From Deltaproteobacteria bacterium (GTDB lineage Bacteria > Myxococcota_A > Polyangia > JAAYKL01), in contig JAFGWT010000327.1 of assembly GCA_016937015.1 (NCBI GenBank), positions 1-64,000 of the forward strand: a stretch of 64,000 nucleotides of DNA, written 5' to 3'. Shown here in pieces: positions 1 to 64,000 of the stretch. A model generated the notes under the pieces. It worked only from the letters and a program-made list of their open reading frames with translations, was not told the DNA's origin and ran no database searches. Positions within the stretch are counted from its first letter, which is position 1; every line of letters begins with the position of its first letter. The translations under genes and the position numbers were made by a program.

Positions 1-2158
1 CGATGCCACAGGTATCGTCACGTCCCGATGCCAAATGGGTGAATGTAACGCCATCCGGTGGCAGCGGCTGTACCGCCTCGTCTTCGTGTCCCCAGCATTC
101 CACCGAACCGTCCTCACGCAGCCCGCACCCATGACATCTGGCCATGGAGAGCGCAACAAACCCCGCGCCTGATGGTGTCCCTGTCAAGTCACATTCTGCA
201 GTCCCCCGGCACTCAATGGTGCCGTTCGAAAGCACCGCGCAGACGCATCGTCCAGCGTTCACGTCAATTTGCCTGAATAACGTATCCGGGGCGAACCATT
301 CCCCTGCGTACGCAAGATTTCCCCAGCAACTGGCCGTACCATCGTCGCGTATGCCACATGAAAAGGTGGATGAAACACTGGCATTCACAAATTGCACATC
401 GTCAGGCAGGGAAAACTCCCCCCCACCTTCAAAAATCCCGTTCCAGCACGCGAATGCGCCATCGAGGTACCGGATACACACTGTAAACGCACCGCCCCAC
501 ATCTGGTCAATGGCCCGCGTCCCCGGAACGTCCAGCGCCGCATAGGTGTCATCCCCCCAGCACTCAACTGTGCCGTTAGCTTTAAGGCCACAACCGTTGC
601 GGCTTCCCAACGAAATTTGGGTGAACGTCTCGTGTGCCGGTGGGTAAAGTTCGCCATAAAAATCATCACCCCAGCATTCAACTGTGCCTGCCAAACGAAG
701 TCCGCACACCGAATCACCGCCCGCGGTAAGTTGGGTAAAACTCTCGTCCACAGGAAAGGATAAGGCCGAAATGTCCCTGTTCATATCTGTGGCGGCTGGC
801 CAGCATTCAACGGTACCACTGCTTTTGAGACCACAGGTAAAATCATCCCCTGCCACAATTTGCTGAAATGGTCCGCCATCCGGCATGCCACAGTTTCCAT
901 CATCGTCGCAGTAGCATTTCACCATGCCATCCGGCAGCAGGCCGCACAGATGTGTGTTACCCAATGCCAGCGATTCAAAAGCGATATTGACTGGTGGAAA
1001 AATCTCCAAAAGAGATATGGTCAATCCACCAAAACATCGCGCCGTGCCATCGGCTTTAAGACCGCAGACGTAGCCCGGGGCAGCGTACACTTTTTCGAAA
1101 TTGCCACCACTGATTAAAGACATGTCCACATATTCGCTGAATTGACTGCTCGATCCCCAGCAGGTGAGACGCCCGTTGGCATTCAATGCGCATGCAAAGC
1201 TGCCCCCCACGGCGATTTTGGTAAAGTCCCCACCATTCCCGGGAACCAAATCTGATTCATATGTAGTGGTTCCAGCCCAGCATTGCACACCGCCATCCTC
1301 GTACAGGCCACAAATCGGTCCGTTGCCCACGCCAATGTCAACAAAGCGTTTGGGAACGCACATAACGGCGTTGTCGGTATGGGATGTGCTGTTCAGGGGA
1401 CATGTGGCACAAATATTCAGACCCGTGGTTGCGTCAGTGCCCTTTACCCATGTCCCTGGTGCGCAAATTTCAGCGACGGTCTCAGTAAACCCCGGTTGAA
1501 CGGGATTGTCGCTGGCCGAGGCGCAATCCGGTACCTGGCTGCAGCGCAGTGCCGTCCTGCCGGGAGCGATTAATCCACAGGTACACTCGGTGCAGCCGCC
1601 GTCTCTGTAAACTGTATTATTCAGGCCGACAAATTCACCATCCAGATCACACGCACCCACCAGACACTCGCAACCCGTACAGAATGCCAGGCTGCCATCC
1701 GCCTGGCATTCGCAGGCATCGCTGCAGCCTTTGCAGGTTTCGATGGGCACCTGTGCCCCGACATCGAACAGATGTCCGTTGTATTCGCATGCCACAGCCC
1801 CATCAGTGCCGGAACCAGTGTCCACCACCGTCACGCTGCCCAGGTCCTGCGTATCCGTCGGATCACTATCTGTACTCTGGATATTCACTCCTTCTGACGC
1901 GGAATCCGTCATCAGCTCGAGAGTGCCTGTATCCAGGTTCATGTCCGCAACCGAATCCATTCGGACTGAATCACTGTCTGTATCAGTCGCCGTCCCCGAT
2001 GGTCGCCACGAATTGGTACCTGTCCGTCCCGCTGGCGCGTTCTCGGTGTCGTTATTTATCCGCACCACTTTGTTGCAGCCCGCGCATACTGCGGCCATCA
2101 CCATGACACACAGCAGTCCCCCAATGAATGCTGTTTTTGCAGCTTCGATTTCTGTCAT
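1..2158 (-). CDS. RCC1-like repeat lipoprotein, N-terminal part (runs off left edge)
   Basis: Open from an ATG at 2158 down to base 1 with no stop, so the C-terminus lies outside the window; it is missing from the ORF track for that reason. An AAGGA ribosome site sits just before the start. The N-terminus is a hydrophobic stretch ending in a lipobox-like CAGC at about residues 25-28, so an outer-membrane or surface lipoprotein is likely. A Thr/Asp/Ser-rich linker follows, then a cysteine-rich part, then about a dozen repeats of roughly 45-50 residues of the form CGL-x4-G-x-V-x-CWG. This is the signature of bacterial RCC1-like beta-propeller proteins, common in Myxococcota surface proteins. 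The ligand is unknown; a protein- or carbohydrate-binding display role is inference. The Cys pair in each blade suggests disulfides. Confidence 0.85.
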   Translation of the reverse strand, partial: MTEIEAAKTAFIGGLLCVMVMAAVCAGCNKVVRINNDTENAPAGRTGTNSWRPSGTATDTDSDSVRMDSVADMNLDTGTLELMTDSASEGVNIQSTDSDPTDTQDLGSVTVVDTGSGTDGAVACEYNGHLFDVGAQVPIETCKGCSDACECQADGSLAFCTGCECLVGACDLDGEFVGLNNTVYRDGGCTECTCGLIAPGRTALRCSQVPDCASASDNPVQPGFTETVAEICAPGTWVKGTDATTGLNICATCPLNSTSHTDNAVMCVPKRFVDIGVGNGPICGLYEDGGVQCWAGTTTYESDLVPGNGGDFTKIAVGGSFACALNANGRLTCWGSSSQFSEYVDMSLISGGNFEKVYAAPGYVCGLKADGTARCFGGLTISLLEIFPPVNIAFESLALGNTHLCGLLPDGMVKCYCDDDGNCGMPDGGPFQQIVAGDDFTCGLKSSGTVECWPAATDMNRDISALSFPVDESFTQLTAGGDSVCGLRLAGTVECWGDDFYGELYPPAHETFTQISLGSRNGCGLKANGTVECWGDDTYAALDVPGTRAIDQMWGGAFTVCIRYLDGAFACWNGIFEGGGEFSLPDDVQFVNASVSSTFSCGIRDDGTASCWGNLAYAGEWFAPDTLFRQIDVNAGRCVCAVLSNGTIECRGTAECDLTGTPSGAGFVALSMARCHGCGLREDGSVECWGHEDEAVQPLPPDGVTFTHLASGRDDTCGI

Positions 2159-2367
2159 CTGATTATTCCTTCAACTATCAACCCAATCTATCGTTAATTC
2201 TCCCAAAGGACCATCTGTTTTGTCGCCACGGCAAATCCTGTGTCCCAATCGATTGGCTTCAGTCGCTGTGACATCTTTATTATAAAGGCCTGATACAAAT
2301 TCATTCGACGCCGACGAAATCCAATTCATATTTAACTCAATATCATGACGAACGCTGAGGCGCGTCT

Positions 2368-2420
2368 GCAGGGAGGCACCCGCCTTTTCGACGAAAGGCT
2401 TTAGTCGAATCGGGTCCTGC
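2368..2420 (+). promoter_or_regulatory. Nested stem-loop in the 5' leader of the REC-CheX gene
   Basis: GCAGG (2368-2372) and ACCCG (2378-2382) pair with CGGGT-CCTGC (2411-2420), leaving GAGGC as a 5-nt bulge; inside, CCTTT (2383-2387) pairs with AAAGG (2394-2398). The element ends about 30 nt before the ribosome site. It matches no riboswitch consensus I know. The remaining sequence of the 308-base gap (2159-2466) shows no gene and no convincing promoter. Confidence 0.35.
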
Positions 2421-2466
2421 CGTTACTACAGTTGAACGTGGTCATGTTGCGAGGAGGATATTGAGT

Positions 2467-3759
2467 ATGAAAGTTCTGGCCGCAGACAGTAACAGTCGAT
2501 TCAGGGATGGACTCGTCTCGGAGCTGACAAATCTGGGATACGAAACAGTTGAAGCGGAAAATGGAAGCGATGCGCTGAAGATTTTAACTTCAGATGCGCC
2601 GGTGAACGCGGCTGTGGTCGCGTGGGATTTGGAAGGAATGACAGGGGTTCAGTTATGCGCAGAATTGCGCAAACTGACAGACAACGACACCACAAAACTA
2701 CACCCCTACGTTATACTGATTTGCGAGGCGAATAATCCCCAGTTGTTGCTGGATGCTGCCGATGCAGGCGCTGACGACTACCTCATGGAGAAATGGCACA
2801 AAAATGATTTGAACGTCCGCATGCGCATTGCTGAGCGCACCATCGACATGCAGCAGGCCCTGCAAAAACATATCAAGGACCTTGAGATTGTATTGAGGCG
2901 GCATGATTTGTTGCGCGAAGTGGTTTCAAAACTGTCACCCACCAAAGCACAGACGGCGGATACGACAGCCAAATCCGAACTCCCCAAACATCTGGTGGAA
3001 CACACGCCGCCCCGAAAACTGAATTTCAGCGATAAGATATCCAATATCAGTGCGTTTGGAAACCTCCACAACACCATTGGTAATGTGTTCAGCCAACTCG
3101 GATGCGGTATGGCGATGGCGAGCATCCCCAATACGCTGAACCTGGCCCAGGATCTGGTCCACCTTGTATGGACGCCCATGTATCTTTCGGAGCATGAGAC
3201 ATGGATCGATATTAAAGTTGAGATGAATGATTACTCGGCACGAAAACTGTATAAGGGGATGCTCGATGTGGACGCACAGGACGATGACGAGATTAACGAT
3301 GCACTGGGCGAAATGCTGAACATTGTTCAGGGGGCGCTAAAGAGCACCTTCGCCAAGGAAAATGTTCCTTCTGCCACCCTCACCCAACCGGTGGTGGTGT
3401 CTGCGCATGGCATGCGACTGCCCAAAACAATTTCGGGAAATTTCGAAAAATGTGAAGTGACCATTGGCGACATCAAGGCGCTTTTTACGATTATCGTTAC
3501 TGATTCTCCGGTAATTACCAAACCCGTTGAAGACCTTTTGGAATTTGATGTGCTTGAAAAGCCATTCTATCCACCGCGCAATCCAAACCTGCCTGTCTAT
3601 TCTGAAAAAACGGTCATCACCAAATTTCATCAGCGAAAAATGGCATCATTTTCATCGCCCCAGTCACCGGCAGTGGCGAGTGTCATCGAGCCCTCCCGCA
3701 TGGCCCGCCGCGCCATGGGCGCCCGGGAAGCAGACGGAAACAAGACCACCCACTGGTAA
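2467..3759 (+). CDS. Response regulator with C-terminal CheX-like domain
   Basis: The start is taken at ATG 2467, nine bases after a strong GAGGAGG; the TTG at 2461 listed in the ORF track is too close to it. Residues 1-120 form a receiver domain with the phospho-acceptor Asp in a VVAWDLEGMTG context. It has only one acidic residue in the usual DD pocket position, so phosphorylation chemistry may be weakened. After a linker, residues about 190-385 resemble CheX/CheC-family CheY-P phosphatases, including the D-x3-E-x2-N signature (DALGEMLN) whose Glu and Asn carry catalysis in that family. A REC-CheX fusion would dephosphorylate a partner receiver under control of its own REC. The C-terminal 50 residues are basic and low in complexity. 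No cheA or cheY lies nearby, so the partner is unknown. Confidence 0.75.
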   Translation: MKVLAADSNSRFRDGLVSELTNLGYETVEAENGSDALKILTSDAPVNAAVVAWDLEGMTGVQLCAELRKLTDNDTTKLHPYVILICEANNPQLLLDAADAGADDYLMEKWHKNDLNVRMRIAERTIDMQQALQKHIKDLEIVLRRHDLLREVVSKLSPTKAQTADTTAKSELPKHLVEHTPPRKLNFSDKISNISAFGNLHNTIGNVFSQLGCGMAMASIPNTLNLAQDLVHLVWTPMYLSEHETWIDIKVEMNDYSARKLYKGMLDVDAQDDDEINDALGEMLNIVQGALKSTFAKENVPSATLTQPVVVSAHGMRLPKTISGNFEKCEVTIGDIKALFTIIVTDSPVITKPVEDLLEFDVLEKPFYPPRNPNLPVYSEKTVITKFHQRKMASFSSPQSPAVASVIEPSRMARRAMGAREADGNKTTHW

Positions 3760-3846
3760 CAGTAGAGCTCGACGTCTTTCGCAATTATACGGATAATCCA
3801 TCCCATTATTTGTCTCAAATACCCGCATTCTGTTAAATTGGCAGTC

Positions 3847-4773
3847 ATGAAAGCGATGATTCTGGCAGCCGGGCTTGGGACGAGGCTGCGACCGTTGACC
3901 AATAACATCCCAAAGCCAATGGTTCCTCTTGCCGGCATTCCAAATATAGAGTGGATTCTCCGCCATCTAAAAAACCAGGGAATCACCGAATTTGCCATTA
4001 ATCTGCATTACTGTCCCAAGCCGCTGCAGACATACCTCGGAGATGGCAGCAGGTTCAGCGTCCACATTGAATATTTTCACGAACCGGAAATTCTTGGCAC
4101 CGCCGGTGGAATTAAAAATATGATCCCGGCAATGGATGATGAAACCTTTATCGTGGTGAACGGCGATGTGCTTTTTATGCCGCATCTCCCGTCCCTGATT
4201 AACTGCCACAAAAAAAGCGGCGCGTTGGCAAGTATGGTTGTTCGCCCGGCGGACAACGCAGAAGCGCTCGGCGCCGTGGGGCTCAACCATACTGGTCAGG
4301 TTCGGCGACTGGTCTGGGCCGGGGACCAAAACATTGACGAGCTTTACATGTTCACAGGCATGCACATTATCGAACCGTCGCTGCGTCAGCAGCTGCCAGA
4401 CAAAGGCTGCATTGTCCGAAGCACCTACATCCCAATGGTCGAACAGAATGGTCCGATTGCCGGAATTATTGAGGACTCCGCATTTAGAGACCTTGGCACC
4501 AAAGGAGATTATCTCGACGCCAACCTTCAAATTGCGAGCGGCAATATAGCACTGCCGGGCTTTACCCCTCGACCGGATGACAATATAATCCATGAGACCG
4601 TCATGCAGGCAAATGGCGCAACGGTCGAAAACAGTGTTATTGGCGAAAATGTCATAATTGAGAGTAACATTCACGTGCGGCAGTCCATTGTCATGGCCGG
4701 CGCAGTGATTAAGGAAGACATCTGTCGAAAAATAATTTTATCGGATGGCACCGTCATGAACGGGGCTGAATAA
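3847..4773 (+). CDS. Sugar-phosphate nucleotidyltransferase (mannose-1-P guanylyltransferase / MurU-like)
   Basis: The protein begins with the nucleotide-binding signature LAAGLGTRLRPLT-x4-PKPM, followed by the ligand motifs EILGTAGGI and VVNGDV typical of NTP-transferase enzymes that make NDP-sugars from sugar-1-phosphates. The last 60 residues carry hexapeptide-like steps (TVENSVIGENVIIES), suggesting a short left-handed beta-helix cap as in mannose-1-phosphate guanylyltransferases. At 308 residues it fits the short GMP/UMP transferase group. The substrate cannot be fixed from sequence; GDP-mannose or UDP-MurNAc synthesis are both possible. The start is taken at ATG 3847; the TTG at 3838 in the ORF track is less likely and neither has a strong ribosome site. 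Its stop directly abuts the pepD start, so the two are probably co-transcribed. Confidence 0.8.
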   Translation: MKAMILAAGLGTRLRPLTNNIPKPMVPLAGIPNIEWILRHLKNQGITEFAINLHYCPKPLQTYLGDGSRFSVHIEYFHEPEILGTAGGIKNMIPAMDDETFIVVNGDVLFMPHLPSLINCHKKSGALASMVVRPADNAEALGAVGLNHTGQVRRLVWAGDQNIDELYMFTGMHIIEPSLRQQLPDKGCIVRSTYIPMVEQNGPIAGIIEDSAFRDLGTKGDYLDANLQIASGNIALPGFTPRPDDNIIHETVMQANGATVENSVIGENVIIESNIHVRQSIVMAGAVIKEDICRKIILSDGTVMNGAE

Positions 4774-6255
4774 GTGACAACAGAAAGAAGCAATCAGGTT
4801 ATGAGCGACGAAATATTAAAATTGAATCCCCAGTTGGTCTGGAAATATTTTTATCAGATCAGTAAAATCCCCCATCCATCGGGCAAGGAAGCGGCGCTGG
4901 CTGAGGCGGTCTGCAGTTGGGCAGACTCAGCCGGATGCACTGTCGATAAAGACCGGGCCGGCAACCTGCGGATTAAAATTCCCGCCACTGAAGGACACGA
5001 AAAAGCGCCATCAGTCGCTATTCAGGCTCACCTCGATATGGTGTGTGAAAAAAACACGGACACTCAGTTCAATTTTGATACCGACCCTTTGCAACTGCGC
5101 ATTGTCGATGGCTGGGTGATGGCCACAGATACCACACTGGGTGCCGACAATGGCATAGGTCTGGCCATGGGACTGGCGCTGATGGAAGACCCATCCTGCA
5201 TCCATGGTCCGCTGGAGGTGCTATGCACGCTGGACGAGGAGACCGGTTTGAACGGTGCACTCAATCTGGCGCCCAGTTGGCTTGAAAGTAACATCATGAT
5301 CAACACCGACACAGAGGACGAAGGCCTGTTTATTATCGGCTGTGCGGGCGGCGCGGACACCGATATTTATCTTCCGATTGAACGGGAAGCATATGATGGA
5401 AATGTGTTCAGGCTAACTGTAAAAGGTCTCAAGGGCGGCCATTCCGGCATGGAAATCAACCAGAACCTGGGAAATGCCATCCACCATCTCTGCAACGCCA
5501 TCGAAAACCTACAGCTCGAAGCGGAGATACGTCTCATCGACATACGCGGTGGCGACAAACACAATGCCATTCCCCGCGAAGCCGAAGCTGTTTTTGCATC
5601 AGACGGCTCACTGCCTGCGCTGGCGCTTTCAGTAAAGGGTCTGGAGATTATCATGTGCAAATGTCTGACAGCGAAAGAGCAGGATGCCTCACTTGTGATT
5701 TCGGCAGCGTCGGCGGAAGCAACGCCAATGACTGCAGATTCGACGACGAAGGTGGTTCGCATGCTAAAAGCCATTCCTCACGGCGTGGTGACCATGAGTA
5801 TCGATATTCCCTTGCTGGTCGAAACGTCGACCAATCTTGCCAACGTGCGTACCAAAGAAAATGAGGTCATCGTACTGACCAGTTCCCGTTCTTCGAATCC
5901 CGAACTGCTTAACAACATCCTCGGTCAGATCAGTGCAGTGGGCAAACTCGCCGGCGCCAGGGTCAACACGCATACCGGTTACCCCCCATGGGAGCCGGAT
6001 TTCGACTCCGCGCTAATCGCACCGGCCAAACAGCTGTATTCAGAAATGTTTAATAAATCGCCAGAGTTCAATGTGATTCACGCAGGACTGGAAGGTGGCA
6101 TTATCAAGTCCAGATATCCGTCGCTTGACGTCATATCCTTTGGACCCAATATTGAAAGTCCCCACTCCCCAAGCGAACGCACTGAGATTCAGTCCGTGGA
6201 AAACATCTATCGATTCCTCTGCGCGTTTCTGACCCGGATTCAAATCAACTCCTGA
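4774..6255 (+). CDS. pepD: Cytosolic non-specific dipeptidase, M20C family
   Basis: A 493-residue protein of normal length for PepD, a di-zinc aminoacyl-dipeptidase that recycles Xaa-Xaa dipeptides in the cytoplasm. Family metal and catalytic motifs are all visible: AIQAHLDMVCEK (first His and Asp), TLGADNGIG (bridging Asp), LDEETGL (catalytic Glu pair), NTDTEDEG and the C-terminal HAGLEGG His. The GTG at 4774 begins directly after the stop of the nucleotidyltransferase gene; an ATG at 4801 (MSDEILK) is an alternative start and matches the usual PepD N-terminus better. There is no signal peptide. Confidence 0.93.
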   Translation: MTTERSNQVMSDEILKLNPQLVWKYFYQISKIPHPSGKEAALAEAVCSWADSAGCTVDKDRAGNLRIKIPATEGHEKAPSVAIQAHLDMVCEKNTDTQFNFDTDPLQLRIVDGWVMATDTTLGADNGIGLAMGLALMEDPSCIHGPLEVLCTLDEETGLNGALNLAPSWLESNIMINTDTEDEGLFIIGCAGGADTDIYLPIEREAYDGNVFRLTVKGLKGGHSGMEINQNLGNAIHHLCNAIENLQLEAEIRLIDIRGGDKHNAIPREAEAVFASDGSLPALALSVKGLEIIMCKCLTAKEQDASLVISAASAEATPMTADSTTKVVRMLKAIPHGVVTMSIDIPLLVETSTNLANVRTKENEVIVLTSSRSSNPELLNNILGQISAVGKLAGARVNTHTGYPPWEPDFDSALIAPAKQLYSEMFNKSPEFNVIHAGLEGGIIKSRYPSLDVISFGPNIESPHSPSERTEIQSVENIYRFLCAFLTRIQINS

Positions 6256-6313
6256 TACATATCCGCGACCTATGAAGAAATCATTGCCATATCCGTTCCT
6301 CCATCGACGGTAA

Positions 6314-6583
6314 AAAAATACGGACAATAAAAAGCTCATCAGTGCATACGCCCGGTTTGTCCCCCACGGATTGCTGGAACTGTTGGGAAAAAAGGACATC
6401 ACCGAACTGCAACTGGGTCTCCAGGTTGAAAAAAAGCTCACGGTTCTGTTTGCGGATATTCGCAGGTTCACGGCGTTTTCGGAAAGCCTGACACCGCAGG
6501 AAAACTTCAATTTTATTAACTCATTTTTAAGTCAAAATGAAAGATTATCCGTGACCGGTGCCAACAGGTTTCACACTCCTTAA
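6314..6583 (+). pseudogene. Class III adenylate/guanylate cyclase fragment
   Basis: The open frame reads FVPHGLLELLGKKDITELQLG, then VEKKLTVLFADIRRFTAFSE and PQENFNFINSFLS. This is the linker and first strand-helix unit of a class III cyclase catalytic domain, including the first metal-binding Asp (FADIR). Only about 70 residues remain. The sensory N-terminus is missing (a stop lies at 6311), and homology stops after SFLSQ, before the second metal Asp and the substrate-binding residues. It cannot be catalytic. It lies between pepD and the damaged beta-helix gene and ends five bases before that gene's stop, so a deletion or rearrangement junction near 6535-6590 is likely. Confidence 0.8.
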
Positions 6584-6588
6584 AGCCC

Positions 6589-8108
6589 CTAAAACAATAA
6601 TCGGAGCACACCGGCAGTTCCACCAGCATCGACAGCAGCACACCCACATCCATCCTGCGCACTGCTGTTTGCACCCGTAATCTCTGCATCCACTGCCAGG
6701 TCCGTATCCTGCTCCGGTTCCACCGCAGCCTCGTGCCATTCGTATGCCCCCACATCAACGCCACTGCCCTGCGGTCTCAAAATGCGATCCAAATCCAGTT
6801 CCGGCGCGTATTCACTCAGACCGGCATCAACGGCTGCACTTTGTGGCAGTATATGAAAATCGAATCCGGACATATCCACAAACAGCGCAGATGGGTCATC
6901 TATAATTATGTTTCCCAAATTTTCGAGCGTATCCACGCCACTTATGGAAGTGGCAAGGTTGTTGGCAACGACGCAATTTTCTGGCGGTGTGCCGTCCTTG
7001 TGGTCGGCAATCATAATCCACGGTGGCCCAGGTTCTTCAGCATTGGGATCAAGTACCGTATTATTCACGATGCGGCAATTTCGAGCACCGTAGAGGGAGA
7101 TGCCATGCCAGTGGTCGGTATAAATCACATTGTTCTCCACCACCCAGTCTTCGAACATACCGTCAAAACAGCCAATCCCCTGAAGCGTCCCCCGAAAAGG
7201 CTGATTGGGATCCTCGTAATTAATAATGGTATTGCCCCTTAACACGATTCCGCGCACCGTTCCGGTTCCAACGCCGTCATCCCCCACAGACCAGGACTGA
7301 AATCCGTCATCATGGTTCTCATTTACGTCATAACAGTTTTTAACCGTGTTATACGCAAACAGGGTGTAATCCCCAAGGCCCCGCATCCCGTCTCCGGCAA
7401 AATTTTCGACTGTATTGCCAACCACCGTTGAATGCGTCGCCCCAACACTGATTCCAAAATTAACGTTTCTCAGATAATTGCCAATTATGGTGATTCGAGT
7501 GCCATCCGCATTGATGCCATTGGCAGGCAGGGTGTTCCAGTCATCAAGCGTCCAGCTGGACGCGTCATCAACGGACTGCAACCTGCAGCTTTCAATCACG
7601 ATGTCATGCACTGGTCCCTGCCAGTCGTGAGAATCAATATCAACCATGGTCGTCGGATCATACGATTCACCAAATGCTGACTGATATTGAGACCGCGAAT
7701 GGTCCAGTTGGCTGAAGCGCGAACAAGTACACTGGTGAAGCGCGCATCCGCACCGGCAACGGCCTGAATCGTGACCATCTCATGGTTATAGTAGCCGGTT
7801 AGATTCACTGCACCGTAGTCACCGGTCTGTAACCACAGGGTATCTCCCGCCTTAACAGGGGCGCCGCTGTTTTTAGAAATGAGCATGGCATCATCACCAG
7901 GTGGCAAAGCATCCCACCCCTGCGACTCAATCAGGTTATCGTCAAGCACCTGTTGCAAAGACAACCACGGATTTGAAGCACTGCCATCTCCAGCTGCACT
8001 GCCGTTCACCGGATCCACATAAAAATCTGATGCCCATACCCTGCACGGCAGTATCAGAAAAAACGCTAAACACGTCGTCACAGGCCATTTCACTTGATAT
8101 GATGTCAT
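6589..8108 (-). pseudogene. Secreted parallel beta-helix surface protein, frameshifted
   Basis: Two overlapping frames make one protein. The upstream frame (start 8108) has a Sec signal ending near CRVWA, then SDFYVDPVNGSAAGDGSASNP, a common start of secreted right-handed beta-helix proteins. The downstream frame carries the helix proper, with repeated turns such as GNYLRNVNFGISVG, GNTVENFAGDGM, ENNVIYTDHWHGISL and NNTVLDPNAEE. The frames cross between about 7647 and 7685; a tandem AGTC unit lies exactly there and regaining one unit (+4) would restore the frame. The C-terminus has a MYXO-CTERM-like DGCGCAAV followed by a very short hydrophobic end (GVLRLLF) and no Arg cluster, so the sorting tail also looks cut. 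It may be a polysaccharide lyase or adhesin relative. A sequencing error cannot be ruled out for the frameshift. Confidence 0.75.
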
Positions 8109-8257
8109 CTACATCTCCTTAAAAATGAAGCATAATAAACACAGGCTTTATTCTAAAAGATTGCCGGGCAACATACAAACAGTCCTATTCGGAAACGGAC
8201 AATCATCCCAATGGCTGGTCATGGCAATGCTTTGGGCAGGCAGATTCGCAACGTAAC

Positions 8258-10033
8258 CTACTTTTTGTCGGGCACGGGTAATCCGTAATCTGTCTGATAG
8301 TTTTCGGTCTCGAACTCCGGTACGCCGTAGTCGGGTAACATCACATCGGTGGCGGTATCTGTGTCGGGCATGCCATAGGCAGGGACGTCTGTTTCTTCTT
8401 CAATTGGCATACCGTAATCCGCATCCGCATCGGTGTCGCTGTCAGAATAGCCCGTATCGACCGGCATGCCATATTCAATCGCGTATTCGGTATCAACTGG
8501 CATACCGTAATCCGCATCGGTAACGCTGTCTGTATCACTGTCCGAATCCGAATCCGAATCAGAATCGGAATCGGTATCTGTGTCCGAATCTGAGTCCGTA
8601 TCTGAGTCAGATGCGCCAGTGTCGAAAGGCATTGCGTATTCGGGTGAAATCACGTCGGTGTCGGGCATACCGTAGGCAGGGGTATCCGTTTCTTCGATTG
8701 GCATCCCGTAATCCGTATCCACTGGCATGCCGTAGTCCGCGTCAGAATCAGTGTCGCTATCGGTATCACTGTCAGCGTCACTATCCGCATCACTGTCCGA
8801 ATCGGAATCACTATCGGTATCCGCATCTGAGTACCCTGCACTATCCGTATCTGTTTCAGTGTCCCTGGGTGACGGCTCATCCACATCGTCACAGGCGCTC
8901 ACGCCCGCGCCCAGCAACATGGCCAGAGTGACTGCGGCCGCCTGTTTCGAAAGATACTGCCCGGTTTCCTTTTGTTCATGCAGCGTGCGATAAACACACA
9001 TGGGGTTCTCTACGCCATCCCCGGACGCCACCTTCTTCGCTGTACAGCCCCCTTTGCAGATTTCCGCCTTATCGCAGGTTCTGCAGAATCCACCCAATTC
9101 GTCGATAGTCCAGTTCCGGGTGTACGCAAACGCGCCATCCCGATGCCAGATCTCAGCCAGTGGCGTCTCCCGAATGTTTCCCTCCACAAACTCCTGACCA
9201 CGGTCGTTGTAGCCGGCCATAATCGACAGACATCCCTTGATGTTGCCGTTCGACTCTATTCCGATAACGCTCTTTCCCGCGCCGCAACCCGTAAAATGTT
9301 TCCCGTGATTCGCTTTGCGCAACAGCTTTTCGTTCGGTCCAAAATACCCAACAGAATCAGACGGGTGAACGCGAATCGGGCTTTTGCGAATGAGTTTTCC
9401 CAGCGTCTTTTCAACGCCAATCAACTGACCCGGCGACAGCAGCATATCCCTGTGATCACTCATGTTCCCCATGTCTGTCCCCAGCTGCACCTGCCACGCA
9501 TACGCGCCCTTGTCGACAATCAACTGATGAAGCGATTCCAACTCGCGCAGGTTTCTGGTGTTCAGATGTGTCAGCACAGCAAAAGGCATCCGCTCTTCCC
9601 GACACGTGTCCATGGCGGTCATCAATTGCCGAAAATGTCCAATTCTGCCGCGAATAAAATCATGGGTTTGGGCTTCGCCGCCGTCGAGACTCAACCCAAT
9701 TCCAGATAACTGCATCTTTTTTGCCAGTCGAATCGCGTCGCGGTCAAGAGAGACAGCATTGGTAATCATTCCGGCGCGAATTCCCACAGAAGTCGCCGCG
9801 TGAATAATATCCGGCCAGTCTTCCCGGCACATGGGCTCTCCCCCCGAAATCGAAATCCACTCCATTCCCAGTTTTTTTAAGTCCGAAAACATCGTGCGGA
9901 TTTCATCGATACCTAACTCATCCGCCCGTGCTTTTCCCGCCCGTGAACCGCAGTGCCTGCAACGGAGATTGCATTTTAACGTTGCCTCAAACACGCCCCG
10001 TCGGGGTATGAATTCAGATCTCTGCATCGCCAT
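8258..10033 (-). CDS. Radical SAM/SPASM enzyme fused to a lipoprotein-like Ser-Asp / Y-G-M-P repeat tail
   Basis: The start is ATG 10033, six bases after AAAGGA. Residues 1-345 are a radical SAM enzyme: the cluster motif CNLRCRHC (Cys 21, 25, 28), the SAM-binding ISGGEP, then a SPASM domain with Cys at GCGAG, GCLSI, FCRTCDKAEICKGGC and MCVYR. This architecture is typical of peptide-modifying maturases. Residues about 360-381 form a hydrophobic segment ending LLGAGVSAC, which reads as a lipoprotein signal with Cys381 although no start codon precedes it. The rest (382-591) is a duplicated acidic tail of Ser-Asp tracts carrying ten motifs of the form [D/E/A]-Y-[G/A]-[M/V/L]-P. Inference: an enzyme fused to its own ribosomally made substrate, or a membrane-anchored enzyme with a periplasmic tail. 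It is followed by the beta-helix gene on the same strand. Confidence 0.88.
   Translation of the reverse strand: MAMQRSEFIPRRGVFEATLKCNLRCRHCGSRAGKARADELGIDEIRTMFSDLKKLGMEWISISGGEPMCREDWPDIIHAATSVGIRAGMITNAVSLDRDAIRLAKKMQLSGIGLSLDGGEAQTHDFIRGRIGHFRQLMTAMDTCREERMPFAVLTHLNTRNLRELESLHQLIVDKGAYAWQVQLGTDMGNMSDHRDMLLSPGQLIGVEKTLGKLIRKSPIRVHPSDSVGYFGPNEKLLRKANHGKHFTGCGAGKSVIGIESNGNIKGCLSIMAGYNDRGQEFVEGNIRETPLAEIWHRDGAFAYTRNWTIDELGGFCRTCDKAEICKGGCTAKKVASGDGVENPMCVYRTLHEQKETGQYLSKQAAAVTLAMLLGAGVSACDDVDEPSPRDTETDTDSAGYSDADTDSDSDSDSDADSDADSDTDSDTDSDADYGMPVDTDYGMPIEETDTPAYGMPDTDVISPEYAMPFDTGASDSDTDSDSDTDTDSDSDSDSDSDSDTDSVTDADYGMPVDTEYAIEYGMPVDTGYSDSDTDADADYGMPIEEETDVPAYGMPDTDTATDVMLPDYGVPEFETENYQTDYGLPVPDKK
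8261..8890 (-). repeat. Coding repeats: duplicated Ser-Asp plus Y-G-M-P blocks
   Basis: The DNA encodes two copies of a module made of an (SD/DTD)n tract (cores about 8738-8831 and 8525-8615) followed by a series of DYGMPVDT, DYGMPIEE, AYGMPDTD units. Seven units are exact YGMP; the others are YAMP, YGVP and YGLP. The order of variants is nearly the same in both modules, so the tail seems to have arisen by one larger duplication as well as by small unit repeats. Confidence 0.85.
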
Positions 10034-10111
10034 GGCTCATCCTTTCGTTTAATTGAATAAATTAATGAATGTCCAATTTATAACACATACCAATAAAAAA
10101 ATGGGAACTTT

Positions 10112-12046
10112 TCAGTTTTCGTTTTGCATATCCACATCGCCAAGGGTAGCAATCAAATTTCTTAGGCGACTTTTGCCAAATGGCTTGTGCCAGATACTCA
10201 TAAGGTCAGCAGCGGCTGCGCTGTTTTCAGCCTCCCGGTCTCCGTGATTGGTCAAAAGAACAACACGGGAAGGTGCGGATACCAGACAGGCATCTTTCAA
10301 AAAATTAACACCATTCGTACCCGGCAACCGATAATCGGCAATTACCAAATCAAACGGAATCACCTCAGCAGTGAGCGCCTCCAACGCATGGGAAGGATCG
10401 AGCTGAATACTCACGTCAAAACCCAATTCCCGAAGCATTCTCGACATCATTGTCCCCGAACTGATATCGCCAGCCACCAGAAGGATTCGTTGAATCGGCC
10501 GACCATGCCCTTCAGCCGGCTTCCACGGCGGAATTGTGTTTTCATCTGGAACCGGAAACAACGCAGTAATGCATGTCCCTTTGCCCGGTTCACTGTCCAC
10601 GAGCAGATTGCCCCCATGCTCCTTCATAATACCAAAAACGACCGACAATCCCATACCGCTTCCTTTTCCCACTTCCCGGGTGGTAAAAAACGGATCGAAC
10701 ATTTGCTGTATTATTCTCGCGTCCATCCCACATCCTTCATCCTCAATCGTGATCGCAACATATTTTCCCGGGGTGACGGCACCAAGACGGCCAGAGATCC
10801 CATCTCCCAACTGCTGGGCCTCACAAAAGACCCGAAGCGTGCCTCTTTCATCCATGGCATGCACGCCGTTGGTGCAGAGGTTCATCATCAATTCGTGAAT
10901 CTGAATAGGATCAGCAACAATCGATGGTACATCTCGGCCGATTCGCGTTTCAATCGCAATCGTTGATGGAAATGCCGCGCGAAGCAACACGACTACCTCT
11001 CGTACTATCAGTTGAGGTGCAATTTCGGTAAGTGCCTGCTTCTGCTGGCGGGTGAAGGACAGTATCTGATTAATCAGCTGCTTTGCCCGCTCAGTGGATA
11101 CCAGTATCTGTTGAATATATTGCCCGCTCAACGATTCGGGCGCCCATTCGTCGGCAAGCAAATCGGCATATCCCATAATCGCACCAAGAATATTGTTGAA
11201 ATCATGGGCGATACCGCCGGATAAATATCCGAGTGCTTCCATTTTCTCAGCCTGATGCAGCTGCTTTTCCTTGAGTATATCCTCGGTGATATCCTTTTTA
11301 ACTGCGACATAATTCACGATTGTCCCGTCAGTCCCCATCACCGGAGAAATCACTGCCCGTTCCGTGTATCGAGCACCATTTTTTCGCTGGTTTTCAAAAA
11401 CGCCGCGCCATGTCCGCCCGGAAGATATTGTTTCCCACATCTCTTTGTAAAATGATTCATCGTGAACGCCACTTTGCAGGACCCGCGGATTCTCCCCCAT
11501 CACATCTTCCCGGCGATATCCGGTTACGTTTTCGAATGCGGGATTGACATAGACAATTTTGGCGTGCACATCGGTGATAACAACAACCTCCGCCGCCTGT
11601 TCCATGGCCATTGACAACCGCACAAGGGCCTGTTCCGATTGCTTGCGTTCTGTAACATCTTCAAAAATTGTGGCGAACAGGCCGGGCGCTGGCTGATAGG
11701 CGGTAACCTCAAAGTATTTGCCCAACTCCTTTGAATAATTGGTAATGGTCGTTGATTCGCCAGTCAAAGCGACTTTGCCATAGGTTTCGATCCAGTACGG
11801 TTCTGTATCCGGCAGCACATCAAGCACTCTTTTGCCAACAATACTTCGATTCAAACCAGTCAGGCGCTCAAATGAAGGACTTATATCAAGAAAGCGATAA
11901 TCGATCGGTGCACCGGTTCCATCGCAGATGATTTCATGAATGGCAAAGCCGTTGCGCATGGTTTCAAACAGTCGGTAATATACACCATCCAGTTTTTGCT
12001 GAACCGTCACATCGGAAGGTAAGTTTGATGGCTGCGGAGTTTTCAT
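10112..12046 (-). CDS. Hybrid sensor histidine kinase, PAS-PAS-HK-REC
   Basis: The start is set at ATG 12046, with AGAAAG nine bases upstream; the TTG at 12055 in the ORF track overlaps that site. There is no membrane segment, so it is cytoplasmic. Residues about 20-135 and 145-265 are two PAS domains (the second with the VNPAFENVTGYRREDVMG motif and a PAC end, VAVKKDITE). The kinase core has the phospho-His in GGIAHDFNNILG, N box in MMNLCTNGVHAMD, and G boxes in EDEGCGMD and GKGSGMGLSVV. The C-terminal receiver has its Asp in LVIADYRLPGTNG and its Lys in HKPFG. The HDFNN-type kinase with a terminal REC usually feeds a separate regulator, which is not obvious here. Confidence 0.9.
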   Translation of the reverse strand: MKTPQPSNLPSDVTVQQKLDGVYYRLFETMRNGFAIHEIICDGTGAPIDYRFLDISPSFERLTGLNRSIVGKRVLDVLPDTEPYWIETYGKVALTGESTTITNYSKELGKYFEVTAYQPAPGLFATIFEDVTERKQSEQALVRLSMAMEQAAEVVVITDVHAKIVYVNPAFENVTGYRREDVMGENPRVLQSGVHDESFYKEMWETISSGRTWRGVFENQRKNGARYTERAVISPVMGTDGTIVNYVAVKKDITEDILKEKQLHQAEKMEALGYLSGGIAHDFNNILGAIMGYADLLADEWAPESLSGQYIQQILVSTERAKQLINQILSFTRQQKQALTEIAPQLIVREVVVLLRAAFPSTIAIETRIGRDVPSIVADPIQIHELMMNLCTNGVHAMDERGTLRVFCEAQQLGDGISGRLGAVTPGKYVAITIEDEGCGMDARIIQQMFDPFFTTREVGKGSGMGLSVVFGIMKEHGGNLLVDSEPGKGTCITALFPVPDENTIPPWKPAEGHGRPIQRILLVAGDISSGTMMSRMLRELGFDVSIQLDPSHALEALTAEVIPFDLVIADYRLPGTNGVNFLKDACLVSAPSRVVLLTNHGDREAENSAAAADLMSIWHKPFGKSRLRNLIATLGDVDMQNEN

Positions 12047-12206
12047 GATGCGCAACTTTCTGAAATGATACGTAAAAATCAGTAAAGCACGAATTGTTGG
12101 GCGGTCAAATCAAGGTTTGGCAATCCGACGCATTCCAGGTGGAATGGAAAGCATCCATGGACGCGTGGATTGAAAAAGGCGCTAACTGAAGAGCACCCCT
12201 CTCGGC

Positions 12207-14885
12207 TCAATCTGATGCGCCGATATTGCCGTATACAAGCCCCCTGCCGGCAGTGCTCATGTACACCCGGCCGAACACATTCGTATCCCCCTGCACAAAC
12301 TTCCCGTTGCCTGGGCCACCGTATTGATGCGCGTCGTCATTCATGCGCGCCCAGGATTCACCTTTGTCGATGGAATAATATACGCCAAGCGGATTGTCAG
12401 TCGCACCGGCCACGCCCCAGATGAAGAGCGTTTCGTAATCGGCGCCATCAGCCGCTTTGCCAATGCCCACCGCATGCGCGGAGTACACCGACGCAAAGCG
12501 CACCCATGTCTCGCCGCCATCATCTGAAAATGCCAGTCCGTTTGTACTGAAACGGCCATTCTCCGCCCAGCTTTGCGCCTGATCCAAAGGCGCCCAAATA
12601 TGCCCTTCCCTGCCTGGTACGGTTCGAATCAGACCGTTACTGGATTGCCACAATCCCTCGGCATCGTTTTGCACAGCCCCAACCGTCTCAAACGAAACCC
12701 CTTTGTCCGACGATTTTTTTAAATTTCCCTGCTGGTCCAGCAGATAAAACACATCCGCATTCACCGGGTCACAGACAATTCGCGCATATTGAGACTGCCC
12801 ATCCATCCCGGTTACGGTTGTCCAGTTAGCTCCCATATCATCGGAGCGATATACCACGTTGGCATTTTCGGGGCGATGCAGCAATACCTCACCGTCCGCT
12901 GACAGCACCACCAACCCATGAGTGCCCATGGGTTCCGGCAGCGCCGTCCAGGAGGCGGCGTTGTCATCAGAAAAATACATCACATCACTCTCAATTCCTG
13001 TGCCAGTGGAGTAATCAGTTACATGACCGGTACGTAAAAATGCGCCCGTGAGCGGCGCGTATCCCAGCGAATGGGTGGTGCCGATTTCCGGGATGTGGAC
13101 CGGGGCCGATTCGCCGATATTGGTATATACCGCGCCATCATAGTCGCCAATCGCAGTGACCAGAGGGCCACCGGGGATGCTGACGATATCAAGTGGCACC
13201 GTTTCTTCAATTCCTCTGGATTCAAACCGCCACACCGGCAGCGCGTCTTCGAGGTTGTCAGTATGAAAAACCCCATTTCCGGAAACCACCCATGCCTCGT
13301 TGGTATCAAACGGATTAAATGCGACATCACCTGCCCAATGAATGGCGTGACCGCTTATCCATGCATTTCCATTGGGATCCGCATTGGCATTGTCCGGATC
13401 ATCAGGCTCCATATATGAAAATCCGGTGGTCCAGGTTTCTCCTCCGTCCGCAGTTACATAAATACGATCGCCCCACCCTTCTGCGCCATCCGCATAACGC
13501 GTCTGACCACCATAATAATTGAGTGTGGTAACCACGATATGGTTTGTGTCTTTGGGATCCACACTGACACCGCCGAATCCATGAGATGTTCCCTGACCGC
13601 CGTTGCCCATTAACTCAGACCCGTCATCAGACATGGGTGTTAGATTCGTCCATGAATCGGACGCAATATCATAACGGTAAAACGAACCGGTGTTGATACC
13701 ATGGGGACCAGGGGCATTATTGTATGTAATATAGAGGCTGCCTTCAGCCAAAACCGCGCGGTTTGGCATCTGACCGGTTGGGCCCCCGTTGATGGTATCG
13801 AACGACGCACCGCCATCTGTACTGACATACAGATTATCACCAATCTGAGATACGCCCATATACAGCGTATCGGTGCCTCCATCAGCAGTCAGACCGCCAC
13901 TTTCGTCGAAAAACACAAAACTGATGCCATTGGTATTGACTAAATCGGCGCCGGAACTGGCACCAATGTCACTGACTTTTCGCCACGATTTTCCGGCGTC
14001 TTCGCTTTTAAACAGCCCCGCTGAGCGACTCCCGCAAAACACGATATCGGAATTATTGGGGTCCACTGCCAGCTTCTCTCCGGTCTGGCGCCCCATTCCA
14101 TTGCCATGAGCCCCCCACAGTTCAGTAACGTCCGTCACATCAAACGTTTCACCGTAATCGTCGGACCGGAGAATGGCTGTTTTTCCGTCACTGAAATACG
14201 ACGTGCCGGCGAGTATATACAGGCGTCCAGGATTGGACGGATCGAGCGCGAAACTCTCAGTGCCATACAGCCCCACATCATCCTGTGAAATCCAGTCCAT
14301 GAGAGGTATCCAAACCCCATGTGTATCATTCCATCGATAAACGCCCCCCACGTCTGTGCGGGCATACACGAGTCCTTCCACATCTTTCGACGGCAGCAAC
14401 CCCGCCACAAAACCGCCCCCATCAAAGCGAACATTTCCCCAGCCATCGGTATCCCCGGGCTCAATATCCACCGGCCCTGTATCGGTATCCGAGTCCGTAT
14501 CGCTATCCGCATCCGAATCACTGTCTGTATCCGTATCACTATCCGAATCAGAGTCAGAATCGCCATCTGTGTCACTGTCTGTATCTGTATCGGAATCACT
14601 GTCTGAGTCGCTGTCGGTGTCCGAATCACTGTCACTATCCGCGTCAGAATCGGCATCCGAATCCGAATCCCCATCGCCATCTCCATGCGAAGTCCCATCA
14701 CTGTCCGAATCGGAATCCGAGTCCGAGTCCGAATCAGAATCAGAATCAGAATCGGCATCGCCACCAATATCCCCATCAGTTGTGTCTTTGGCTTTAGATT
14801 CATCTGATGAGCAGCCGTTCAGCACGCTTAACGCCGGTATGAAACAAAGTACCCCAATCAGTATTTTCCAGTTTTTTGCAGTCAT
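12207..14885 (-). CDS. GH74-like (xyloglucanase/BNR-repeat) lipoprotein with Ser-Asp linker
   Basis: A GGAGAG ribosome site precedes ATG 14885. The signal peptide ends in a lipobox LNGC at about residue 25. Residues about 30-155 are a Ser-Asp/Thr-Asp linker. The rest begins [15 protein letters not shown] and continues [20 protein letters not shown] and LAVDPNN, which are hallmark stretches of the GH74 double beta-propeller; the Asp of ARTDVGG aligns with a catalytic Asp of GH74 endoglucanases. Further BNR-like S-D-D-G-x-x-W motifs recur ([24 protein letters not shown]). It is probably displayed on the outer surface and acts on a beta-glucan such as xyloglucan, although many GH74 homologues have unproven substrates. 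It is divergently placed from the fumarase genes. Confidence 0.85.
14475..14765 (-). repeat. Ser-Asp encoding low-complexity tract
   Basis: About 290 bases of near-hexameric repeats (minus strand GAYTCN/GATACN steps) encode D-S-D-S, D-T-D-S and D-A-D-S runs in the linker of the GH74-like lipoprotein. Similar tracts occur in the radical SAM gene, showing a shared linker type for exported proteins in this genome. Confidence 0.85.
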
Positions 14886-14971
14886 AATCTCTCCGCTTGA
14901 TATTCAATGGACAATGAAATCGCAATTTATGGCCTATGCGCTCCCCGTCAGTACCCGTGACAACCGGATTC

Positions 14972-15001
14972 GTGTCATTTCAACCAGAGAAAATTTATAA
15001 T
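14972..15001 (+). promoter_or_regulatory. Candidate sigma-70 promoter for the fumarase operon
   Basis: GTGTCA (14972-14977), 18 bases, then a perfect TATAAT (14996-15001). It lies about 54 bases before the fumarase alpha start within an AT-rich stretch. The -35 element is only 4/6. Confidence 0.4.
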
Positions 15002-15054
15002 TTAAATATCACTGAAATTAACGTACAGCTGGCTCGCAGCGCATATTTTGTGTT

Positions 15055-16026
15055 ATGAACACTTATAGAATGAGACGCCCACATACCAGTGAGATGCCAC
15101 CCAGCTTTAAAGACACCTTCGTAGAACTGCTCAGGCGCGCTTCGACACAATTGCCCCAGGATGTTACAACGGCACTTCGCGAGGGACATGCGGCTGAAAT
15201 TCAGGGGTCCCCCGCGTCAAATGCACTGGAAACAATCCTGGAAAACATTAGTCTTTCGCGACGAAACAGCACTCCGCTTTGTCAGGACACCGGCACGAAC
15301 ATCTGGCATGTGTATCACCCTCGTACAATATGTAAAACTGCAATCGAAGAGATTATCCGCGAGGCCACAGCCGAAGCGTGTCAACGTTCATATCTTCGAG
15401 CCAATGCGGTGGACCCGATAACAAATCTGAACACCGGTAACAACCTGGGACAGCGGTTTCCTGTCATCTCATTTTACGAATGGCGGTCCAGTGCCATTCG
15501 CGCCGCTGTAATGCTCAAAGGCGGCGGCTGCGAAAACGTGTCATGCCAGTATGCGCTGCCATACGAACCAATTCATGCCGGTAGGGACCTGGAAGGCGTT
15601 CGCCGCGTTGTGCTCGATGGGGTTTTCAACGCTCAGGGACGCGGTTGCGCTCCCGGTATTATTGGTGTGGGTGTCGGTGGTGATCGCATTACAGGGATGA
15701 TTGAAGCCAAGCACCAGCTGTGGCGCGAACTGGGAGACGAAAACGAAAATCCGCTCCTCAGCAAACTCGAGAAGCGACTATATTCCGAGTGCAATCAATT
15801 GGGTATCGGCCCCATGGGCTACGGCGGAAAAACCACAGTGCTGGGCGTAAAAGTTGGGGCTATTCACCGAGTGCCGGCATCTTATTTTGTGTCCATATCA
15901 TATATGTGCTGGGCATCCCGCCGTGCCTGTGTGACGATTGCGCCGTCCGGTAAATTAACCTATCACAAACGGGTGCCCCGCTACTTTGGCTGCAACACAC
16001 CCAACTGCAAAGGCCCATCCCATTGA
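15055..16026 (+). CDS. Fumarate hydratase class I, alpha (catalytic N-terminal) subunit
   Basis: A 323-residue member of the iron-sulfur fumarase/tartrate dehydratase alpha family, which binds a 4Fe-4S cluster and interconverts fumarate and malate in the TCA cycle together with the beta subunit encoded next. Family cysteines are present in TPLCQDTGT, GGGCENVS and SYMCWASRRA, and the MGYGGKTTVLGVKV stretch is characteristic. Two-subunit class I fumarases and L-tartrate dehydratase subunits are hard to separate by eye; fumarase is favoured because nothing for tartrate use is nearby. The stop overlaps the TTG start of the beta gene (TTGA). Confidence 0.85.
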   Translation: MNTYRMRRPHTSEMPPSFKDTFVELLRRASTQLPQDVTTALREGHAAEIQGSPASNALETILENISLSRRNSTPLCQDTGTNIWHVYHPRTICKTAIEEIIREATAEACQRSYLRANAVDPITNLNTGNNLGQRFPVISFYEWRSSAIRAAVMLKGGGCENVSCQYALPYEPIHAGRDLEGVRRVVLDGVFNAQGRGCAPGIIGVGVGGDRITGMIEAKHQLWRELGDENENPLLSKLEKRLYSECNQLGIGPMGYGGKTTVLGVKVGAIHRVPASYFVSISYMCWASRRACVTIAPSGKLTYHKRVPRYFGCNTPNCKGPSH

Positions 16027-16604
16027 AAACAATCCAGCTGCCAATCAACGGCAACGATATTCAAAAGTTACGCGTCGGCGATGAAGTCCAAATATCCGGA
16101 CACATGGTAACCGCGCGGGATATGGCGCACCGTTATATGACGGACCAGTGGCCAGACTGGCTCGTCCCACTGCTGCGGGACGGCGCAATTTATCATTGTG
16201 GCCCGGTAGTAAGTCAAAACAACGGCGTATACGCCGCCCTCTCCGCGGGGCCGACCACATCCATCCGGGAAGAACCCTACGCGCACCGGGTGATTGCGCG
16301 CTACGGTCCTCGTCTGTTAATCGGTAAGGGCGGAATGGGAGATAAAACGCTTGAAGCCATGCGGCAACACGGCGCTGTGTACATTCATGCCACAGGCGGT
16401 GCGGCCAGTGTTATCGCCAAATCCATTGTGCATATTCACGCCGTTCACATGCTGGCAGAGTTTGGTGCACCAGAAGCATTCTGGGAGTTGGAGGTAGAGA
16501 ATTTTACTGGCGTTGTCACCATGGACGCCCATGGCGGCAGTTTGCATCGGACGGTCCGCGAGGCGTCTCAAAAACAGCTATTCGCCCTGCTGGGCGACAC
16601 TTAA
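16023..16604 (+). CDS. Fumarate hydratase class I, beta (C-terminal) subunit
   Basis: A 193-residue partner of the preceding subunit. It begins with a TTG that overlaps the alpha stop and has AAAGG shortly upstream; the first ATG would delete the conserved N-terminal strand (LRVGDEVQISG), so TTG is accepted. Characteristic motifs are GPTTSIREEPYA, LIGKGGMG and ATGGAASVIA, which form the substrate-binding swivelling domain of the Fe-S hydro-lyases. The coupled genes ensure equal amounts of the two subunits. Confidence 0.87.
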   Translation: MKTIQLPINGNDIQKLRVGDEVQISGHMVTARDMAHRYMTDQWPDWLVPLLRDGAIYHCGPVVSQNNGVYAALSAGPTTSIREEPYAHRVIARYGPRLLIGKGGMGDKTLEAMRQHGAVYIHATGGAASVIAKSIVHIHAVHMLAEFGAPEAFWELEVENFTGVVTMDAHGGSLHRTVREASQKQLFALLGDT

Positions 16605-16621
16605 ACACAGGACAAACCGCC

Positions 16622-16948
16622 ATGACCACAGATACCAAAACCAAACCAGAGGCGAACACGCACATAACTTCACGTGATTTGAACTGCAACGAATCCGCCA
16701 CCTGCCAGGTGCTCACCTACGATGGTCATCGCGCCGCGCAGCGTCCGCGTGTCGTGATATTTGACGATATTGAGTATCAGGTGAGAGAATGCGAATCCCT
16801 GTTTATCTCCACAGGAGAGGCTGCATCGGCGCCCGTCAGGCGTGGTTTTGTTGTGCGCTGTGAAGGCGGACGACAGTTCAGACTTACTCTGACGGAAGGC
16901 GTGGGATGGCTAATCGAATCCCAACCAGGACTGTTTGTAACGCCGTGA
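16622..16948 (+). CDS. Small conserved-type hypothetical protein
   Basis: A 108-residue cytoplasmic protein seventeen bases after the fumarase beta stop, with AGGA upstream of the ATG, so probably the third gene of that operon. I do not recognise a named family with certainty. The core reads RVVIFDDIEYQVRECESLFIS, then RRGFVVRCEGGRQFRLTL and GWLIES. That is a compact all-beta pattern resembling small uncharacterised proteins of deltaproteobacterial genomes. There is no signal peptide or metal motif. The function is unknown. Confidence 0.6.
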   Translation: MTTDTKTKPEANTHITSRDLNCNESATCQVLTYDGHRAAQRPRVVIFDDIEYQVRECESLFISTGEAASAPVRRGFVVRCEGGRQFRLTLTEGVGWLIESQPGLFVTP

Positions 16949-16970
16949 TCCGTGTAAAAACGGATTAATT
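16948..16970. terminator. Weak bidirectional terminator between convergent genes
   Basis: ATCCGT (16948-16953) and ACGGAT (16960-16965) form a six-base stem with a GTAAAA loop, followed by TAATTTT on the plus strand and preceded by an A-rich loop. It lies exactly between the convergent small hypothetical gene and the response regulator, and overlaps both stops. Confidence 0.4.
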
Positions 16971-17369
16971 TTCGAGGGACTCAAATATGCCTTCCAACGA
17001 CACTGGTTTGATATGGTAGTGCTGAATGAGGCCGGATTGAATATGTGCTGTGAAAAGTGCCGGATCGCTTGCTGAAATCATCACTCGATTCATCATTGGA
17101 TAATTGATAGCCACCTGCCCCAGTAACCAGATGCCGTTGTAAACAGGCATATCGAAGTCCGTAATAATGGCCTCGAAATCGCCAGTTGCCAGCCGAACCG
17201 CAGCATCCTCAGCATCAATGGCGGTTTCGACAACATAGTGTTTGGTCAGTTGCCGTCTGAGTGCCCGCAGCAGCGTTCCGTCGTCGTCAACAACCAGCAC
17301 TCGCTTCCTGGCGCTTCGGCGGGAAACGCCAGTTTCGATCATTCCGGAATGCAAAACCTGAATTGCCAT
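16965..17369 (-). CDS. Single-domain response regulator
   Basis: ATG 17369 follows a GGGGGGAATC ribosome site, so the longer ORF-track start at 17411 is rejected. The protein is essentially one receiver: acidic pocket VLVVDDDG, phospho-acceptor in IITDFDMPVYNG, conserved Ser in MISAS and Lys in HIKPVS. There is no output domain. It has about the same plan as the next receiver upstream (17524-17961), and the pair look like diverged duplicates. A partner kinase is not adjacent, and action through protein contact is inferred. Confidence 0.88.
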   Translation of the reverse strand: MAIQVLHSGMIETGVSRRSARKRVLVVDDDGTLLRALRRQLTKHYVVETAIDAEDAAVRLATGDFEAIITDFDMPVYNGIWLLGQVAINYPMMNRVMISASDPALFTAHIQSGLIQHYHIKPVSLEGIFESLEN

Positions 17370-17523
17370 GATTCCCCCCAAAAAGTAAAATTTGGACAAA
17401 TGATACTGCACCCATGTATAGCATGAACCAGTGTCCAGTCAAAAAAAATTTCAATCCGTAATTATCAGGCGGCGAAACAACAGGCATGACACCCCGTATC
17501 TTCATGAAGGGATGAAAGAAAAG

Positions 17524-17961
17524 CTATCTCATCATTAGGCCAATCAGCATGGTTCGAAGAGATTCGTTCACCAGCGGTTTATGCAGAAAAACATGAATAA
17601 GGCCCGCTTTTATGTGAGGTGCAAAGCGCTCATGCAACCCAGCGCTGGCCAGTACTCGAATGGTCTGGGGAGAAACATTTTTTATTTGTTCCAGCAGCCA
17701 TAGTCCGTTGTGCCCGGGCATATCACAGTCTGTAATGATCACGGAGTACGTACGCTGGTTCACCAGCTGAAGTGCTTCATCAGAATCGGTGGCAATATCG
17801 ACATCCCAGTTCTGTCTCAACACGCGTACCATTCCACGCAGGGATACCCGGGAATCATCCACGAGCAAAATTGAAAACCGCTCACTGATATCAACCGCAT
17901 CTGCGGTCTCAACTGCTGCAGCCGGACTGGATTCGCCAAGTGATGATTGCTGTCTGCCCAT
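17524..17961 (-). CDS. Single-domain response regulator with N-terminal extension
   Basis: ATG 17961 follows GAGAGG. After 28 Ala/Ser-rich residues comes a receiver with ILLVDDSR, the phospho-Asp in IITDCDMPGHNGLWLLEQI, and Lys in LHKPL. It shares the D-M-P-x-x-N-G-x-W-L-L pattern with the regulator encoded downstream. It is CheY/Spo0F-like with no output domain. It lies head to head with the YjfB-like motility gene across a 211-base gap, which hints at a motility role but does not prove it. Confidence 0.88.
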   Translation of the reverse strand: MGRQQSSLGESSPAAAVETADAVDISERFSILLVDDSRVSLRGMVRVLRQNWDVDIATDSDEALQLVNQRTYSVIITDCDMPGHNGLWLLEQIKNVSPQTIRVLASAGLHERFAPHIKAGLIHVFLHKPLVNESLRTMLIGLMMR

Positions 17962-18046
17962 GATTACCTCTCGTTATATATAATTAAATCCGATTTTTCA
18001 CACGTAAGTCAAAAAAAATACCATATTTTCCATGTTTAATTTTGAC

Positions 18047-18073
18047 TCAAGAAATGCCGCCGTTTGCCGACAA
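18047..18073 (+). promoter_or_regulatory. Sigma-28-like promoter before the YjfB-like gene
   Basis: TCAAGAAA (from 18047), with exactly 15 bases between TCAA and GCCGACAA (18066-18073). The enteric FliA consensus is TAAAGTTT-N11-GCCGATAA. Two mismatches in the eight-base -10 and -35 cores together, correct spacing, and a motility-family gene downstream support it. Confidence 0.45.
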
Positions 18074-18110
18074 ACAGTATGAAGGTGCGTGGTCATGCCA
18101 GCATCGGCTT

Positions 18111-18139
18111 GAGACTGCGCATGTTTGAAACTGCGCATG
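18111..18139 (+). repeat. Short direct repeat in the YjfB-like leader
   Basis: GAGACTGCGCATG (18111-18123) and GAAACTGCGCATG (18127-18139) repeat with a 16-base period, one mismatch, downstream of the presumed transcription start. This could be a regulator site or an RNA-level element. Confidence 0.5.
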
Positions 18140-18172
18140 AATGACGCGAAACGAATTTAAGGGAGAATTGCC

Positions 18173-18361
18173 GTGGATCGCATCAGTCCAGAACTAACAG
18201 GCGCCGCAATGGATGTGGCTGTAATGAAAAAACAAAAAGAAATGATAGAACAGCAGGGACAGGCTGCCCTTGAACTGATTCAGTCGGCAGAAGCGCCGCA
18301 ACAGGCGGCACGGGTCGCATCTCCCCCCGGTTTGGGTAGCCTGATTGACGTCTATATTTGA
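18173..18361 (+). CDS. YjfB-like putative motility protein
   Basis: A GTG start with GGGAG upstream gives a 62-residue protein. The pattern is that of the YjfB family: an N-terminal helix rich in Ala/Val/Met, an AVMKKQKEM-EQQGQAALELI amphipathic helix, a Pro-rich turn and an ending GSLIDVYI, matching the family's terminal -G-x-x-I-D-V/I. YjfB-type peptides are linked to flagellar motility genes in other bacteria, though their molecular role is unclear. A sigma-28-like promoter upstream agrees with this. A 212-base gap with no gene separates it from corA. Confidence 0.65.
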   Translation: MDRISPELTGAAMDVAVMKKQKEMIEQQGQAALELIQSAEAPQQAARVASPPGLGSLIDVYI

Positions 18362-18573
18362 TCGCTAAAATAAACCAACCGAAAACCCCTTTGCAAAAAA
18401 ACGTATTGCGTCCAATACTGTTAAACGATTTTCAAACGAGTTCTCTAAAAGCAGAGGTGGGCCAGTTGACCAGAATGACGCACCATTTTCCAGTTCCCAA
18501 TCTTGCCCACAGCGGAACCAGATGTATTTGCCGGCAGCTTCTTGAGAAGCTACTTTTTTAACAGGCGGGTCAG

Positions 18574-19668
18574 ATGTATAAAAAAATATTCTCGAGCAGC
18601 ATTCACAGCGCAGCCGACAGTATCCATCGATTTAAAAAAAAGCTGGGGACAGCGCCGGGCACCGTCGAATACACTGGCAAACAGCCTCATGTCGCAACGC
18701 GCATTCATATCGCAGACTATGACGAATCCGGTGTTGTTCAATGGTCCGGTGGACCTGGCGAACCTCTGCCAACCCAGACTCATCAGAAGCGATGGATACA
18801 AATCAGCGGTCTCAGTGATACCGCATTTATCAATCGCATTGGTGACGAATACAAAATTCCGTCAATGGTGCTTGAAGACATCGTAAATCCGGCCCAGGGA
18901 GCAAAAATTGAAAACTGCGACGGTTTTGTATTCGTGGTCCTCAAAGCCCCGTTGATTTGCGAACGCACACAGGAGCTGCATTTTGAGCATCTCAGCATTC
19001 TGCTGTTTGATAACCGCGTCATTTCATTTCAGGAATCGGATACATTCCACTTTGAAAAGCTTTATGACCGCCTCCATAATCCATCCGCTCGTATGCGCAG
19101 GCATGGCAGTGACTATTTCGTTTACGCCATGATTGATTTAGTCGTTGACACGTATACGTTCCTTCACGACCTGTTTAACGAAAAGATGGATACTTTGGAA
19201 GACGCTGTGATGGAATCCACAAACCGGAACCATGTAAACGAAATACATGCGCTGAAGCGTTATATTGCGGCCACCCGAAAAGCAATCAGACCTTTGCGGG
19301 CAATCGGTGAAATGCTGGCGTCAGGAGATCTGCCACATGTTTCCGAGGACATCGAAATCTACATCAGAGACCTTCGGGACCATATCAATGGGTTACTCGA
19401 GGCTGTGGAAAGCAATCGGGAAGCTGCGACCATGTTGATGGAAAGTTATCTCTCCCTAATGAGTCACCGAATGAATGAAGTGATGAAGGTGCTTACAATG
19501 ATGAGTGCCATCTTCATCCCCCTTGGATTTATCGCGGGGCTGTACGGAATGAACTTTGACCATATGCCGGAACTGCATTTTAAATATGGATATTACATGG
19601 TGCTCACCGGAATGCTGACTCTGGTTTCCGCTATGCTGATTTTCTTTAAATTTAAGAAATGGATTTAG
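18574..19668 (+). CDS. corA: Magnesium/cobalt transporter CorA
   Basis: A 364-residue inner-membrane channel of the CorA/MIT family. It has a long cytoplasmic N-terminal domain with the coiled helices of the funnel (residues about 160-300), then two C-terminal membrane helices; the first ends in the family signature YGMNF and the protein ends in the basic FKFKKWI. It forms a pentamer that takes up Mg2+ down the gradient. GGCGGG precedes the ATG at 18574. It converges on tamB with a 23-base gap. Confidence 0.95.
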   Translation: MYKKIFSSSIHSAADSIHRFKKKLGTAPGTVEYTGKQPHVATRIHIADYDESGVVQWSGGPGEPLPTQTHQKRWIQISGLSDTAFINRIGDEYKIPSMVLEDIVNPAQGAKIENCDGFVFVVLKAPLICERTQELHFEHLSILLFDNRVISFQESDTFHFEKLYDRLHNPSARMRRHGSDYFVYAMIDLVVDTYTFLHDLFNEKMDTLEDAVMESTNRNHVNEIHALKRYIAATRKAIRPLRAIGEMLASGDLPHVSEDIEIYIRDLRDHINGLLEAVESNREAATMLMESYLSLMSHRMNEVMKVLTMMSAIFIPLGFIAGLYGMNFDHMPELHFKYGYYMVLTGMLTLVSAMLIFFKFKKWI

Positions 19669-19691
19669 AGGGAATAAGATGGAATGCGTTT

Positions 19692-22600
19692 CTACTCGCG
19701 TTCCCGGTCTCGCAAACGACGAGGAATAACGACTGGTCGCTTCTCTCTGTTAGGCAGCACGAAACGACGATAAATCCCGATGGATGAACTGTTTTTACCA
19801 ACCGCGGTGCCCACGCTGGTTTTGTCAGTCAAATCAATCTCTACCTGAAGTTCAAGGTCATTTTCGTTTTTGGCTGGATTGGCATTCACAACAGTATACA
19901 CGGTCGACCTGTCGGTGACCCGTTTTCCGGCTTTCAACGCGGTGCTCCCCTGCTCTGTGGTTTCCACCCGCAACTGACTTATGCCGAAGCGATTGTAGAG
20001 CAGATTATGAATACCTGGATACTGCACGGCCAGCAGGTTGGTAATCGCGCCGGTTGATGTTTCAGCATCTTCCTCTGTGCTGCCGGATACGAGTAATGTC
20101 AGAATCTGTTCCTCTGTGAGGGCTGGTGAAGAAGAGAGTGTCAATCTGGGATGAAGCAGATTGCCAGAGACATTCAGGTATACGGTATACGACGAAATGT
20201 TGCTGGAGGACTCAAGCTGCAGGAATGCGCCGTTTCCAGGGGCATCTGCAATTGTCAACTCACCGCGTTCAATGGCAAACGAATTCTGAAACAGATTAAA
20301 CGTGCCGCCGGCAGCATCGATACTTCCCTCAACCTGACTCACGCCGTCGTTTCGGGCCAGTATAAGATTAGCCTTCCAGGCAGTATTCAAATCACGCCCC
20401 TTAACAAGAATCGGCGATTCGCTTTTCAAGTGAATTCGATAATTGCTCAGGTCTTCAACCGTCTCATTTTCGTCGAAACTGTTTCTTACTGTCACATTTG
20501 AATTAGTGGGCACAAACCGAGCAGCATTGCGTTCTTCTGCAGGTTTGGTTAACAAGGTATTTTTCATCGTTACATCCAAATCAAATCGATCACGATCTAA
20601 CCGGAATGTCGCATCACTTTTCAAGTCAACTATAAAACGGGGCAAACCGGCAAGCGAAACAGGAAACCTGGACATTTTCAGTCGCCCACGCCCTTCCAAC
20701 CCCTGTGAATTGAATTGCGCATTCCCAACCAAACTGCCGCTTCCTCTGGCACTGCGAAATTTAAACCAGGGAATAGCGATTTTTTTTCCTTTTAAACGAA
20801 ATTCGCCATTCACACCATGAATCCGATTAGCCAGACCGGTAATTGAAAATTGACCGTCCTGCAATTTTAAACGTCCGACCATAATTGGCGCACCAAGCGT
20901 GCCCGTCACATCAACCTTTGCAACGGCTTTTCCGCCAAATCGCGACATTGCTGGGATGGACAGTAATTCCAGAAGCTGCAGTTCGATGGCATTGATCTGC
21001 AGACGCGCCGAGACCGGGATGTTTGACCAAACTTGTCTACCTGTCATCAGATTCGATGGAGAGGCTACGGTCTCCATAAAAAAAGCAGATTGTTCCTGAC
21101 CGCGCTGGACAACCGATAATTTCAGCTCTTGTGTATGATGATTGGCAACCAATTGTCCATCAAGAAACACTGGCATCATTCCGGCGGCACCAATGCTTCC
21201 TCCAATTTTTGATGTCACCTTGAATTTTTCCGCGTTGCCGGAAATACGCCCGTCTGTTCCCAGCGTGATATCAAAAATATCCGAAATACCTAAAAGATGC
21301 CGGAACGGATAAAAATTCACAGGTGGAATTTTCCAGTAAAGAAAGTGTTCCCGGTTGGATTGCCAGACAATGTCACGGGTCTTCACATCAATACGCAATG
21401 GAATTTTTGCATTCAGATGAAAATCCTTGCCATATGGATGTTCCCCTGACAAATCCATCTTAAGAGTTTCATTTCCGTACTGACCAGTCAGTCGAAGGTG
21501 ACGCATTGTCCAGTCGCCAATCACTGCATCAGTGGCAGTTATTTCAGTTGTTCCAGAAAACACACCGTTACTCAGTACCAATCCACCTCTCGCAGAAAGC
21601 ACGCCATCAAGGCCTTCAAGCATGACCATGGGTCTAAGTAAAACCGGCGAAAAGTTGCGAATCTGATACTTGACCTTTATGTTTTGCATGTCAGTAACGA
21701 ATGCCGTTACGCTGGTGGCAGCGTCCCCCCAATTCAGTAATGCCTGCCATTGATGCGGTTCGAATTTCGTTTTGGAAATCGTGCCAATATTCAATGTGCC
21801 GGACAATTCCAATTTAGCCGGTACACCGTTGGGCATTAGCCATTCCGCATTAAGCGCCTGCGATTTTTGCCGGACATCAAAATTCAAATGGGCCGGGAAA
21901 CGAATAAGCGCGCCATCCCCAAGCCATCCGCCCAATTGCCCCGAACCAGATATTTCATGTCCGTCACATAAGAGCGCCGCGGTTAAAGAGGCATCAAACC
22001 TCAGCAGACCCAAGTCAATATGCCAGTGCGGAAACTGATCAGGTGACAAGTGTTCCACAACCAGATCAAGGTGCCATCCTGAGTCACTAACGGGATGAAT
22101 ATTCTGTGTTAAGGGGTCATAACTAAACTTAATATCTCCATCAATGTGTCCATCCAAATTCTCCATATTCAAATACGCACCAATAGTGGCCAGAGAGAAA
22201 CGATGCGCCGTTGCATGCATGTGAATAATCGAATCGTCCAGTTTCGCCTGCAAACCCAATTTTGAATCACCGATGGAAGCTGTCACATCAACTCCGCCGC
22301 CTGCATATTTACTGTTGAGTATACCATCCATATTCAGCGTGGACGCCACATCAATCGCAACAGGATTACCCTGTCGATCAACAGTCTCGATATGCAGTGT
22401 CTGTGAGTCTGATCGAATTTCGTGGGCAAGCTGTATTTCCATGTCGCCAATGGAAGAATGAGATATGTTCCCCTTCAATTCACCCAGCATTTCCAATTGG
22501 GATCCGGAAACGTTCAATTCGCCGCTACCATCGAGAAAAATTTTCAGTCCATGGGGTAACTGGCCAAATTTTTCCACCCAAACATGGTCGAGGCGAGAGA

Positions 22601-24590
22601 ACGTCCATTTCGCGCTGGCGGGGCGATTCCTTAAAATTCGATAATCTCCATTTTTTAAATTAAGACGAATCGGAATTGTACCTGTCACGCTAATTGCACG
22701 TGCGCCTTTTCCAGCGCCATCCACATTGAGTAACAGATGTTTGTTTTTCAACTCCCCCTGAACTGACAATGTCGAAAATGAAATATCGCGAAAAATAAGA
22801 TCCGTTGCGTTTAATGTTAATTGGATGGATGGATTTTGCAAAGTCCCCGATACGGTCATGGATCCTTCCAGCGTCCCCGTTATCGGTTCAGAAAAATACG
22901 GATTAAACTGTTTCATCTCAACGTTGCTGATTGCCACTTTTCCATTTAACAGGTCTTGTTTCCGTTCAAACTGTTCAATCAAAACGCCGGCACCGTTAAT
23001 CTGAAGGTCGATTGGTGACATGGAACGAACAGCATTACTGGTGACCAGCAGCCGAAATGGTGCCATGGTTTTAAGTTGCAAATCGGACAGGGAGCTGTTG
23101 ATATGATCGATATTAACGGTGATGTCCTCCCCTATGGAAACCCGAACATCAGCGGAGGCGGCGCCAACTTTTCCCTGTAACACTCGAAACGAGAGTTGCG
23201 CTTCTGTCCCATCATACGTTCCCCCCGCTCTTACCTGCCGAAATGATTTGTTGCCCGCCCGAAAATCATCCAGCGTTACTGTTCCATCCAATGCGGTAAT
23301 GTTTTTCCCAAATGCTGCGTTCAGTTCAGCCTCGGCAGCTAGTGCAGACAATTTATCGTATGCCCCATCTCGCAATTTTAGTGACGCATTGCACGTTGAC
23401 TCAATATCCAAATAACATTCCCCATTTGCCGAAAGCGTTTCCACATGCCCCGTTATTCCAAAGTGGCCTGCGACATTGGGAGAAATTTTTCCGTTTGCTG
23501 CATACCGCACTTTGCCATGCCCATGCAGATCACCGTTGTATGATCCGGACAAAAGCATATCGTCCTGTTCCAGATAAACATTGGCATTAATGACGTTGCT
23601 TTTCAGTTTTGCATCGAACTTAAAACCCGTTTTACCAAATGGTTGCATCTCACAATCCTGGCAGCTGAACTCAGACAAAATCACTGGTTGACCAGCACTG
23701 TCGAATTCCACCGATAAAGCCCCGCCGCCCTTGATTCGTCCATCCAGTATGACTGGCCAGTGGGACTTGCCCAGCATTTTTTTAAGTGACGGCACCACCA
23801 CTTCGTACCGAATTCCGGATTTCATTCCTTTGCTAAGAGCGGCAGTCAGAATCAGTCGAATTTTGCCCCAGTCAGCCCTGACCTCAAGTGCGGTATTTAA
23901 CTGATCGTTCTCCAACTCAATGCGATGTGCATCATCAATATGAAAATAAAAATTCTGTTGTCGCCAAATACCGCGACCTTTTAATCGCTGAACATTAATT
24001 GTGAGTTTTCGGTGCCATTCGATAGCGCAGGAGAGAGTATCCAAACCAATCTTCGCTGGTGCCCCATTGGTTAAAACCAAACTGAGATTCATGTTTTCAA
24101 GCTGAATATTGGGAGCGTCTAATATAACAGGCAATGCAGGAATCAACAGGTTCGTCTCTGTTCGGGAAGTACGCTCCCGGGCGATGAGCAAATCAGCCAA
24201 AGCAAACGGCTGCTCACGAGATGACGCGGACACGTCAACGTGACTGATTCTGAATGTTTCTATAGTGATTTTCTTTTGGAACAGGTGGAGTGGCAAAATC
24301 CTGAGATGCAGTTCTCCAATTCGCAACACTTCTTCATCCGTTGATGTTCTGCCCGTGATGTGTTTGAGTGTCAGCCCATCGGCGAATGTGCCATTGAGTT
24401 CACCTATCGAAATTTCGCCTGAAATTCGGGAATTGTACCATTCCGTAAAACGACCAGCCACCAACTTTGCCCCTGTGGCACTGTAAAAAGCAAACAACCA
24501 CAGACTTACTGCAGCCAATAACAAAACGACTAATGACCCGCCCAGCCATATATGGCGGGACAGAATGCCTTTTTTTGCAGACAATCGCAC
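19692..24590 (-). CDS. tamB: Translocation and assembly module TamB (DUF490)
   Basis: A 1632-residue protein starting at GTG 24590, with GAGAGG seven bases before it and the stop of tamA overlapping (TAGTG). It has an N-terminal inner-membrane anchor (residues about 13-35) and a very long periplasmic region of beta-groove repeats that contains alternating hydrophobic strands. The C-terminal DUF490/TamB domain is recognisable by SQVEGSIDAAGGTFNLF and LTEEQILTLLVSG. TamB spans the periplasm and works with the TamA barrel in outer-membrane protein insertion or lipid transport. Length and gene order (tamA upstream, tamB downstream) are as expected. Confidence 0.92.
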   Translation of the reverse strand: MRLSAKKGILSRHIWLGGSLVVLLLAAVSLWLFAFYSATGAKLVAGRFTEWYNSRISGEISIGELNGTFADGLTLKHITGRTSTDEEVLRIGELHLRILPLHLFQKKITIETFRISHVDVSASSREQPFALADLLIARERTSRTETNLLIPALPVILDAPNIQLENMNLSLVLTNGAPAKIGLDTLSCAIEWHRKLTINVQRLKGRGIWRQQNFYFHIDDAHRIELENDQLNTALEVRADWGKIRLILTAALSKGMKSGIRYEVVVPSLKKMLGKSHWPVILDGRIKGGGALSVEFDSAGQPVILSEFSCQDCEMQPFGKTGFKFDAKLKSNVINANVYLEQDDMLLSGSYNGDLHGHGKVRYAANGKISPNVAGHFGITGHVETLSANGECYLDIESTCNASLKLRDGAYDKLSALAAEAELNAAFGKNITALDGTVTLDDFRAGNKSFRQVRAGGTYDGTEAQLSFRVLQGKVGAASADVRVSIGEDITVNIDHINSSLSDLQLKTMAPFRLLVTSNAVRSMSPIDLQINGAGVLIEQFERKQDLLNGKVAISNVEMKQFNPYFSEPITGTLEGSMTVSGTLQNPSIQLTLNATDLIFRDISFSTLSVQGELKNKHLLLNVDGAGKGARAISVTGTIPIRLNLKNGDYRILRNRPASAKWTFSRLDHVWVEKFGQLPHGLKIFLDGSGELNVSGSQLEMLGELKGNISHSSIGDMEIQLAHEIRSDSQTLHIETVDRQGNPVAIDVASTLNMDGILNSKYAGGGVDVTASIGDSKLGLQAKLDDSIIHMHATAHRFSLATIGAYLNMENLDGHIDGDIKFSYDPLTQNIHPVSDSGWHLDLVVEHLSPDQFPHWHIDLGLLRFDASLTAALLCDGHEISGSGQLGGWLGDGALIRFPAHLNFDVRQKSQALNAEWLMPNGVPAKLELSGTLNIGTISKTKFEPHQWQALLNWGDAATSVTAFVTDMQNIKVKYQIRNFSPVLLRPMVMLEGLDGVLSARGGLVLSNGVFSGTTEITATDAVIGDWTMRHLRLTGQYGNETLKMDLSGEHPYGKDFHLNAKIPLRIDVKTRDIVWQSNREHFLYWKIPPVNFYPFRHLLGISDIFDITLGTDGRISGNAEKFKVTSKIGGSIGAAGMMPVFLDGQLVANHHTQELKLSVVQRGQEQSAFFMETVASPSNLMTGRQVWSNIPVSARLQINAIELQLLELLSIPAMSRFGGKAVAKVDVTGTLGAPIMVGRLKLQDGQFSITGLANRIHGVNGEFRLKGKKIAIPWFKFRSARGSGSLVGNAQFNSQGLEGRGRLKMSRFPVSLAGLPRFIVDLKSDATFRLDRDRFDLDVTMKNTLLTKPAEERNAARFVPTNSNVTVRNSFDENETVEDLSNYRIHLKSESPILVKGRDLNTAWKANLILARNDGVSQVEGSIDAAGGTFNLFQNSFAIERGELTIADAPGNGAFLQLESSSNISSYTVYLNVSGNLLHPRLTLSSSPALTEEQILTLLVSGSTEEDAETSTGAITNLLAVQYPGIHNLLYNRFGISQLRVETTEQGSTALKAGKRVTDRSTVYTVVNANPAKNENDLELQVEIDLTDKTSVGTAVGKNSSSIGIYRRFVLPNREKRPVVIPRRLRDRERE

Positions 24591-26518
24591 TAAAACGCCT
24601 CTCCCAGGCCAAGGTGCACGCCAAAAGCGGGTTCATCCCTATACTCACGCGAATTGTTCAGTCTCAGTCTGTAGCCAACATCAAACCGAATTTTTCCAAC
24701 GGGTGTATGAATACGTATTCCGGAACCTACTGAATAATTCCAGAGGCTTGCTTTGATTGCGTTAACTTCATACTGGACGTCTCCCATGTCCAGAAAAGTA
24801 ATCACACTAAATGCTTTGCTCACTCTAAAACGAAACTCTGCGTTCCCCTGAACCATTGTCTTGCCGCCAATCCATATCTTTTCACAAACCTGTCTGGGCG
24901 GGGAATCAGGGCTTTCCTCTGTGGGTTCAAGGCAGATGTCTACACTGGGAGCGAGCCGCTTGCCCCCCCATCCGCGCACCGTATTGTGTCCGCCTAAAAA
25001 GAAGTTGGCACGAATTCCGGAATAATCCTTACTCCCAATGGGGTAGATAAATCCCACCTCCCCGTGCAGTGCTATCTGAAAAAATGAGAATGGTCGCCAA
25101 TAGGCTGAAATGGTCGGTCGAACCTTGTGGTATGCCACCTCACTGGCAAGATATGGCCCCGAGTGCCAGAAATCAAATTGAAGCACAACGCCATTGTTTG
25201 GATTGTCCCTGCTATCGGTCAACCAAAGCAATGTGTTTACATTCACATCAGCGAGGCGGATGGGACTTCGCATATCCTCATAATCCGCCTGCAGTCGCCT
25301 CATTATTTCATCATTCAGACCATAGAGCACGATGTATTCAAAGTTATACGACAGTCGGATATTTAACCTCTTAAGGAAAGGTCTTGATACGGATAGCCGT
25401 CCGGAAGGACTGAACAGCTTATAGTTTTCTTCCACATCTGTCTGGAATCCCAACGCCATATTCCATACGAGTCGCTTTTCGAGAAATCCTTTTCTGGTGA
25501 CACTTGGCTCTATAAGAGTGACAGGCCCCTTGTCCTCTACATCCCAGAAACTGGGCACCAGCGCCCAGCCCAGTTTGGCGCGAAGCTGAAACTGATTCAG
25601 TCGACGCATGAAATTATTGTGCTGATATACAGCCGATGTCCAGCCCAGAAATTTGTTCGTTTCAAACTGTCCACCGACGCCTATCTTGAGATTCTGAAAA
25701 TTGGCTTCAACCAGCGACACATCGACATCGATAACTCCGGGATTGTCCGGTCTCTCTACGGGACTTACTGTAATGAGACGAAAAGCATTCAATTCAGATA
25801 GGTTGGATTCAATCTCATCTTCAACCTTTGGCGTGTACACCAGTCCTTCAAATTCCTCCAATTCCCTGTACACCAGATCATATGGTGCGTGCTCAAGTCC
25901 GTGCAGATAAAACCGTTCAATGGTACACACCGCTTTTGCATCAACATCGAGAATCACGTCAGCGGCATATTCGTCCCGTGTGACAATCATCGACTCTCGT
26001 ACAGTAGCCAGGGCATAGCCATCATTTGCAAGCCGGGACTTAACCTGTTTAACTGCCTCGTTCAGTTTTTCCACACTCGCCACATCCCCTTTTTGAAGTG
26101 CCAATCCGTCAATGTATTTTTGTGCATCCGTAACCGGGGACTGCCATTTAATTGCGAACAAACGCACCAGTGAGGGCTGTCCCTCCAGAAGATGAACTCT
26201 CAGATGAACCCACCCTCGAGGCGTCGAACGGACATCCACTCTTATGATTTTGGTGTCATGATATCCTTTGGCTGCATACAGCTGCAAAAGAATATCAAAC
26301 ACCGCCGTTTCACTCTCTTCCAGATAGGTATCTCTTCTCTGAATTGGCAGATATTTTCTTAACTCGTCGTCAGTCAGCGCCCTGTTCCCGCTGAAAGTAA
26401 TGGAAGCCACACGTCGTCCTTCCCGAAACTGGGTACCCGGATCTGTCCTATGTCGACATCCATAATTCGCCCATCCTATAATTATTAAAATCAGGAGTCC
26501 CAGACTGTATCGTTTCAT
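24590..26518 (-). CDS. tamA: Omp85-family outer membrane assembly protein TamA
   Basis: A 642-residue protein: N-terminal signal (ending WANYGC, a possible but atypical lipobox), POTRA domains over residues about 35-290 (ITFSGNRALTDDELRKYLPI at the start), then an Omp85 beta-barrel. The barrel shows the family's loop 6 region in RANFFLGGHNTVRGW and a C-terminal GKIRFDVGYRLRL strand. It should insert substrates into the outer membrane with TamB, whose gene it overlaps by one base. A BamA assignment is less likely because of the tamB partner. It is divergent from an unknown lipoprotein gene. Confidence 0.9.
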   Translation of the reverse strand: MKRYSLGLLILIIIGWANYGCRHRTDPGTQFREGRRVASITFSGNRALTDDELRKYLPIQRRDTYLEESETAVFDILLQLYAAKGYHDTKIIRVDVRSTPRGWVHLRVHLLEGQPSLVRLFAIKWQSPVTDAQKYIDGLALQKGDVASVEKLNEAVKQVKSRLANDGYALATVRESMIVTRDEYAADVILDVDAKAVCTIERFYLHGLEHAPYDLVYRELEEFEGLVYTPKVEDEIESNLSELNAFRLITVSPVERPDNPGVIDVDVSLVEANFQNLKIGVGGQFETNKFLGWTSAVYQHNNFMRRLNQFQLRAKLGWALVPSFWDVEDKGPVTLIEPSVTRKGFLEKRLVWNMALGFQTDVEENYKLFSPSGRLSVSRPFLKRLNIRLSYNFEYIVLYGLNDEIMRRLQADYEDMRSPIRLADVNVNTLLWLTDSRDNPNNGVVLQFDFWHSGPYLASEVAYHKVRPTISAYWRPFSFFQIALHGEVGFIYPIGSKDYSGIRANFFLGGHNTVRGWGGKRLAPSVDICLEPTEESPDSPPRQVCEKIWIGGKTMVQGNAEFRFRVSKAFSVITFLDMGDVQYEVNAIKASLWNYSVGSGIRIHTPVGKIRFDVGYRLRLNNSREYRDEPAFGVHLGLGEAF

Positions 26519-26623
26519 AGTTTCTGCTTATCGTATCGGAGTCAAAGTCGGCCCCGGCAACTGCATAGATGTATCGCATCATTGATGATTGAGTGCCAGT
26601 ACAAAGCATGCTACAAAAAAAAA

Positions 26624-27268
26624 ATGACAAAGCAATTTTATTTATCAGCGTCGGCAGCATGCCGCTTTCATTATTGGTCATTGTTTTTTTTACTTACTGT
26701 TTTCACCTTTATCTCAGGCGGATGCGACAATGATGAATGCGAAACCACCAAAGACTGCAACGATGACATGATGTGCGTTCAAGGCAAATGCATCGCCCCA
26801 TCCGATCATATTCAGACCGGGGATAGTCCCCAAACGGGCAGCACCATTTCAGGGACTGTACAACAGGACTCCGCGGACGACACAGATGATTCTGATACAG
26901 CTTCAGTGCCGTTGCAGAAGGATACCTCATCTTCAGAAAACCCGATTCCCGATACGGCCTACGGCTCCCTGTTTGACCCCAGTGACCGCGATATCAACTC
27001 CCAGCAGCCACCTGGATGCGTGATATATCACGATGGTTACTATTCGTGCGCACTGACAGGCTACGTGACCGTCGGAATGTGCGATCTGGTCAACTGGGAA
27101 GGCTGCAGCAGCGCCCTTTTCCCGGAATCATGCAAACTACTTGTTGTCGATGACGTCAGTATTACACTGAAAACCATCTGCTACTCACCGCTCAGCGGGA
27201 ATGTAGCGGATCCTCCCGAATATGCCTGCGCTGATGCTGGAGGCGAATGGCTACCCTGTCCCTACTAA
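26624..27268 (+). CDS. Cysteine-rich lipoprotein of unknown function
   Basis: The start is uncertain; ATG 26624 (MTKQF) gives a standard export signal (hydrophobic SLFFLLTVFTFI) and a lipobox ISGGC, whereas the ORF-track start at 26582 adds 14 unlikely residues. Immediately after the lipid Cys comes CDNDECETTKDCNDDMMCVQGKC, a disulfide-rich knot-like motif common in Myxococcota secreted proteins. A Ser/Thr/Asp linker follows, then a C-terminal domain of about 100 residues with eight Cys (GCVIYHDGYYSCAL, GMCDLVNWEGCSS). I do not recognise the domain. It is probably displayed at the cell surface and is encoded divergently from tamA. Confidence 0.7.
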   Translation: MTKQFYLSASAACRFHYWSLFFLLTVFTFISGGCDNDECETTKDCNDDMMCVQGKCIAPSDHIQTGDSPQTGSTISGTVQQDSADDTDDSDTASVPLQKDTSSSENPIPDTAYGSLFDPSDRDINSQQPPGCVIYHDGYYSCALTGYVTVGMCDLVNWEGCSSALFPESCKLLVVDDVSITLKTICYSPLSGNVADPPEYACADAGGEWLPCPY

Positions 27269-27453
27269 TGGGTTCAGCAGACTCCAGCCTAAAACAAACT
27301 GGCACGCACTCTGCCGTTGATAGACATGCAAGTTAAAACTATTCAAAATAAAGAAATGAACAAATAATGAATAATTTACTTGTTTACATTGCGTGTTTGA
27401 AAAGATGTGATTAATAAATTGAACAGATTTTACTTGATTCGGAGAGACAATTT

Positions 27454-29169
27454 ATGATTAAGGGAAGACGTATTGCGTCTGGAATAATGGCATTTGGCAT
27501 TCGCAGAAAAGGTTTACCGATGCTGAAGCAATTAGATGTCGCATCGGCTAACGTGAAACAGGCACAGCAAAACACCCTGCGAGGAATTATAGAGTACGCG
27601 ACGAATACAGCATATGGAAAATCTCATGGATTTGGTTCCATTAAATCGACCAGGGATTTCACGTCTGCAGTGCCCGTCAATGACTGGGAAGCCCACAGGC
27701 CATGGGTGGAACGCCACGAAAAAGGTGAACCCAACGTGCTGTTTCCGGGAAAACCAATGTTTTATGCGACCACCAGTGGAACCACATCAGCACCTAAGCG
27801 GATACCCATTTCCAGAAAATACCACGATGAATGTTACAATGGGCTCTCAAATATCTGGCTGCACAGCATGTTTCAGCAATCGCCAGGCTTCATGGACGGC
27901 TACGACATCAGTATGGTTGGCAAGGCAATTGAAGGATATACCGATGATGGCACCTCATTTGGCTCGTTTTCAGGGCATATGAATGCATACATGCCTGATT
28001 TTATAAAGCGATTTCGGGTAATCCCCTTTGAAATACACGATATAGACGATTATCCATCAAAATATTACGCGTTGCTGCGTGTTGCCCTGGCCCATCCTAT
28101 TCGATGGATAGTGGCCGCGAACCCCAGCACGCTACTGGAATTGCACCGTTCGGCAATGACCAGCATAGAAGAAATTGTACGGGACATCCATGACGGCACT
28201 CTGAAGTCCAGCCTCCTGATTTCACCGCAAATCCGCCAGAGAATTGAAATACGACTGAAACCGTCACCAAAACGGGCGCGGCAGTTGGAAGCGCTGCTTG
28301 CAATGCATGGAGACAATCTGCGTCCAAAGCACTACTGGCCCACACTTCAAATGATCAACACCTGGAAAAGCGGGAACGCAGCGCTTTATCTGGCGCAGAC
28401 AAAGAATTTCTACCCCCCTCATACTGTTATTCGAGAATTCGGTTATCTTGCTACGGAGGCCAGAGCCGGCATAGTCCTTGATAACAATCAGGAAACCAGT
28501 ATCCTCGCTGCTCACCTGCTTTATTTCGAGTTCATCGAACGTAGCGATTTATATAACTCGCAACCAACTGTGCTGGGTGCACATGAGCTCGAAAAAGGCG
28601 GTGAATACGCGATTTTAATTACGACACCAAGCGGGCTATATCGATACAACATCAATGATATTCTCAGGGTCGAAGATTTTTACGGCACATTTCCCATGGT
28701 CCGTTTTGTTCAGAAAGGAAGTGGTGTTACGAGTCTGACAGGCGAAAAACTGTATGAGTCTCAGTATCTGGATGCATTTGCGGAAGCGGCGGCGTCACTC
28801 AGGCTTCAGACAGTATTTCATGCGGCATTTGCGGATCTTGAGGAATCGATGTATCACTGCTTTGTGGAACTCGCAGCTGCTGAAAATATCAACGCAGTGC
28901 CAACCGACGAACTCGCCAGTCGACTGGACAAGACACTGCAGACAAAGAATCCGGAATATGCGGCAAAACGAAAATCCAATCGCCTGCGTCCACTGAAAAT
29001 ACATTTGCTGCGGACAAATGCGTTTACTGAATACAAACTTCACCAACTGTCACAGGGCCAGCGTGAAGGCCAATTCAAACTGACCCATCTTCAACAAAAC
29101 AATGACCAGCTAAAACTGTTCCAATCTTTAAGTATTGACCATTTTTATTCCAGTGGAGGCGCATTATGA
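27454..29169 (+). CDS. GH3 auxin-responsive-promoter family acyl-amide synthetase
   Basis: The start follows GGAGAG. The 571-residue protein belongs to the GH3/ANL-like adenylating enzymes: the ATP-binding loop ATTSGTTSAPKRIPIS lies at residues about 107-122, the acyl-binding region has GYTDDGTSFGSFSG, and LTGEKLYESQ lies near residue 430. In plants the family joins amino acids to acyl acids by ATP-dependent adenylation. The bacterial versions are often encoded with natural-product genes and their substrates are mostly unproven. Here the stop overlaps the PKS start (ATGA), so the two are translated together. Inference: it amidates the PKS product with an amino acid or amine, or activates a starter acid. 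No clear promoter was found in the AT-rich 185 bases upstream. Confidence 0.87.
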   Translation: MIKGRRIASGIMAFGIRRKGLPMLKQLDVASANVKQAQQNTLRGIIEYATNTAYGKSHGFGSIKSTRDFTSAVPVNDWEAHRPWVERHEKGEPNVLFPGKPMFYATTSGTTSAPKRIPISRKYHDECYNGLSNIWLHSMFQQSPGFMDGYDISMVGKAIEGYTDDGTSFGSFSGHMNAYMPDFIKRFRVIPFEIHDIDDYPSKYYALLRVALAHPIRWIVAANPSTLLELHRSAMTSIEEIVRDIHDGTLKSSLLISPQIRQRIEIRLKPSPKRARQLEALLAMHGDNLRPKHYWPTLQMINTWKSGNAALYLAQTKNFYPPHTVIREFGYLATEARAGIVLDNNQETSILAAHLLYFEFIERSDLYNSQPTVLGAHELEKGGEYAILITTPSGLYRYNINDILRVEDFYGTFPMVRFVQKGSGVTSLTGEKLYESQYLDAFAEAAASLRLQTVFHAAFADLEESMYHCFVELAAAENINAVPTDELASRLDKTLQTKNPEYAAKRKSNRLRPLKIHLLRTNAFTEYKLHQLSQGQREGQFKLTHLQQNNDQLKLFQSLSIDHFYSSGGAL

Positions 29170-32100
29170 AAACGTTAAAGGGCGAGAAAAGAACGCCCAT
29201 CGCAATTTGCGGCATAGGTTGCCATTTTCCCGGCGAAGCAGATACACCTGAACGGTTCTGGAATATGCTCAAGGATGGCACCGATGCCATAGGACCCGTT
29301 CCCCGAGACAGATGGAATTCAGATCTCCTCTACGATCCCAATCACAAAACGCGAGGAAAAATCCACATTAAGGAAGGCGGATTCATCAGCAGAGTAGATG
29401 AATTCGACGCTTCTTTTTTTGGCATTTCGCCCCACGAGGCGCACAGCATGGATCCATCGCATCGACTTCTTTTGGAGCACACATTTATGGCATTCGAGGA
29501 TGCCGGCGAACCACTCAATCGTATCGAAGGCGAGCGAGTCGGCGTATTTGTGGGGACCTCCTCATCCGAGTATGGCGGCATCATGCAAAACTTCACCGAG
29601 CGGGCCAGTATCAATTCACATACAAACGCCGGCAGTTCTCCAGCAATCACAGCCAATCGAATATCGTACGTGTTTGATTTTCACGGCCCAAGCTTCGCGG
29701 TGGACACCGCCTGCTCTGCCAGCCTTTTGGCCGCGCACCTCGCATGTCGCAGCATCTGGAATGGCGAGTCGAGCGCCGCTGTAGTGGCAGGCGTCAACCT
29801 GATGCTGAAACCGGAACTCCACATTGGTTTCAGCACGGCAGGATTTCTTTCTCCCGATGCCCGTTCAAAGTCATTCGATGCCAGCGCCAACGGTTATGTA
29901 CGCAGTGAAGGGGTTGGTGTCCTATACCTCAAGCCCCTCGACCAGGCCATTGCAGACGGCAATAGAATTTACGCAACGATCATTGGAAGTGCCACCAACG
30001 AGGATGGACGCACCAACGGTATCGCCTTGCCTAATCCGGATGCACAGATTGATGTCATCACCATGGCATATGCCGATGCAGGCATTAAACCGGAAATGGT
30101 GACATTAGTGGAGGCCCACGGCACCGGCACCGCGGCGGGTGATCCAATTGAGTGCAACAGCATTGGTGCTGTTATCGGAAAAGACCGAAATGACACCTGC
30201 TTAATCGGATCAGTGAAAAGCAATATCGGACATACAGAATTGGCATCCGGGAGTGCCGGACTTATTAAACTTGCACTGTCGTTGTATCATCGGGAAGCCC
30301 CCCCGGTTGTTCACTTCAAGACACCCAATCCCAAAGTTGACTTCAACAGGCTGAAGATTCAGGTGGTAGATCGCCACATGCCGATTCCTTCGAGAAATGG
30401 TATCATATACGCGGGTATCAACTCTTTTGGTTTTGGTGGAGCGAATGTGCATTTGGTAATGCAAAGCTATTCCACTCCACATACCGGTACAACTGTCACC
30501 CATGAATCGTTTCCTCTTCCTCTCCTGCTGTCGGCAAGAAACGACAGTGCACTGCAGCAATTGGCGGGGGCATACAAACGCATCCTGGAAGCGGACAATG
30601 TTTCCCTGCCTGAATTGTCAAAACAAGCCGCAACCCGGCGTTCTCAACTGGAGATTCGTGCAGCGGTTGCCGCCACAGACAGGAGTGACGCCATTGCCAA
30701 ACTGTCGGATATGGAGAAGGGTATTTCACACCCTCATGTAATAAAAGAGCGACCCACATTACGACAGGCTGATAAAATAGCTTTCGTTTTTTCCGGTCAG
30801 GGCCCCCAGTGGTATGCCATGGGAAGGGAACTGCTGAAAACGGATGAAACGTTCCGCGACACTATAGAGGAAGTCAACGGCCACCTCAAATCGCTCGGAT
30901 GGCTTGAACGCGACAATAGCTCCCTTCTTGAGGAGTTGCAACTGGACGAAGCCGAAAGTCGAATAGATAAGACTGAAATTGTACAACCCGCGATCTTCGC
31001 ACTTCAGGTTGGTCTCGCCCGTATCTGGAAACGGCTGGGCGTGGAACCCGCCATGGTAACAGGGCATTCCATTGGCGAAGTTGCAGCTGCTTATGTCAGC
31101 GGCGCCATCTCAATGGCAGACGCGGTAAAGGTCGTATTCTGGCGAAGTCGATGTCAGGCAAACGCAGCAGGCCGCGGCCGCATGATGGCCGCCGGTCTTA
31201 CTGTGAATGATGCCCAACCATACCTGTCCAGATTTGATGGAAAAATAGATATAGCTGCGGTTAATGGTGCGGCAATGCTGACACTTGCGGGAGAAAGTGA
31301 GGCACTTGAGGTACTCTCTCAAATGCTCAAAGACGACAAAATATTCTGTCGCTTTTTAGTAGTGGATGTACCCTTTCACAGCTATCTGCTCGATGATGTG
31401 GCGGAACAATTTAAATCCCGTGCACCGCAATTTAAAGGAGCGGACACGCAAATCCCATACTATTCCACCGTTTTTGGTTGCGCAACAGCGGGCGCCAAAA
31501 TTAATCGTGAGTATTGGGCCAGAAATATCAGGGACACTGTCCAGTTTTATCCCACGATTGAAAAGATGATCGACGATGGCGCAACGGTTTTCGTGGAAAT
31601 CGGCCCGCACCCCATCTTATCCCATGGCATTCGTGAAGCGCTTGATGCAAAGCGTGTGAGCGGTGTTATCGTGCCCTCCCTTCGACGGAAAGACTCAGAA
31701 AAACTGACGATGACACGATCGCTTGCTGCACTGCATGTCAATGGGGTGTCATTGGACTGGAAATATATTTTCAGCCGTGTGGCAGACAAAAATATTCAAT
31801 TGCCTTTGTACCCCTGGCAAAGGGAGAAATTCTGGATCGAATCAAATGTAGCCAGAGAGGCACGCCTTTCCAATCACATACATCATCATCTTCGCCGAAA
31901 AACAGTGGCCGCCGACAATACCACGGATATTATATGGGAAGTGGAACTGGATGCCCGGACCGCACCCTATATTCTGGACCATCGGGTTCAGGGCCCAGTG
32001 GTCTACCCCGGTGCGGGTCATGTTGATCTTGCTGTTGCAGCAGGCATGGCTTCGTTTAATGACGCATTTGGCTTCATTGAAGATATGGAGTTTATGTCTC

Positions 32101-35100
32101 CGCTTTTCCTGAAAGAAGACGGCGCGCCCAATGAAGTTCAGATTCACATTGATACCGATGATGGGCAATTCACCATCGCGTCGAGAGATTCCCAAAATCA
32201 CAGCAGCGAATGGACCTTGCATTCGAAAGGCAAACTTAATTATATAGGCGACAGGTTTGACAGCACACCAGTAACGCTGGCTGTGTTGAAATCCCGAATA
32301 GAAGAGCCCGTCGAACTGGCGCCTCTCTTTGAGACACTGAGCAACGGCGGACTTGACCTTGGCGATACGTTTAGAGGAATTGAAGCATTGAAACGTCGCG
32401 ACAACGAGGCGCTTGGCAAAATTCGAATACATCCGTCCATAAAGCCGTTCATGAATCAATTCAAATTGCACCCGGCACTGCTTGATGCGTCATTCCAATC
32501 CGCATTTGGCATTATCGAGGACCATCACAATATGGGTGTGTACATTCCAAAAAAAATTGGCAGAATAAAATTTTATACCCAACCGGACGGAGATTTTATC
32601 TATTCCTATGCCAGTGCGAAAAAGCATGAAGCGGAATTTATACTTGTCGACATATGGGTGTTCAGTGAAAACGGAACACTAGTAGCCGAAATTCAAAATT
32701 TCATGGGGCAATATTTGAAGGGCTCCAGAGGTGAAGTGGACGGAGAAATAGACAATCTGTTCTTCAGCCCCCATCTTCGACGTTCATTCAGACCGTCTCA
32801 ACTATTGAACCGCCATTCGGAAAAAACGTTGACGCCTCTCACTGATGTAAGACAGGCTGCACTGGCTGAAATCGCACGGGTCCAGTCGGACGCGGTATTC
32901 AGTCCTTTCTTTGACGAGTTGGGGCCCGCAATGGATGACCTGGCGATTGGATATATCGTTCGCGCATTTGAGAAAATGGGCGCTCCCATTGTCCCTGGTC
33001 GCAGATACGATATAGAGGGATTGCCCACCAAACTGAAAATTGCACAAAGGCATATACGACTCTTCAAATATATCCTTCAGCAGCTCGAAGAACGAAAAAT
33101 TTTTATAGCGGATGGCACCACATATACTGTTGCATCAAAAATCACACTGCCGCAACCCGAGGCCATTTTGCGCCGGGCAACAGCTGACCTTAAGCCGTTC
33201 TCATCCGAATTGAATTTCTTCAAGCCAGTTGGAGAATCAATAGCAGAGGTGCTGACAGGGTCGCTGGATCCCACTGAGGTGCTTTTTGCCGAATCCAAAT
33301 GGAACGACACAATTGAATATTATTCGTCCGCATATTCCATGAACAAGTATAACCGCATTGCCGCGGCCGCAATTGAATCCCTTGTTCGTGACGCTGGAAA
33401 CAGATCCATTCGAATTATTGAAATTGGAGGCGGCACCGGCGGTGTTACACAGGCTATTTTACCGCTGCTATCCCAGAAAAACGCATCATATGTTTTCACC
33501 GATATTTCTCCGGCATTTATGGAACAGGCTCAGAAACGGTTCGCCGATTTTGATTTTATTTCCTACAAAACCTTGAACATCGAAGACCCAGTTGAGGCAC
33601 AGGGGCAAAGCGAGCACAGCTACGATTTGGTGATTGCAGCGAACGCTCTTCATGCAACCAAAAATATTCAGGACACACTTAAAAACGTACACGGCTTACT
33701 CGCCAACAATGGCGTATTGTGCTTACTCGAGGCAACCACAGTGCCGTTTTATGTAAACATAGCATTCGGCATGACTGAAGGGTGGTGGAGATATAATGAT
33801 GATGTCAGAATGTCCCACTGCACCATGAAGCGCAACGACTGGATAAACGTTCTTGAACAAACCGGTTTTGCAGACGCAGTCGCTATGACAGATGTGGAGG
33901 ATGGTGACTTTCCGCAGCAGAGTGTGGTCATTGCCAGAGCGGCTGTTCAGCGTCCTAAAATCGAGCCATCCCCAATGCCAGCCAAGTGGATTATTTTTGG
34001 CGATAGCAAGGGAACAGCGACTCAACTCATTTCGCGAATTAAGAATCGCGGTGATGAGTGGACGCTGGTGACATCGGGAAGCATCGCTAAAAGCGACGCC
34101 AAACGAGAGCTGTTCCACCTTCCCGGTGATTTGTCATCGATTAGGCATCTGTTCGACGGTATCAAAGAGACTCGTGTCGAAATTGTATTTGCCAGGCCAA
34201 TCGATATTGGTGACATTGAAGATACCGAGCATTTCTTAACAATACGCAATGAAGTTCTGGTTGAGATGACCGCACTCTCCCGCATTCTAATTGAAAAAGG
34301 TCTAAGAAATGTCACCTTATCCATTATTACGGAGGGCGTTCACAATGCCATGCCGAACATAACGCAATCGGCGATATGGGGAATTGGTCGCGTTATGTTT
34401 AACGAGCTTTCAGACAATCGCATCCGTTTGATAGATATTGCAACTACAGACCTTCAACACATTGAACAGCTATGGGATGAACTGGAGAATGGAGACAGCA
34501 TTGACGAAGAAGTAATACTTGGCAGTGGTCAGCGTTTCTCGATTCGATTGGAGCCCCTCTCTCCACAAAAACGCCGAAGCAACTCATTGAAACGAGAAAA
34601 TATCACTGGACTTGGAATTAGACTTAACCCCAACGAAAACGGGATTATTCAACAGGTATATTTTGCTCCATATGATGGCGCGCCCCTTTCTCGGGACGAA
34701 GTAATCATTGAAGTCCATCACGCAGGGCTGAATTTCAGAGATGTTATGGTCGCTGGCGGTGCATTGCCCAAAGACGCCATTGATGGTGGCATTTTTGGCA
34801 ACGGTCTGGGACTGGAATGCGCCGGTATAGTACTCGATACGGGAAGTCATGTTTCCCATGTTAAAGCAGGTGATCGTGTAATGGCCATCTCCGCCAACGC
34901 CATTTCCGGCCGAGCAGTCGCAAAATCGTCTTTTGTACGGCGGATACCACAAAATGTTACAATGGAAATGGCTGCGTCGATTCCGATGGCGGCATTGACG
35001 GCGTACACAGCTCTGGTGCATCTGGGAAACATCCAGCCAGGCAGCAGGGTACTAATCCACGCAGGTGCAGGTGGGGTAGGAATGTATGCGATTCATTTTG

Positions 35101-37529
35101 CCCTATCCGCCGGTGCCACGGTTTTCGCAACTGCATCCCCCGAGAAACACGGACTTCTAAGGGAAATCGGAGTGCATTATATATACAACTCTCGTTCGAC
35201 CGCCTACTACAGCGAAATTATGGCCGACACAAAAGGTGCGGGTATCAATGTGGTACTGAACTCCCTTTCCGGCAGTCATATTACCCAGAGTCTCAAGCTG
35301 CTTTCACCAATGGGCAGATTTATCGAAATTGGTAAAAAAGATCTATACGCCGACAAACGAATTGGCATGCGTCTGCTCGCTGATAATATATCTTATCACG
35401 CACTTGATATTGACCGACTTTTGTCTCAGGCGCCGCAGTTGATTTCAACGTTATTTAGTGACGCAGTTGATTTTCTCGAAAAAAACGGATGGCCAAACAT
35501 CCCGGTTGTTCATATGCCATTTGAAAACGTTGCGAACGCCTTAACTCAAATGGCTGCCGGAAATCACGTGGGCAAAATCATTTTGGACAGTGGAATTGTT
35601 TCGGTACATCCCAAAGATAGCCTGATACTCAGAGATGATGCAACATATCTTATCGCAGGCGGAACCAGAGGACTCGGTCTTGCAACAGCAGAATTTTTAA
35701 CGCAAAAAGGAGCACGCCATATTGCCCTGTTTTCTCGAAGCGGCCTCCACGGCCAGGAAGAAATTGACCGAGTGAAAGCGATGCAGGCGAATGGTATACA
35801 GGTAGAGACGTTCGCGGTTGATATTTGTGATCAGGATGCTGTGAACGACCTTGTGCATAAAGTTCATAATATCGGCAGACCGTTGGCGGGAATTGTCCAA
35901 TCCACGCTGGTACTGGAAGATGCATTGCTGCATCAGATGACACCGGATCAAATGGTGGCCCCCTTGCGTCCAAAAATTGAAGGCACATGGAATCTGCATC
36001 GCGCCACCCAAAATATTTCGTTGGATTTCTTCATTTCATTTTCCTCTGTGTCTTCGCTGTATGGATTGCCCGGTCAGGGTAATTATGCTGCTGCCAACCG
36101 GTTTCTGGATGACTTCTGCAGATACCGACGCGCATTGGGACTGACGGCATCGACGATAAATCTGGGGCCATTGGGGGAAACCGGGTTTGTTTCGAGAGAG
36201 GAAAAAATTCACGATTACCTTGACCAAAGTGGCTGGCTGCCGCTCTCAAACAGCGAGGTGTTTCGAGCGCTCGAACGCGTCATACTGGAAGGCCATACCC
36301 AGACAGGTGTATTTCGACTGGACTGGGCCAAATTGAACAACGCATTTCCGGCCCTCGCTGCGTCTCCAAGGTACCAAGCTGTTCGCAAACAGCTTGCAAT
36401 TCAAGCTGATAAAGGAGATGCGAGTAACATTAAACAGCAACTGACGTCAGCATCTGAAAAGGAAAGGCGCACACTTATTCATCAGATTCTCAAAGAAGCA
36501 ATGGAAAAAATACTTGGCATCGACAGGAACAAACTCGATTTTAAAACGCCAATAAACCGAATGGGAATGGATTCACTGATGTCCAATCAACTTCGCAGTG
36601 TTTTGACGCAGCAAACAGGCGTCGAGTTTTCACTGATGCAAATCATGCAGGGCCCAACACTAACGGACCTGGCCACCGAAATAGAGCATGGACTCAAACC
36701 GGTCACCACAGATAAAAATACTAAAAAGACGCCCAAAACCGTATGGTCCAGACCCATCATCCGGCGTCGCAAGGCATCCGTTCGCCTGTTTACCTTGCCG
36801 TATCTTGGGGCGGGCGCGTCGATATTTTCTGACTGGCGTTTATCGCCCGAAATAGAAGTATGCCCCATTCAGCTGCCAGGCCGTGAAGAACGCAGCAACG
36901 AGCCCCCAATAAGCGTCGGCGAGAATCTGATAAGCGAAATGGCTGCCGGGATTGCACCACTGCTTGACAAACCTTTTGCCCTGTATGGCCACAGCTATGG
37001 CGGAAATCTGGCGATGAGCCTGGCATCATATCTGGATGGCAACCTCGGCAAACGGGCGGAGCATGTGTTCATTGGTGCGGCAATTCCCCCTGGTGTGGAG
37101 AATCCGCTTGAAAATGAGTTCAGGTTAACGGATACCGAAGACGCGCTGAAGCTTTCTGAAAACAGAATGAGGGCACTGCTTGAAAGAATTGGAACACCGC
37201 GAGAGCTGCTGGAAGATGCCCCCAGATTTGCAACCATGCTTCCAGCGTTGCGCGCTGATTTGGGCATTACCAGACAACGGCTGTTTACCAAAGACCATGT
37301 GCTGAAATCGCCAATTACTGCAATTGCAGGAACATCAGACCACCTTTATTCAGAGGAACTTATCGCTCACTGGCAGACTTTCACCACGCAGTTTGCTCTT
37401 CATACCGTTGAGGGGGGACATCTGTTTTTACATGAGCCAGTTGCCAAATCCCAGGTGTTGCAGCACATAAATGAAACGCTTGCTCCCTCATTCGCCGCAA
37501 ATAGCGGATTGCCCAGGAAAACCGCATAA
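29166..37529 (+). CDS. Highly reducing type I polyketide synthase, KS-AT-DH-MT-ER-KR-ACP-TE
   Basis: A 2787-residue single-module enzyme with GTGGAGGC before the ATG. KS (about 10-430): active Cys in VDTACSAS, His in EAHGTGT and SNIGHTE. AT (about 535-830): GHSIGE near 635 and VPFHS, suggesting malonyl-CoA. DH (about 910-1190): DHRVQGPVVYP and HPALLDASF. C-methyltransferase (about 1370-1530): EIGGGTGG. ER (about 1810-2130): HAGAGGVG. KR (about 2155-2350): AGGTRGLG and catalytic Tyr in GQGNYAAAN. ACP: GMDSLMS, Ser near 2469. TE (about 2530-2770): GHSYGG, type II thioesterase-like. All key residues look intact, so a fully reduced, alpha-methylated chain is predicted, perhaps built iteratively as in fungal reducing synthases. 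It forms a coupled pair with the GH3 enzyme. Confidence 0.93.
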   Translation: MKTLKGEKRTPIAICGIGCHFPGEADTPERFWNMLKDGTDAIGPVPRDRWNSDLLYDPNHKTRGKIHIKEGGFISRVDEFDASFFGISPHEAHSMDPSHRLLLEHTFMAFEDAGEPLNRIEGERVGVFVGTSSSEYGGIMQNFTERASINSHTNAGSSPAITANRISYVFDFHGPSFAVDTACSASLLAAHLACRSIWNGESSAAVVAGVNLMLKPELHIGFSTAGFLSPDARSKSFDASANGYVRSEGVGVLYLKPLDQAIADGNRIYATIIGSATNEDGRTNGIALPNPDAQIDVITMAYADAGIKPEMVTLVEAHGTGTAAGDPIECNSIGAVIGKDRNDTCLIGSVKSNIGHTELASGSAGLIKLALSLYHREAPPVVHFKTPNPKVDFNRLKIQVVDRHMPIPSRNGIIYAGINSFGFGGANVHLVMQSYSTPHTGTTVTHESFPLPLLLSARNDSALQQLAGAYKRILEADNVSLPELSKQAATRRSQLEIRAAVAATDRSDAIAKLSDMEKGISHPHVIKERPTLRQADKIAFVFSGQGPQWYAMGRELLKTDETFRDTIEEVNGHLKSLGWLERDNSSLLEELQLDEAESRIDKTEIVQPAIFALQVGLARIWKRLGVEPAMVTGHSIGEVAAAYVSGAISMADAVKVVFWRSRCQANAAGRGRMMAAGLTVNDAQPYLSRFDGKIDIAAVNGAAMLTLAGESEALEVLSQMLKDDKIFCRFLVVDVPFHSYLLDDVAEQFKSRAPQFKGADTQIPYYSTVFGCATAGAKINREYWARNIRDTVQFYPTIEKMIDDGATVFVEIGPHPILSHGIREALDAKRVSGVIVPSLRRKDSEKLTMTRSLAALHVNGVSLDWKYIFSRVADKNIQLPLYPWQREKFWIESNVAREARLSNHIHHHLRRKTVAADNTTDIIWEVELDARTAPYILDHRVQGPVVYPGAGHVDLAVAAGMASFNDAFGFIEDMEFMSPLFLKEDGAPNEVQIHIDTDDGQFTIASRDSQNHSSEWTLHSKGKLNYIGDRFDSTPVTLAVLKSRIEEPVELAPLFETLSNGGLDLGDTFRGIEALKRRDNEALGKIRIHPSIKPFMNQFKLHPALLDASFQSAFGIIEDHHNMGVYIPKKIGRIKFYTQPDGDFIYSYASAKKHEAEFILVDIWVFSENGTLVAEIQNFMGQYLKGSRGEVDGEIDNLFFSPHLRRSFRPSQLLNRHSEKTLTPLTDVRQAALAEIARVQSDAVFSPFFDELGPAMDDLAIGYIVRAFEKMGAPIVPGRRYDIEGLPTKLKIAQRHIRLFKYILQQLEERKIFIADGTTYTVASKITLPQPEAILRRATADLKPFSSELNFFKPVGESIAEVLTGSLDPTEVLFAESKWNDTIEYYSSAYSMNKYNRIAAAAIESLVRDAGNRSIRIIEIGGGTGGVTQAILPLLSQKNASYVFTDISPAFMEQAQKRFADFDFISYKTLNIEDPVEAQGQSEHSYDLVIAANALHATKNIQDTLKNVHGLLANNGVLCLLEATTVPFYVNIAFGMTEGWWRYNDDVRMSHCTMKRNDWINVLEQTGFADAVAMTDVEDGDFPQQSVVIARAAVQRPKIEPSPMPAKWIIFGDSKGTATQLISRIKNRGDEWTLVTSGSIAKSDAKRELFHLPGDLSSIRHLFDGIKETRVEIVFARPIDIGDIEDTEHFLTIRNEVLVEMTALSRILIEKGLRNVTLSIITEGVHNAMPNITQSAIWGIGRVMFNELSDNRIRLIDIATTDLQHIEQLWDELENGDSIDEEVILGSGQRFSIRLEPLSPQKRRSNSLKRENITGLGIRLNPNENGIIQQVYFAPYDGAPLSRDEVIIEVHHAGLNFRDVMVAGGALPKDAIDGGIFGNGLGLECAGIVLDTGSHVSHVKAGDRVMAISANAISGRAVAKSSFVRRIPQNVTMEMAASIPMAALTAYTALVHLGNIQPGSRVLIHAGAGGVGMYAIHFALSAGATVFATASPEKHGLLREIGVHYIYNSRSTAYYSEIMADTKGAGINVVLNSLSGSHITQSLKLLSPMGRFIEIGKKDLYADKRIGMRLLADNISYHALDIDRLLSQAPQLISTLFSDAVDFLEKNGWPNIPVVHMPFENVANALTQMAAGNHVGKIILDSGIVSVHPKDSLILRDDATYLIAGGTRGLGLATAEFLTQKGARHIALFSRSGLHGQEEIDRVKAMQANGIQVETFAVDICDQDAVNDLVHKVHNIGRPLAGIVQSTLVLEDALLHQMTPDQMVAPLRPKIEGTWNLHRATQNISLDFFISFSSVSSLYGLPGQGNYAAANRFLDDFCRYRRALGLTASTINLGPLGETGFVSREEKIHDYLDQSGWLPLSNSEVFRALERVILEGHTQTGVFRLDWAKLNNAFPALAASPRYQAVRKQLAIQADKGDASNIKQQLTSASEKERRTLIHQILKEAMEKILGIDRNKLDFKTPINRMGMDSLMSNQLRSVLTQQTGVEFSLMQIMQGPTLTDLATEIEHGLKPVTTDKNTKKTPKTVWSRPIIRRRKASVRLFTLPYLGAGASIFSDWRLSPEIEVCPIQLPGREERSNEPPISVGENLISEMAAGIAPLLDKPFALYGHSYGGNLAMSLASYLDGNLGKRAEHVFIGAAIPPGVENPLENEFRLTDTEDALKLSENRMRALLERIGTPRELLEDAPRFATMLPALRADLGITRQRLFTKDHVLKSPITAIAGTSDHLYSEELIAHWQTFTTQFALHTVEGGHLFLHEPVAKSQVLQHINETLAPSFAANSGLPRKTA

Positions 37530-37592
37530 ATTTTTCGCTGCGCCACATGCATCAAATTTGTGTTTTGTCCAGGATATGGGCGAAAATGACAA

Positions 37593-38291
37593 CTACAGTT
37601 CGAGTTTGTAACCCAGTTGGCGAACCGTTTTTATGTGCGTTGGTTTGGAGGGATCCTTTTCAATTTTTTGCCGAAGCGACATGATAAAATTGTCAACCGT
37701 TCGCGTGGTACCATCAAAATTCCAGCCCCAGACGCTACTGAGAATGGATTCGCGACTGAACGGCCGCCCAGGTGCTTTGGCGAGCAACAGCAGCAAATCG
37801 AATTCCTTTAAAGACAGGTCTATCGGATTACCACCAAGGGTTACCGACCGGTTCAACGGATCGATTCGCACTTCACCAAACGCAATGGCCGCATCGCTGC
37901 GGGCGAATCCCCGATGTCTTCGCAGCAGTGCCTCAATTCGCGCGAGCAGTTCCGGTAATTCAAAAGGTTTGGTCACGTAATCATCAGCGCCCAGTTCAAG
38001 ACCCTCTATTTTGTTTTCCATCCTGTCGCGCGCTGACAGCAACAGCACCGGTGTATCGCGTGACTGTTCACGCAGCTCTGCCAAAATATCAAGGCCACTC
38101 CATCCAGGCAACATGATGTCCAGCACAATGAGATCAGGTTTGCTATCGAATGCCATCTCCATGCCCTCGTCTCCATCGCACGCTGACAGTACTTTGTATC
38201 CCTGCAACTGCAGATTCATCACCAGACCTTCACGAACTGCGTTATCGTCTTCGATTACCAAAATCGTTTCATCTCTCATCGTCTTGTGCAC
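37593..38291 (-). CDS. OmpR/PhoB-family response regulator
   Basis: The start is GTG 38291, seven bases after AGGA; an internal ATG at 38279 is possible. The receiver (residues 8-120) has VIEDDN, the phospho-Asp in LIVLDIMLPGWSG and Lys in YVTKPFELPEL. The winged-helix DNA-binding domain follows (LSLKEFDLLLLLAKAPGRPFSRE to VRQLGYKLEL), complete at 232 residues. The gene overlaps the end of the sensor kinase gene by 23 bases, so these are a cognate pair in an operon that starts with the TSP3 surface protein. It converges on the PKS gene with a 63-base gap. Confidence 0.94.
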   Translation of the reverse strand: MHKTMRDETILVIEDDNAVREGLVMNLQLQGYKVLSACDGDEGMEMAFDSKPDLIVLDIMLPGWSGLDILAELREQSRDTPVLLLSARDRMENKIEGLELGADDYVTKPFELPELLARIEALLRRHRGFARSDAAIAFGEVRIDPLNRSVTLGGNPIDLSLKEFDLLLLLAKAPGRPFSRESILSSVWGWNFDGTTRTVDNFIMSLRQKIEKDPSKPTHIKTVRQLGYKLEL

Positions 38292-39243
38292 GGGATATTC
38301 CTTTCGAAGATTTACTCACAGGCAGTTGAACAATAAATGTCGTGCCCTTCTGTGGCTCGCTGCGAACCAGAATACTTCCTTTGTGCAGCAAAACCTGATG
38401 TTTTACAATGGCAAGTCCCAATCCCGCACCTGAAGATTTTCCGCTCAATCTGGAGTCCACCCGATAAAACGGCTCGAAAATACGCTTTTCCTCGGTCTGG
38501 GGAAACCCAATGCCATTATCTTCAACTTCGAGAATCACTTTGTCGTCACTGTCAAACAGACGAAGCTCAATTTTTTTTAGCCGACCTGTGTACTTATATG
38601 CATTGACCAGCAAATTAAGCACAATGGAATGTATCGACTGTTCATCATGGGTCACGAGCGATCTCGATCCTAGCCGAATGCTAAATTTCAGATCAGTTCC
38701 AGAGGTCATTCTTAAAAAGCGATCCACCGCAGCCTGAACTGTGACATCGATACGGTCGGTTTTCAGGTTGGGTGCAATTCTGTCCCGTGAGGCGGCGCGC
38801 CATGTAAGCACCCGGTCGATCATCGCCTCCAGCCATTCGGTTTCCCTTAAAATTGTCTGAACGCTTTTTTGCACCAACTCGGGTTCATTCTCAAGCGCGC
38901 CCATCTCAATGGTCTGGGCGTACATGCGAATCGAAGTCAGCGGGGTACGCAGCTCATGAGTCATATTGGCAACAAAATCTGCCTGCAGCCGCGCAATCCG
39001 ATGCTTGCGAATCAGCAGCACCGTCACCACCACACCTCCACCAATTGCCGCAGCAGCGAAACTTATTACCAATACCCCAAATAAAATCCACCATGAGCCC
39101 TTGCCGATGGAGATGGCAACAATACCTACGGACGTTGAAAGAATCACCGGCAAAAGCACGCCTACCGCTGTCGCCACAATCGCGCCTGTCAGACTCATGC
39201 TGTGACGGATGCGCTTCTTTCGGGAGTAAGCGGTTTCGGGCAT
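38269..39243 (-). CDS. Sensor histidine kinase with two membrane segments
   Basis: A 324-residue kinase: two hydrophobic segments at residues about 17-45 and 50-78 with almost no periplasmic loop between them, so the signal is likely sensed in the membrane or through a partner protein. The kinase core begins ADFVANMTHELRTPLTSI (phospho-His) and ends with N box VLNLLVNAYKYT, G1 EDNGIGFP, F and G2 boxes FEPFYRV and SGAGLGLAIV. It is encoded between the surface TSP3 protein (6-base gap) and its OmpR-type regulator (overlap). Confidence 0.92.
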   Translation of the reverse strand: MPETAYSRKKRIRHSMSLTGAIVATAVGVLLPVILSTSVGIVAISIGKGSWWILFGVLVISFAAAAIGGGVVVTVLLIRKHRIARLQADFVANMTHELRTPLTSIRMYAQTIEMGALENEPELVQKSVQTILRETEWLEAMIDRVLTWRAASRDRIAPNLKTDRIDVTVQAAVDRFLRMTSGTDLKFSIRLGSRSLVTHDEQSIHSIVLNLLVNAYKYTGRLKKIELRLFDSDDKVILEVEDNGIGFPQTEEKRIFEPFYRVDSRLSGKSSGAGLGLAIVKHQVLLHKGSILVRSEPQKGTTFIVQLPVSKSSKGISRAQDDER

Positions 39244-39249
39244 GGGAAA

Positions 39250-41076
39250 CTACAGCCGGATAAGCCGTCTTAGCAAAAACGCCAATGCAACCATTAGCGC
39301 CAATAATAACCCGCTCCACGCCCCCGCGCCAGGATGCCCCACCACTTCACAGCCGCAATCGTCGGCAATATAGTCATCGGAACCGGACACATTCACCGTA
39401 ACCGAAACCTCATCGCTGTTTAACTCACCACTCTTTGGCATACCGTTGGCGTCCAGGGCGACAACTTTCAGCCTTAAAACATATGAACCTTCCAGATGGG
39501 TTTCGTACGTGGCAGCCATGTCCACTATTTCGTCTTCATCCACTTGAGTATCGTCAGTTCCGGAAATGGCGCCACTTTTGGCATAGGTCCGATAATGATA
39601 TTCATAGCCTGACGAACAGCTGACTTCGCCCGTGGCGTTGTGCAAATCGATCCCATCCGGATCGCCTTCTTCAAGCCGCCAATTGTACCGCAGTCGCTCG
39701 TTTTCTCTATTGGCAAAAATACGCAACCGAACAGGGTCATCATCGGTCTTTGATGCAATCACCCTGGGTGAATACACCTTCAGGGCGGGATTCCCGATTT
39801 CAAGACAATTGGCCTCGTCATCGTTTACAACGAAACAATTGCCAAATGGATAACCGACTTTGCAGAAATCCCTGTCACAGGAATCACCCAGCCTGTCGCG
39901 ATCAAGATCTTCCTGTGCCGTATTCTGCAGAAATCCAAGCAGATCCGCGTTTGACATGGTGGCTAGGAGCATCGTCGCTTTTTCCTGCGCACTCAAACTC
40001 TCAATGTCCAAATCGCTGATATTTCCAGCCTCGATGGCGCACGTTTCGGTGGTATTTGGGTTGGACGCCTTTAGCAAATGTAAGTTCTCAATATCTGCAA
40101 CTATATCATTGAAAAACGCGCTGTATGTACAGTTGTCCTTGCTGTCGACAACATTGTCTCCATCCACGTCGCTGTCGCAGTCATCCCCCACCCCATCACC
40201 GTCCAGGTCGGTCTGAGACGGGTTAGCCACATACTGACAGTTATCCAGAGGCAGCAGCTCACCATTGACTACCTGAAAATTCAAAACGCTATCCTCATCG
40301 GAGTCACCCAAACATTGTAGCGACGTATGTACCGCATCACTCACGTATGCTGACACTGCGCTGTCAAAGGGGCAAAAATCCAATTCATTGACAACCCCAT
40401 CGCCATCCACATCCGGATCACACGCATCGCCTTCGCCGTCTCCGTCCTGATCTTCCTGCCTGGGATTATAGGTTTTCGGGCAATTGTCCAGCACCTGCAG
40501 TACGGCGAAATCCGTCTGGGTATCATCGGTTCCGGTATTGGCGACAGTATCAGCCTCCGTCGCTGTCCCGGTTTCCGATTCTGTCGACACGATCATCCCA
40601 TCAGTCACTGTCTCTGTATCAGAAACGGTATCGACAACGCCTGCGCTTGTGTCTGACGTAGTGCCGCTATCCGATATATCGAAAACGACGACGGAATCGG
40701 TTGCTGTATCCAGAGCGTCACCGGCAACCAGGCCGCGGGGATTGAGGATCATATCGCCATCAATGTCGTCGTCACAGGCATCGCCGATCCCATCTCGATC
40801 CAAATCAGTCTGCGCCTGATTGCGGACCAGCGGGCAACTGTCGCACACATCACCCACACCGTCATCATCGTAGTCATCCATGTCGGGATTAAAAGATTGC
40901 GGGCAGTTGTCAACTGCGTCAAGCGCACCATCGTCATCCCAGTCATCCGCTACGGAATAGCCTGCTTCGTATCGATAGCACACAAACCCGGATGCAACGG
41001 CTGGCATAAATGCAACCGAACTCACCAAAAAAGAAAACAATATAATATTATTGGAAACAATTGCACGAATCTTCAT
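39250..41076 (-). CDS. Thrombospondin type 3 repeat surface protein with MYXO-CTERM-like tail
   Basis: The start is ATG 41076 with GAGGA upstream; the GTG at 41088 in the ORF track touches the ribosome site. A signal peptide ends near AVASG. Residues about 45-390 contain calcium-binding TSP3 repeats (DDYDDDGVGDVCD, DQDGDGEGDACD, DLDGDGVGDDCD), interrupted by a Thr/Asp/Ser linker. A beta-sandwich-like domain (residues about 430-570) follows, ending LNSDEVSVTVNV. The end DDCGCEVVGHPG, then a hydrophobic stretch and RRLIRL, is the MYXO-CTERM sorting layout: Cys pair, membrane segment, Arg cluster. It is therefore probably surface-anchored. It is the first gene of an operon with a sensor kinase and a response regulator. 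Confidence 0.88.
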   Translation of the reverse strand: MKIRAIVSNNIILFSFLVSSVAFMPAVASGFVCYRYEAGYSVADDWDDDGALDAVDNCPQSFNPDMDDYDDDGVGDVCDSCPLVRNQAQTDLDRDGIGDACDDDIDGDMILNPRGLVAGDALDTATDSVVVFDISDSGTTSDTSAGVVDTVSDTETVTDGMIVSTESETGTATEADTVANTGTDDTQTDFAVLQVLDNCPKTYNPRQEDQDGDGEGDACDPDVDGDGVVNELDFCPFDSAVSAYVSDAVHTSLQCLGDSDEDSVLNFQVVNGELLPLDNCQYVANPSQTDLDGDGVGDDCDSDVDGDNVVDSKDNCTYSAFFNDIVADIENLHLLKASNPNTTETCAIEAGNISDLDIESLSAQEKATMLLATMSNADLLGFLQNTAQEDLDRDRLGDSCDRDFCKVGYPFGNCFVVNDDEANCLEIGNPALKVYSPRVIASKTDDDPVRLRIFANRENERLRYNWRLEEGDPDGIDLHNATGEVSCSSGYEYHYRTYAKSGAISGTDDTQVDEDEIVDMAATYETHLEGSYVLRLKVVALDANGMPKSGELNSDEVSVTVNVSGSDDYIADDCGCEVVGHPGAGAWSGLLLALMVALAFLLRRLIRL

Positions 41077-41323
41077 TATTACTCTCACTCCTCGGATTTT
41101 CCGCCGCCATACTAGAAGAAAAGGCGATTTAGGAAAAGAGATTAATGAGATAGTTGCAGTTCAGCGTTTTGCAGGGGAATGAAGCGCCCCAATTTACATC
41201 TGGGGATGACTTGACAAATGCCATAAATTGGCCGTAATCATCAGTTGAATACACAGGCTCAACTAAACTGATGTGAACGGTAATAATCCCCGGACAACCA
41301 TAAATTTGTATTAAGGGAAAAAT

Positions 41324-42001
41324 ATGCATCTAAATGTGGATAAGGCAGTCGCTGTTTGTGTGCAATACTTTCTGAGGACCTTGATGAAACTTGAGCGGGA
41401 GCGGTATGGCTGGTCAACTAAAGAGGCTGCGTCCAAAGCAAAATGGTCCACGGATATTTGGAAGCAGCTGGAACTGCACGAGATGCCTATTGAACCTCAT
41501 CACTGGATTAATATCTGTGCGGTATTTGAACTCAATGACGAGCGATTGGCCCGGCGGATGGATGCATTCGTTCGCAAAAACCCGGTGATGCTTGTTGGAA
41601 TGAGCGAGGATGAAACCCTCGACATCTTCGAAAAGAAACTGACGTCGCCCAGGTTGCTTCAAAGTAAACGGGTTTTCACGTTGAGTCTGTCTCCGGTCCG
41701 CGAAGAGCTGTTTAACATACTGAGTCTGTATGTGGCCGATGCTGAATCGTTGATTGATATGGCCCAAAAAAAAGGATTTTATCTCAACACGCCTGAACCG
41801 CCTTTAAAACCCAGCTTCCGTCTAAAAAATACTGATGAAAAACGGGAGGATCGACGAATTCGGCTGGCGAGATTCATCACCGAAAAAATTGACGACGGCA
41901 AACTGGAAGCAGTCGAAACAGCTCTAAAACTCATCGCAGGAGGCGAACAAGAGGAAATTTACCGGGCAGTGCAGGTGATTGCGCTGATGCTTAAATCTTA
42001 A
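41324..42001 (+). CDS. Hypothetical protein with XRE-like helix-turn-helix N-terminus
   Basis: AAGGGA precedes the ATG. Of 225 residues, about 20-70 (LERERYGWSTKEAASKAKWS, then WKQLELHE) follow the spacing of an XRE/Cro-type HTH, although the match is loose. The rest is mostly helical and charged, with no other domain I recognise; the end (KLEAVETALKLIAGG-EEIYRAVQVIALML) could be a dimerisation helix pair. Its stop overlaps the start of the membrane peptidase gene (TAATG), so it may regulate or assist that protein. The function is unknown. Confidence 0.6.
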   Translation: MHLNVDKAVAVCVQYFLRTLMKLERERYGWSTKEAASKAKWSTDIWKQLELHEMPIEPHHWINICAVFELNDERLARRMDAFVRKNPVMLVGMSEDETLDIFEKKLTSPRLLQSKRVFTLSLSPVREELFNILSLYVADAESLIDMAQKKGFYLNTPEPPLKPSFRLKNTDEKREDRRIRLARFITEKIDDGKLEAVETALKLIAGGEQEEIYRAVQVIALMLKS

Positions 42002-44349
42002 TGAGATATATCGCAGCGTCGCTATCTGTTCCCCTGTTTTGGGTGTGGCTTACCCTGACCGCAATTGCGTCCGTTTTCCTTTGCACCCTCCCAATGACCC
42101 AGGTCCTGGGATTTGAATTTGCATTTATCATCGGTATTCCCATTTCGCTTGGCGCAGGTCATCTCGCGGCGGCATTGCCCTTTCGATGGCGTAAATCACT
42201 TCTCATCAAAGGGGAATCGTTCGCTGAAACCGCTCCCGTATCATTTAGTGGCCTTCTTGCCGGCGCTCTCCTCCCCCCCGTTGCAATGCTCCTGCTCTCG
42301 CTGCTGATTGTCATCACCAATCGAATTTTCATTCCGCCCTGCAACGATGCGCAGGGAATTCTTTTCTATTTGATGCTCCCAACTGTCTCCAGCCTTGCAG
42401 CCGCCATCACCGGACTATTCATTGGCACACTGATTCCCCAAAAAAAAATTGGCATTATTGGCATTGCAGTTTGGTATATGCTCTGGACATTCTCCATTTT
42501 TCTCTCTGTAATTGAATTATGGCGCACGCCAGCGGTTTTCAGTTTTGGGCCATTCATCGGTTACTGGCCTGGAGTCTGGTACGACAAATATATTTCTGTT
42601 ACTCCGGCCTTTCTGTCATATCGTCTCTATAATGCCGTTGTGGCAGGGTGGCTGGTGATGGTGATGCGTTGTTTTTTTTACAGCAAAGAGATTCGACTAC
42701 GGTTTCGTGTCCCGTCTCTTAAGGCTGCAGGCTGGCTTACGGGAGGGCTTTGCGTCATCGGAGTGTTTCTGCTTTCAAGTGACCAATTGGGTCATCGCAC
42801 CAGCGCAAATCGACTGAAAGCGGCTTTGGTACATCATATCCACAGTGACAATCTGGATATTTACTTTGACGCACGAATTCCGGACATGAAGCGACGGGAG
42901 CTGGCCACCGACGCACAGTTCAGTCTGGCCATGATTAAACGTTTTTTTCAAATCAAATCTCACCCTTCACTTACCGTATACGTATTTTGGGATGCGGCAC
43001 AGAAACACGCATACATGGGGGCCCGTCATACTTCCGTTGCCAAACCATGGCTAAACGAAACCTACATTGTGCAGGAAAGTGCTCCACACTGGACGCTCCG
43101 CCACGAACTGGCACATCTGGTCGCCGCGGGTTTCGGCAGGGGGCCATTTCAAATTGCAACGGACCATACGGGACTCGTACCGATTCCAGCTCTGGTGGAA
43201 GGAATTGCCGTTGCAGCCACACCGGTTCAGGGGCCGCTGTCATTGCATCAAAGCGCCAAAGCTATGCGCGAACTGAATATTCTGCCGGATATCCCGCAGT
43301 TGATGGGCATCGGATTTCTCAGTATGTATTCGCGCAGCGCATACACCACTGCCGGTTCCTTTTGTCTATACATTCACGATACCTTCGGCGCAACGGCGCT
43401 TAGACAGCTCTATGCAGGCGCCACCGCGAAAAGCGCAACCGGTCACAGCATGGCAACCATCGAGTTTAAATGGCATCAATTCCTGGACACTGTCACGGTT
43501 TCACAGGAAGATCTTCAAATGGTCCGATATCAATTCGATCGCCCGTCGATTGTCCAGAGCCGATGTGCACGCGAAGTCGCACGTCTGCAAAAGAACGCCG
43601 CGGCGCAACAGGAAGCGTCTCAATGGCAAAAGGCTGCTGATTCTCTGTTGGATGCCCATCGGGTATCCGGCTATGCCACAGATACCGCGCTGGATCTGTT
43701 TTTTACCCGAACAGTTTGCGATCCCAAAGCCGCGCGTGACCAAAGCCGGCAATTACTTAGGCAGAAACCGGGTATCCAACGTGAACTTCAAATTAACGAA
43801 GCATTAATCGATATGCAGATTGGCACTGTGCCACTTGCCGAACTGGCAGTAAAATATCAGGCGATTCTAAATCAAACCAGCAATGTAGACGACAAACGTC
43901 GTATTTACGCCAAGTTCTTTTTCGCCCGGATGGCAACCCAAAATGCCGAGACGGCAGTGCGGTATTTGAACACGGTAACAAGTTCACGAAGACCAACTTC
44001 CACCCAAACCATTTATGCATTAAATAATATCCGACGCTCTCTTCCTTACGAACCGCTGCCCGCATACCTTAGTGCACGAATCCTCTTTAGCGAAAGCGCC
44101 CATTTTGACGCGGCAGTGGAAATGAAACGCGCACTCAGTCAAAATATTGCACAAATCGCACCCATGTTTTATGCACAGGCAAGATTCACTCTTGGCCGTT
44201 CATACCTGCATCTGGGGCAGAACAATCGCGCTGCACAACAGTTTGGTCTTATAAAAATAGAGCACTTCAATGAAGCGGGCTATGTGGCCCTGGCTGAGGA
44301 CTTTTACCAGCGCGCACTATGGCAAAACCGCCAAAATTCAACTCTCTGA
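42001..44349 (+). CDS. Multi-spanning membrane protein with peptidase-MA-like gluzincin domain
   Basis: A 782-residue protein with about six or seven membrane helices (residues 1-260), then a soluble domain of the peptidase MA type: zinc motif HELAH in [14 protein letters not shown] near residue 367 and the downstream Glu in [11 protein letters not shown]. The C-terminal third is alpha-helical with repeat-like units ([28 protein letters not shown]), probably TPR-like. The peptidase domain is likely extracytoplasmic. The substrate is unknown. The gene begins inside the preceding stop and its 3' end overlaps the convergent hybrid kinase gene by 12 bases. Confidence 0.72.
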
Positions 44350-46815
44350 TGATGCATCAGGAGGGGGCGAGTCCAGCAAATCTGTTTGCCATCCGGCCCC
44401 ATCTCTTGGCATCAGGGAATCCCGATGCTGTTTTTTTTCAGACATCAACTGGCGCGTCACCACCCGCTGAAGCTTTTTAAGATCGACCGGCTTCGAAATA
44501 TAATCGTCCATTCCGGCATCCAGACATTTCTGGCGATCCCCCTTGAGCGCACTGGCAGTCATGGCAATAACCGGCACATCACTGCATAGAATTGTCGAAT
44601 CTGTGCGAATAATATGTGTCGCAGTGTAGCCATCCATAATCGGCATCTGCACATCCATTAACACCAAATCGTATTGCACCATCCTCAACTGTTCAATTGC
44701 TTCCTCGCCATTGCCAACTGAATCCGCACGAAATCCCAACCGTTTCAACATTCCCATGGCCACCTTCTGGTTGGTGGCATTGTCCTCCACCACCAGTATC
44801 CGGAACTTGCTTCTCCGCTGCTCGTAAAGACTGTGACGGGTGATAAACTCAAGTTCACTGGTGTCCTGTTCAATCAACCGAACAAGGCAATCGTACAGGT
44901 CGGTGTATCGAACGGGCTTGGTGATATATGCGTCAAACCCCATCTCCCGCGCGCGTCTGGCGTCCCCGCGATTGCCCACCATGGTCATCAGCACCATTCG
45001 CGTATCCTGAAGCGTGACATCGGCACGTATTGTTTTGCCCAGTGTTTCGCCGCTCATCCCTGGCATCTTTGTGTCCACTATGACTATTTCAAACGGGTCG
45101 CCGTTTTGGGAGGCTTCATAGAGTCGTTGCAGCGCGGTACTCCCATCAGCAACGGCAACAGACTCAGTGTGCCAGGATTCCAGAAGCCTCATTGTGGCTT
45201 TTCTGCTGCTCGTGTTGTCATCAACCAGTAAAATACGCGCCCCCTGTATCTCACTGATTTTAAGCGATTCTGTATCCCTGGACGAATTTTCGAGCCCTAC
45301 GGTAAACCAGAACTCCGCCCCTTTTCCCTTTTCGCTAAAGACTCCTATTTCACCATCCATCATTTCCACCAGCTTTTTTGCAATCGCAAGCCCAAGTCCT
45401 GTACCGCCAAATCTTCGGGTGCTGGTGCCGTCCAACTGCGTGAAGCTGTCAAACAGATTACCCTGTAAATCCGGATCCAGCCCAATACCAGTATCTGCCA
45501 CCGAAAACCGAAGCTCGGTCTGATTGCCGGAACGTTGACCTGGTTCAACATAGATGGACACCTCCCCCTGGGAAGTAAACTTGAATGCATTGTCCACCAT
45601 ATTGCTCAACACCTGCCGGATTCGGCCAGGATCTCCTCTGTAATAAACGTCGAGCCGAGGCTCCACGGCACAAACAAACTCAATATCCTTTTCTTCGGTG
45701 TAAACCGCGTACGCCGCAGCAAAGTCATCCATCATGGCAAACAGGTTAAAATCGATGTTCTCGAGCTGTAAATCTTCGGCCTCAATTTTAGAGAAATCGA
45801 GAATGTCGTTAATCAGAGTCATCAAAGACGAACTGGATCGTTTTACAATTTCGGCATACTCTCGCTGTTCCCGAGAAAGTGGTGTATCGAGCAACAATCC
45901 GGTCATGCCAATAATGCCGTTCATTGGCGTACGAATTTCATGGGACATATTGGCCATAAATTCGGATTTCGCCCGATTGGCGGATTCCGCTTTTTGCGCC
46001 AGCAGGTTCGCATTTCGCGCCTGAGTTTTCAATTCCCGGTTGAGTGACTCTGCAATCAGCTTCTTCTCAAATGCCATGACAGCAAGTTCATTCGCCCTGG
46101 CGGCTTCCCGCTCCATTTCTGCCCTCATATCTTCCAGGTCATTTTTCAAAAGCACAATCGACTCAAGAATTGGCATCAATGGATGATCGTCAGCAAACAT
46201 CGGCGCGCGCTGTTCAACGCCATCCTGGGAGTGCCATGCATTGATAGCCAGATATTTGGACAGACTGAAAATATCCTTCTTACTTACCGGAACCTTCTCA
46301 TCCGACTCGAAAGAAGAGCGCGGATTGGTATTGGATTCATCCTCGCGGATGCGTGCCTGTAAAAACTGCGCGGCCAGTTCCATGGCTTCGGCATAGCTCG
46401 AACAGACTGCCTGGGGAACGGCCCTTTCGTACATAATGTCTGCGGACTTTAGCGCCATATTGAGTTGAAATGGCGCATTCAGATAAATAAGACCCGCAAT
46501 GCGTTCCTTGTTGCGTAAATAGTAGTCAACAAGTTTCAACCGGTACGCTCGGGACGGAATACCTTTTGTTTCGGAGAGATCCTTTATTTCCACAATCGGC
46601 CAGCTGGAAAATTCCGCTAACACATAGGTTTCAATTGTGTCCAGATATTCAAGGGGCACTTCTTTGATACTCCCTTTTCCTTTGGTAAAAAATATGGAAT
46701 CACCCAGACGATAAAAGCTCGCGGAATATTGGTCTGTAACGCGCAGATCCGTCCATTCTGGCTTTGCGCAAATGGGAAACCCGGAAACGGGACAGATAGT
46801 GCCATCAAGACTCAT
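44338..46815 (-). CDS. Hybrid histidine kinase, STAS-like domain-HK-REC-REC
   Basis: AAGGAAG precedes the ATG, which overlaps the stop of the upstream kinase gene (ATGA). Residues about 30-190 form an alpha/beta domain ([49 protein letters not shown]) that resembles SpoIIAA/STAS-like input domains of other signalling proteins; this assignment is tentative. A coiled coil follows, then HK with phospho-His in [14 protein letters not shown] and complete N, G1 and G2 boxes ([16 protein letters not shown]). Two receivers follow ([11 protein letters not shown] and [12 protein letters not shown]). There is no membrane segment and no HPt domain, unlike the paralogue upstream. Confidence 0.9.
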
Positions 46816-49220
46816 TGATTCACTTCCTTTTGCATTATCGCTTTCAGTTGGTTGAATTCATGAGTAATAAGCGGCAGCAACTGCCCCACACGCTGCAAAT
46901 CTCCTTTCCGCTCACCGGCTTCCTCAAGCTGAAACGCAACCTGGGCCAGCGCATCCCCCCCCACATTTGCCGAAGCCCCCTTAATACGATGTGCAATTTT
47001 TCCCGCTTCTACCACATCCTGATCTGCGACCGCCTTACTCAATTCATTCAACTGGTTATCCATATCAACAAGATATTCAGCCACAATGGTCTGAAACAGG
47101 GTCTCATCACCCATCAGGCGATCCATTAGGCCGTCCCGGTCAAACACGGAAAAAGCGGCCGCCGCCGGGACAACCGACGATGATCGAGGACTGGTGTCAC
47201 AGGATTGGCCTTCGGCTGTTGCCGGCAACACGGCTGCGCCCCCAGTTGCGCCAGCAGTCGACTTCTTATGTAATGTCTTTGCACCGGTGGGTCTCCTGGT
47301 CACAAATGACTGACTGCGATAGAGCCAACGCGTAACAACCTCTTCGAGTCTGGCCGGATCGATGGGCTTGGAAACATAATCATCCATTCCATGTTCGAGA
47401 CATTTTTGTCGATCCCCTTCCATGGCATGGGCAGTCATCGCGACAATGGGTATATTGGGATCAAAAACGCTGGTTCGCGACGCGTCGCGAATTCGCCGCG
47501 TGGCGCCGTAACCATCCAGACGTGGCATCTGCACATCCATCAGTACAAGATCGTAATACCTGGACTCCAATGCCTTAATCGCCTCTTCCCCGTCGGACAC
47601 TGCATCTGCACGATATCCAAGCTTCTTCAATAATCCCAGAGCCACTTTCTGGTTGGTCAAATTGTCTTCCGCCAGCAAAATTTTAAGTCTCGCTTTACGA
47701 TCTTCGGCGATGCTATGACGCGTAATCAGATCCCGTGCCGGTTTCACAACGACCTTTTCGTCTGCACCGCCGATCAGTTGCGCCAGGCATACATATAAAT
47801 CCGACTGAAGGACGGGTTTCGTCAGGTAAGCGGAAAACCCTGCGGATTTGAATGTCCCCGCGTCGCCACGACGCCCCACGTCGGTCATTAGCACGAGTCG
47901 AGCCTCAGAGAGCCGGCTGTCTTCCTTGATTATTTTACCCAGCGTTTCCCCCGTCATATGCGGCATACGCATGTCAATAAGTACCAGGCGATAAGGCAAC
48001 CCATTGTCAACGGCATCATACATCGCCTGCAACGCTTCCGGGCCACTTTGAGTAATAGTGACAATCATTCCCCATGAATTCAGAAGAGACTCGGTTAAAT
48101 CCAGATTCGACTGATTATCATCCACAATCAGTGCACGCACACCGGCGATATTTCCCATTGCTCTGGGTTCAGGCAGCTTTTCAGAACGCTTCAGACGTGC
48201 CGTGAACCAAAAATCCGCCCCTTTCCCCTCCTCACTTTCAAATCCGATTTTGCCGCCCATCATCTCTGCCAGCTGCTTGGAAATGGACAGCCCCAAACCA
48301 GTGCCGCCATACAGTCGTGTCGTGGAACCGTCCGCCTGCGTGAAGCTTTCAAACAGCTTTTCCTGACTTTCTTTGGGAATACCAATACCGGAATCCTTTA
48401 CGTGAAATTCAACGGTGACCGTTTCAACATCCTCATCAACAAGTCGACCACGAACCGACACCTCGCCTTTGCGTGTAAACTTAAAGGCGTTCCCGGCCAG
48501 ATTGGTCAGTATCTGACGCAGCCTTCCAGGATCGCCTTTTACGAACGCAGGCACATCCGGCGCCAGGCCGCAAATGAATTCCAACGCCCGATCATTGGCT
48601 CTAAAGGCCAACGTTGACGCAAAGTCTTCGAGCATTGAGCGAATATCAAAATCGATTTCTTCGATTTTCATTTTTCGTGCTTCTATTTTCGAAAAATCAA
48701 GGATGTCATTAATGAGCGTCAGCAAAGATTCCGCGCTGTTTTTCGCTACACTGGCAAACGATTGCTGTTCGTTGTTAAGATGGGTATCCTCCAGAAGCGA
48801 AAGCATTCCAAGAACACCATTCATTGGCGTCCGGATTTCATGCGACATGTTGGCGAGGAATTCGGACTTCGCTTTGTTGGCGTTTTCAGCCTCCCGGGCC
48901 ATGGAATTGGCAAATGCCGTTTGTTTGCGAAGCTGCGCATTGATGCGTTCGGATTCTTCCAACACACTGTGAATGTTGGCTTCCGCCTTGAACCGACGAC
49001 TGCGCTCATGTTCGTAGGTCAATGTCAGCACTGCCATGGGAATAGCAACCAGCGCCAGTGAAATGGGCACTGCAATCGGAATCAGGTTCAACGTGACTGC
49101 AAATCCTGTTCCCGCGAGTACCAATATTAGCGCGCTCCAGAATCCAAACCATAGCCCGGATTTTGCTACATGAAACTGACTGTCAGATGTGGCTGGTCGC
49201 TGTGAAACCGAATTACGCAT
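46812..49220 (-). CDS. Membrane-bound hybrid histidine kinase, TM-HK-REC-REC-HPt
   Basis: GAAGGGG precedes the ATG. Two membrane helices near residues 25-70 with no periplasmic sensor between them, a coiled coil, then HK with [17 protein letters not shown]-type phospho-His region, DSGIGIP and GGTGLGLSI. Receivers have their Asp in [12 protein letters not shown] and [12 protein letters not shown]. The C-terminal HPt has its phospho-His in [17 protein letters not shown]. This is a complete BarA/ArcB-like phosphorelay chain. It is clearly paralogous to the next gene, with which it is translationally coupled; its HPt could serve both proteins. Confidence 0.93.
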
Positions 49221-49393
49221 CGAAGCCCCTTCAGGTGCCTTTCAATACTATAACGACAATTGAACCGAATATTTAATAATTAACCCTTAAACATTACCAA
49301 CTTACAGCGAAACAACTTTTTCCACAACGCCCGACATGGGCTGATGGCGGGATAATTGACCAGGGGAAAAGTAATATTTCGTATAACAATTAA

Positions 49394-51022
49394 TCAGAGG
49401 GACAATTGAGCACAGACTTCAACGGGAACAGACGGTGTAATTTCACCATGCCCGATAACTCGAATGTGCTTCACGGATTCTGGCAACAATTGTTGCAGCG
49501 GTCTGCGAAGGGACGCAGAAACAAGCAGAATCTGTGGGCCTTTGTCCTCCACGATCTGATTCAGGTTATCGACCAGATCTGCTTCCAGATCGGGCTGCAG
49601 TGTCATGCGCTTGCCGGCGGATGTACTTACAACGCTGGCCTGAAGCAGCTGCTCCGTTTCAACATCCACAGTTGTGATGCGCAACATGGAACCATCGCGC
49701 TTTTCTGCAGTATTTGCCGGTGCCGCAGAGGGTGCCGAAAACATATCATGCTGTAATGATTCGGTAATTAGATACGCCAGACGCCTTCTGATCCGAACCA
49801 GCATATCATCAAGATCTGCCACCACTTTTTCTCGCGCGATGGCTTCCAGTACATCCGGTAAATGCTGCTCCGAAATACCTTCCATTTTGAGTTCACCAAT
49901 AATATCGGCCAACATGGCAAGTTCAATCCGTTCCCAAACCGCTTCCCTGACCAGAACGGGATGCCGGGCAGCCACTTCATCCAGCAGTTGCTGCATTCGA
50001 TCCAGTGATATAGCGGCTTCATTGCGACGGATATTCGGTGATGTAATGCGCGTTGCCACACCCTCGCTCAGCCTTTTTTGAACAGCGACGCTCACCGCCA
50101 GGACCGACGCCGCAATCAGAAAAGGCCATGCAGGAAGCCCGGGAATCAGTGCCAGCAACAACATCATGGCAGCAGCGGCAATAATTGCCGATGGTACAGA
50201 AAGCAACTCCATCCCCATCGCGCCATCTCCGTCCCCCGAGGAATGCCCCTGTGCCAAACGAGTGACCAGCAATCCTGCTGCCGTTGAAATCAGCAGTGCC
50301 GGAATCATGGAAACCAGGCCATCCCCGACAGTAAGTCTCCCATAAAGATCTAACGCATCGGCAATGGACATATTTTTACGAAGCACGCCCACAAGCGTAC
50401 CGCCTAAAACATTAATTACCGTTATGACCAGCGCCGCTACCGCATCGCCGCGAACAAACTTCATGGCGCCGTCCAGCGATCCATAATACATGCTGCGCTT
50501 TTCGAGTGCTTCCCGTCGCAGGGTCAACTCCCTTGGTGAAATGGTTTTACTGCGCAAATCCGCTTCAATCGCCATTTGCATGCCAGGCAGCGCATCCAGC
50601 GTAAATCGGGCAGCAACTTCGGCTACCCGTTCCGCGCCGCGGGTAATCACCAGAAAAAGCACCATCAGAATGACACCAAAAATGACAGCGCCCACAATAA
50701 TATCGCCACCAACAATAAAACCGCCAAACCCACCAATAATCCGGCCGGGATTTCCACGTGTCAAAATTAAACGGGTTGACGAAATATTGAGTGCCAGTCG
50801 ATACAGGGTGGCCATCAGCAGTACAGAGGGAAATCCACTGAAATGCAGCGGGTTCTTCTGAAAAACAGCCATCGCAAAAATGAGCATGGAGATGCCCAGA
50901 TTAAACGAAATGAGCAGATCCATCATCCATGGCGACAGCGGTATGATCATCATCGCCACAATTGCCAAAATGACAACTGCCAGAAACAATTCCCTTAAAT
51001 TGCTTTGTACGAGAGGTTTCAT
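49394..51022 (-). CDS. FlhA/SctV (FHIPEP) family export protein, shortened cytoplasmic domain
   Basis: Residues 1-320 are the highly conserved membrane part of the type III export gate: LISFNLGISMLIF, RLALNISSTRLIL, the FHIPEP-type loop RFTLDALPGMQMAIEADLR and YGSLDGAMKFVRGDA, and GDGLVSMIPALLISTAAGL. The protein is 542 residues, against about 690 for FlhA/SctV. After RLSEGVATRITSP it passes at once to RMQQLLDEVAARHPVLVREAV, the later part of the cytoplasmic domain, so roughly 130-150 residues forming the first subdomains are absent. No other flagellar or type III gene is in the window. It may be a specialised or degenerate gate protein. Confidence 0.85.
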   Translation of the reverse strand: MKPLVQSNLRELFLAVVILAIVAMMIIPLSPWMMDLLISFNLGISMLIFAMAVFQKNPLHFSGFPSVLLMATLYRLALNISSTRLILTRGNPGRIIGGFGGFIVGGDIIVGAVIFGVILMVLFLVITRGAERVAEVAARFTLDALPGMQMAIEADLRSKTISPRELTLRREALEKRSMYYGSLDGAMKFVRGDAVAALVITVINVLGGTLVGVLRKNMSIADALDLYGRLTVGDGLVSMIPALLISTAAGLLVTRLAQGHSSGDGDGAMGMELLSVPSAIIAAAAMMLLLALIPGLPAWPFLIAASVLAVSVAVQKRLSEGVATRITSPNIRRNEAAISLDRMQQLLDEVAARHPVLVREAVWERIELAMLADIIGELKMEGISEQHLPDVLEAIAREKVVADLDDMLVRIRRRLAYLITESLQHDMFSAPSAAPANTAEKRDGSMLRITTVDVETEQLLQASVVSTSAGKRMTLQPDLEADLVDNLNQIVEDKGPQILLVSASLRRPLQQLLPESVKHIRVIGHGEITPSVPVEVCAQLSL

Positions 51023-51233
51023 GATAGAATTTCGAATTAAAATAAAGCGAAGGATTCATCAACTGAAAAATGGAATTTCGCCGGGCAAATGCAACATCGT
51101 TCGAAGTGGCAGAAATCTCAAATAGAGAAGAACGTATCTCCGGACAATCCTGGCGGCTGCCCTGATAAATCGGCAGCGTCAGAGTTTTTATTACCCGCCT
51201 GCCAGAGATCGTGCTGTGGTGTGTATTCAGAGA

Positions 51234-52466
51234 TTACTGAAGCAATGTGCAGGCGGAAAGCTGTTGCGTGAAATCCCCCGATGTCCACATCAGGGACATT
51301 TCGTTCCAGTTATTGGGGCAAACCACATCCGCACCGGAATCGAAGAATTCTGGATTGTATTTCTTCCCATTTACCAGATTGTCGTACACCATTTGAATAA
51401 CGTCGTACCCCCACCCCCAATACTTCTGGCCAACCATCGCGTTTAACAGCCCACTTTGAGCCATGTCTATCTGAAACTTGAGCGTGTCATAGGTGACTGT
51501 TTTAAGGGAACCGTCTATCATTCTGGCGGTCCAATCGGGGAGTCCGTTGAGTGTGGGGTCGGCGCTGTAGGCGAACAGCGGCCACAGTCCAATAAGAATG
51601 GCAGCATCCAAATCAGGAGAACCATCACCGTCTCTGTCCCTGGAAACCATCTCATCCAATTGAACGCCACAGGCCTCTGTCTCATATTCCGCATACACAG
51701 TTGCGCAGGAATCGGGATCATACACGTTTTGACATTTTTCAGGTTCATCACGATACACGTGATACGTGGCTGTTTCAGGTGCAGCGGCCAACGTTGCGGG
51801 CCAGCATTTGACCAGTTGTGGATTTGTAGTGCCCTCGTAAATGCAGGCGCCCTGCTCCTTCAGCGCATCCCAAACGCCGGCAACCCGTTCCTGAAGATTC
51901 GTCGCAACGGGAACACCACTGAAAATGCCAACGCGCCATGGCTTCTGTACCGCCGTATCTGCTGCCAGTACAGCGCCAGTCAGCTTCGCGACGGTCTGTC
52001 CTGTCGAGCGACAGTCAATTCCGTAGTAGGTCATTCGCCCACTCGGATCGCCGTTGGGATAACGACAATCTGAATCCCATGCCATTACCGGTATTCCCGC
52101 AGCAATCGCCTCATCCACTTTCGATGCAACATCAGGGCTTGAGCACGAAATGGCGATGGCATCAACCTGGGCGTCAATGGCTTCCTGAATGGATGCCTTC
52201 TGCCCTTCTATATCAGCGGCGCTCTGAGGGGCAACGTAGAGAATATCAACCTGCTTTCCGGTGGTTTGCGTCAGATCCAGAGCCTTCAGTTTTGCACCAT
52301 CCAAACCAATCTGAAATACCTCGTTTCCTTTTTCCTTTGGAATCCATGCAATAGTCAGTTTGCCGTCATCCTTGCTGTCCCCTTCATCATCCGAGTTACA
52401 GGATATCAAAGGCAGTAACAGCAGAAAGCATAACAACAGAGTTATTCCTCGTAGAGACATTGTCAT
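51234..52466 (-). CDS. Periplasmic sugar-type binding lipoprotein (Peripla_BP_4-like)
   Basis: ATG 52466 follows AAAGGGG and gives a signal peptide with lipobox LISC; the longer ORF-track start (52574) is rejected. The mature protein has the two-lobe fold of RbsB-like proteins: LTIAWIPKEKGNEVFQIGLDGAK, IQEAIDAQVDAIAISCSSPD and AIAAGIPVMAWDSD. Extra cysteines and an EF-hand-like DRDGDGSPDLDA insertion are unusual for the family and may bind calcium. It is the last gene of the TonB receptor operon; no ABC permease or ATPase is present, so it may be a sensor component or use a distant transporter. Confidence 0.85.
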   Translation of the reverse strand: MTMSLRGITLLLCFLLLLPLISCNSDDEGDSKDDGKLTIAWIPKEKGNEVFQIGLDGAKLKALDLTQTTGKQVDILYVAPQSAADIEGQKASIQEAIDAQVDAIAISCSSPDVASKVDEAIAAGIPVMAWDSDCRYPNGDPSGRMTYYGIDCRSTGQTVAKLTGAVLAADTAVQKPWRVGIFSGVPVATNLQERVAGVWDALKEQGACIYEGTTNPQLVKCWPATLAAAPETATYHVYRDEPEKCQNVYDPDSCATVYAEYETEACGVQLDEMVSRDRDGDGSPDLDAAILIGLWPLFAYSADPTLNGLPDWTARMIDGSLKTVTYDTLKFQIDMAQSGLLNAMVGQKYWGWGYDVIQMVYDNLVNGKKYNPEFFDSGADVVCPNNWNEMSLMWTSGDFTQQLSACTLLQ

Positions 52467-52495
52467 TCGTATTCCCCTTTCAATCGCGCAAACGC

Positions 52496-53821
52496 TCATT
52501 CTTCCACTTGGTTGGATGCCGGCAACGCCAGCATATTTTCGCCTTTTACGATTTTTCCATGCTGCACCGTCCACAGCTTGGCCAGCCCCGAATATATCTC
52601 TCCGTGCTCATCCAGCTCGACAAATCCGGAAGCGCCCCGATAGTTTATTCCAGCGTAGGCTGCCACGTTTTTATATCTTAGCAGATTTAACCCATCCGCC
52701 AATTCATACCAGGCCACTTTCTTTCCGGTTGATATGGATGAAACTGTTAAAATGTGTTTTGAAATCTCGCTCGCACTGGGGATTTCGTCTTTTCCGGATT
52801 CCACATATGCCTCTTCAATAGCAAGCGCGAGTATCGCCAGGGCGTCATAATTGTAGTATGCGGAAAGCAGTGGATAGTCCCCTGGCCAACGTTTGGCAAA
52901 CTCCCCGGCAAAAACGCTGGCATCGATCGCATCGGCATTCACCACGCCAACCATCCCATCTATGGTTCCAGGTGGAACATTCTGGACAAACACATCATTG
53001 GTCAGTGAATTTGAGAAGTATAAAAGCTGATTTCCCCCCATGGCGCTCCAATCAGCGATAATCGTGGCCCCGGTCTTGGGATAGGCCACCAGCACAATTG
53101 CATCCGGATCGTGATCAAACGCCAATCCAAGAACAGTTCGATAAGACTGCAACCCCGGTTTAAAAGCCAGTTGGATTGGTGTTTCGCCAAGTCTGACAGC
53201 CAGTTCCTGACTCAACATCTTGCTGAAATTGGATCCGTATTCGTCGTTGACGTGAAGAATTAGTGGATTGGACACACCATCGTCCACCATTTTTTTGGCC
53301 AGCACACTCCCCAGGGTTAACGAAGACGGACAGGTTCGAAACCACAGATTTTTCTCATCCAGGTCCGTAAATGCAGTCGATGAAACACCGCCCGAAACCT
53401 GCACGATATTCCGAGAAGAAATAAGCGGCATCATTTCAAGCGCAAGGTCTGCGTGCTCGGGGCCAATAATTGCGATAACGCCCTCGTTTTCAATCAGCTC
53501 CCTGGCTGCATTCATCCCCTGGTCCACATCCGAATTGGTATCCCTTGTAATCAATTCAACATGACGCCCGGCAAGCCCGCCGTTGGCGTTAATCTGCTCC
53601 GTTACCCATATCAATGCCCGTTCAATGTTTGCCCCCGAGGCCGCCAAATCCCCGGTAAAAGGCAACAGTGCACCTATTTTCACCGAATCAGTATGCTGCT
53701 TTTCCTCCGGCAATTCCATGCATGCAGTTGCAAAGGCACCAAGGATGAGAACACACACCAACGCAAACAACACACACACGTTTTTCAAAATATCCACGAT
53801 TCTTCTATTTCCAACCATCAT
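52496..53821 (-). CDS. LivJ-like periplasmic binding lipoprotein (Peripla_BP_6)
   Basis: AGGAG precedes the ATG, which lies two bases after the TonB receptor stop. The signal ends in lipobox FATAC. The mature part begins VKIGALLPFTGDLAASGANIERA and continues VELITRDTNSD, AIIGPEHADLALEMMPLIS and FRTCPSSLTLGSVLAKKM, all typical of branched-chain amino acid/urea binding proteins of ABC transporters. The ligand cannot be assigned. It is encoded between the receptor and the sugar-type binding protein with no permease genes nearby. Confidence 0.88.
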   Translation of the reverse strand: MMVGNRRIVDILKNVCVLFALVCVLILGAFATACMELPEEKQHTDSVKIGALLPFTGDLAASGANIERALIWVTEQINANGGLAGRHVELITRDTNSDVDQGMNAARELIENEGVIAIIGPEHADLALEMMPLISSRNIVQVSGGVSSTAFTDLDEKNLWFRTCPSSLTLGSVLAKKMVDDGVSNPLILHVNDEYGSNFSKMLSQELAVRLGETPIQLAFKPGLQSYRTVLGLAFDHDPDAIVLVAYPKTGATIIADWSAMGGNQLLYFSNSLTNDVFVQNVPPGTIDGMVGVVNADAIDASVFAGEFAKRWPGDYPLLSAYYNYDALAILALAIEEAYVESGKDEIPSASEISKHILTVSSISTGKKVAWYELADGLNLLRYKNVAAYAGINYRGASGFVELDEHGEIYSGLAKLWTVQHGKIVKGENMLALPASNQVEE

Positions 53822-53823
53822 GA

Positions 53824-56025
53824 CTAGAGCTCCTGCTTTACGTTTAATAAGAACGTTCTTCCTGCAAGTGGATAATCAATGCCTGTAAATCCAGGATCGG
53901 GCCCGATTGCGTTGGTCAGATTTTTACAGCTTAAGTTAAAACTGGTATTCCGCCCATCCAGCAATTCAACCTCCCTGACTGCAACAGATGCATTCAAATG
54001 AATGTATGGCTCAAGTGTGTAGGCGGAAAAATTCTCGAGACTGTTCATATCGCTTGAGCGCCGTGGACCAACATACATACCATCGATGATCGCATGAAGC
54101 GGCATCCCGGGAATTTTTCCAATAAGACCTCCCCGGAAAATATACGGCGGATAAATAACATTTTCGGTGCCATACAACTCGGCCTGATATCCGTCCATGC
54201 CCATATTGCGACGTGTCAGCTGCACTTCTGACGACAGATACCCCTTTATCCATTCGCTGTATCCGGCGCGAATCTCTGATTCCCACGAAAGACTCTCTGT
54301 TTCAGAAAGATTCGTTGCAATGCGATTAACGCCCTGCTGCACAAATTCGGCTTTGTCCGTGAGCAGATTATACGCAAGCCCCGTCGAAATCGAAAAGTGC
54401 TCCCATTTCAGTGAAACATTTCCCTCGACGGAATGTACAAATTGAGGCTTCAAGGAATCATTGCCAACCACATCCCCAACCTCGTAGGGCGTGGCATGCA
54501 GCAACAAAGGAGACGGCGCTTTATATGCACTGCCGTACAACACTTTGATATAGAGTGGAGATACCGGGTTGGTCACAGCAGCAAATCTGCTGCTCAATTT
54601 GCTGCCGTAAACATTATGACGATCATATCTGGCACCGGCGATCAGATTCAAATAACGCCCCAATGGTTTGAATATGGCCTGCGTGAATGCTGCGAAGTTA
54701 ATAAAATCAGCAGTTCCCTGCCGATACGAACTTTCCGTCAGTACATCCCCTGTATCCATGTCGCCGCTGGCCGACTTTAAAACGTGCAGTGTGGACGGCA
54801 GACTCTCACGATCAAACAGCATTTCCGTGCCGACAACCAGCGTGACCTTTTCGCCATAGGACCACCGCCCTTCAATCGAGCCATCCACACCGTCAAACCC
54901 AAATTTACGTCTGATGAAATACGTTGAGCTGCCAACCTCAATTCGATCTTTATCCCGCGGCCCTCCGGTAAAGTAGTTCACTTTAGCATCCAGCTGAAAT
55001 TTTTTACTGAATCGGGCCGAATATGCTGCCGCCAATATGCTGTTATAAAGAGCAACTGTGCTGTAATTAAACTGCCCGGTGTCGCTATACCCATAAGACA
55101 ACGGCGCCCATGCGTTAAATTCCGCGCCACGCTCAATTACTGACAGATACCCCGTCAGGGTGAGATTATGCTTTTCGTTAAAATCGTATCCTATTTTCAA
55201 CAACGCGACTTTCGAATCGAGAATCAGTGATTCAGACTCAATCTCGCCAGTATTATACGAGGGAATCGATGGTGCCGGCGAACTGTCCGGCAGCCTGAGG
55301 CCAGACCGATCCTCCCGGTCAAACCGTGCAGATACAAGGACATTTGTGTTGCCCTTTTTAACGCTTATGGCGGTATCAAACCCGCCACCCAGATTTTGCG
55401 CGCTGGCCATGGTGGCATATACATTTGCCTCGCCGTTATCGCTCCTATGGCTGCCCTCTGCCGAGGCATTGGCAGCGCTTCTCGTCACTACATTGATAAT
55501 TGCTAAAAACGCATCCGCACCATATAGCGAGGAAACCGGCCCCCGGATAATTTCAATGCGTTCAACGGCGGTGAGCGGTATCAGCTCAGGGCCGGTCCAG
55601 TTTCCGGATGTGGCGCGAAACGCGACCGAACGCCCGTCAATCATCAGTTTCACAGTGCCGCTTTCGCCCAGCAAACCACCCGCAACACCGCGCACGCCGA
55701 CATTGGGTAAGATATGATCGTCAACAACATAAAACCCCACCACGTGCTTCAATGCATCGGCAAGAGAACGATATGACCACATCTCAATATCCTGGTGAGA
55801 GATCACGGTAATAACGGAGGGCGCTTCGTCAGTGGTGGATTTGGTTCGGGTCGCAGACCAGACTTCAACAGGCGTATTGAGAAGATCTTCAAGACCAAGC
55901 GCCAGCATCTCACTCGGATTCTCAATAAGAGACACAGAGGAATCATCATCCGCGTGCGACATCCCAGAGTAGCAGAGGCAATAAATACCGATAACCATTG
56001 AAAAAACAGGTCTTATAACTTTCAA
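53824..56025 (-). CDS. TonB-dependent outer membrane receptor
   Basis: The start is proposed at TTG 56025 (MKVIRPVF), which has AGAGG upstream and gives a standard signal peptide ending MSHA; the GTG at 56100 in the ORF track would bury it. The plug domain follows (VEVWSATRTKSTTDEAPSVI, SYRSLADALKHVVGF, VERIEIIRGPVSSLYGADAF), then a 22-strand-type barrel ending AGRTFLLNVKQEL with a C-terminal aromatic-type strand. The N-terminal EDLLNTPVEVWSATR pattern places it in the plug class common in deltaproteobacterial receptors. It imports an unknown ligand using TonB energy and heads an operon with two binding lipoproteins. Confidence 0.92.
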   Translation of the reverse strand: MKVIRPVFSMVIGIYCLCYSGMSHADDDSSVSLIENPSEMLALGLEDLLNTPVEVWSATRTKSTTDEAPSVITVISHQDIEMWSYRSLADALKHVVGFYVVDDHILPNVGVRGVAGGLLGESGTVKLMIDGRSVAFRATSGNWTGPELIPLTAVERIEIIRGPVSSLYGADAFLAIINVVTRSAANASAEGSHRSDNGEANVYATMASAQNLGGGFDTAISVKKGNTNVLVSARFDREDRSGLRLPDSSPAPSIPSYNTGEIESESLILDSKVALLKIGYDFNEKHNLTLTGYLSVIERGAEFNAWAPLSYGYSDTGQFNYSTVALYNSILAAAYSARFSKKFQLDAKVNYFTGGPRDKDRIEVGSSTYFIRRKFGFDGVDGSIEGRWSYGEKVTLVVGTEMLFDRESLPSTLHVLKSASGDMDTGDVLTESSYRQGTADFINFAAFTQAIFKPLGRYLNLIAGARYDRHNVYGSKLSSRFAAVTNPVSPLYIKVLYGSAYKAPSPLLLHATPYEVGDVVGNDSLKPQFVHSVEGNVSLKWEHFSISTGLAYNLLTDKAEFVQQGVNRIATNLSETESLSWESEIRAGYSEWIKGYLSSEVQLTRRNMGMDGYQAELYGTENVIYPPYIFRGGLIGKIPGMPLHAIIDGMYVGPRRSSDMNSLENFSAYTLEPYIHLNASVAVREVELLDGRNTSFNLSCKNLTNAIGPDPGFTGIDYPLAGRTFLLNVKQEL

Positions 56026-56123
56026 ACCAATAACCTCTTTTTTTTTCTGCCAGTCCAGGAAGACAAACCCAAGTGCCCCGAGACCTGGAACCGCTTTCAC
56101 GTGAGTATAAAAATAACATATAA

Positions 56124-56152
56124 ATTAAATACGTCCGCTTTGTCCCGGTCAA
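56124..56152 (-). promoter_or_regulatory. Sigma-70 promoter of the TonB receptor operon
   Basis: On the minus strand TTGACC (56147-56152), 17 bases, then TTTAAT (56124-56129), each 5/6 to consensus, preceded by a T-run. Predicted transcription begins near 56117, leaving about 90 bases of leader to the TTG start. Confidence 0.6.
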
Positions 56153-56563
56153 AAAAAAAAATATATTCAAGCGGTACTCGTAGGTGGGTTATTTCAGTAT
56201 TTGAATCGCAAATTTGTTTTATGTCAGTTGTTACAATCCCGCCCAAATCTGTTCGCTTACAGATGCGATCCGATATGCGAAGCGGTGTAGCAACAGTTAA
56301 CGAATCGGTCGTTCCTGACAGGGATTTGGACTGTACCCGGCCACTATTGCAACAAGCGGTTTCGAAGCTTCTGCTATCTGAATGTCATCAAGTTGATCCG
56401 GCGTGGATTGTTTTCGTTCCTCCCTCATTCGGCACAGGCAGACAGGATTAACTGCGACAATAGATGCAACACTGCGACAAATGTATTTTTCGTCGGAGAC
56501 CCCGTTTAAAAGTCTTGGATGTCAATATAGGCGGATGCGTGGCAGACCTATCATGTGGTCCAA
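56153..56563. other. Non-coding stretch upstream of the TonB receptor promoter
   Basis: Together with 56026-56152 this makes a 538-base gap without a supported gene. It contains an 11-base A run (56150-56161), the direct repeat at 56451-56480, and a weak plus-strand ORF that I do not accept as a gene. Confidence 0.5.
56451..56480. repeat. Exact 10-base direct repeat, 20-base period
   Basis: ACTGCGACAA occurs at 56451-56460 and again at 56471-56480, with starts 20 bases (two helical turns) apart, between the PstS-like gene and the receptor operon. Same-face spacing suits a regulator binding as tandem dimers. Confidence 0.5.
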
Positions 56564-57007
56564 TTACTGAATTGTTAGTACAACCCTGGCGGACAGCGGA
56601 TTAAAATCTCGTCTAAAACAATAACTGACACTGTCCTTTTTCGAAAATACCGCGCGAATGGTATTGGACAGTTCAAAGGGTTTACGCAAACCGATTTTAA
56701 TTTTTTGCGCCTCCCAGTAGGCGTTTTCATCCTTTACTGTGCGATCAAACACTTTCTGGACAAATTTTGCTCTAAGCTGAGACGATTCCGGTGCATTAAT
56801 CACAACTACAGAAACGCCTTTTACTGAACTCTTCTGTTTTAAAAACAGTCTGCGAACATCAGTGATATCAATTGAAGTAATCGCTGAGGATTTGTTCACA
56901 ATCACAAGAATGTCATCGGGCTGCCCACTCGTATTTCCCGAAGATACAGTGCTGATGATCAGCATAACCGCGACAACAAAGGCTGTGGGAAAAGCGCCGC
57001 TTTTCAT
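56564..57007 (-). CDS. Small PstS-like periplasmic substrate-binding protein
   Basis: ATG 57007 follows AGGGAG; the ORF-track start at 57145 lies inside the previous gene. It has a signal peptide (AFVVAVMLIISTVSSG) and 110 mature residues: ILVIVNKSSAITSIDITDVRRLFLKQK, VINAPESSQLRAKFVQKVF, and a C-terminal SVSYCFRRDFNPLSARVV. This is the layout of the short phosphate-binding-like (PBP_like_2) proteins, which often lie next to TonB receptors of this class; that association is from general knowledge. It overlaps the previous gene by four bases (ATGA) and precedes the receptor operon. Confidence 0.75.
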   Translation of the reverse strand: MKSGAFPTAFVVAVMLIISTVSSGNTSGQPDDILVIVNKSSAITSIDITDVRRLFLKQKSSVKGVSVVVINAPESSQLRAKFVQKVFDRTVKDENAYWEAQKIKIGLRKPFELSNTIRAVFSKKDSVSYCFRRDFNPLSARVVLTIQ

Positions 57008-57357
57008 TTGTCGTACTCCCTGGCATCGCCTTGCAAATTGTAATATGTAAGGGACATGAACCCGCCCGCGGGCAGACGTACTGGACGCTGATTGGTCCAA
57101 TACCAGTGTCCCCCGAAAATAACGCACTCTCGTTTCACCTTCCACGATTGGCCAGTAATCGTCAATTCTCCGAAAATCACTTTCAAATTACTGGGGAACA
57201 ATACTTCTGCATATTTATCGTTAAAAATATTATCCCAATCCCATAGGTGTTTTTTGTTCAAGCGTCGCGCACCGGAGTGCGGGTCGAAATATGGTAGATA
57301 TGCATCCATAAAATCGGTGTATTTGCCCCTGCAAAAATTTGCGTCAAGGGAAACCAT
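57004..57357 (-). CDS. Hypothetical protein, possibly a truncated remnant
   Basis: A 117-residue frame that ends by overlapping the start of the PstS-like gene, an arrangement usual for a real upstream gene. The sequence is rich in aromatic residues (KKHLWDWDNIFNDKYAEVLFP, FGGHWYWTNQRP). There is no signal peptide and no ribosome site at the ATG. The same frame remains open for about 13 codons further upstream before a stop (ARLKLIFGRPNT before the Met), and those residues look natural, so the gene may have lost its 5' end. I do not recognise the family. Confidence 0.4.
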   Translation of the reverse strand: MVSLDANFCRGKYTDFMDAYLPYFDPHSGARRLNKKHLWDWDNIFNDKYAEVLFPSNLKVIFGELTITGQSWKVKRECVIFGGHWYWTNQRPVRLPAGGFMSLTYYNLQGDAREYDK

Positions 57358-57639
57358 TGTATTTGGACGCCCGAAAATTAATTTTAATCGCGCTCAAATG
57401 GCTTAAATGTTCTCCGACCATAAATTTAGCCGAATGGTCACTGCCTTTTGTCGAATTGATAGACGATAAAAACATGGATTCTGGCCGGAATGACGCACCC
57501 TAAAACCAACGTGCAATGCTCGACTGCAATGCTCTGTTTCAGTTAAAAGATCTTCAGGCTGCAGCACTTACGCGAAGACGAAAAAGCAGCTGTTCAAGCA
57601 ACATTCGGGCTACCGAAATGATTCAAAAGAAGGGGCGAA
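57358..57639. other. Intergenic stretch without a visible gene
   Basis: I see no convincing ORF, promoter or hairpin here. If the 57004-57357 frame is a 3' remnant, this is where the missing 5' part would have been. Confidence 0.4.
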
Positions 57640-58026
57640 TCAATTCCCGCCGCACATGGAATCGCAGGCGTCGGGATAGGATGTCCCCTCCGTTCCACCA
57701 GACATTGCGGCGACGGATTCATTGAACTGATCGCACGAAAGCGCTTCAATGCCTGCCGCGCATTCCCCGCCAAGTGCAGTGTCGAACGTTGCAGCTGGAC
57801 ACGTATCATCTGACATAACTGATGCGATCAAAGACTGCACGCACTGACTGTCCCCACCCAACTGCTCGTACATGGGGGCATTACAGGCTGACAGCTGGCT
57901 GCACATGACCTGAACCACCTGATTCTTCGTTTTTTCCGGCGGGGCATCGTCATCGCTGTCGGAACAGGATGAAATCGTCATCAATGAGAAGAGACAAATA
58001 ATCAAAATCAGTCCACACTTTTTCAT
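57640..58026 (-). CDS. Small cysteine-rich lipoprotein
   Basis: ATG 58026 follows AAAGGA; the ORF-track start (58221) would overlap the AAA ATPase gene. A lysine-led signal peptide ends in lipobox ISSC, followed by an acidic DSDDD stretch. The remaining about 100 residues hold eight Cys in a helical-looking pattern (VMCSQLSACNAPMY, SQCVQSLI, TCPAATF, ECAAGIEALSCDQF, ACDSMCGGN). Small Cys-rich lipoproteins of this form are frequent in Myxococcota, and their function is unknown. Confidence 0.7.
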   Translation of the reverse strand: MKKCGLILIICLFSLMTISSCSDSDDDAPPEKTKNQVVQVMCSQLSACNAPMYEQLGGDSQCVQSLIASVMSDDTCPAATFDTALGGECAAGIEALSCDQFNESVAAMSGGTEGTSYPDACDSMCGGN

Positions 58027-58168
58027 TTGTAGTCCTTTGGTAAAAAGACGCGCAATTGGGCGCCGTTCAGTATTCAATTGTCTAAGTGTGTCACGAGAAT
58101 GTCTGACAGCAATGTCAACATGGTCGATATTTATGCCGGCTTTGTGCCACAAAGGGCAACGGTAGGAT

Positions 58169-59590
58169 TCAACGACTGAAATAATCGATTTTGGAGCGGT
58201 CACTACTGGCCATCCGGGCACGTTTCCGGGCCCACTCTCTCATTTTTTTGATTTCAGGCTCAAATGTTTCGTACAGAGTCACATTATTATTCAGTGCGCG
58301 CCGAAAATCCGCGTCCGAAACACGCTCGTCTCGCTCGAATGCCAGATACATGGCACTGATAATCAACTGCTCCAACTCACTGCCAGTGAACTTTTCCGTT
58401 TTGGCAACCAGTGCAGTCACATCATAATCCGTTGGATTCAGCTGACGCTTCTTCATATGCAGCGTCAGGATATCCAGGCGCTCGTTTGAATCTGGTAAAT
58501 CCACAAAGAAAATCTCATCAAATCGCCCCTTACGCGGCAACTCTGGCGGCAACGCATCCACTTTGTTGGCAGTGGCAACCACAAACACTTCCTTTTTCTT
58601 TTCCTGCAGCCAAGTGATTAGTCCGCCAAGAAGCCTTGCCTCCGTCCCCTTGTACTGGTTGTCAAAGCCCTTCTCTATCTCATCTATCCACAACACCATT
58701 GGCGCCATTGCCTCGGCGATCTTCAAGGATGAGCGAAGCGATTCCTCTGGAAATCGCTGTCCAAATACTGCGGCGATATCCATCCGCACCAGCGGCAATT
58801 GCCAGAATCCAGCAACGGATTTCGCTGCCAGCGATTTGCCGCATCCCTGAATTCCCATTAAAAGCAACCCCTTGGGAACAGGTAATCCGTATGACTGCGC
58901 CTTGGATGAAAACGCCTTTTCTCTGGAGCGAAGCCACCCTTTCAGCATATTCATTCCCCCTACCTGGGTGAAATCGGAATCCACTTCCACATGTTCAAGC
59001 ACATTGCTTCGCAGCAGGGCTTTTCGCTTTTCCTTTTCCAGGGAAGCCTGGGCTGCCGCAATCTCTTCGGGCCATCCCAAAAGAGCTTTTCGAAAACCGC
59101 GCCTCGCCTCCCCTTCAGTTAATCCCTGGGACACGCGCACCATCGTTTCAGCGTCCACATCCACCAGTAGCACACCCGTTTCAACGCATACTGCGTCAAG
59201 GATCTCTTTTAACCGGCGCACATCCGGCAGCGGATATTCCATAATTGAACTCAATCGCTCAATTTCAGGCGGAATCGAAATCCACGAAAGAATCATAACC
59301 ACCGATCCCCCATCGGAAAGATCGAGATCCGATAACAATCTAACGACCGACGGATTCTCCAACTGCCTTGCCGCTTCGGCCAACACCAGCACTTTTCCCT
59401 TTGACAGCTGAGTCATCTGCGACTCAATCTCCACCAGAGTCCCTGGTTTTCGGGGGATGATGCAATCCAGATTCGCCAGCTCGCAAGCTTTATGAATCTC
59501 TGGAATGACACTCTGCTCTTCGAATGCCGAAATAAATACAATTGGAAACTCAGACCTTAAGTTCAATGCCAGCTCTTCTGCAAAATTCAT
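58169..59590 (-). CDS. Ycf46-like AAA ATPase
   Basis: ATG 59590 follows GAGG at good spacing; the TTG at 59611 is rejected. Residues 1-210 match the N-terminal part of Ycf46-like proteins (a degenerate ATPase-like region, IVFISAFEEQSVIPEIHKAC). The AAA domain (about 225-420) has Walker A GIQGCGKSLAAK, Walker B VLWIDEIEKG, sensor 1 VVATANKVDALP and the arginine finger in LPRKGRFDEIF. Ycf46-type proteins are linked to regulation of carbon or stress physiology in cyanobacteria, with no proven role here. It sits next to a kinase gene on the same strand (79-base gap). Confidence 0.88.
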   Translation of the reverse strand: MNFAEELALNLRSEFPIVFISAFEEQSVIPEIHKACELANLDCIIPRKPGTLVEIESQMTQLSKGKVLVLAEAARQLENPSVVRLLSDLDLSDGGSVVMILSWISIPPEIERLSSIMEYPLPDVRRLKEILDAVCVETGVLLVDVDAETMVRVSQGLTEGEARRGFRKALLGWPEEIAAAQASLEKEKRKALLRSNVLEHVEVDSDFTQVGGMNMLKGWLRSREKAFSSKAQSYGLPVPKGLLLMGIQGCGKSLAAKSVAGFWQLPLVRMDIAAVFGQRFPEESLRSSLKIAEAMAPMVLWIDEIEKGFDNQYKGTEARLLGGLITWLQEKKKEVFVVATANKVDALPPELPRKGRFDEIFFVDLPDSNERLDILTLHMKKRQLNPTDYDVTALVAKTEKFTGSELEQLIISAMYLAFERDERVSDADFRRALNNNVTLYETFEPEIKKMREWARKRARMASSDRSKIDYFSR

Positions 59591-59669
59591 TTTTTCCTCT
59601 GCCTTCTTCAATCAATACTAGCAAAATAAAATGAAGATCGAAAAAAACGGCATGAAAATATGTGGTCTT

Positions 59670-60974
59670 TCAGTTGCCGCGCTCAGGGTGGAGCGGCAGG
59701 TTCACAACAAATCGGCTGCCAACATTCACTTTGGATTCAACACGTATCCCGCCGCCGTAAGAATGCACGATGCCAAAACATGTTGCCAACCCCAGTCCGG
59801 TGCCTTCACCGACGTCTTTTGTAGTAAAGAAGGGATCAAATATTTTGGAAAGATTTTCCTCCGGAATTCCGCAGCCGGTATCGCGAATGGCCACCATCAC
59901 CTGAGCGTCTTCAAGCCATGAACGAATACTGATTTCATTGGATTCGGATTGGGTATATTTCAGCGAATGAATCGCATTGGTCAGCAGATTCAGAAAAACC
60001 TGAAACAGTTTACTCTCATTAACTGAAATGGATGGCAGCTCCGCGTACTCTTCATGGAGCGTCGCAAAAATGCGAATATCGTGTCTCGCGAGGTTGACAA
60101 CCTTGCGAAGTACATCGTTTATGGACACATGTCTGGTGTTCTCATTTCGGTCGGTGCGTGCAAACCGGGACAGGTCCTGTACAATTTTCGATATGCGATT
60201 TGCCCCGTCAATGGCAATCTCCATCCCTTCGTGAATAGCCGTAATTTTTTTAATAATTTCAGCATATTGTTCATCATCTTTAAACGATTTTGTCAACTCA
60301 ATAATCGACTGACTGCCCTTGGCGGCCCTGCGCAAATGTGACAACATAAATGAAAGCGGGTTGCGTATTTCGTGTGCCACTCCCCCCACCAGTTTACCAA
60401 TGGCTTCCAGCTTTTGCTTTTGACGCAGTTGTTCATCCTTGGACCGGATTTCAGCCAGACTTTTTTCAAGCGCCAGACTCGTCCGTTCGAGTTCCTTGCG
60501 CTGCCTGAACAAATCCACAAAGACACGGGTCTTGCTGATCAGAATTTTGGGCTCAATCGGCTTGAACAGATAGTCCACTGCACCGGAATCATATCCGCGA
60601 AAGAGGTGATGTTCATCCTTATTGACGGCTGACACAAAAATAATCGGGATATGGTTTGTTTTACTATTGGACCTCATAAGTTCCGCTGTTTCATAACCAT
60701 CCATCCCCGGCATCTGCACATCCATGATAACCAGCGCAAATTCCTTCAGCAGCAGCTGACGCAGGGCATCCTGCCCGGAATTCACCGATGTAATTGCCAG
60801 TGAATCGCTCCCGAGAAGATTTTCAAGCGCAAACAGATTTTCCCGCCGGTCGTCTACCAGCAGTATGTCCACCGCCATTTTGGCTGGCGCCGGAGCGATG
60901 GACACTCCCATTGGCACTCGATTTCCATAGGGATTCTGCCCGTTGCTCATATATGTTTTATCGCTTTCAGACAC
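59670..60974 (-). CDS. REC-histidine kinase (cytoplasmic)
   Basis: The GTG start at 60974 is taken from the ORF track; ATG 60950 is possible. An N-terminal receiver (residues about 35-155) has ILLVDDRREN, phospho-Asp in LVIMDVQMPGMDGYE and Lys in YLFKPIEP. A coiled coil leads to a kinase core of the HEIRNP class: VGGVAHEIRNPLSFM, N box FLNLLTNAIHSL, DTGCGIPEE, and GEGTGLGLATC. REC-HK proteins usually act inside longer relays, with the receiver as input. The gene is divergent from the helicase across a 299-base region that contains two palindromes. Confidence 0.92.
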   Translation of the reverse strand: MSESDKTYMSNGQNPYGNRVPMGVSIAPAPAKMAVDILLVDDRRENLFALENLLGSDSLAITSVNSGQDALRQLLLKEFALVIMDVQMPGMDGYETAELMRSNSKTNHIPIIFVSAVNKDEHHLFRGYDSGAVDYLFKPIEPKILISKTRVFVDLFRQRKELERTSLALEKSLAEIRSKDEQLRQKQKLEAIGKLVGGVAHEIRNPLSFMLSHLRRAAKGSQSIIELTKSFKDDEQYAEIIKKITAIHEGMEIAIDGANRISKIVQDLSRFARTDRNENTRHVSINDVLRKVVNLARHDIRIFATLHEEYAELPSISVNESKLFQVFLNLLTNAIHSLKYTQSESNEISIRSWLEDAQVMVAIRDTGCGIPEENLSKIFDPFFTTKDVGEGTGLGLATCFGIVHSYGGGIRVESKVNVGSRFVVNLPLHPERGN

Positions 60975-61072
60975 AATACACTTTTGTTTTAGCCCCAGTC
61001 CAGTTTGTGTATCGGTCCGGCACCATGGAAATTAAGCTGAGTTATCTGGCTTTTGCGTCTTTCGTTTCTTAC

Positions 61073-61084
61073 CTAACTAGTTAG
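61073..61084. promoter_or_regulatory. Perfect 12-bp palindrome, TetR-type operator candidate
   Basis: CTAACTAGTTAG is fully self-complementary and lies in the shared divergent region, about 100 bases before the kinase start. ACTAACTAGTTAGT-like palindromes are typical operators of TetR-family repressors. No TetR gene is in the window. Confidence 0.4.
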
Positions 61085-61198
61085 CCAGGAAAGCGACTGT
61101 AAACAAGTGGCATCAAACAATCGAAAAAACATAATAATATAAAAAGCTTAAAACATATAAATTAATGTATTTTATTATTCAAATATCGAGACATCTTC

Positions 61199-61228
61199 TT
61201 GTCTTGGGCTGCCCAAATATGGTATAAG
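61199..61228 (+). promoter_or_regulatory. Candidate promoter of the SNF2 gene with embedded palindrome
   Basis: TTGTCT (61199-61204), 18 bases, TATAAG (61223-61228). The spacer region contains the perfect inverted repeat TTGGGC-T-GCCCAA (61204-61216), a classic position for repressor control. Confidence 0.4.
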
Positions 61229-61273
61229 CCGAAATCGAAGCATTTTTAATAAAACAGTAATAATAAAACATTA

Positions 61274-64000
61274 ATGAACACTAACTTCCCATCGCTCCGT
61301 CAATTGCAAGTCCTTTTTAGACAGCGTTGCGGTGCCCAAGTCTGGGCACAGGGCGAGCGTCTGGCCCAGATGGATGCGGTCGAAGGCTTATCTTCATCAA
61401 CCGATGAAATTGAATTTCGTGTGAATACACCGGCCGAGGTGACCGATCCAACGGTGATTTTGTATCCAGAAGACAATGAATGGGAATGTTCGTGCAAACT
61501 GAAAACAGATTGCTGTGCTCATGTGGCGGCATGCATCATCGCTACCCTTTCAGCCAATCAGCGCGGCGCTCCTTTGCCTAAAAAGGAGAAACGCCCCACC
61601 CGCCTTGAATATCGCTTTTACAGACATGGGACCATGCTAACGCTGACCCGCAATTACATTGCCGCCACAGGGCAAAGGCAGACTTTGACCCGCCCTATTA
61701 TGTCGCAGATTGCCGCGCGTACCTTTCCTTTGGGCTATCGGCCCGCACAGCTTGATCTGAATGCGGATTTAATCATTGGACGAAACATTCACCCCCAGAA
61801 AAAACTCCCCGCCGACCTGCTTGCGGACCTCATAGCGGAACTGGGCGAAGTGGAATTGGTTTTTCTCGATGATCACCCTATCGCCGTTTCTCCGGAACCA
61901 GTACTGCCGCGGATAGAGGTGCTTGCCACCGGCGACGGCGGCGTGGAGCTGCGTTTGAACCCCAATCCCGATCTCGACGAGATTCTGGCTCCCGGGGCAG
62001 GCCTGTGTGGAAACACCATTCAGCCAATTGGTCAGCGTGGGATTTGCGGTGACGCCATGGAAAAGCTGCCCCGGCGAATCACTTACGGCCGCAAGGATCT
62101 GGCGGAGTTTGTCGCCGATGTCCTGCCACAACTGGAACGGGATAATTATGTGGACATCCGAACGGATATCCTGCCTCCGATCTCACGATTTGTAGAGCCG
62201 CGGCTCATTATGAACATGCGCCAGGATGGCAGCACTGTGACGGTCCTTCCGGAAATTGTATATGGAAATCCGCCTCATGTAAAAATAAAGAACGGCCGGA
62301 TGGAGTATATTGATGGCAGCATTCCGGTGCGTGACATCAAGGCCGAAAAAGAGATGGAAGCCACCCTCAGGGACGATCTCAATCTGGTCCCGGGTAGAAA
62401 AGTCCTATACAATCGCCGTGATGCATCGATTTTTGTTGAAAAAGCGCAGGAATGGAGCGAATCCACTCTGGATGCAACCCAGCATGCCATCCGAAACGCT
62501 GCGCCTCTCGTGCCCAGGGTTGAGGTGAACGACGACGCATTCGACATCTGGTTTACATTGGAAAACATGGAAGATCCGACATTTAACGGGCGTCAGGCCA
62601 ACGCCCGAAATGTGCTCGAAGCCTGGGGGGAAGGACTCAATCTGGCGCCACTGGAAGGCGGCGGTTTTGCTCCCATCCCGCAGAGCTGGCTGGATAAGCA
62701 CGCGGCGCTGGTTCTGGACCTGCTCGATGCCAGACGGGATGAAGACAAAAAAGTTGCAACCGCTGCCGTTCCAATGCTCGCCAGGCTCTGCGATGACCTC
62801 GACATCGAGCATCAACCGTGTTTTAGCCGGCTATCGCCGCTGATTGATAATTTTAATACGATTACAGAAGCCCCGCTTCCGGGTGATCTCACCGCCACGT
62901 TGCGGGGATACCAGAAGCGCGGCGTCGACTGGCTGGTATTTCTGCGCAACGCCAGTCTTGGGGGGGTGCTCGCCGATGATATGGGTCTGGGAAAAACCAT
63001 TCAGGCGCTATGCGCCATGACTGGCAAGACCCTCGTGATCTGTCCCACCAGCGTGATTCACAACTGGGCGTCTGAAGCGGCGACCTTCCGTCCTGGACTC
63101 AAAGTTTGCGTATTCCACGGACAGAACCGCACCCTGGACATGTCTGCGGATCTGATTATCACCAACTATTCTCTGCTTCGAATTGAACGGGCAGCACTCA
63201 CCAGCCACGAGTGGGACTGTGTAGTCCTTGACGAATCTCAGAATATCAAGAATCCCGGCAGTCAGGCTGCCAAAGCCGCATTTCGACTCAAGGCGTCGTT
63301 CCGTCTCGCCATGAGCGGCACCCCGGTAGAGAACCGTCTCGAAGAACTGTGGAGCGTCTTCAATTTTACCAACCCCGGCCTGCTGGGCAATTACCGCAAA
63401 TTCCAAAAGCGGTTTTCCATTCCGATTGGACTGGGTGATCAGATTGCCACCGCCAGTCTGCGTCAGAAAATCAAACCATTCGTTTTGCGTCGCCGCAAAG
63501 ACGAAGTGGAGCTGGAGCTGCCCAGCCGAACCAATCTATTGCTGTACTGCGAGCTCAATGAATCCGAGCGGAACATCTACGATGCGGTTCGTGCGGCAAC
63601 CAGCAGTTCCATTGTTAAATCCCTGGAGGCCGGCGGGAGTATTATGGCAGCACTCGAGCAACTGCTTCGCCTTCGCCAGGCGGCCTGTCACCCATCTCTT
63701 GTACCCGGCCATGAGGCAGCCACATCATCCAAAATTGACCTGCTGATGCAGGAAATCACCGCCACCATCGCCAACGGTCACAAGGCACTGATTTTTTCCC
63801 AATGGACCGGTTTTCTGGATTTGGTGGAGCCCCACCTCAGGCAGTCGAACATTACTTTTGTGCGACTGGACGGGAGCACCAGGGATCGCGCCGGTGTAGT
63901 TGAAACCTTTCAGGGGGATGATGGACCGCCGGTGATGCTCATCTCGCTGAAAGCCGGAGGCACCGGGCTCAACCTCACGGCGGCCGATCATGTCTTTTTG
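61274..64000 (+). CDS. SWIM zinc-finger SNF2-family helicase (runs off right edge)
   Basis: Open from ATG 61274 to the window end with no stop (909 codons), which is why it is absent from the ORF track. Residues about 60-90 form a SWIM zinc finger with the CxC-xn-CxH pattern (CSCKLKTDCCAH). A helicase-associated beta-rich region follows (residues 100-520). The SNF2 ATPase starts near LRGYQKRGVDWL, with Walker A DDMGLGKTIQ, motif II LDESQNIKN (DESQ in place of DEAH), motif III MSGTPVENRLEELWS, motif V-type LISLKAGGTGLNL at the end. It should translocate on double-stranded DNA to remodel protein-DNA complexes; its precise role in bacteria (repair, transcription recycling) is unclear. Confidence 0.92.
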   Translation, partial: MNTNFPSLRQLQVLFRQRCGAQVWAQGERLAQMDAVEGLSSSTDEIEFRVNTPAEVTDPTVILYPEDNEWECSCKLKTDCCAHVAACIIATLSANQRGAPLPKKEKRPTRLEYRFYRHGTMLTLTRNYIAATGQRQTLTRPIMSQIAARTFPLGYRPAQLDLNADLIIGRNIHPQKKLPADLLADLIAELGEVELVFLDDHPIAVSPEPVLPRIEVLATGDGGVELRLNPNPDLDEILAPGAGLCGNTIQPIGQRGICGDAMEKLPRRITYGRKDLAEFVADVLPQLERDNYVDIRTDILPPISRFVEPRLIMNMRQDGSTVTVLPEIVYGNPPHVKIKNGRMEYIDGSIPVRDIKAEKEMEATLRDDLNLVPGRKVLYNRRDASIFVEKAQEWSESTLDATQHAIRNAAPLVPRVEVNDDAFDIWFTLENMEDPTFNGRQANARNVLEAWGEGLNLAPLEGGGFAPIPQSWLDKHAALVLDLLDARRDEDKKVATAAVPMLARLCDDLDIEHQPCFSRLSPLIDNFNTITEAPLPGDLTATLRGYQKRGVDWLVFLRNASLGGVLADDMGLGKTIQALCAMTGKTLVICPTSVIHNWASEAATFRPGLKVCVFHGQNRTLDMSADLIITNYSLLRIERAALTSHEWDCVVLDESQNIKNPGSQAAKAAFRLKASFRLAMSGTPVENRLEELWSVFNFTNPGLLGNYRKFQKRFSIPIGLGDQIATASLRQKIKPFVLRRRKDEVELELPSRTNLLLYCELNESERNIYDAVRAATSSSIVKSLEAGGSIMAALEQLLRLRQAACHPSLVPGHEAATSSKIDLLMQEITATIANGHKALIFSQWTGFLDLVEPHLRQSNITFVRLDGSTRDRAGVVETFQGDDGPPVMLISLKAGGTGLNLTAADHVFL

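Follow-up and report, generated by a model that had tools for sequence, protein, structure and literature searches.

The window, by which we mean the whole stretch of 64,000 nucleotides that was analyzed (contig JAFGWT010000327.1 of Deltaproteobacteria bacterium assembly GCA_016937015.1), carries on its minus strand an intact open reading frame of 591 aa at 8258-10033, starting with the ATG at 10033 and preceded by the ribosome-binding-like sequence AAAGG. Its product joins a radical SAM/SPASM enzyme to a lipoprotein-like tail. The features of the gene are as follows.

8258..10033 (-), whole fusion gene, 591 aa: radical SAM/SPASM enzyme, hydrophobic segment, lipobox Cys, and an acidic tail bearing ten units of the form X-Y-G-x-P
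9521..9982 (-), radical SAM domain, residues 18-171, CxxxCxxC = C21/C25/C28 (Pfam PF04055, 74.2 bits)
8996..9286 (-), SPASM domain with full Cys set, residues 250-346: C250, C268, C317, C320, C326, C330, C346 (Pfam PF13186 and translation; conserved in L009)
8894..8944 (-), hydrophobic segment resembling a signal sequence, residues ~364-380 (17-residue Kyte-Doolittle maximum 1.92)
8891..8893 (-), lipobox Cys C381 (GVSAC), Cys in 30/30 non-redundant fusions
8261..8890 (-), acidic tail of 210 residues in which Ser/Asp-Thr/Asp tracts surround the motif units
8720..8737 (-), unit 1, DYGMPV
8696..8713 (-), unit 2, DYGMPI
8660..8677 (-), unit 3, AYGMPD
8624..8641 (-), unit 4, EYAMPF (Ala for Gly)
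8495..8512 (-), unit 5, DYGMPV
8459..8476 (-), unit 6, EYGMPV
8402..8419 (-), unit 7, DYGMPI
8363..8380 (-), unit 8, AYGMPD
8315..8332 (-), unit 9, DYGVPE
8273..8290 (-), unit 10, DYGLPV

Both marks of the radical SAM/SPASM family, the CxxxCxxC motif and the seven-Cys SPASM set, are present, and Pfam and translation agree with the original prediction on this point. The Pfam SPASM match covers residues 250-321, the cysteines are spaced C250-x12-G-x4-C268 and C317-x2-C320-x5-C326-x3-C330, then C346, and all radical SAM and SPASM cysteines recur in the closest relative, L009. The tail had been described as an acidic stretch of 210 residues in which [DEA]-Y-[GA]-[MVL]-P recurs ten times between Ser-Asp tracts, and this too proved exact. 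The units span residues 433-587, nine being X-Y-G and one X-Y-A, on the same chain as the enzyme, and X is mostly Asp or Glu. Synonymous codons vary among the units, which are thus not only recent copies of DNA, and shuffled versions of the tail contain on average 0.9 units against the ten observed (p<=0.001).

A hydrophobic stretch followed by a lipobox Cys, the sequence hallmark of bacterial lipoproteins, is found at GVSAC381, internally and not at the N-terminus. This signal had been described as lacking a start codon of its own; the hydrophobic segment ending in VSAC381 is indeed there, but an in-frame ATG (Met345, 9001-8999) lies ahead of it. If Met345 were an internal start, the locus would yield two products, an enzyme and a separate lipoprotein. 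We rejected this scarcely credible option: Met345 is an unlikely start, since no convincing ribosome-binding site was found at this ATG and the position is occupied by D, L, or Y in several homologues; further, it falls within the NPxC motif of the last SPASM cysteine.

Elsewhere in the window, a right-handed beta-helix gene downstream of the fusion (6589-8108, minus strand) is broken into a pair of ORFs that overlap and are read in different frames. The beta-helix gene beside the L009 fusion (6811-8376, plus strand) is a single intact ORF of 521 aa, so the window copy contains a frameshift or an assembly error. The 2787-aa ORF at 29166-37526 (plus strand) begins like a type I polyketide synthase.

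Fusions in the phylum and Ser-Asp lipoproteins of the same genome

When 59 relatives and 379 genomes belonging to the phylum were searched, 32 fusions emerged, 30 after removal of near-duplicates. To be included, a SPASM domain had to be followed by a hydrophobic stretch and a long tail, without regard to the motif, so that the presence of the stretch in 32/32 is partly a selection criterion. Their occurrence across many genomes rules out an assembly or annotation artefact, and the fusion ORF is real, neither chance nor artefact. A Cys follows the hydrophobic stretch in 30/30 non-redundant fusions and is preceded by G, A, or S in 28/30; where several cysteines lay close by, one with G/A/S at -1 was preferred. 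Apart from this Cys and the motif, the tails are mutually dissimilar, consisting of Ser-Asp tracts, Pro-Asp linkers, or Cys-rich modules (for instance, VCCECEYGIIPEEV). Nevertheless, 162 of the 222 tail tyrosines in the 32 fusions lie within Y-[GASNM]-x(1-3)-P, versus a total of 18.5 motifs in shuffled tails; 135 of these motif tyrosines are directly followed by Gly, and conservation extends beyond Tyr-Gly to the Pro and the hydrophobic residue. Units of the Y-G-x-P type are kept in 29/32 fusions, each above its own shuffles, and are missing in three that retain the enzyme (L014, L017, and L054). Loss of the motif alongside a retained enzyme had been named in advance as a refutation, and these three cases count partly against the prediction. 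The fusions are related, and their motif counts are not independent events.

The genome under study contains a second, paralogous fusion (contig C137, 52% identical) with Y-G-I-Q-x-P units, and a third fusion, with ten units, occurs in L009, a GenBank Deltaproteobacteria MAG apparently representing a genome of the same genus (G002). In the tree, the window fusion belongs to a group of 14 fusions that has full support. Fusions are intermixed with split pairs, which requires at least three changes by parsimony, although a single fusion clade is not rejected by the AU test (p 0.082). Clustering of neighbor genes revealed no recurrent neighbor at the fusion loci, and thus the fusions seem to be genomically self-contained. 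At L079 (G009:C375) and L090 (G006:C63), two radical SAM-lipoprotein fusions stand in tandem, and three tail-less relatives are likewise arranged in tandem. No account of such fusions turned up in our literature search, whose coverage did not include the main splicease survey (Scott et al. 2022, Chem), and an earlier description is possible.

As a control, we took roughly 29 further proteins with Ser-Asp tracts from the same genome, which are not all of its lipoproteins. Of the 29 counted, 28 have a lipobox Cys 8-33 residues ahead of the tract, and in 27 that Cys is preceded by G, A, or S; the -1 residue and spacing of C381 match these proteins. The motif Y-G-[MIVLF]-P is absent from all ~29, which rules it out as a general property of Ser-Asp tails. 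Since the controls share the lipobox and the tract without the motif, the window tail looks like an ordinary lipoprotein of this organism, save for its internal signal sequence and its fusion-specific motif. A search of the tail against its own genome matched only the window itself. The same tail without a radical SAM partner, which would have contradicted the prediction, was therefore not encountered in this genome. Ser-Asp tracts directly behind a lipobox recur among its lipoproteins, for example, in L096-L115 and at 12207-14885 of the window.

Split enzyme and lipoprotein genes

In several genomes, homologues are split into adjacent radical SAM and lipoprotein genes with the same motif, the arrangement that had been proposed as a check. 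Beside stand-alone enzymes of the same clade lie separate lipobox proteins that carry the motif or something close to it (L139, L140, L136, L147, L150, L152, L149, and L151). Eight N-terminal leaders of these lipobox proteins share an invariant Cys besides the lipobox Cys. In the sister clade, which contains the Nostoc TIGR04103 protein, the enzymes are flanked by lipobox proteins with zinc-ribbon-like leaders and units like MYGGPP (L145, L146, L154, and L155). Across the split versions together, the lipobox proteins show AYGVP, KYGIP, EYAAP, MYGGPP, and the like. For some stand-alone enzymes, for instance, L137, L138, L141, and L142, no motif-bearing lipobox neighbor was found within the stretch examined.

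The lipobox proteins beside stand-alone radical SAM genes at L136 (4720-5949), L147 (5190-6092), and L150 (5248-6213) consist of acidic Cys-rich repeats alternating with Y-G-I-P-type units, and the acidic Cys-rich repeat in the L150 protein is NF033662. At L155 (2672-3871), three successive zinc-ribbon-like lipobox proteins (MYGGPP/PYGVPP/VYGAP) lie upstream of a TIGR04103-like enzyme that scores 495 bits with TIGR04103 (cut-off 725).

Related maturase families and candidate chemistry

The best NCBIfam match of the fusion enzyme is TIGR04103 (244 bits, cut-off 725) and the second is TIGR03913 (239 bits, cut-off 592); neither cut-off is met. TIGR04103, to which the tyramine-excising splicease PlpX belongs, corresponds to IPR026482. 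A genuine TIGR04103 enzyme of Nostoc (853 bits), found in the plasmid collection, lies beside a Nif11 precursor that ends in ALYGLPPELF (C-terminal end SIALYGLPPELF). In the same collection, TIGR03913-type enzymes adjoin DUF1843 peptides with Y-G, Y-A, or Y-M, such as MLYGGAM, KPYGVAI, and RPYGPAM. PMC11002830 describes PlpX as a SPASM enzyme of IPR026482 with the partner PlpY. According to PMC10533398, PlpXY excises tyramine at X-Y-G without needing a leader, and tags of the type PIRPLYGLPI or PIRPGYGLPI are used with it, not all being accepted in every protein context. PMC10373908 attributes protease inhibition to the beta-residues of spliced products. A small ORF after the Nostoc enzyme, taken as PlpY-like, had no homologue in the genome under study in a search that lacked a positive control.

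Because of these nearest families, their X-Y-G neighbors, and the PlpXY literature, tyramine excision is the most likely chemistry at the units of the window tail. This is inferred by analogy, and the same chemistry is not assured, given scores so far below the cut-offs. The original prediction had taken the motif for a multi-site target with Tyr, Met, or Pro as the modified residue; of these, the nearest curated families point to Tyr.

Pairs of radical SAM enzymes and lipoproteins with Tyr-Gly-x-Pro, mentioned in the same prediction as separate genes of Bacteroidota, do exist. On the Phocaeicola plasmid L156, a genuine member of TIGR04133 (617 bits against a cut-off of 425) precedes a lipoprotein that is a genuine member of TIGR04134 (138.8 bits against a cut-off of 39.8) and has EYGTP directly behind the lipobox. 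The fusion enzyme reaches only 124 bits with TIGR04133, below its cut-off, and TIGR04134 has no match in the genome under study or in the window tail.

Proposed function and comparison with known systems

We suggest that the protein probably modifies its own surface-displayed tail, the modification itself being inferred. More specifically, a splicease-like radical SAM/SPASM maturase would modify the X-Y-G-x-P sites of its own lipoprotein tail, which would then be exported and released at C381. We assign this reading a probability of about 0.6, with cis action, chemistry, export, and cleavage inferred from sequence alone. The general interpretation offered at the outset is supported by fused and split homologues, motif conservation, and the L156 pair. 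The enzyme half (residues 1 to ~350) would act on the units while the tail is still in the cytosol; the hydrophobic segment would then serve as an internal lipoprotein signal sequence, taking the tail across the inner membrane, and signal peptidase II would cut before a lipidated Cys381. The enzyme would stay behind in the cell, and the envelope would receive an acidic tail, anchored by lipid and modified at as many as ten sites. Split relatives have a short leader with a conserved Cys at the place that the enzyme takes in the fusion, where it thus appears to stand in for that leader. The fuller version, in which the enzyme is both leader and catalyst, excises tyramine in cis at about ten sites, and sends a poly-ketoamide lipoprotein to the surface while its own half is cut off and kept inside, is held only tentatively and falls a little short of even odds. 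The probable, though speculative, use is to trap proteases multivalently or to form a reactive polymer on the surface. It counts against the proposed explanation that the Fe-S enzyme, being cytosolic, would have to do its work before the chain it belongs to is exported, or while this happens, and also that some units have Tyr-Ala and X is mostly Asp or Glu. An AlphaFold2 run on two sequences (mean pLDDT 40) was of too low a quality to place the tail in the active site.

The enzyme could instead modify its own tail at the same units by another chemistry, such as Tyr cross-linking, epimerization, or C-H functionalization, in a branch that diverged from true spliceases. SPASM enzymes are chemically varied, the score of the fusion enzyme falls far short of the cut-offs for TIGR04103 and TIGR03913, and conservation covers Pro and the hydrophobic residue in addition to Tyr-Gly. 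Moreover, the TIGR04133/TIGR04134 pair is equally motif-bearing and only ~28% identical, and we know of no described chemistry for it. We still regard this option as unlikely, though not to be dismissed, as genuine TIGR04103 and TIGR03913-type enzymes adjoin X-Y-[G/A] substrates and the PlpX tag itself reads LYGLP.

Modification in trans, by another copy, the C137 paralogue, or a different enzyme, or a fusion enzyme that mainly serves other lipoproteins, would suit both the presence of a paralogous fusion with Y-G-I-Q-x-P units and the stand-alone enzymes, which must act in trans. It is made improbable by the 29/32 fusions that carry their own motif, and no separate protein with the Y-G-M-P units of the window was found in the same genome. 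Very doubtful is the notion that the units are structural or adhesive spacer repeats, never modified, and that the enzyme has an unrelated target: Ser-Asp tails do resemble surface spacers (the MSCRAMM matches reflect low complexity) and three fusions keep the enzyme without the motif, but the motif persists across otherwise unrelated tails, recurs in separate partner genes, and is absent from the other Ser-Asp-tract proteins.

If self-modification of the tail is correct, a single gene would encode all that modification and display require, with enzyme, leader function, signal sequence, and multi-site substrate. Splicease-type backbone editing would extend from small peptides to surface lipoproteins, a compact tool for ketoamide-bearing proteins would be at hand, and such pairs, fused or split, could be common in the phylum. 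The coexistence of an Fe-S enzyme with an exported tail in one chain would become a testable question.

Among known systems, the PlpX/PlpXY spliceotides are alike in the radical SAM/SPASM enzyme, the best NCBIfam match, and X-Y-G followed by hydrophobic-Pro, as in Nostoc ALYGLPP and the published PIRPLYGLPI tag. The window fusion differs in reaching 244 of 725 bits, in having a fused lipoprotein tail as substrate, and in the absence of a detected PlpY homologue. It also has no Nif11 or nitrile-hydratase-like leader, the tail following the enzyme and the hydrophobic segment. The TIGR03913 GDL-motif peptide maturase with DUF1843 is the second-best match and has substrates with X-Y-[G/A/M], whereas these are short separate peptides without a lipobox and the window enzyme scores 239 of 592 bits. 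TIGR04133/TIGR04134 likewise combines a radical SAM/SPASM enzyme with a lipoprotein bearing Y-G-x-P just after the lipobox Cys, but it has two genes and one unit instead of ten, and the window enzyme attains 124 of 425 bits. Finally, the split pairs of the same phylum share the enzyme clade, or its sister, and Y-G-x-P after the lipobox, and differ in that the substrate has its own gene and a leader that bears a Cys or resembles a zinc ribbon.
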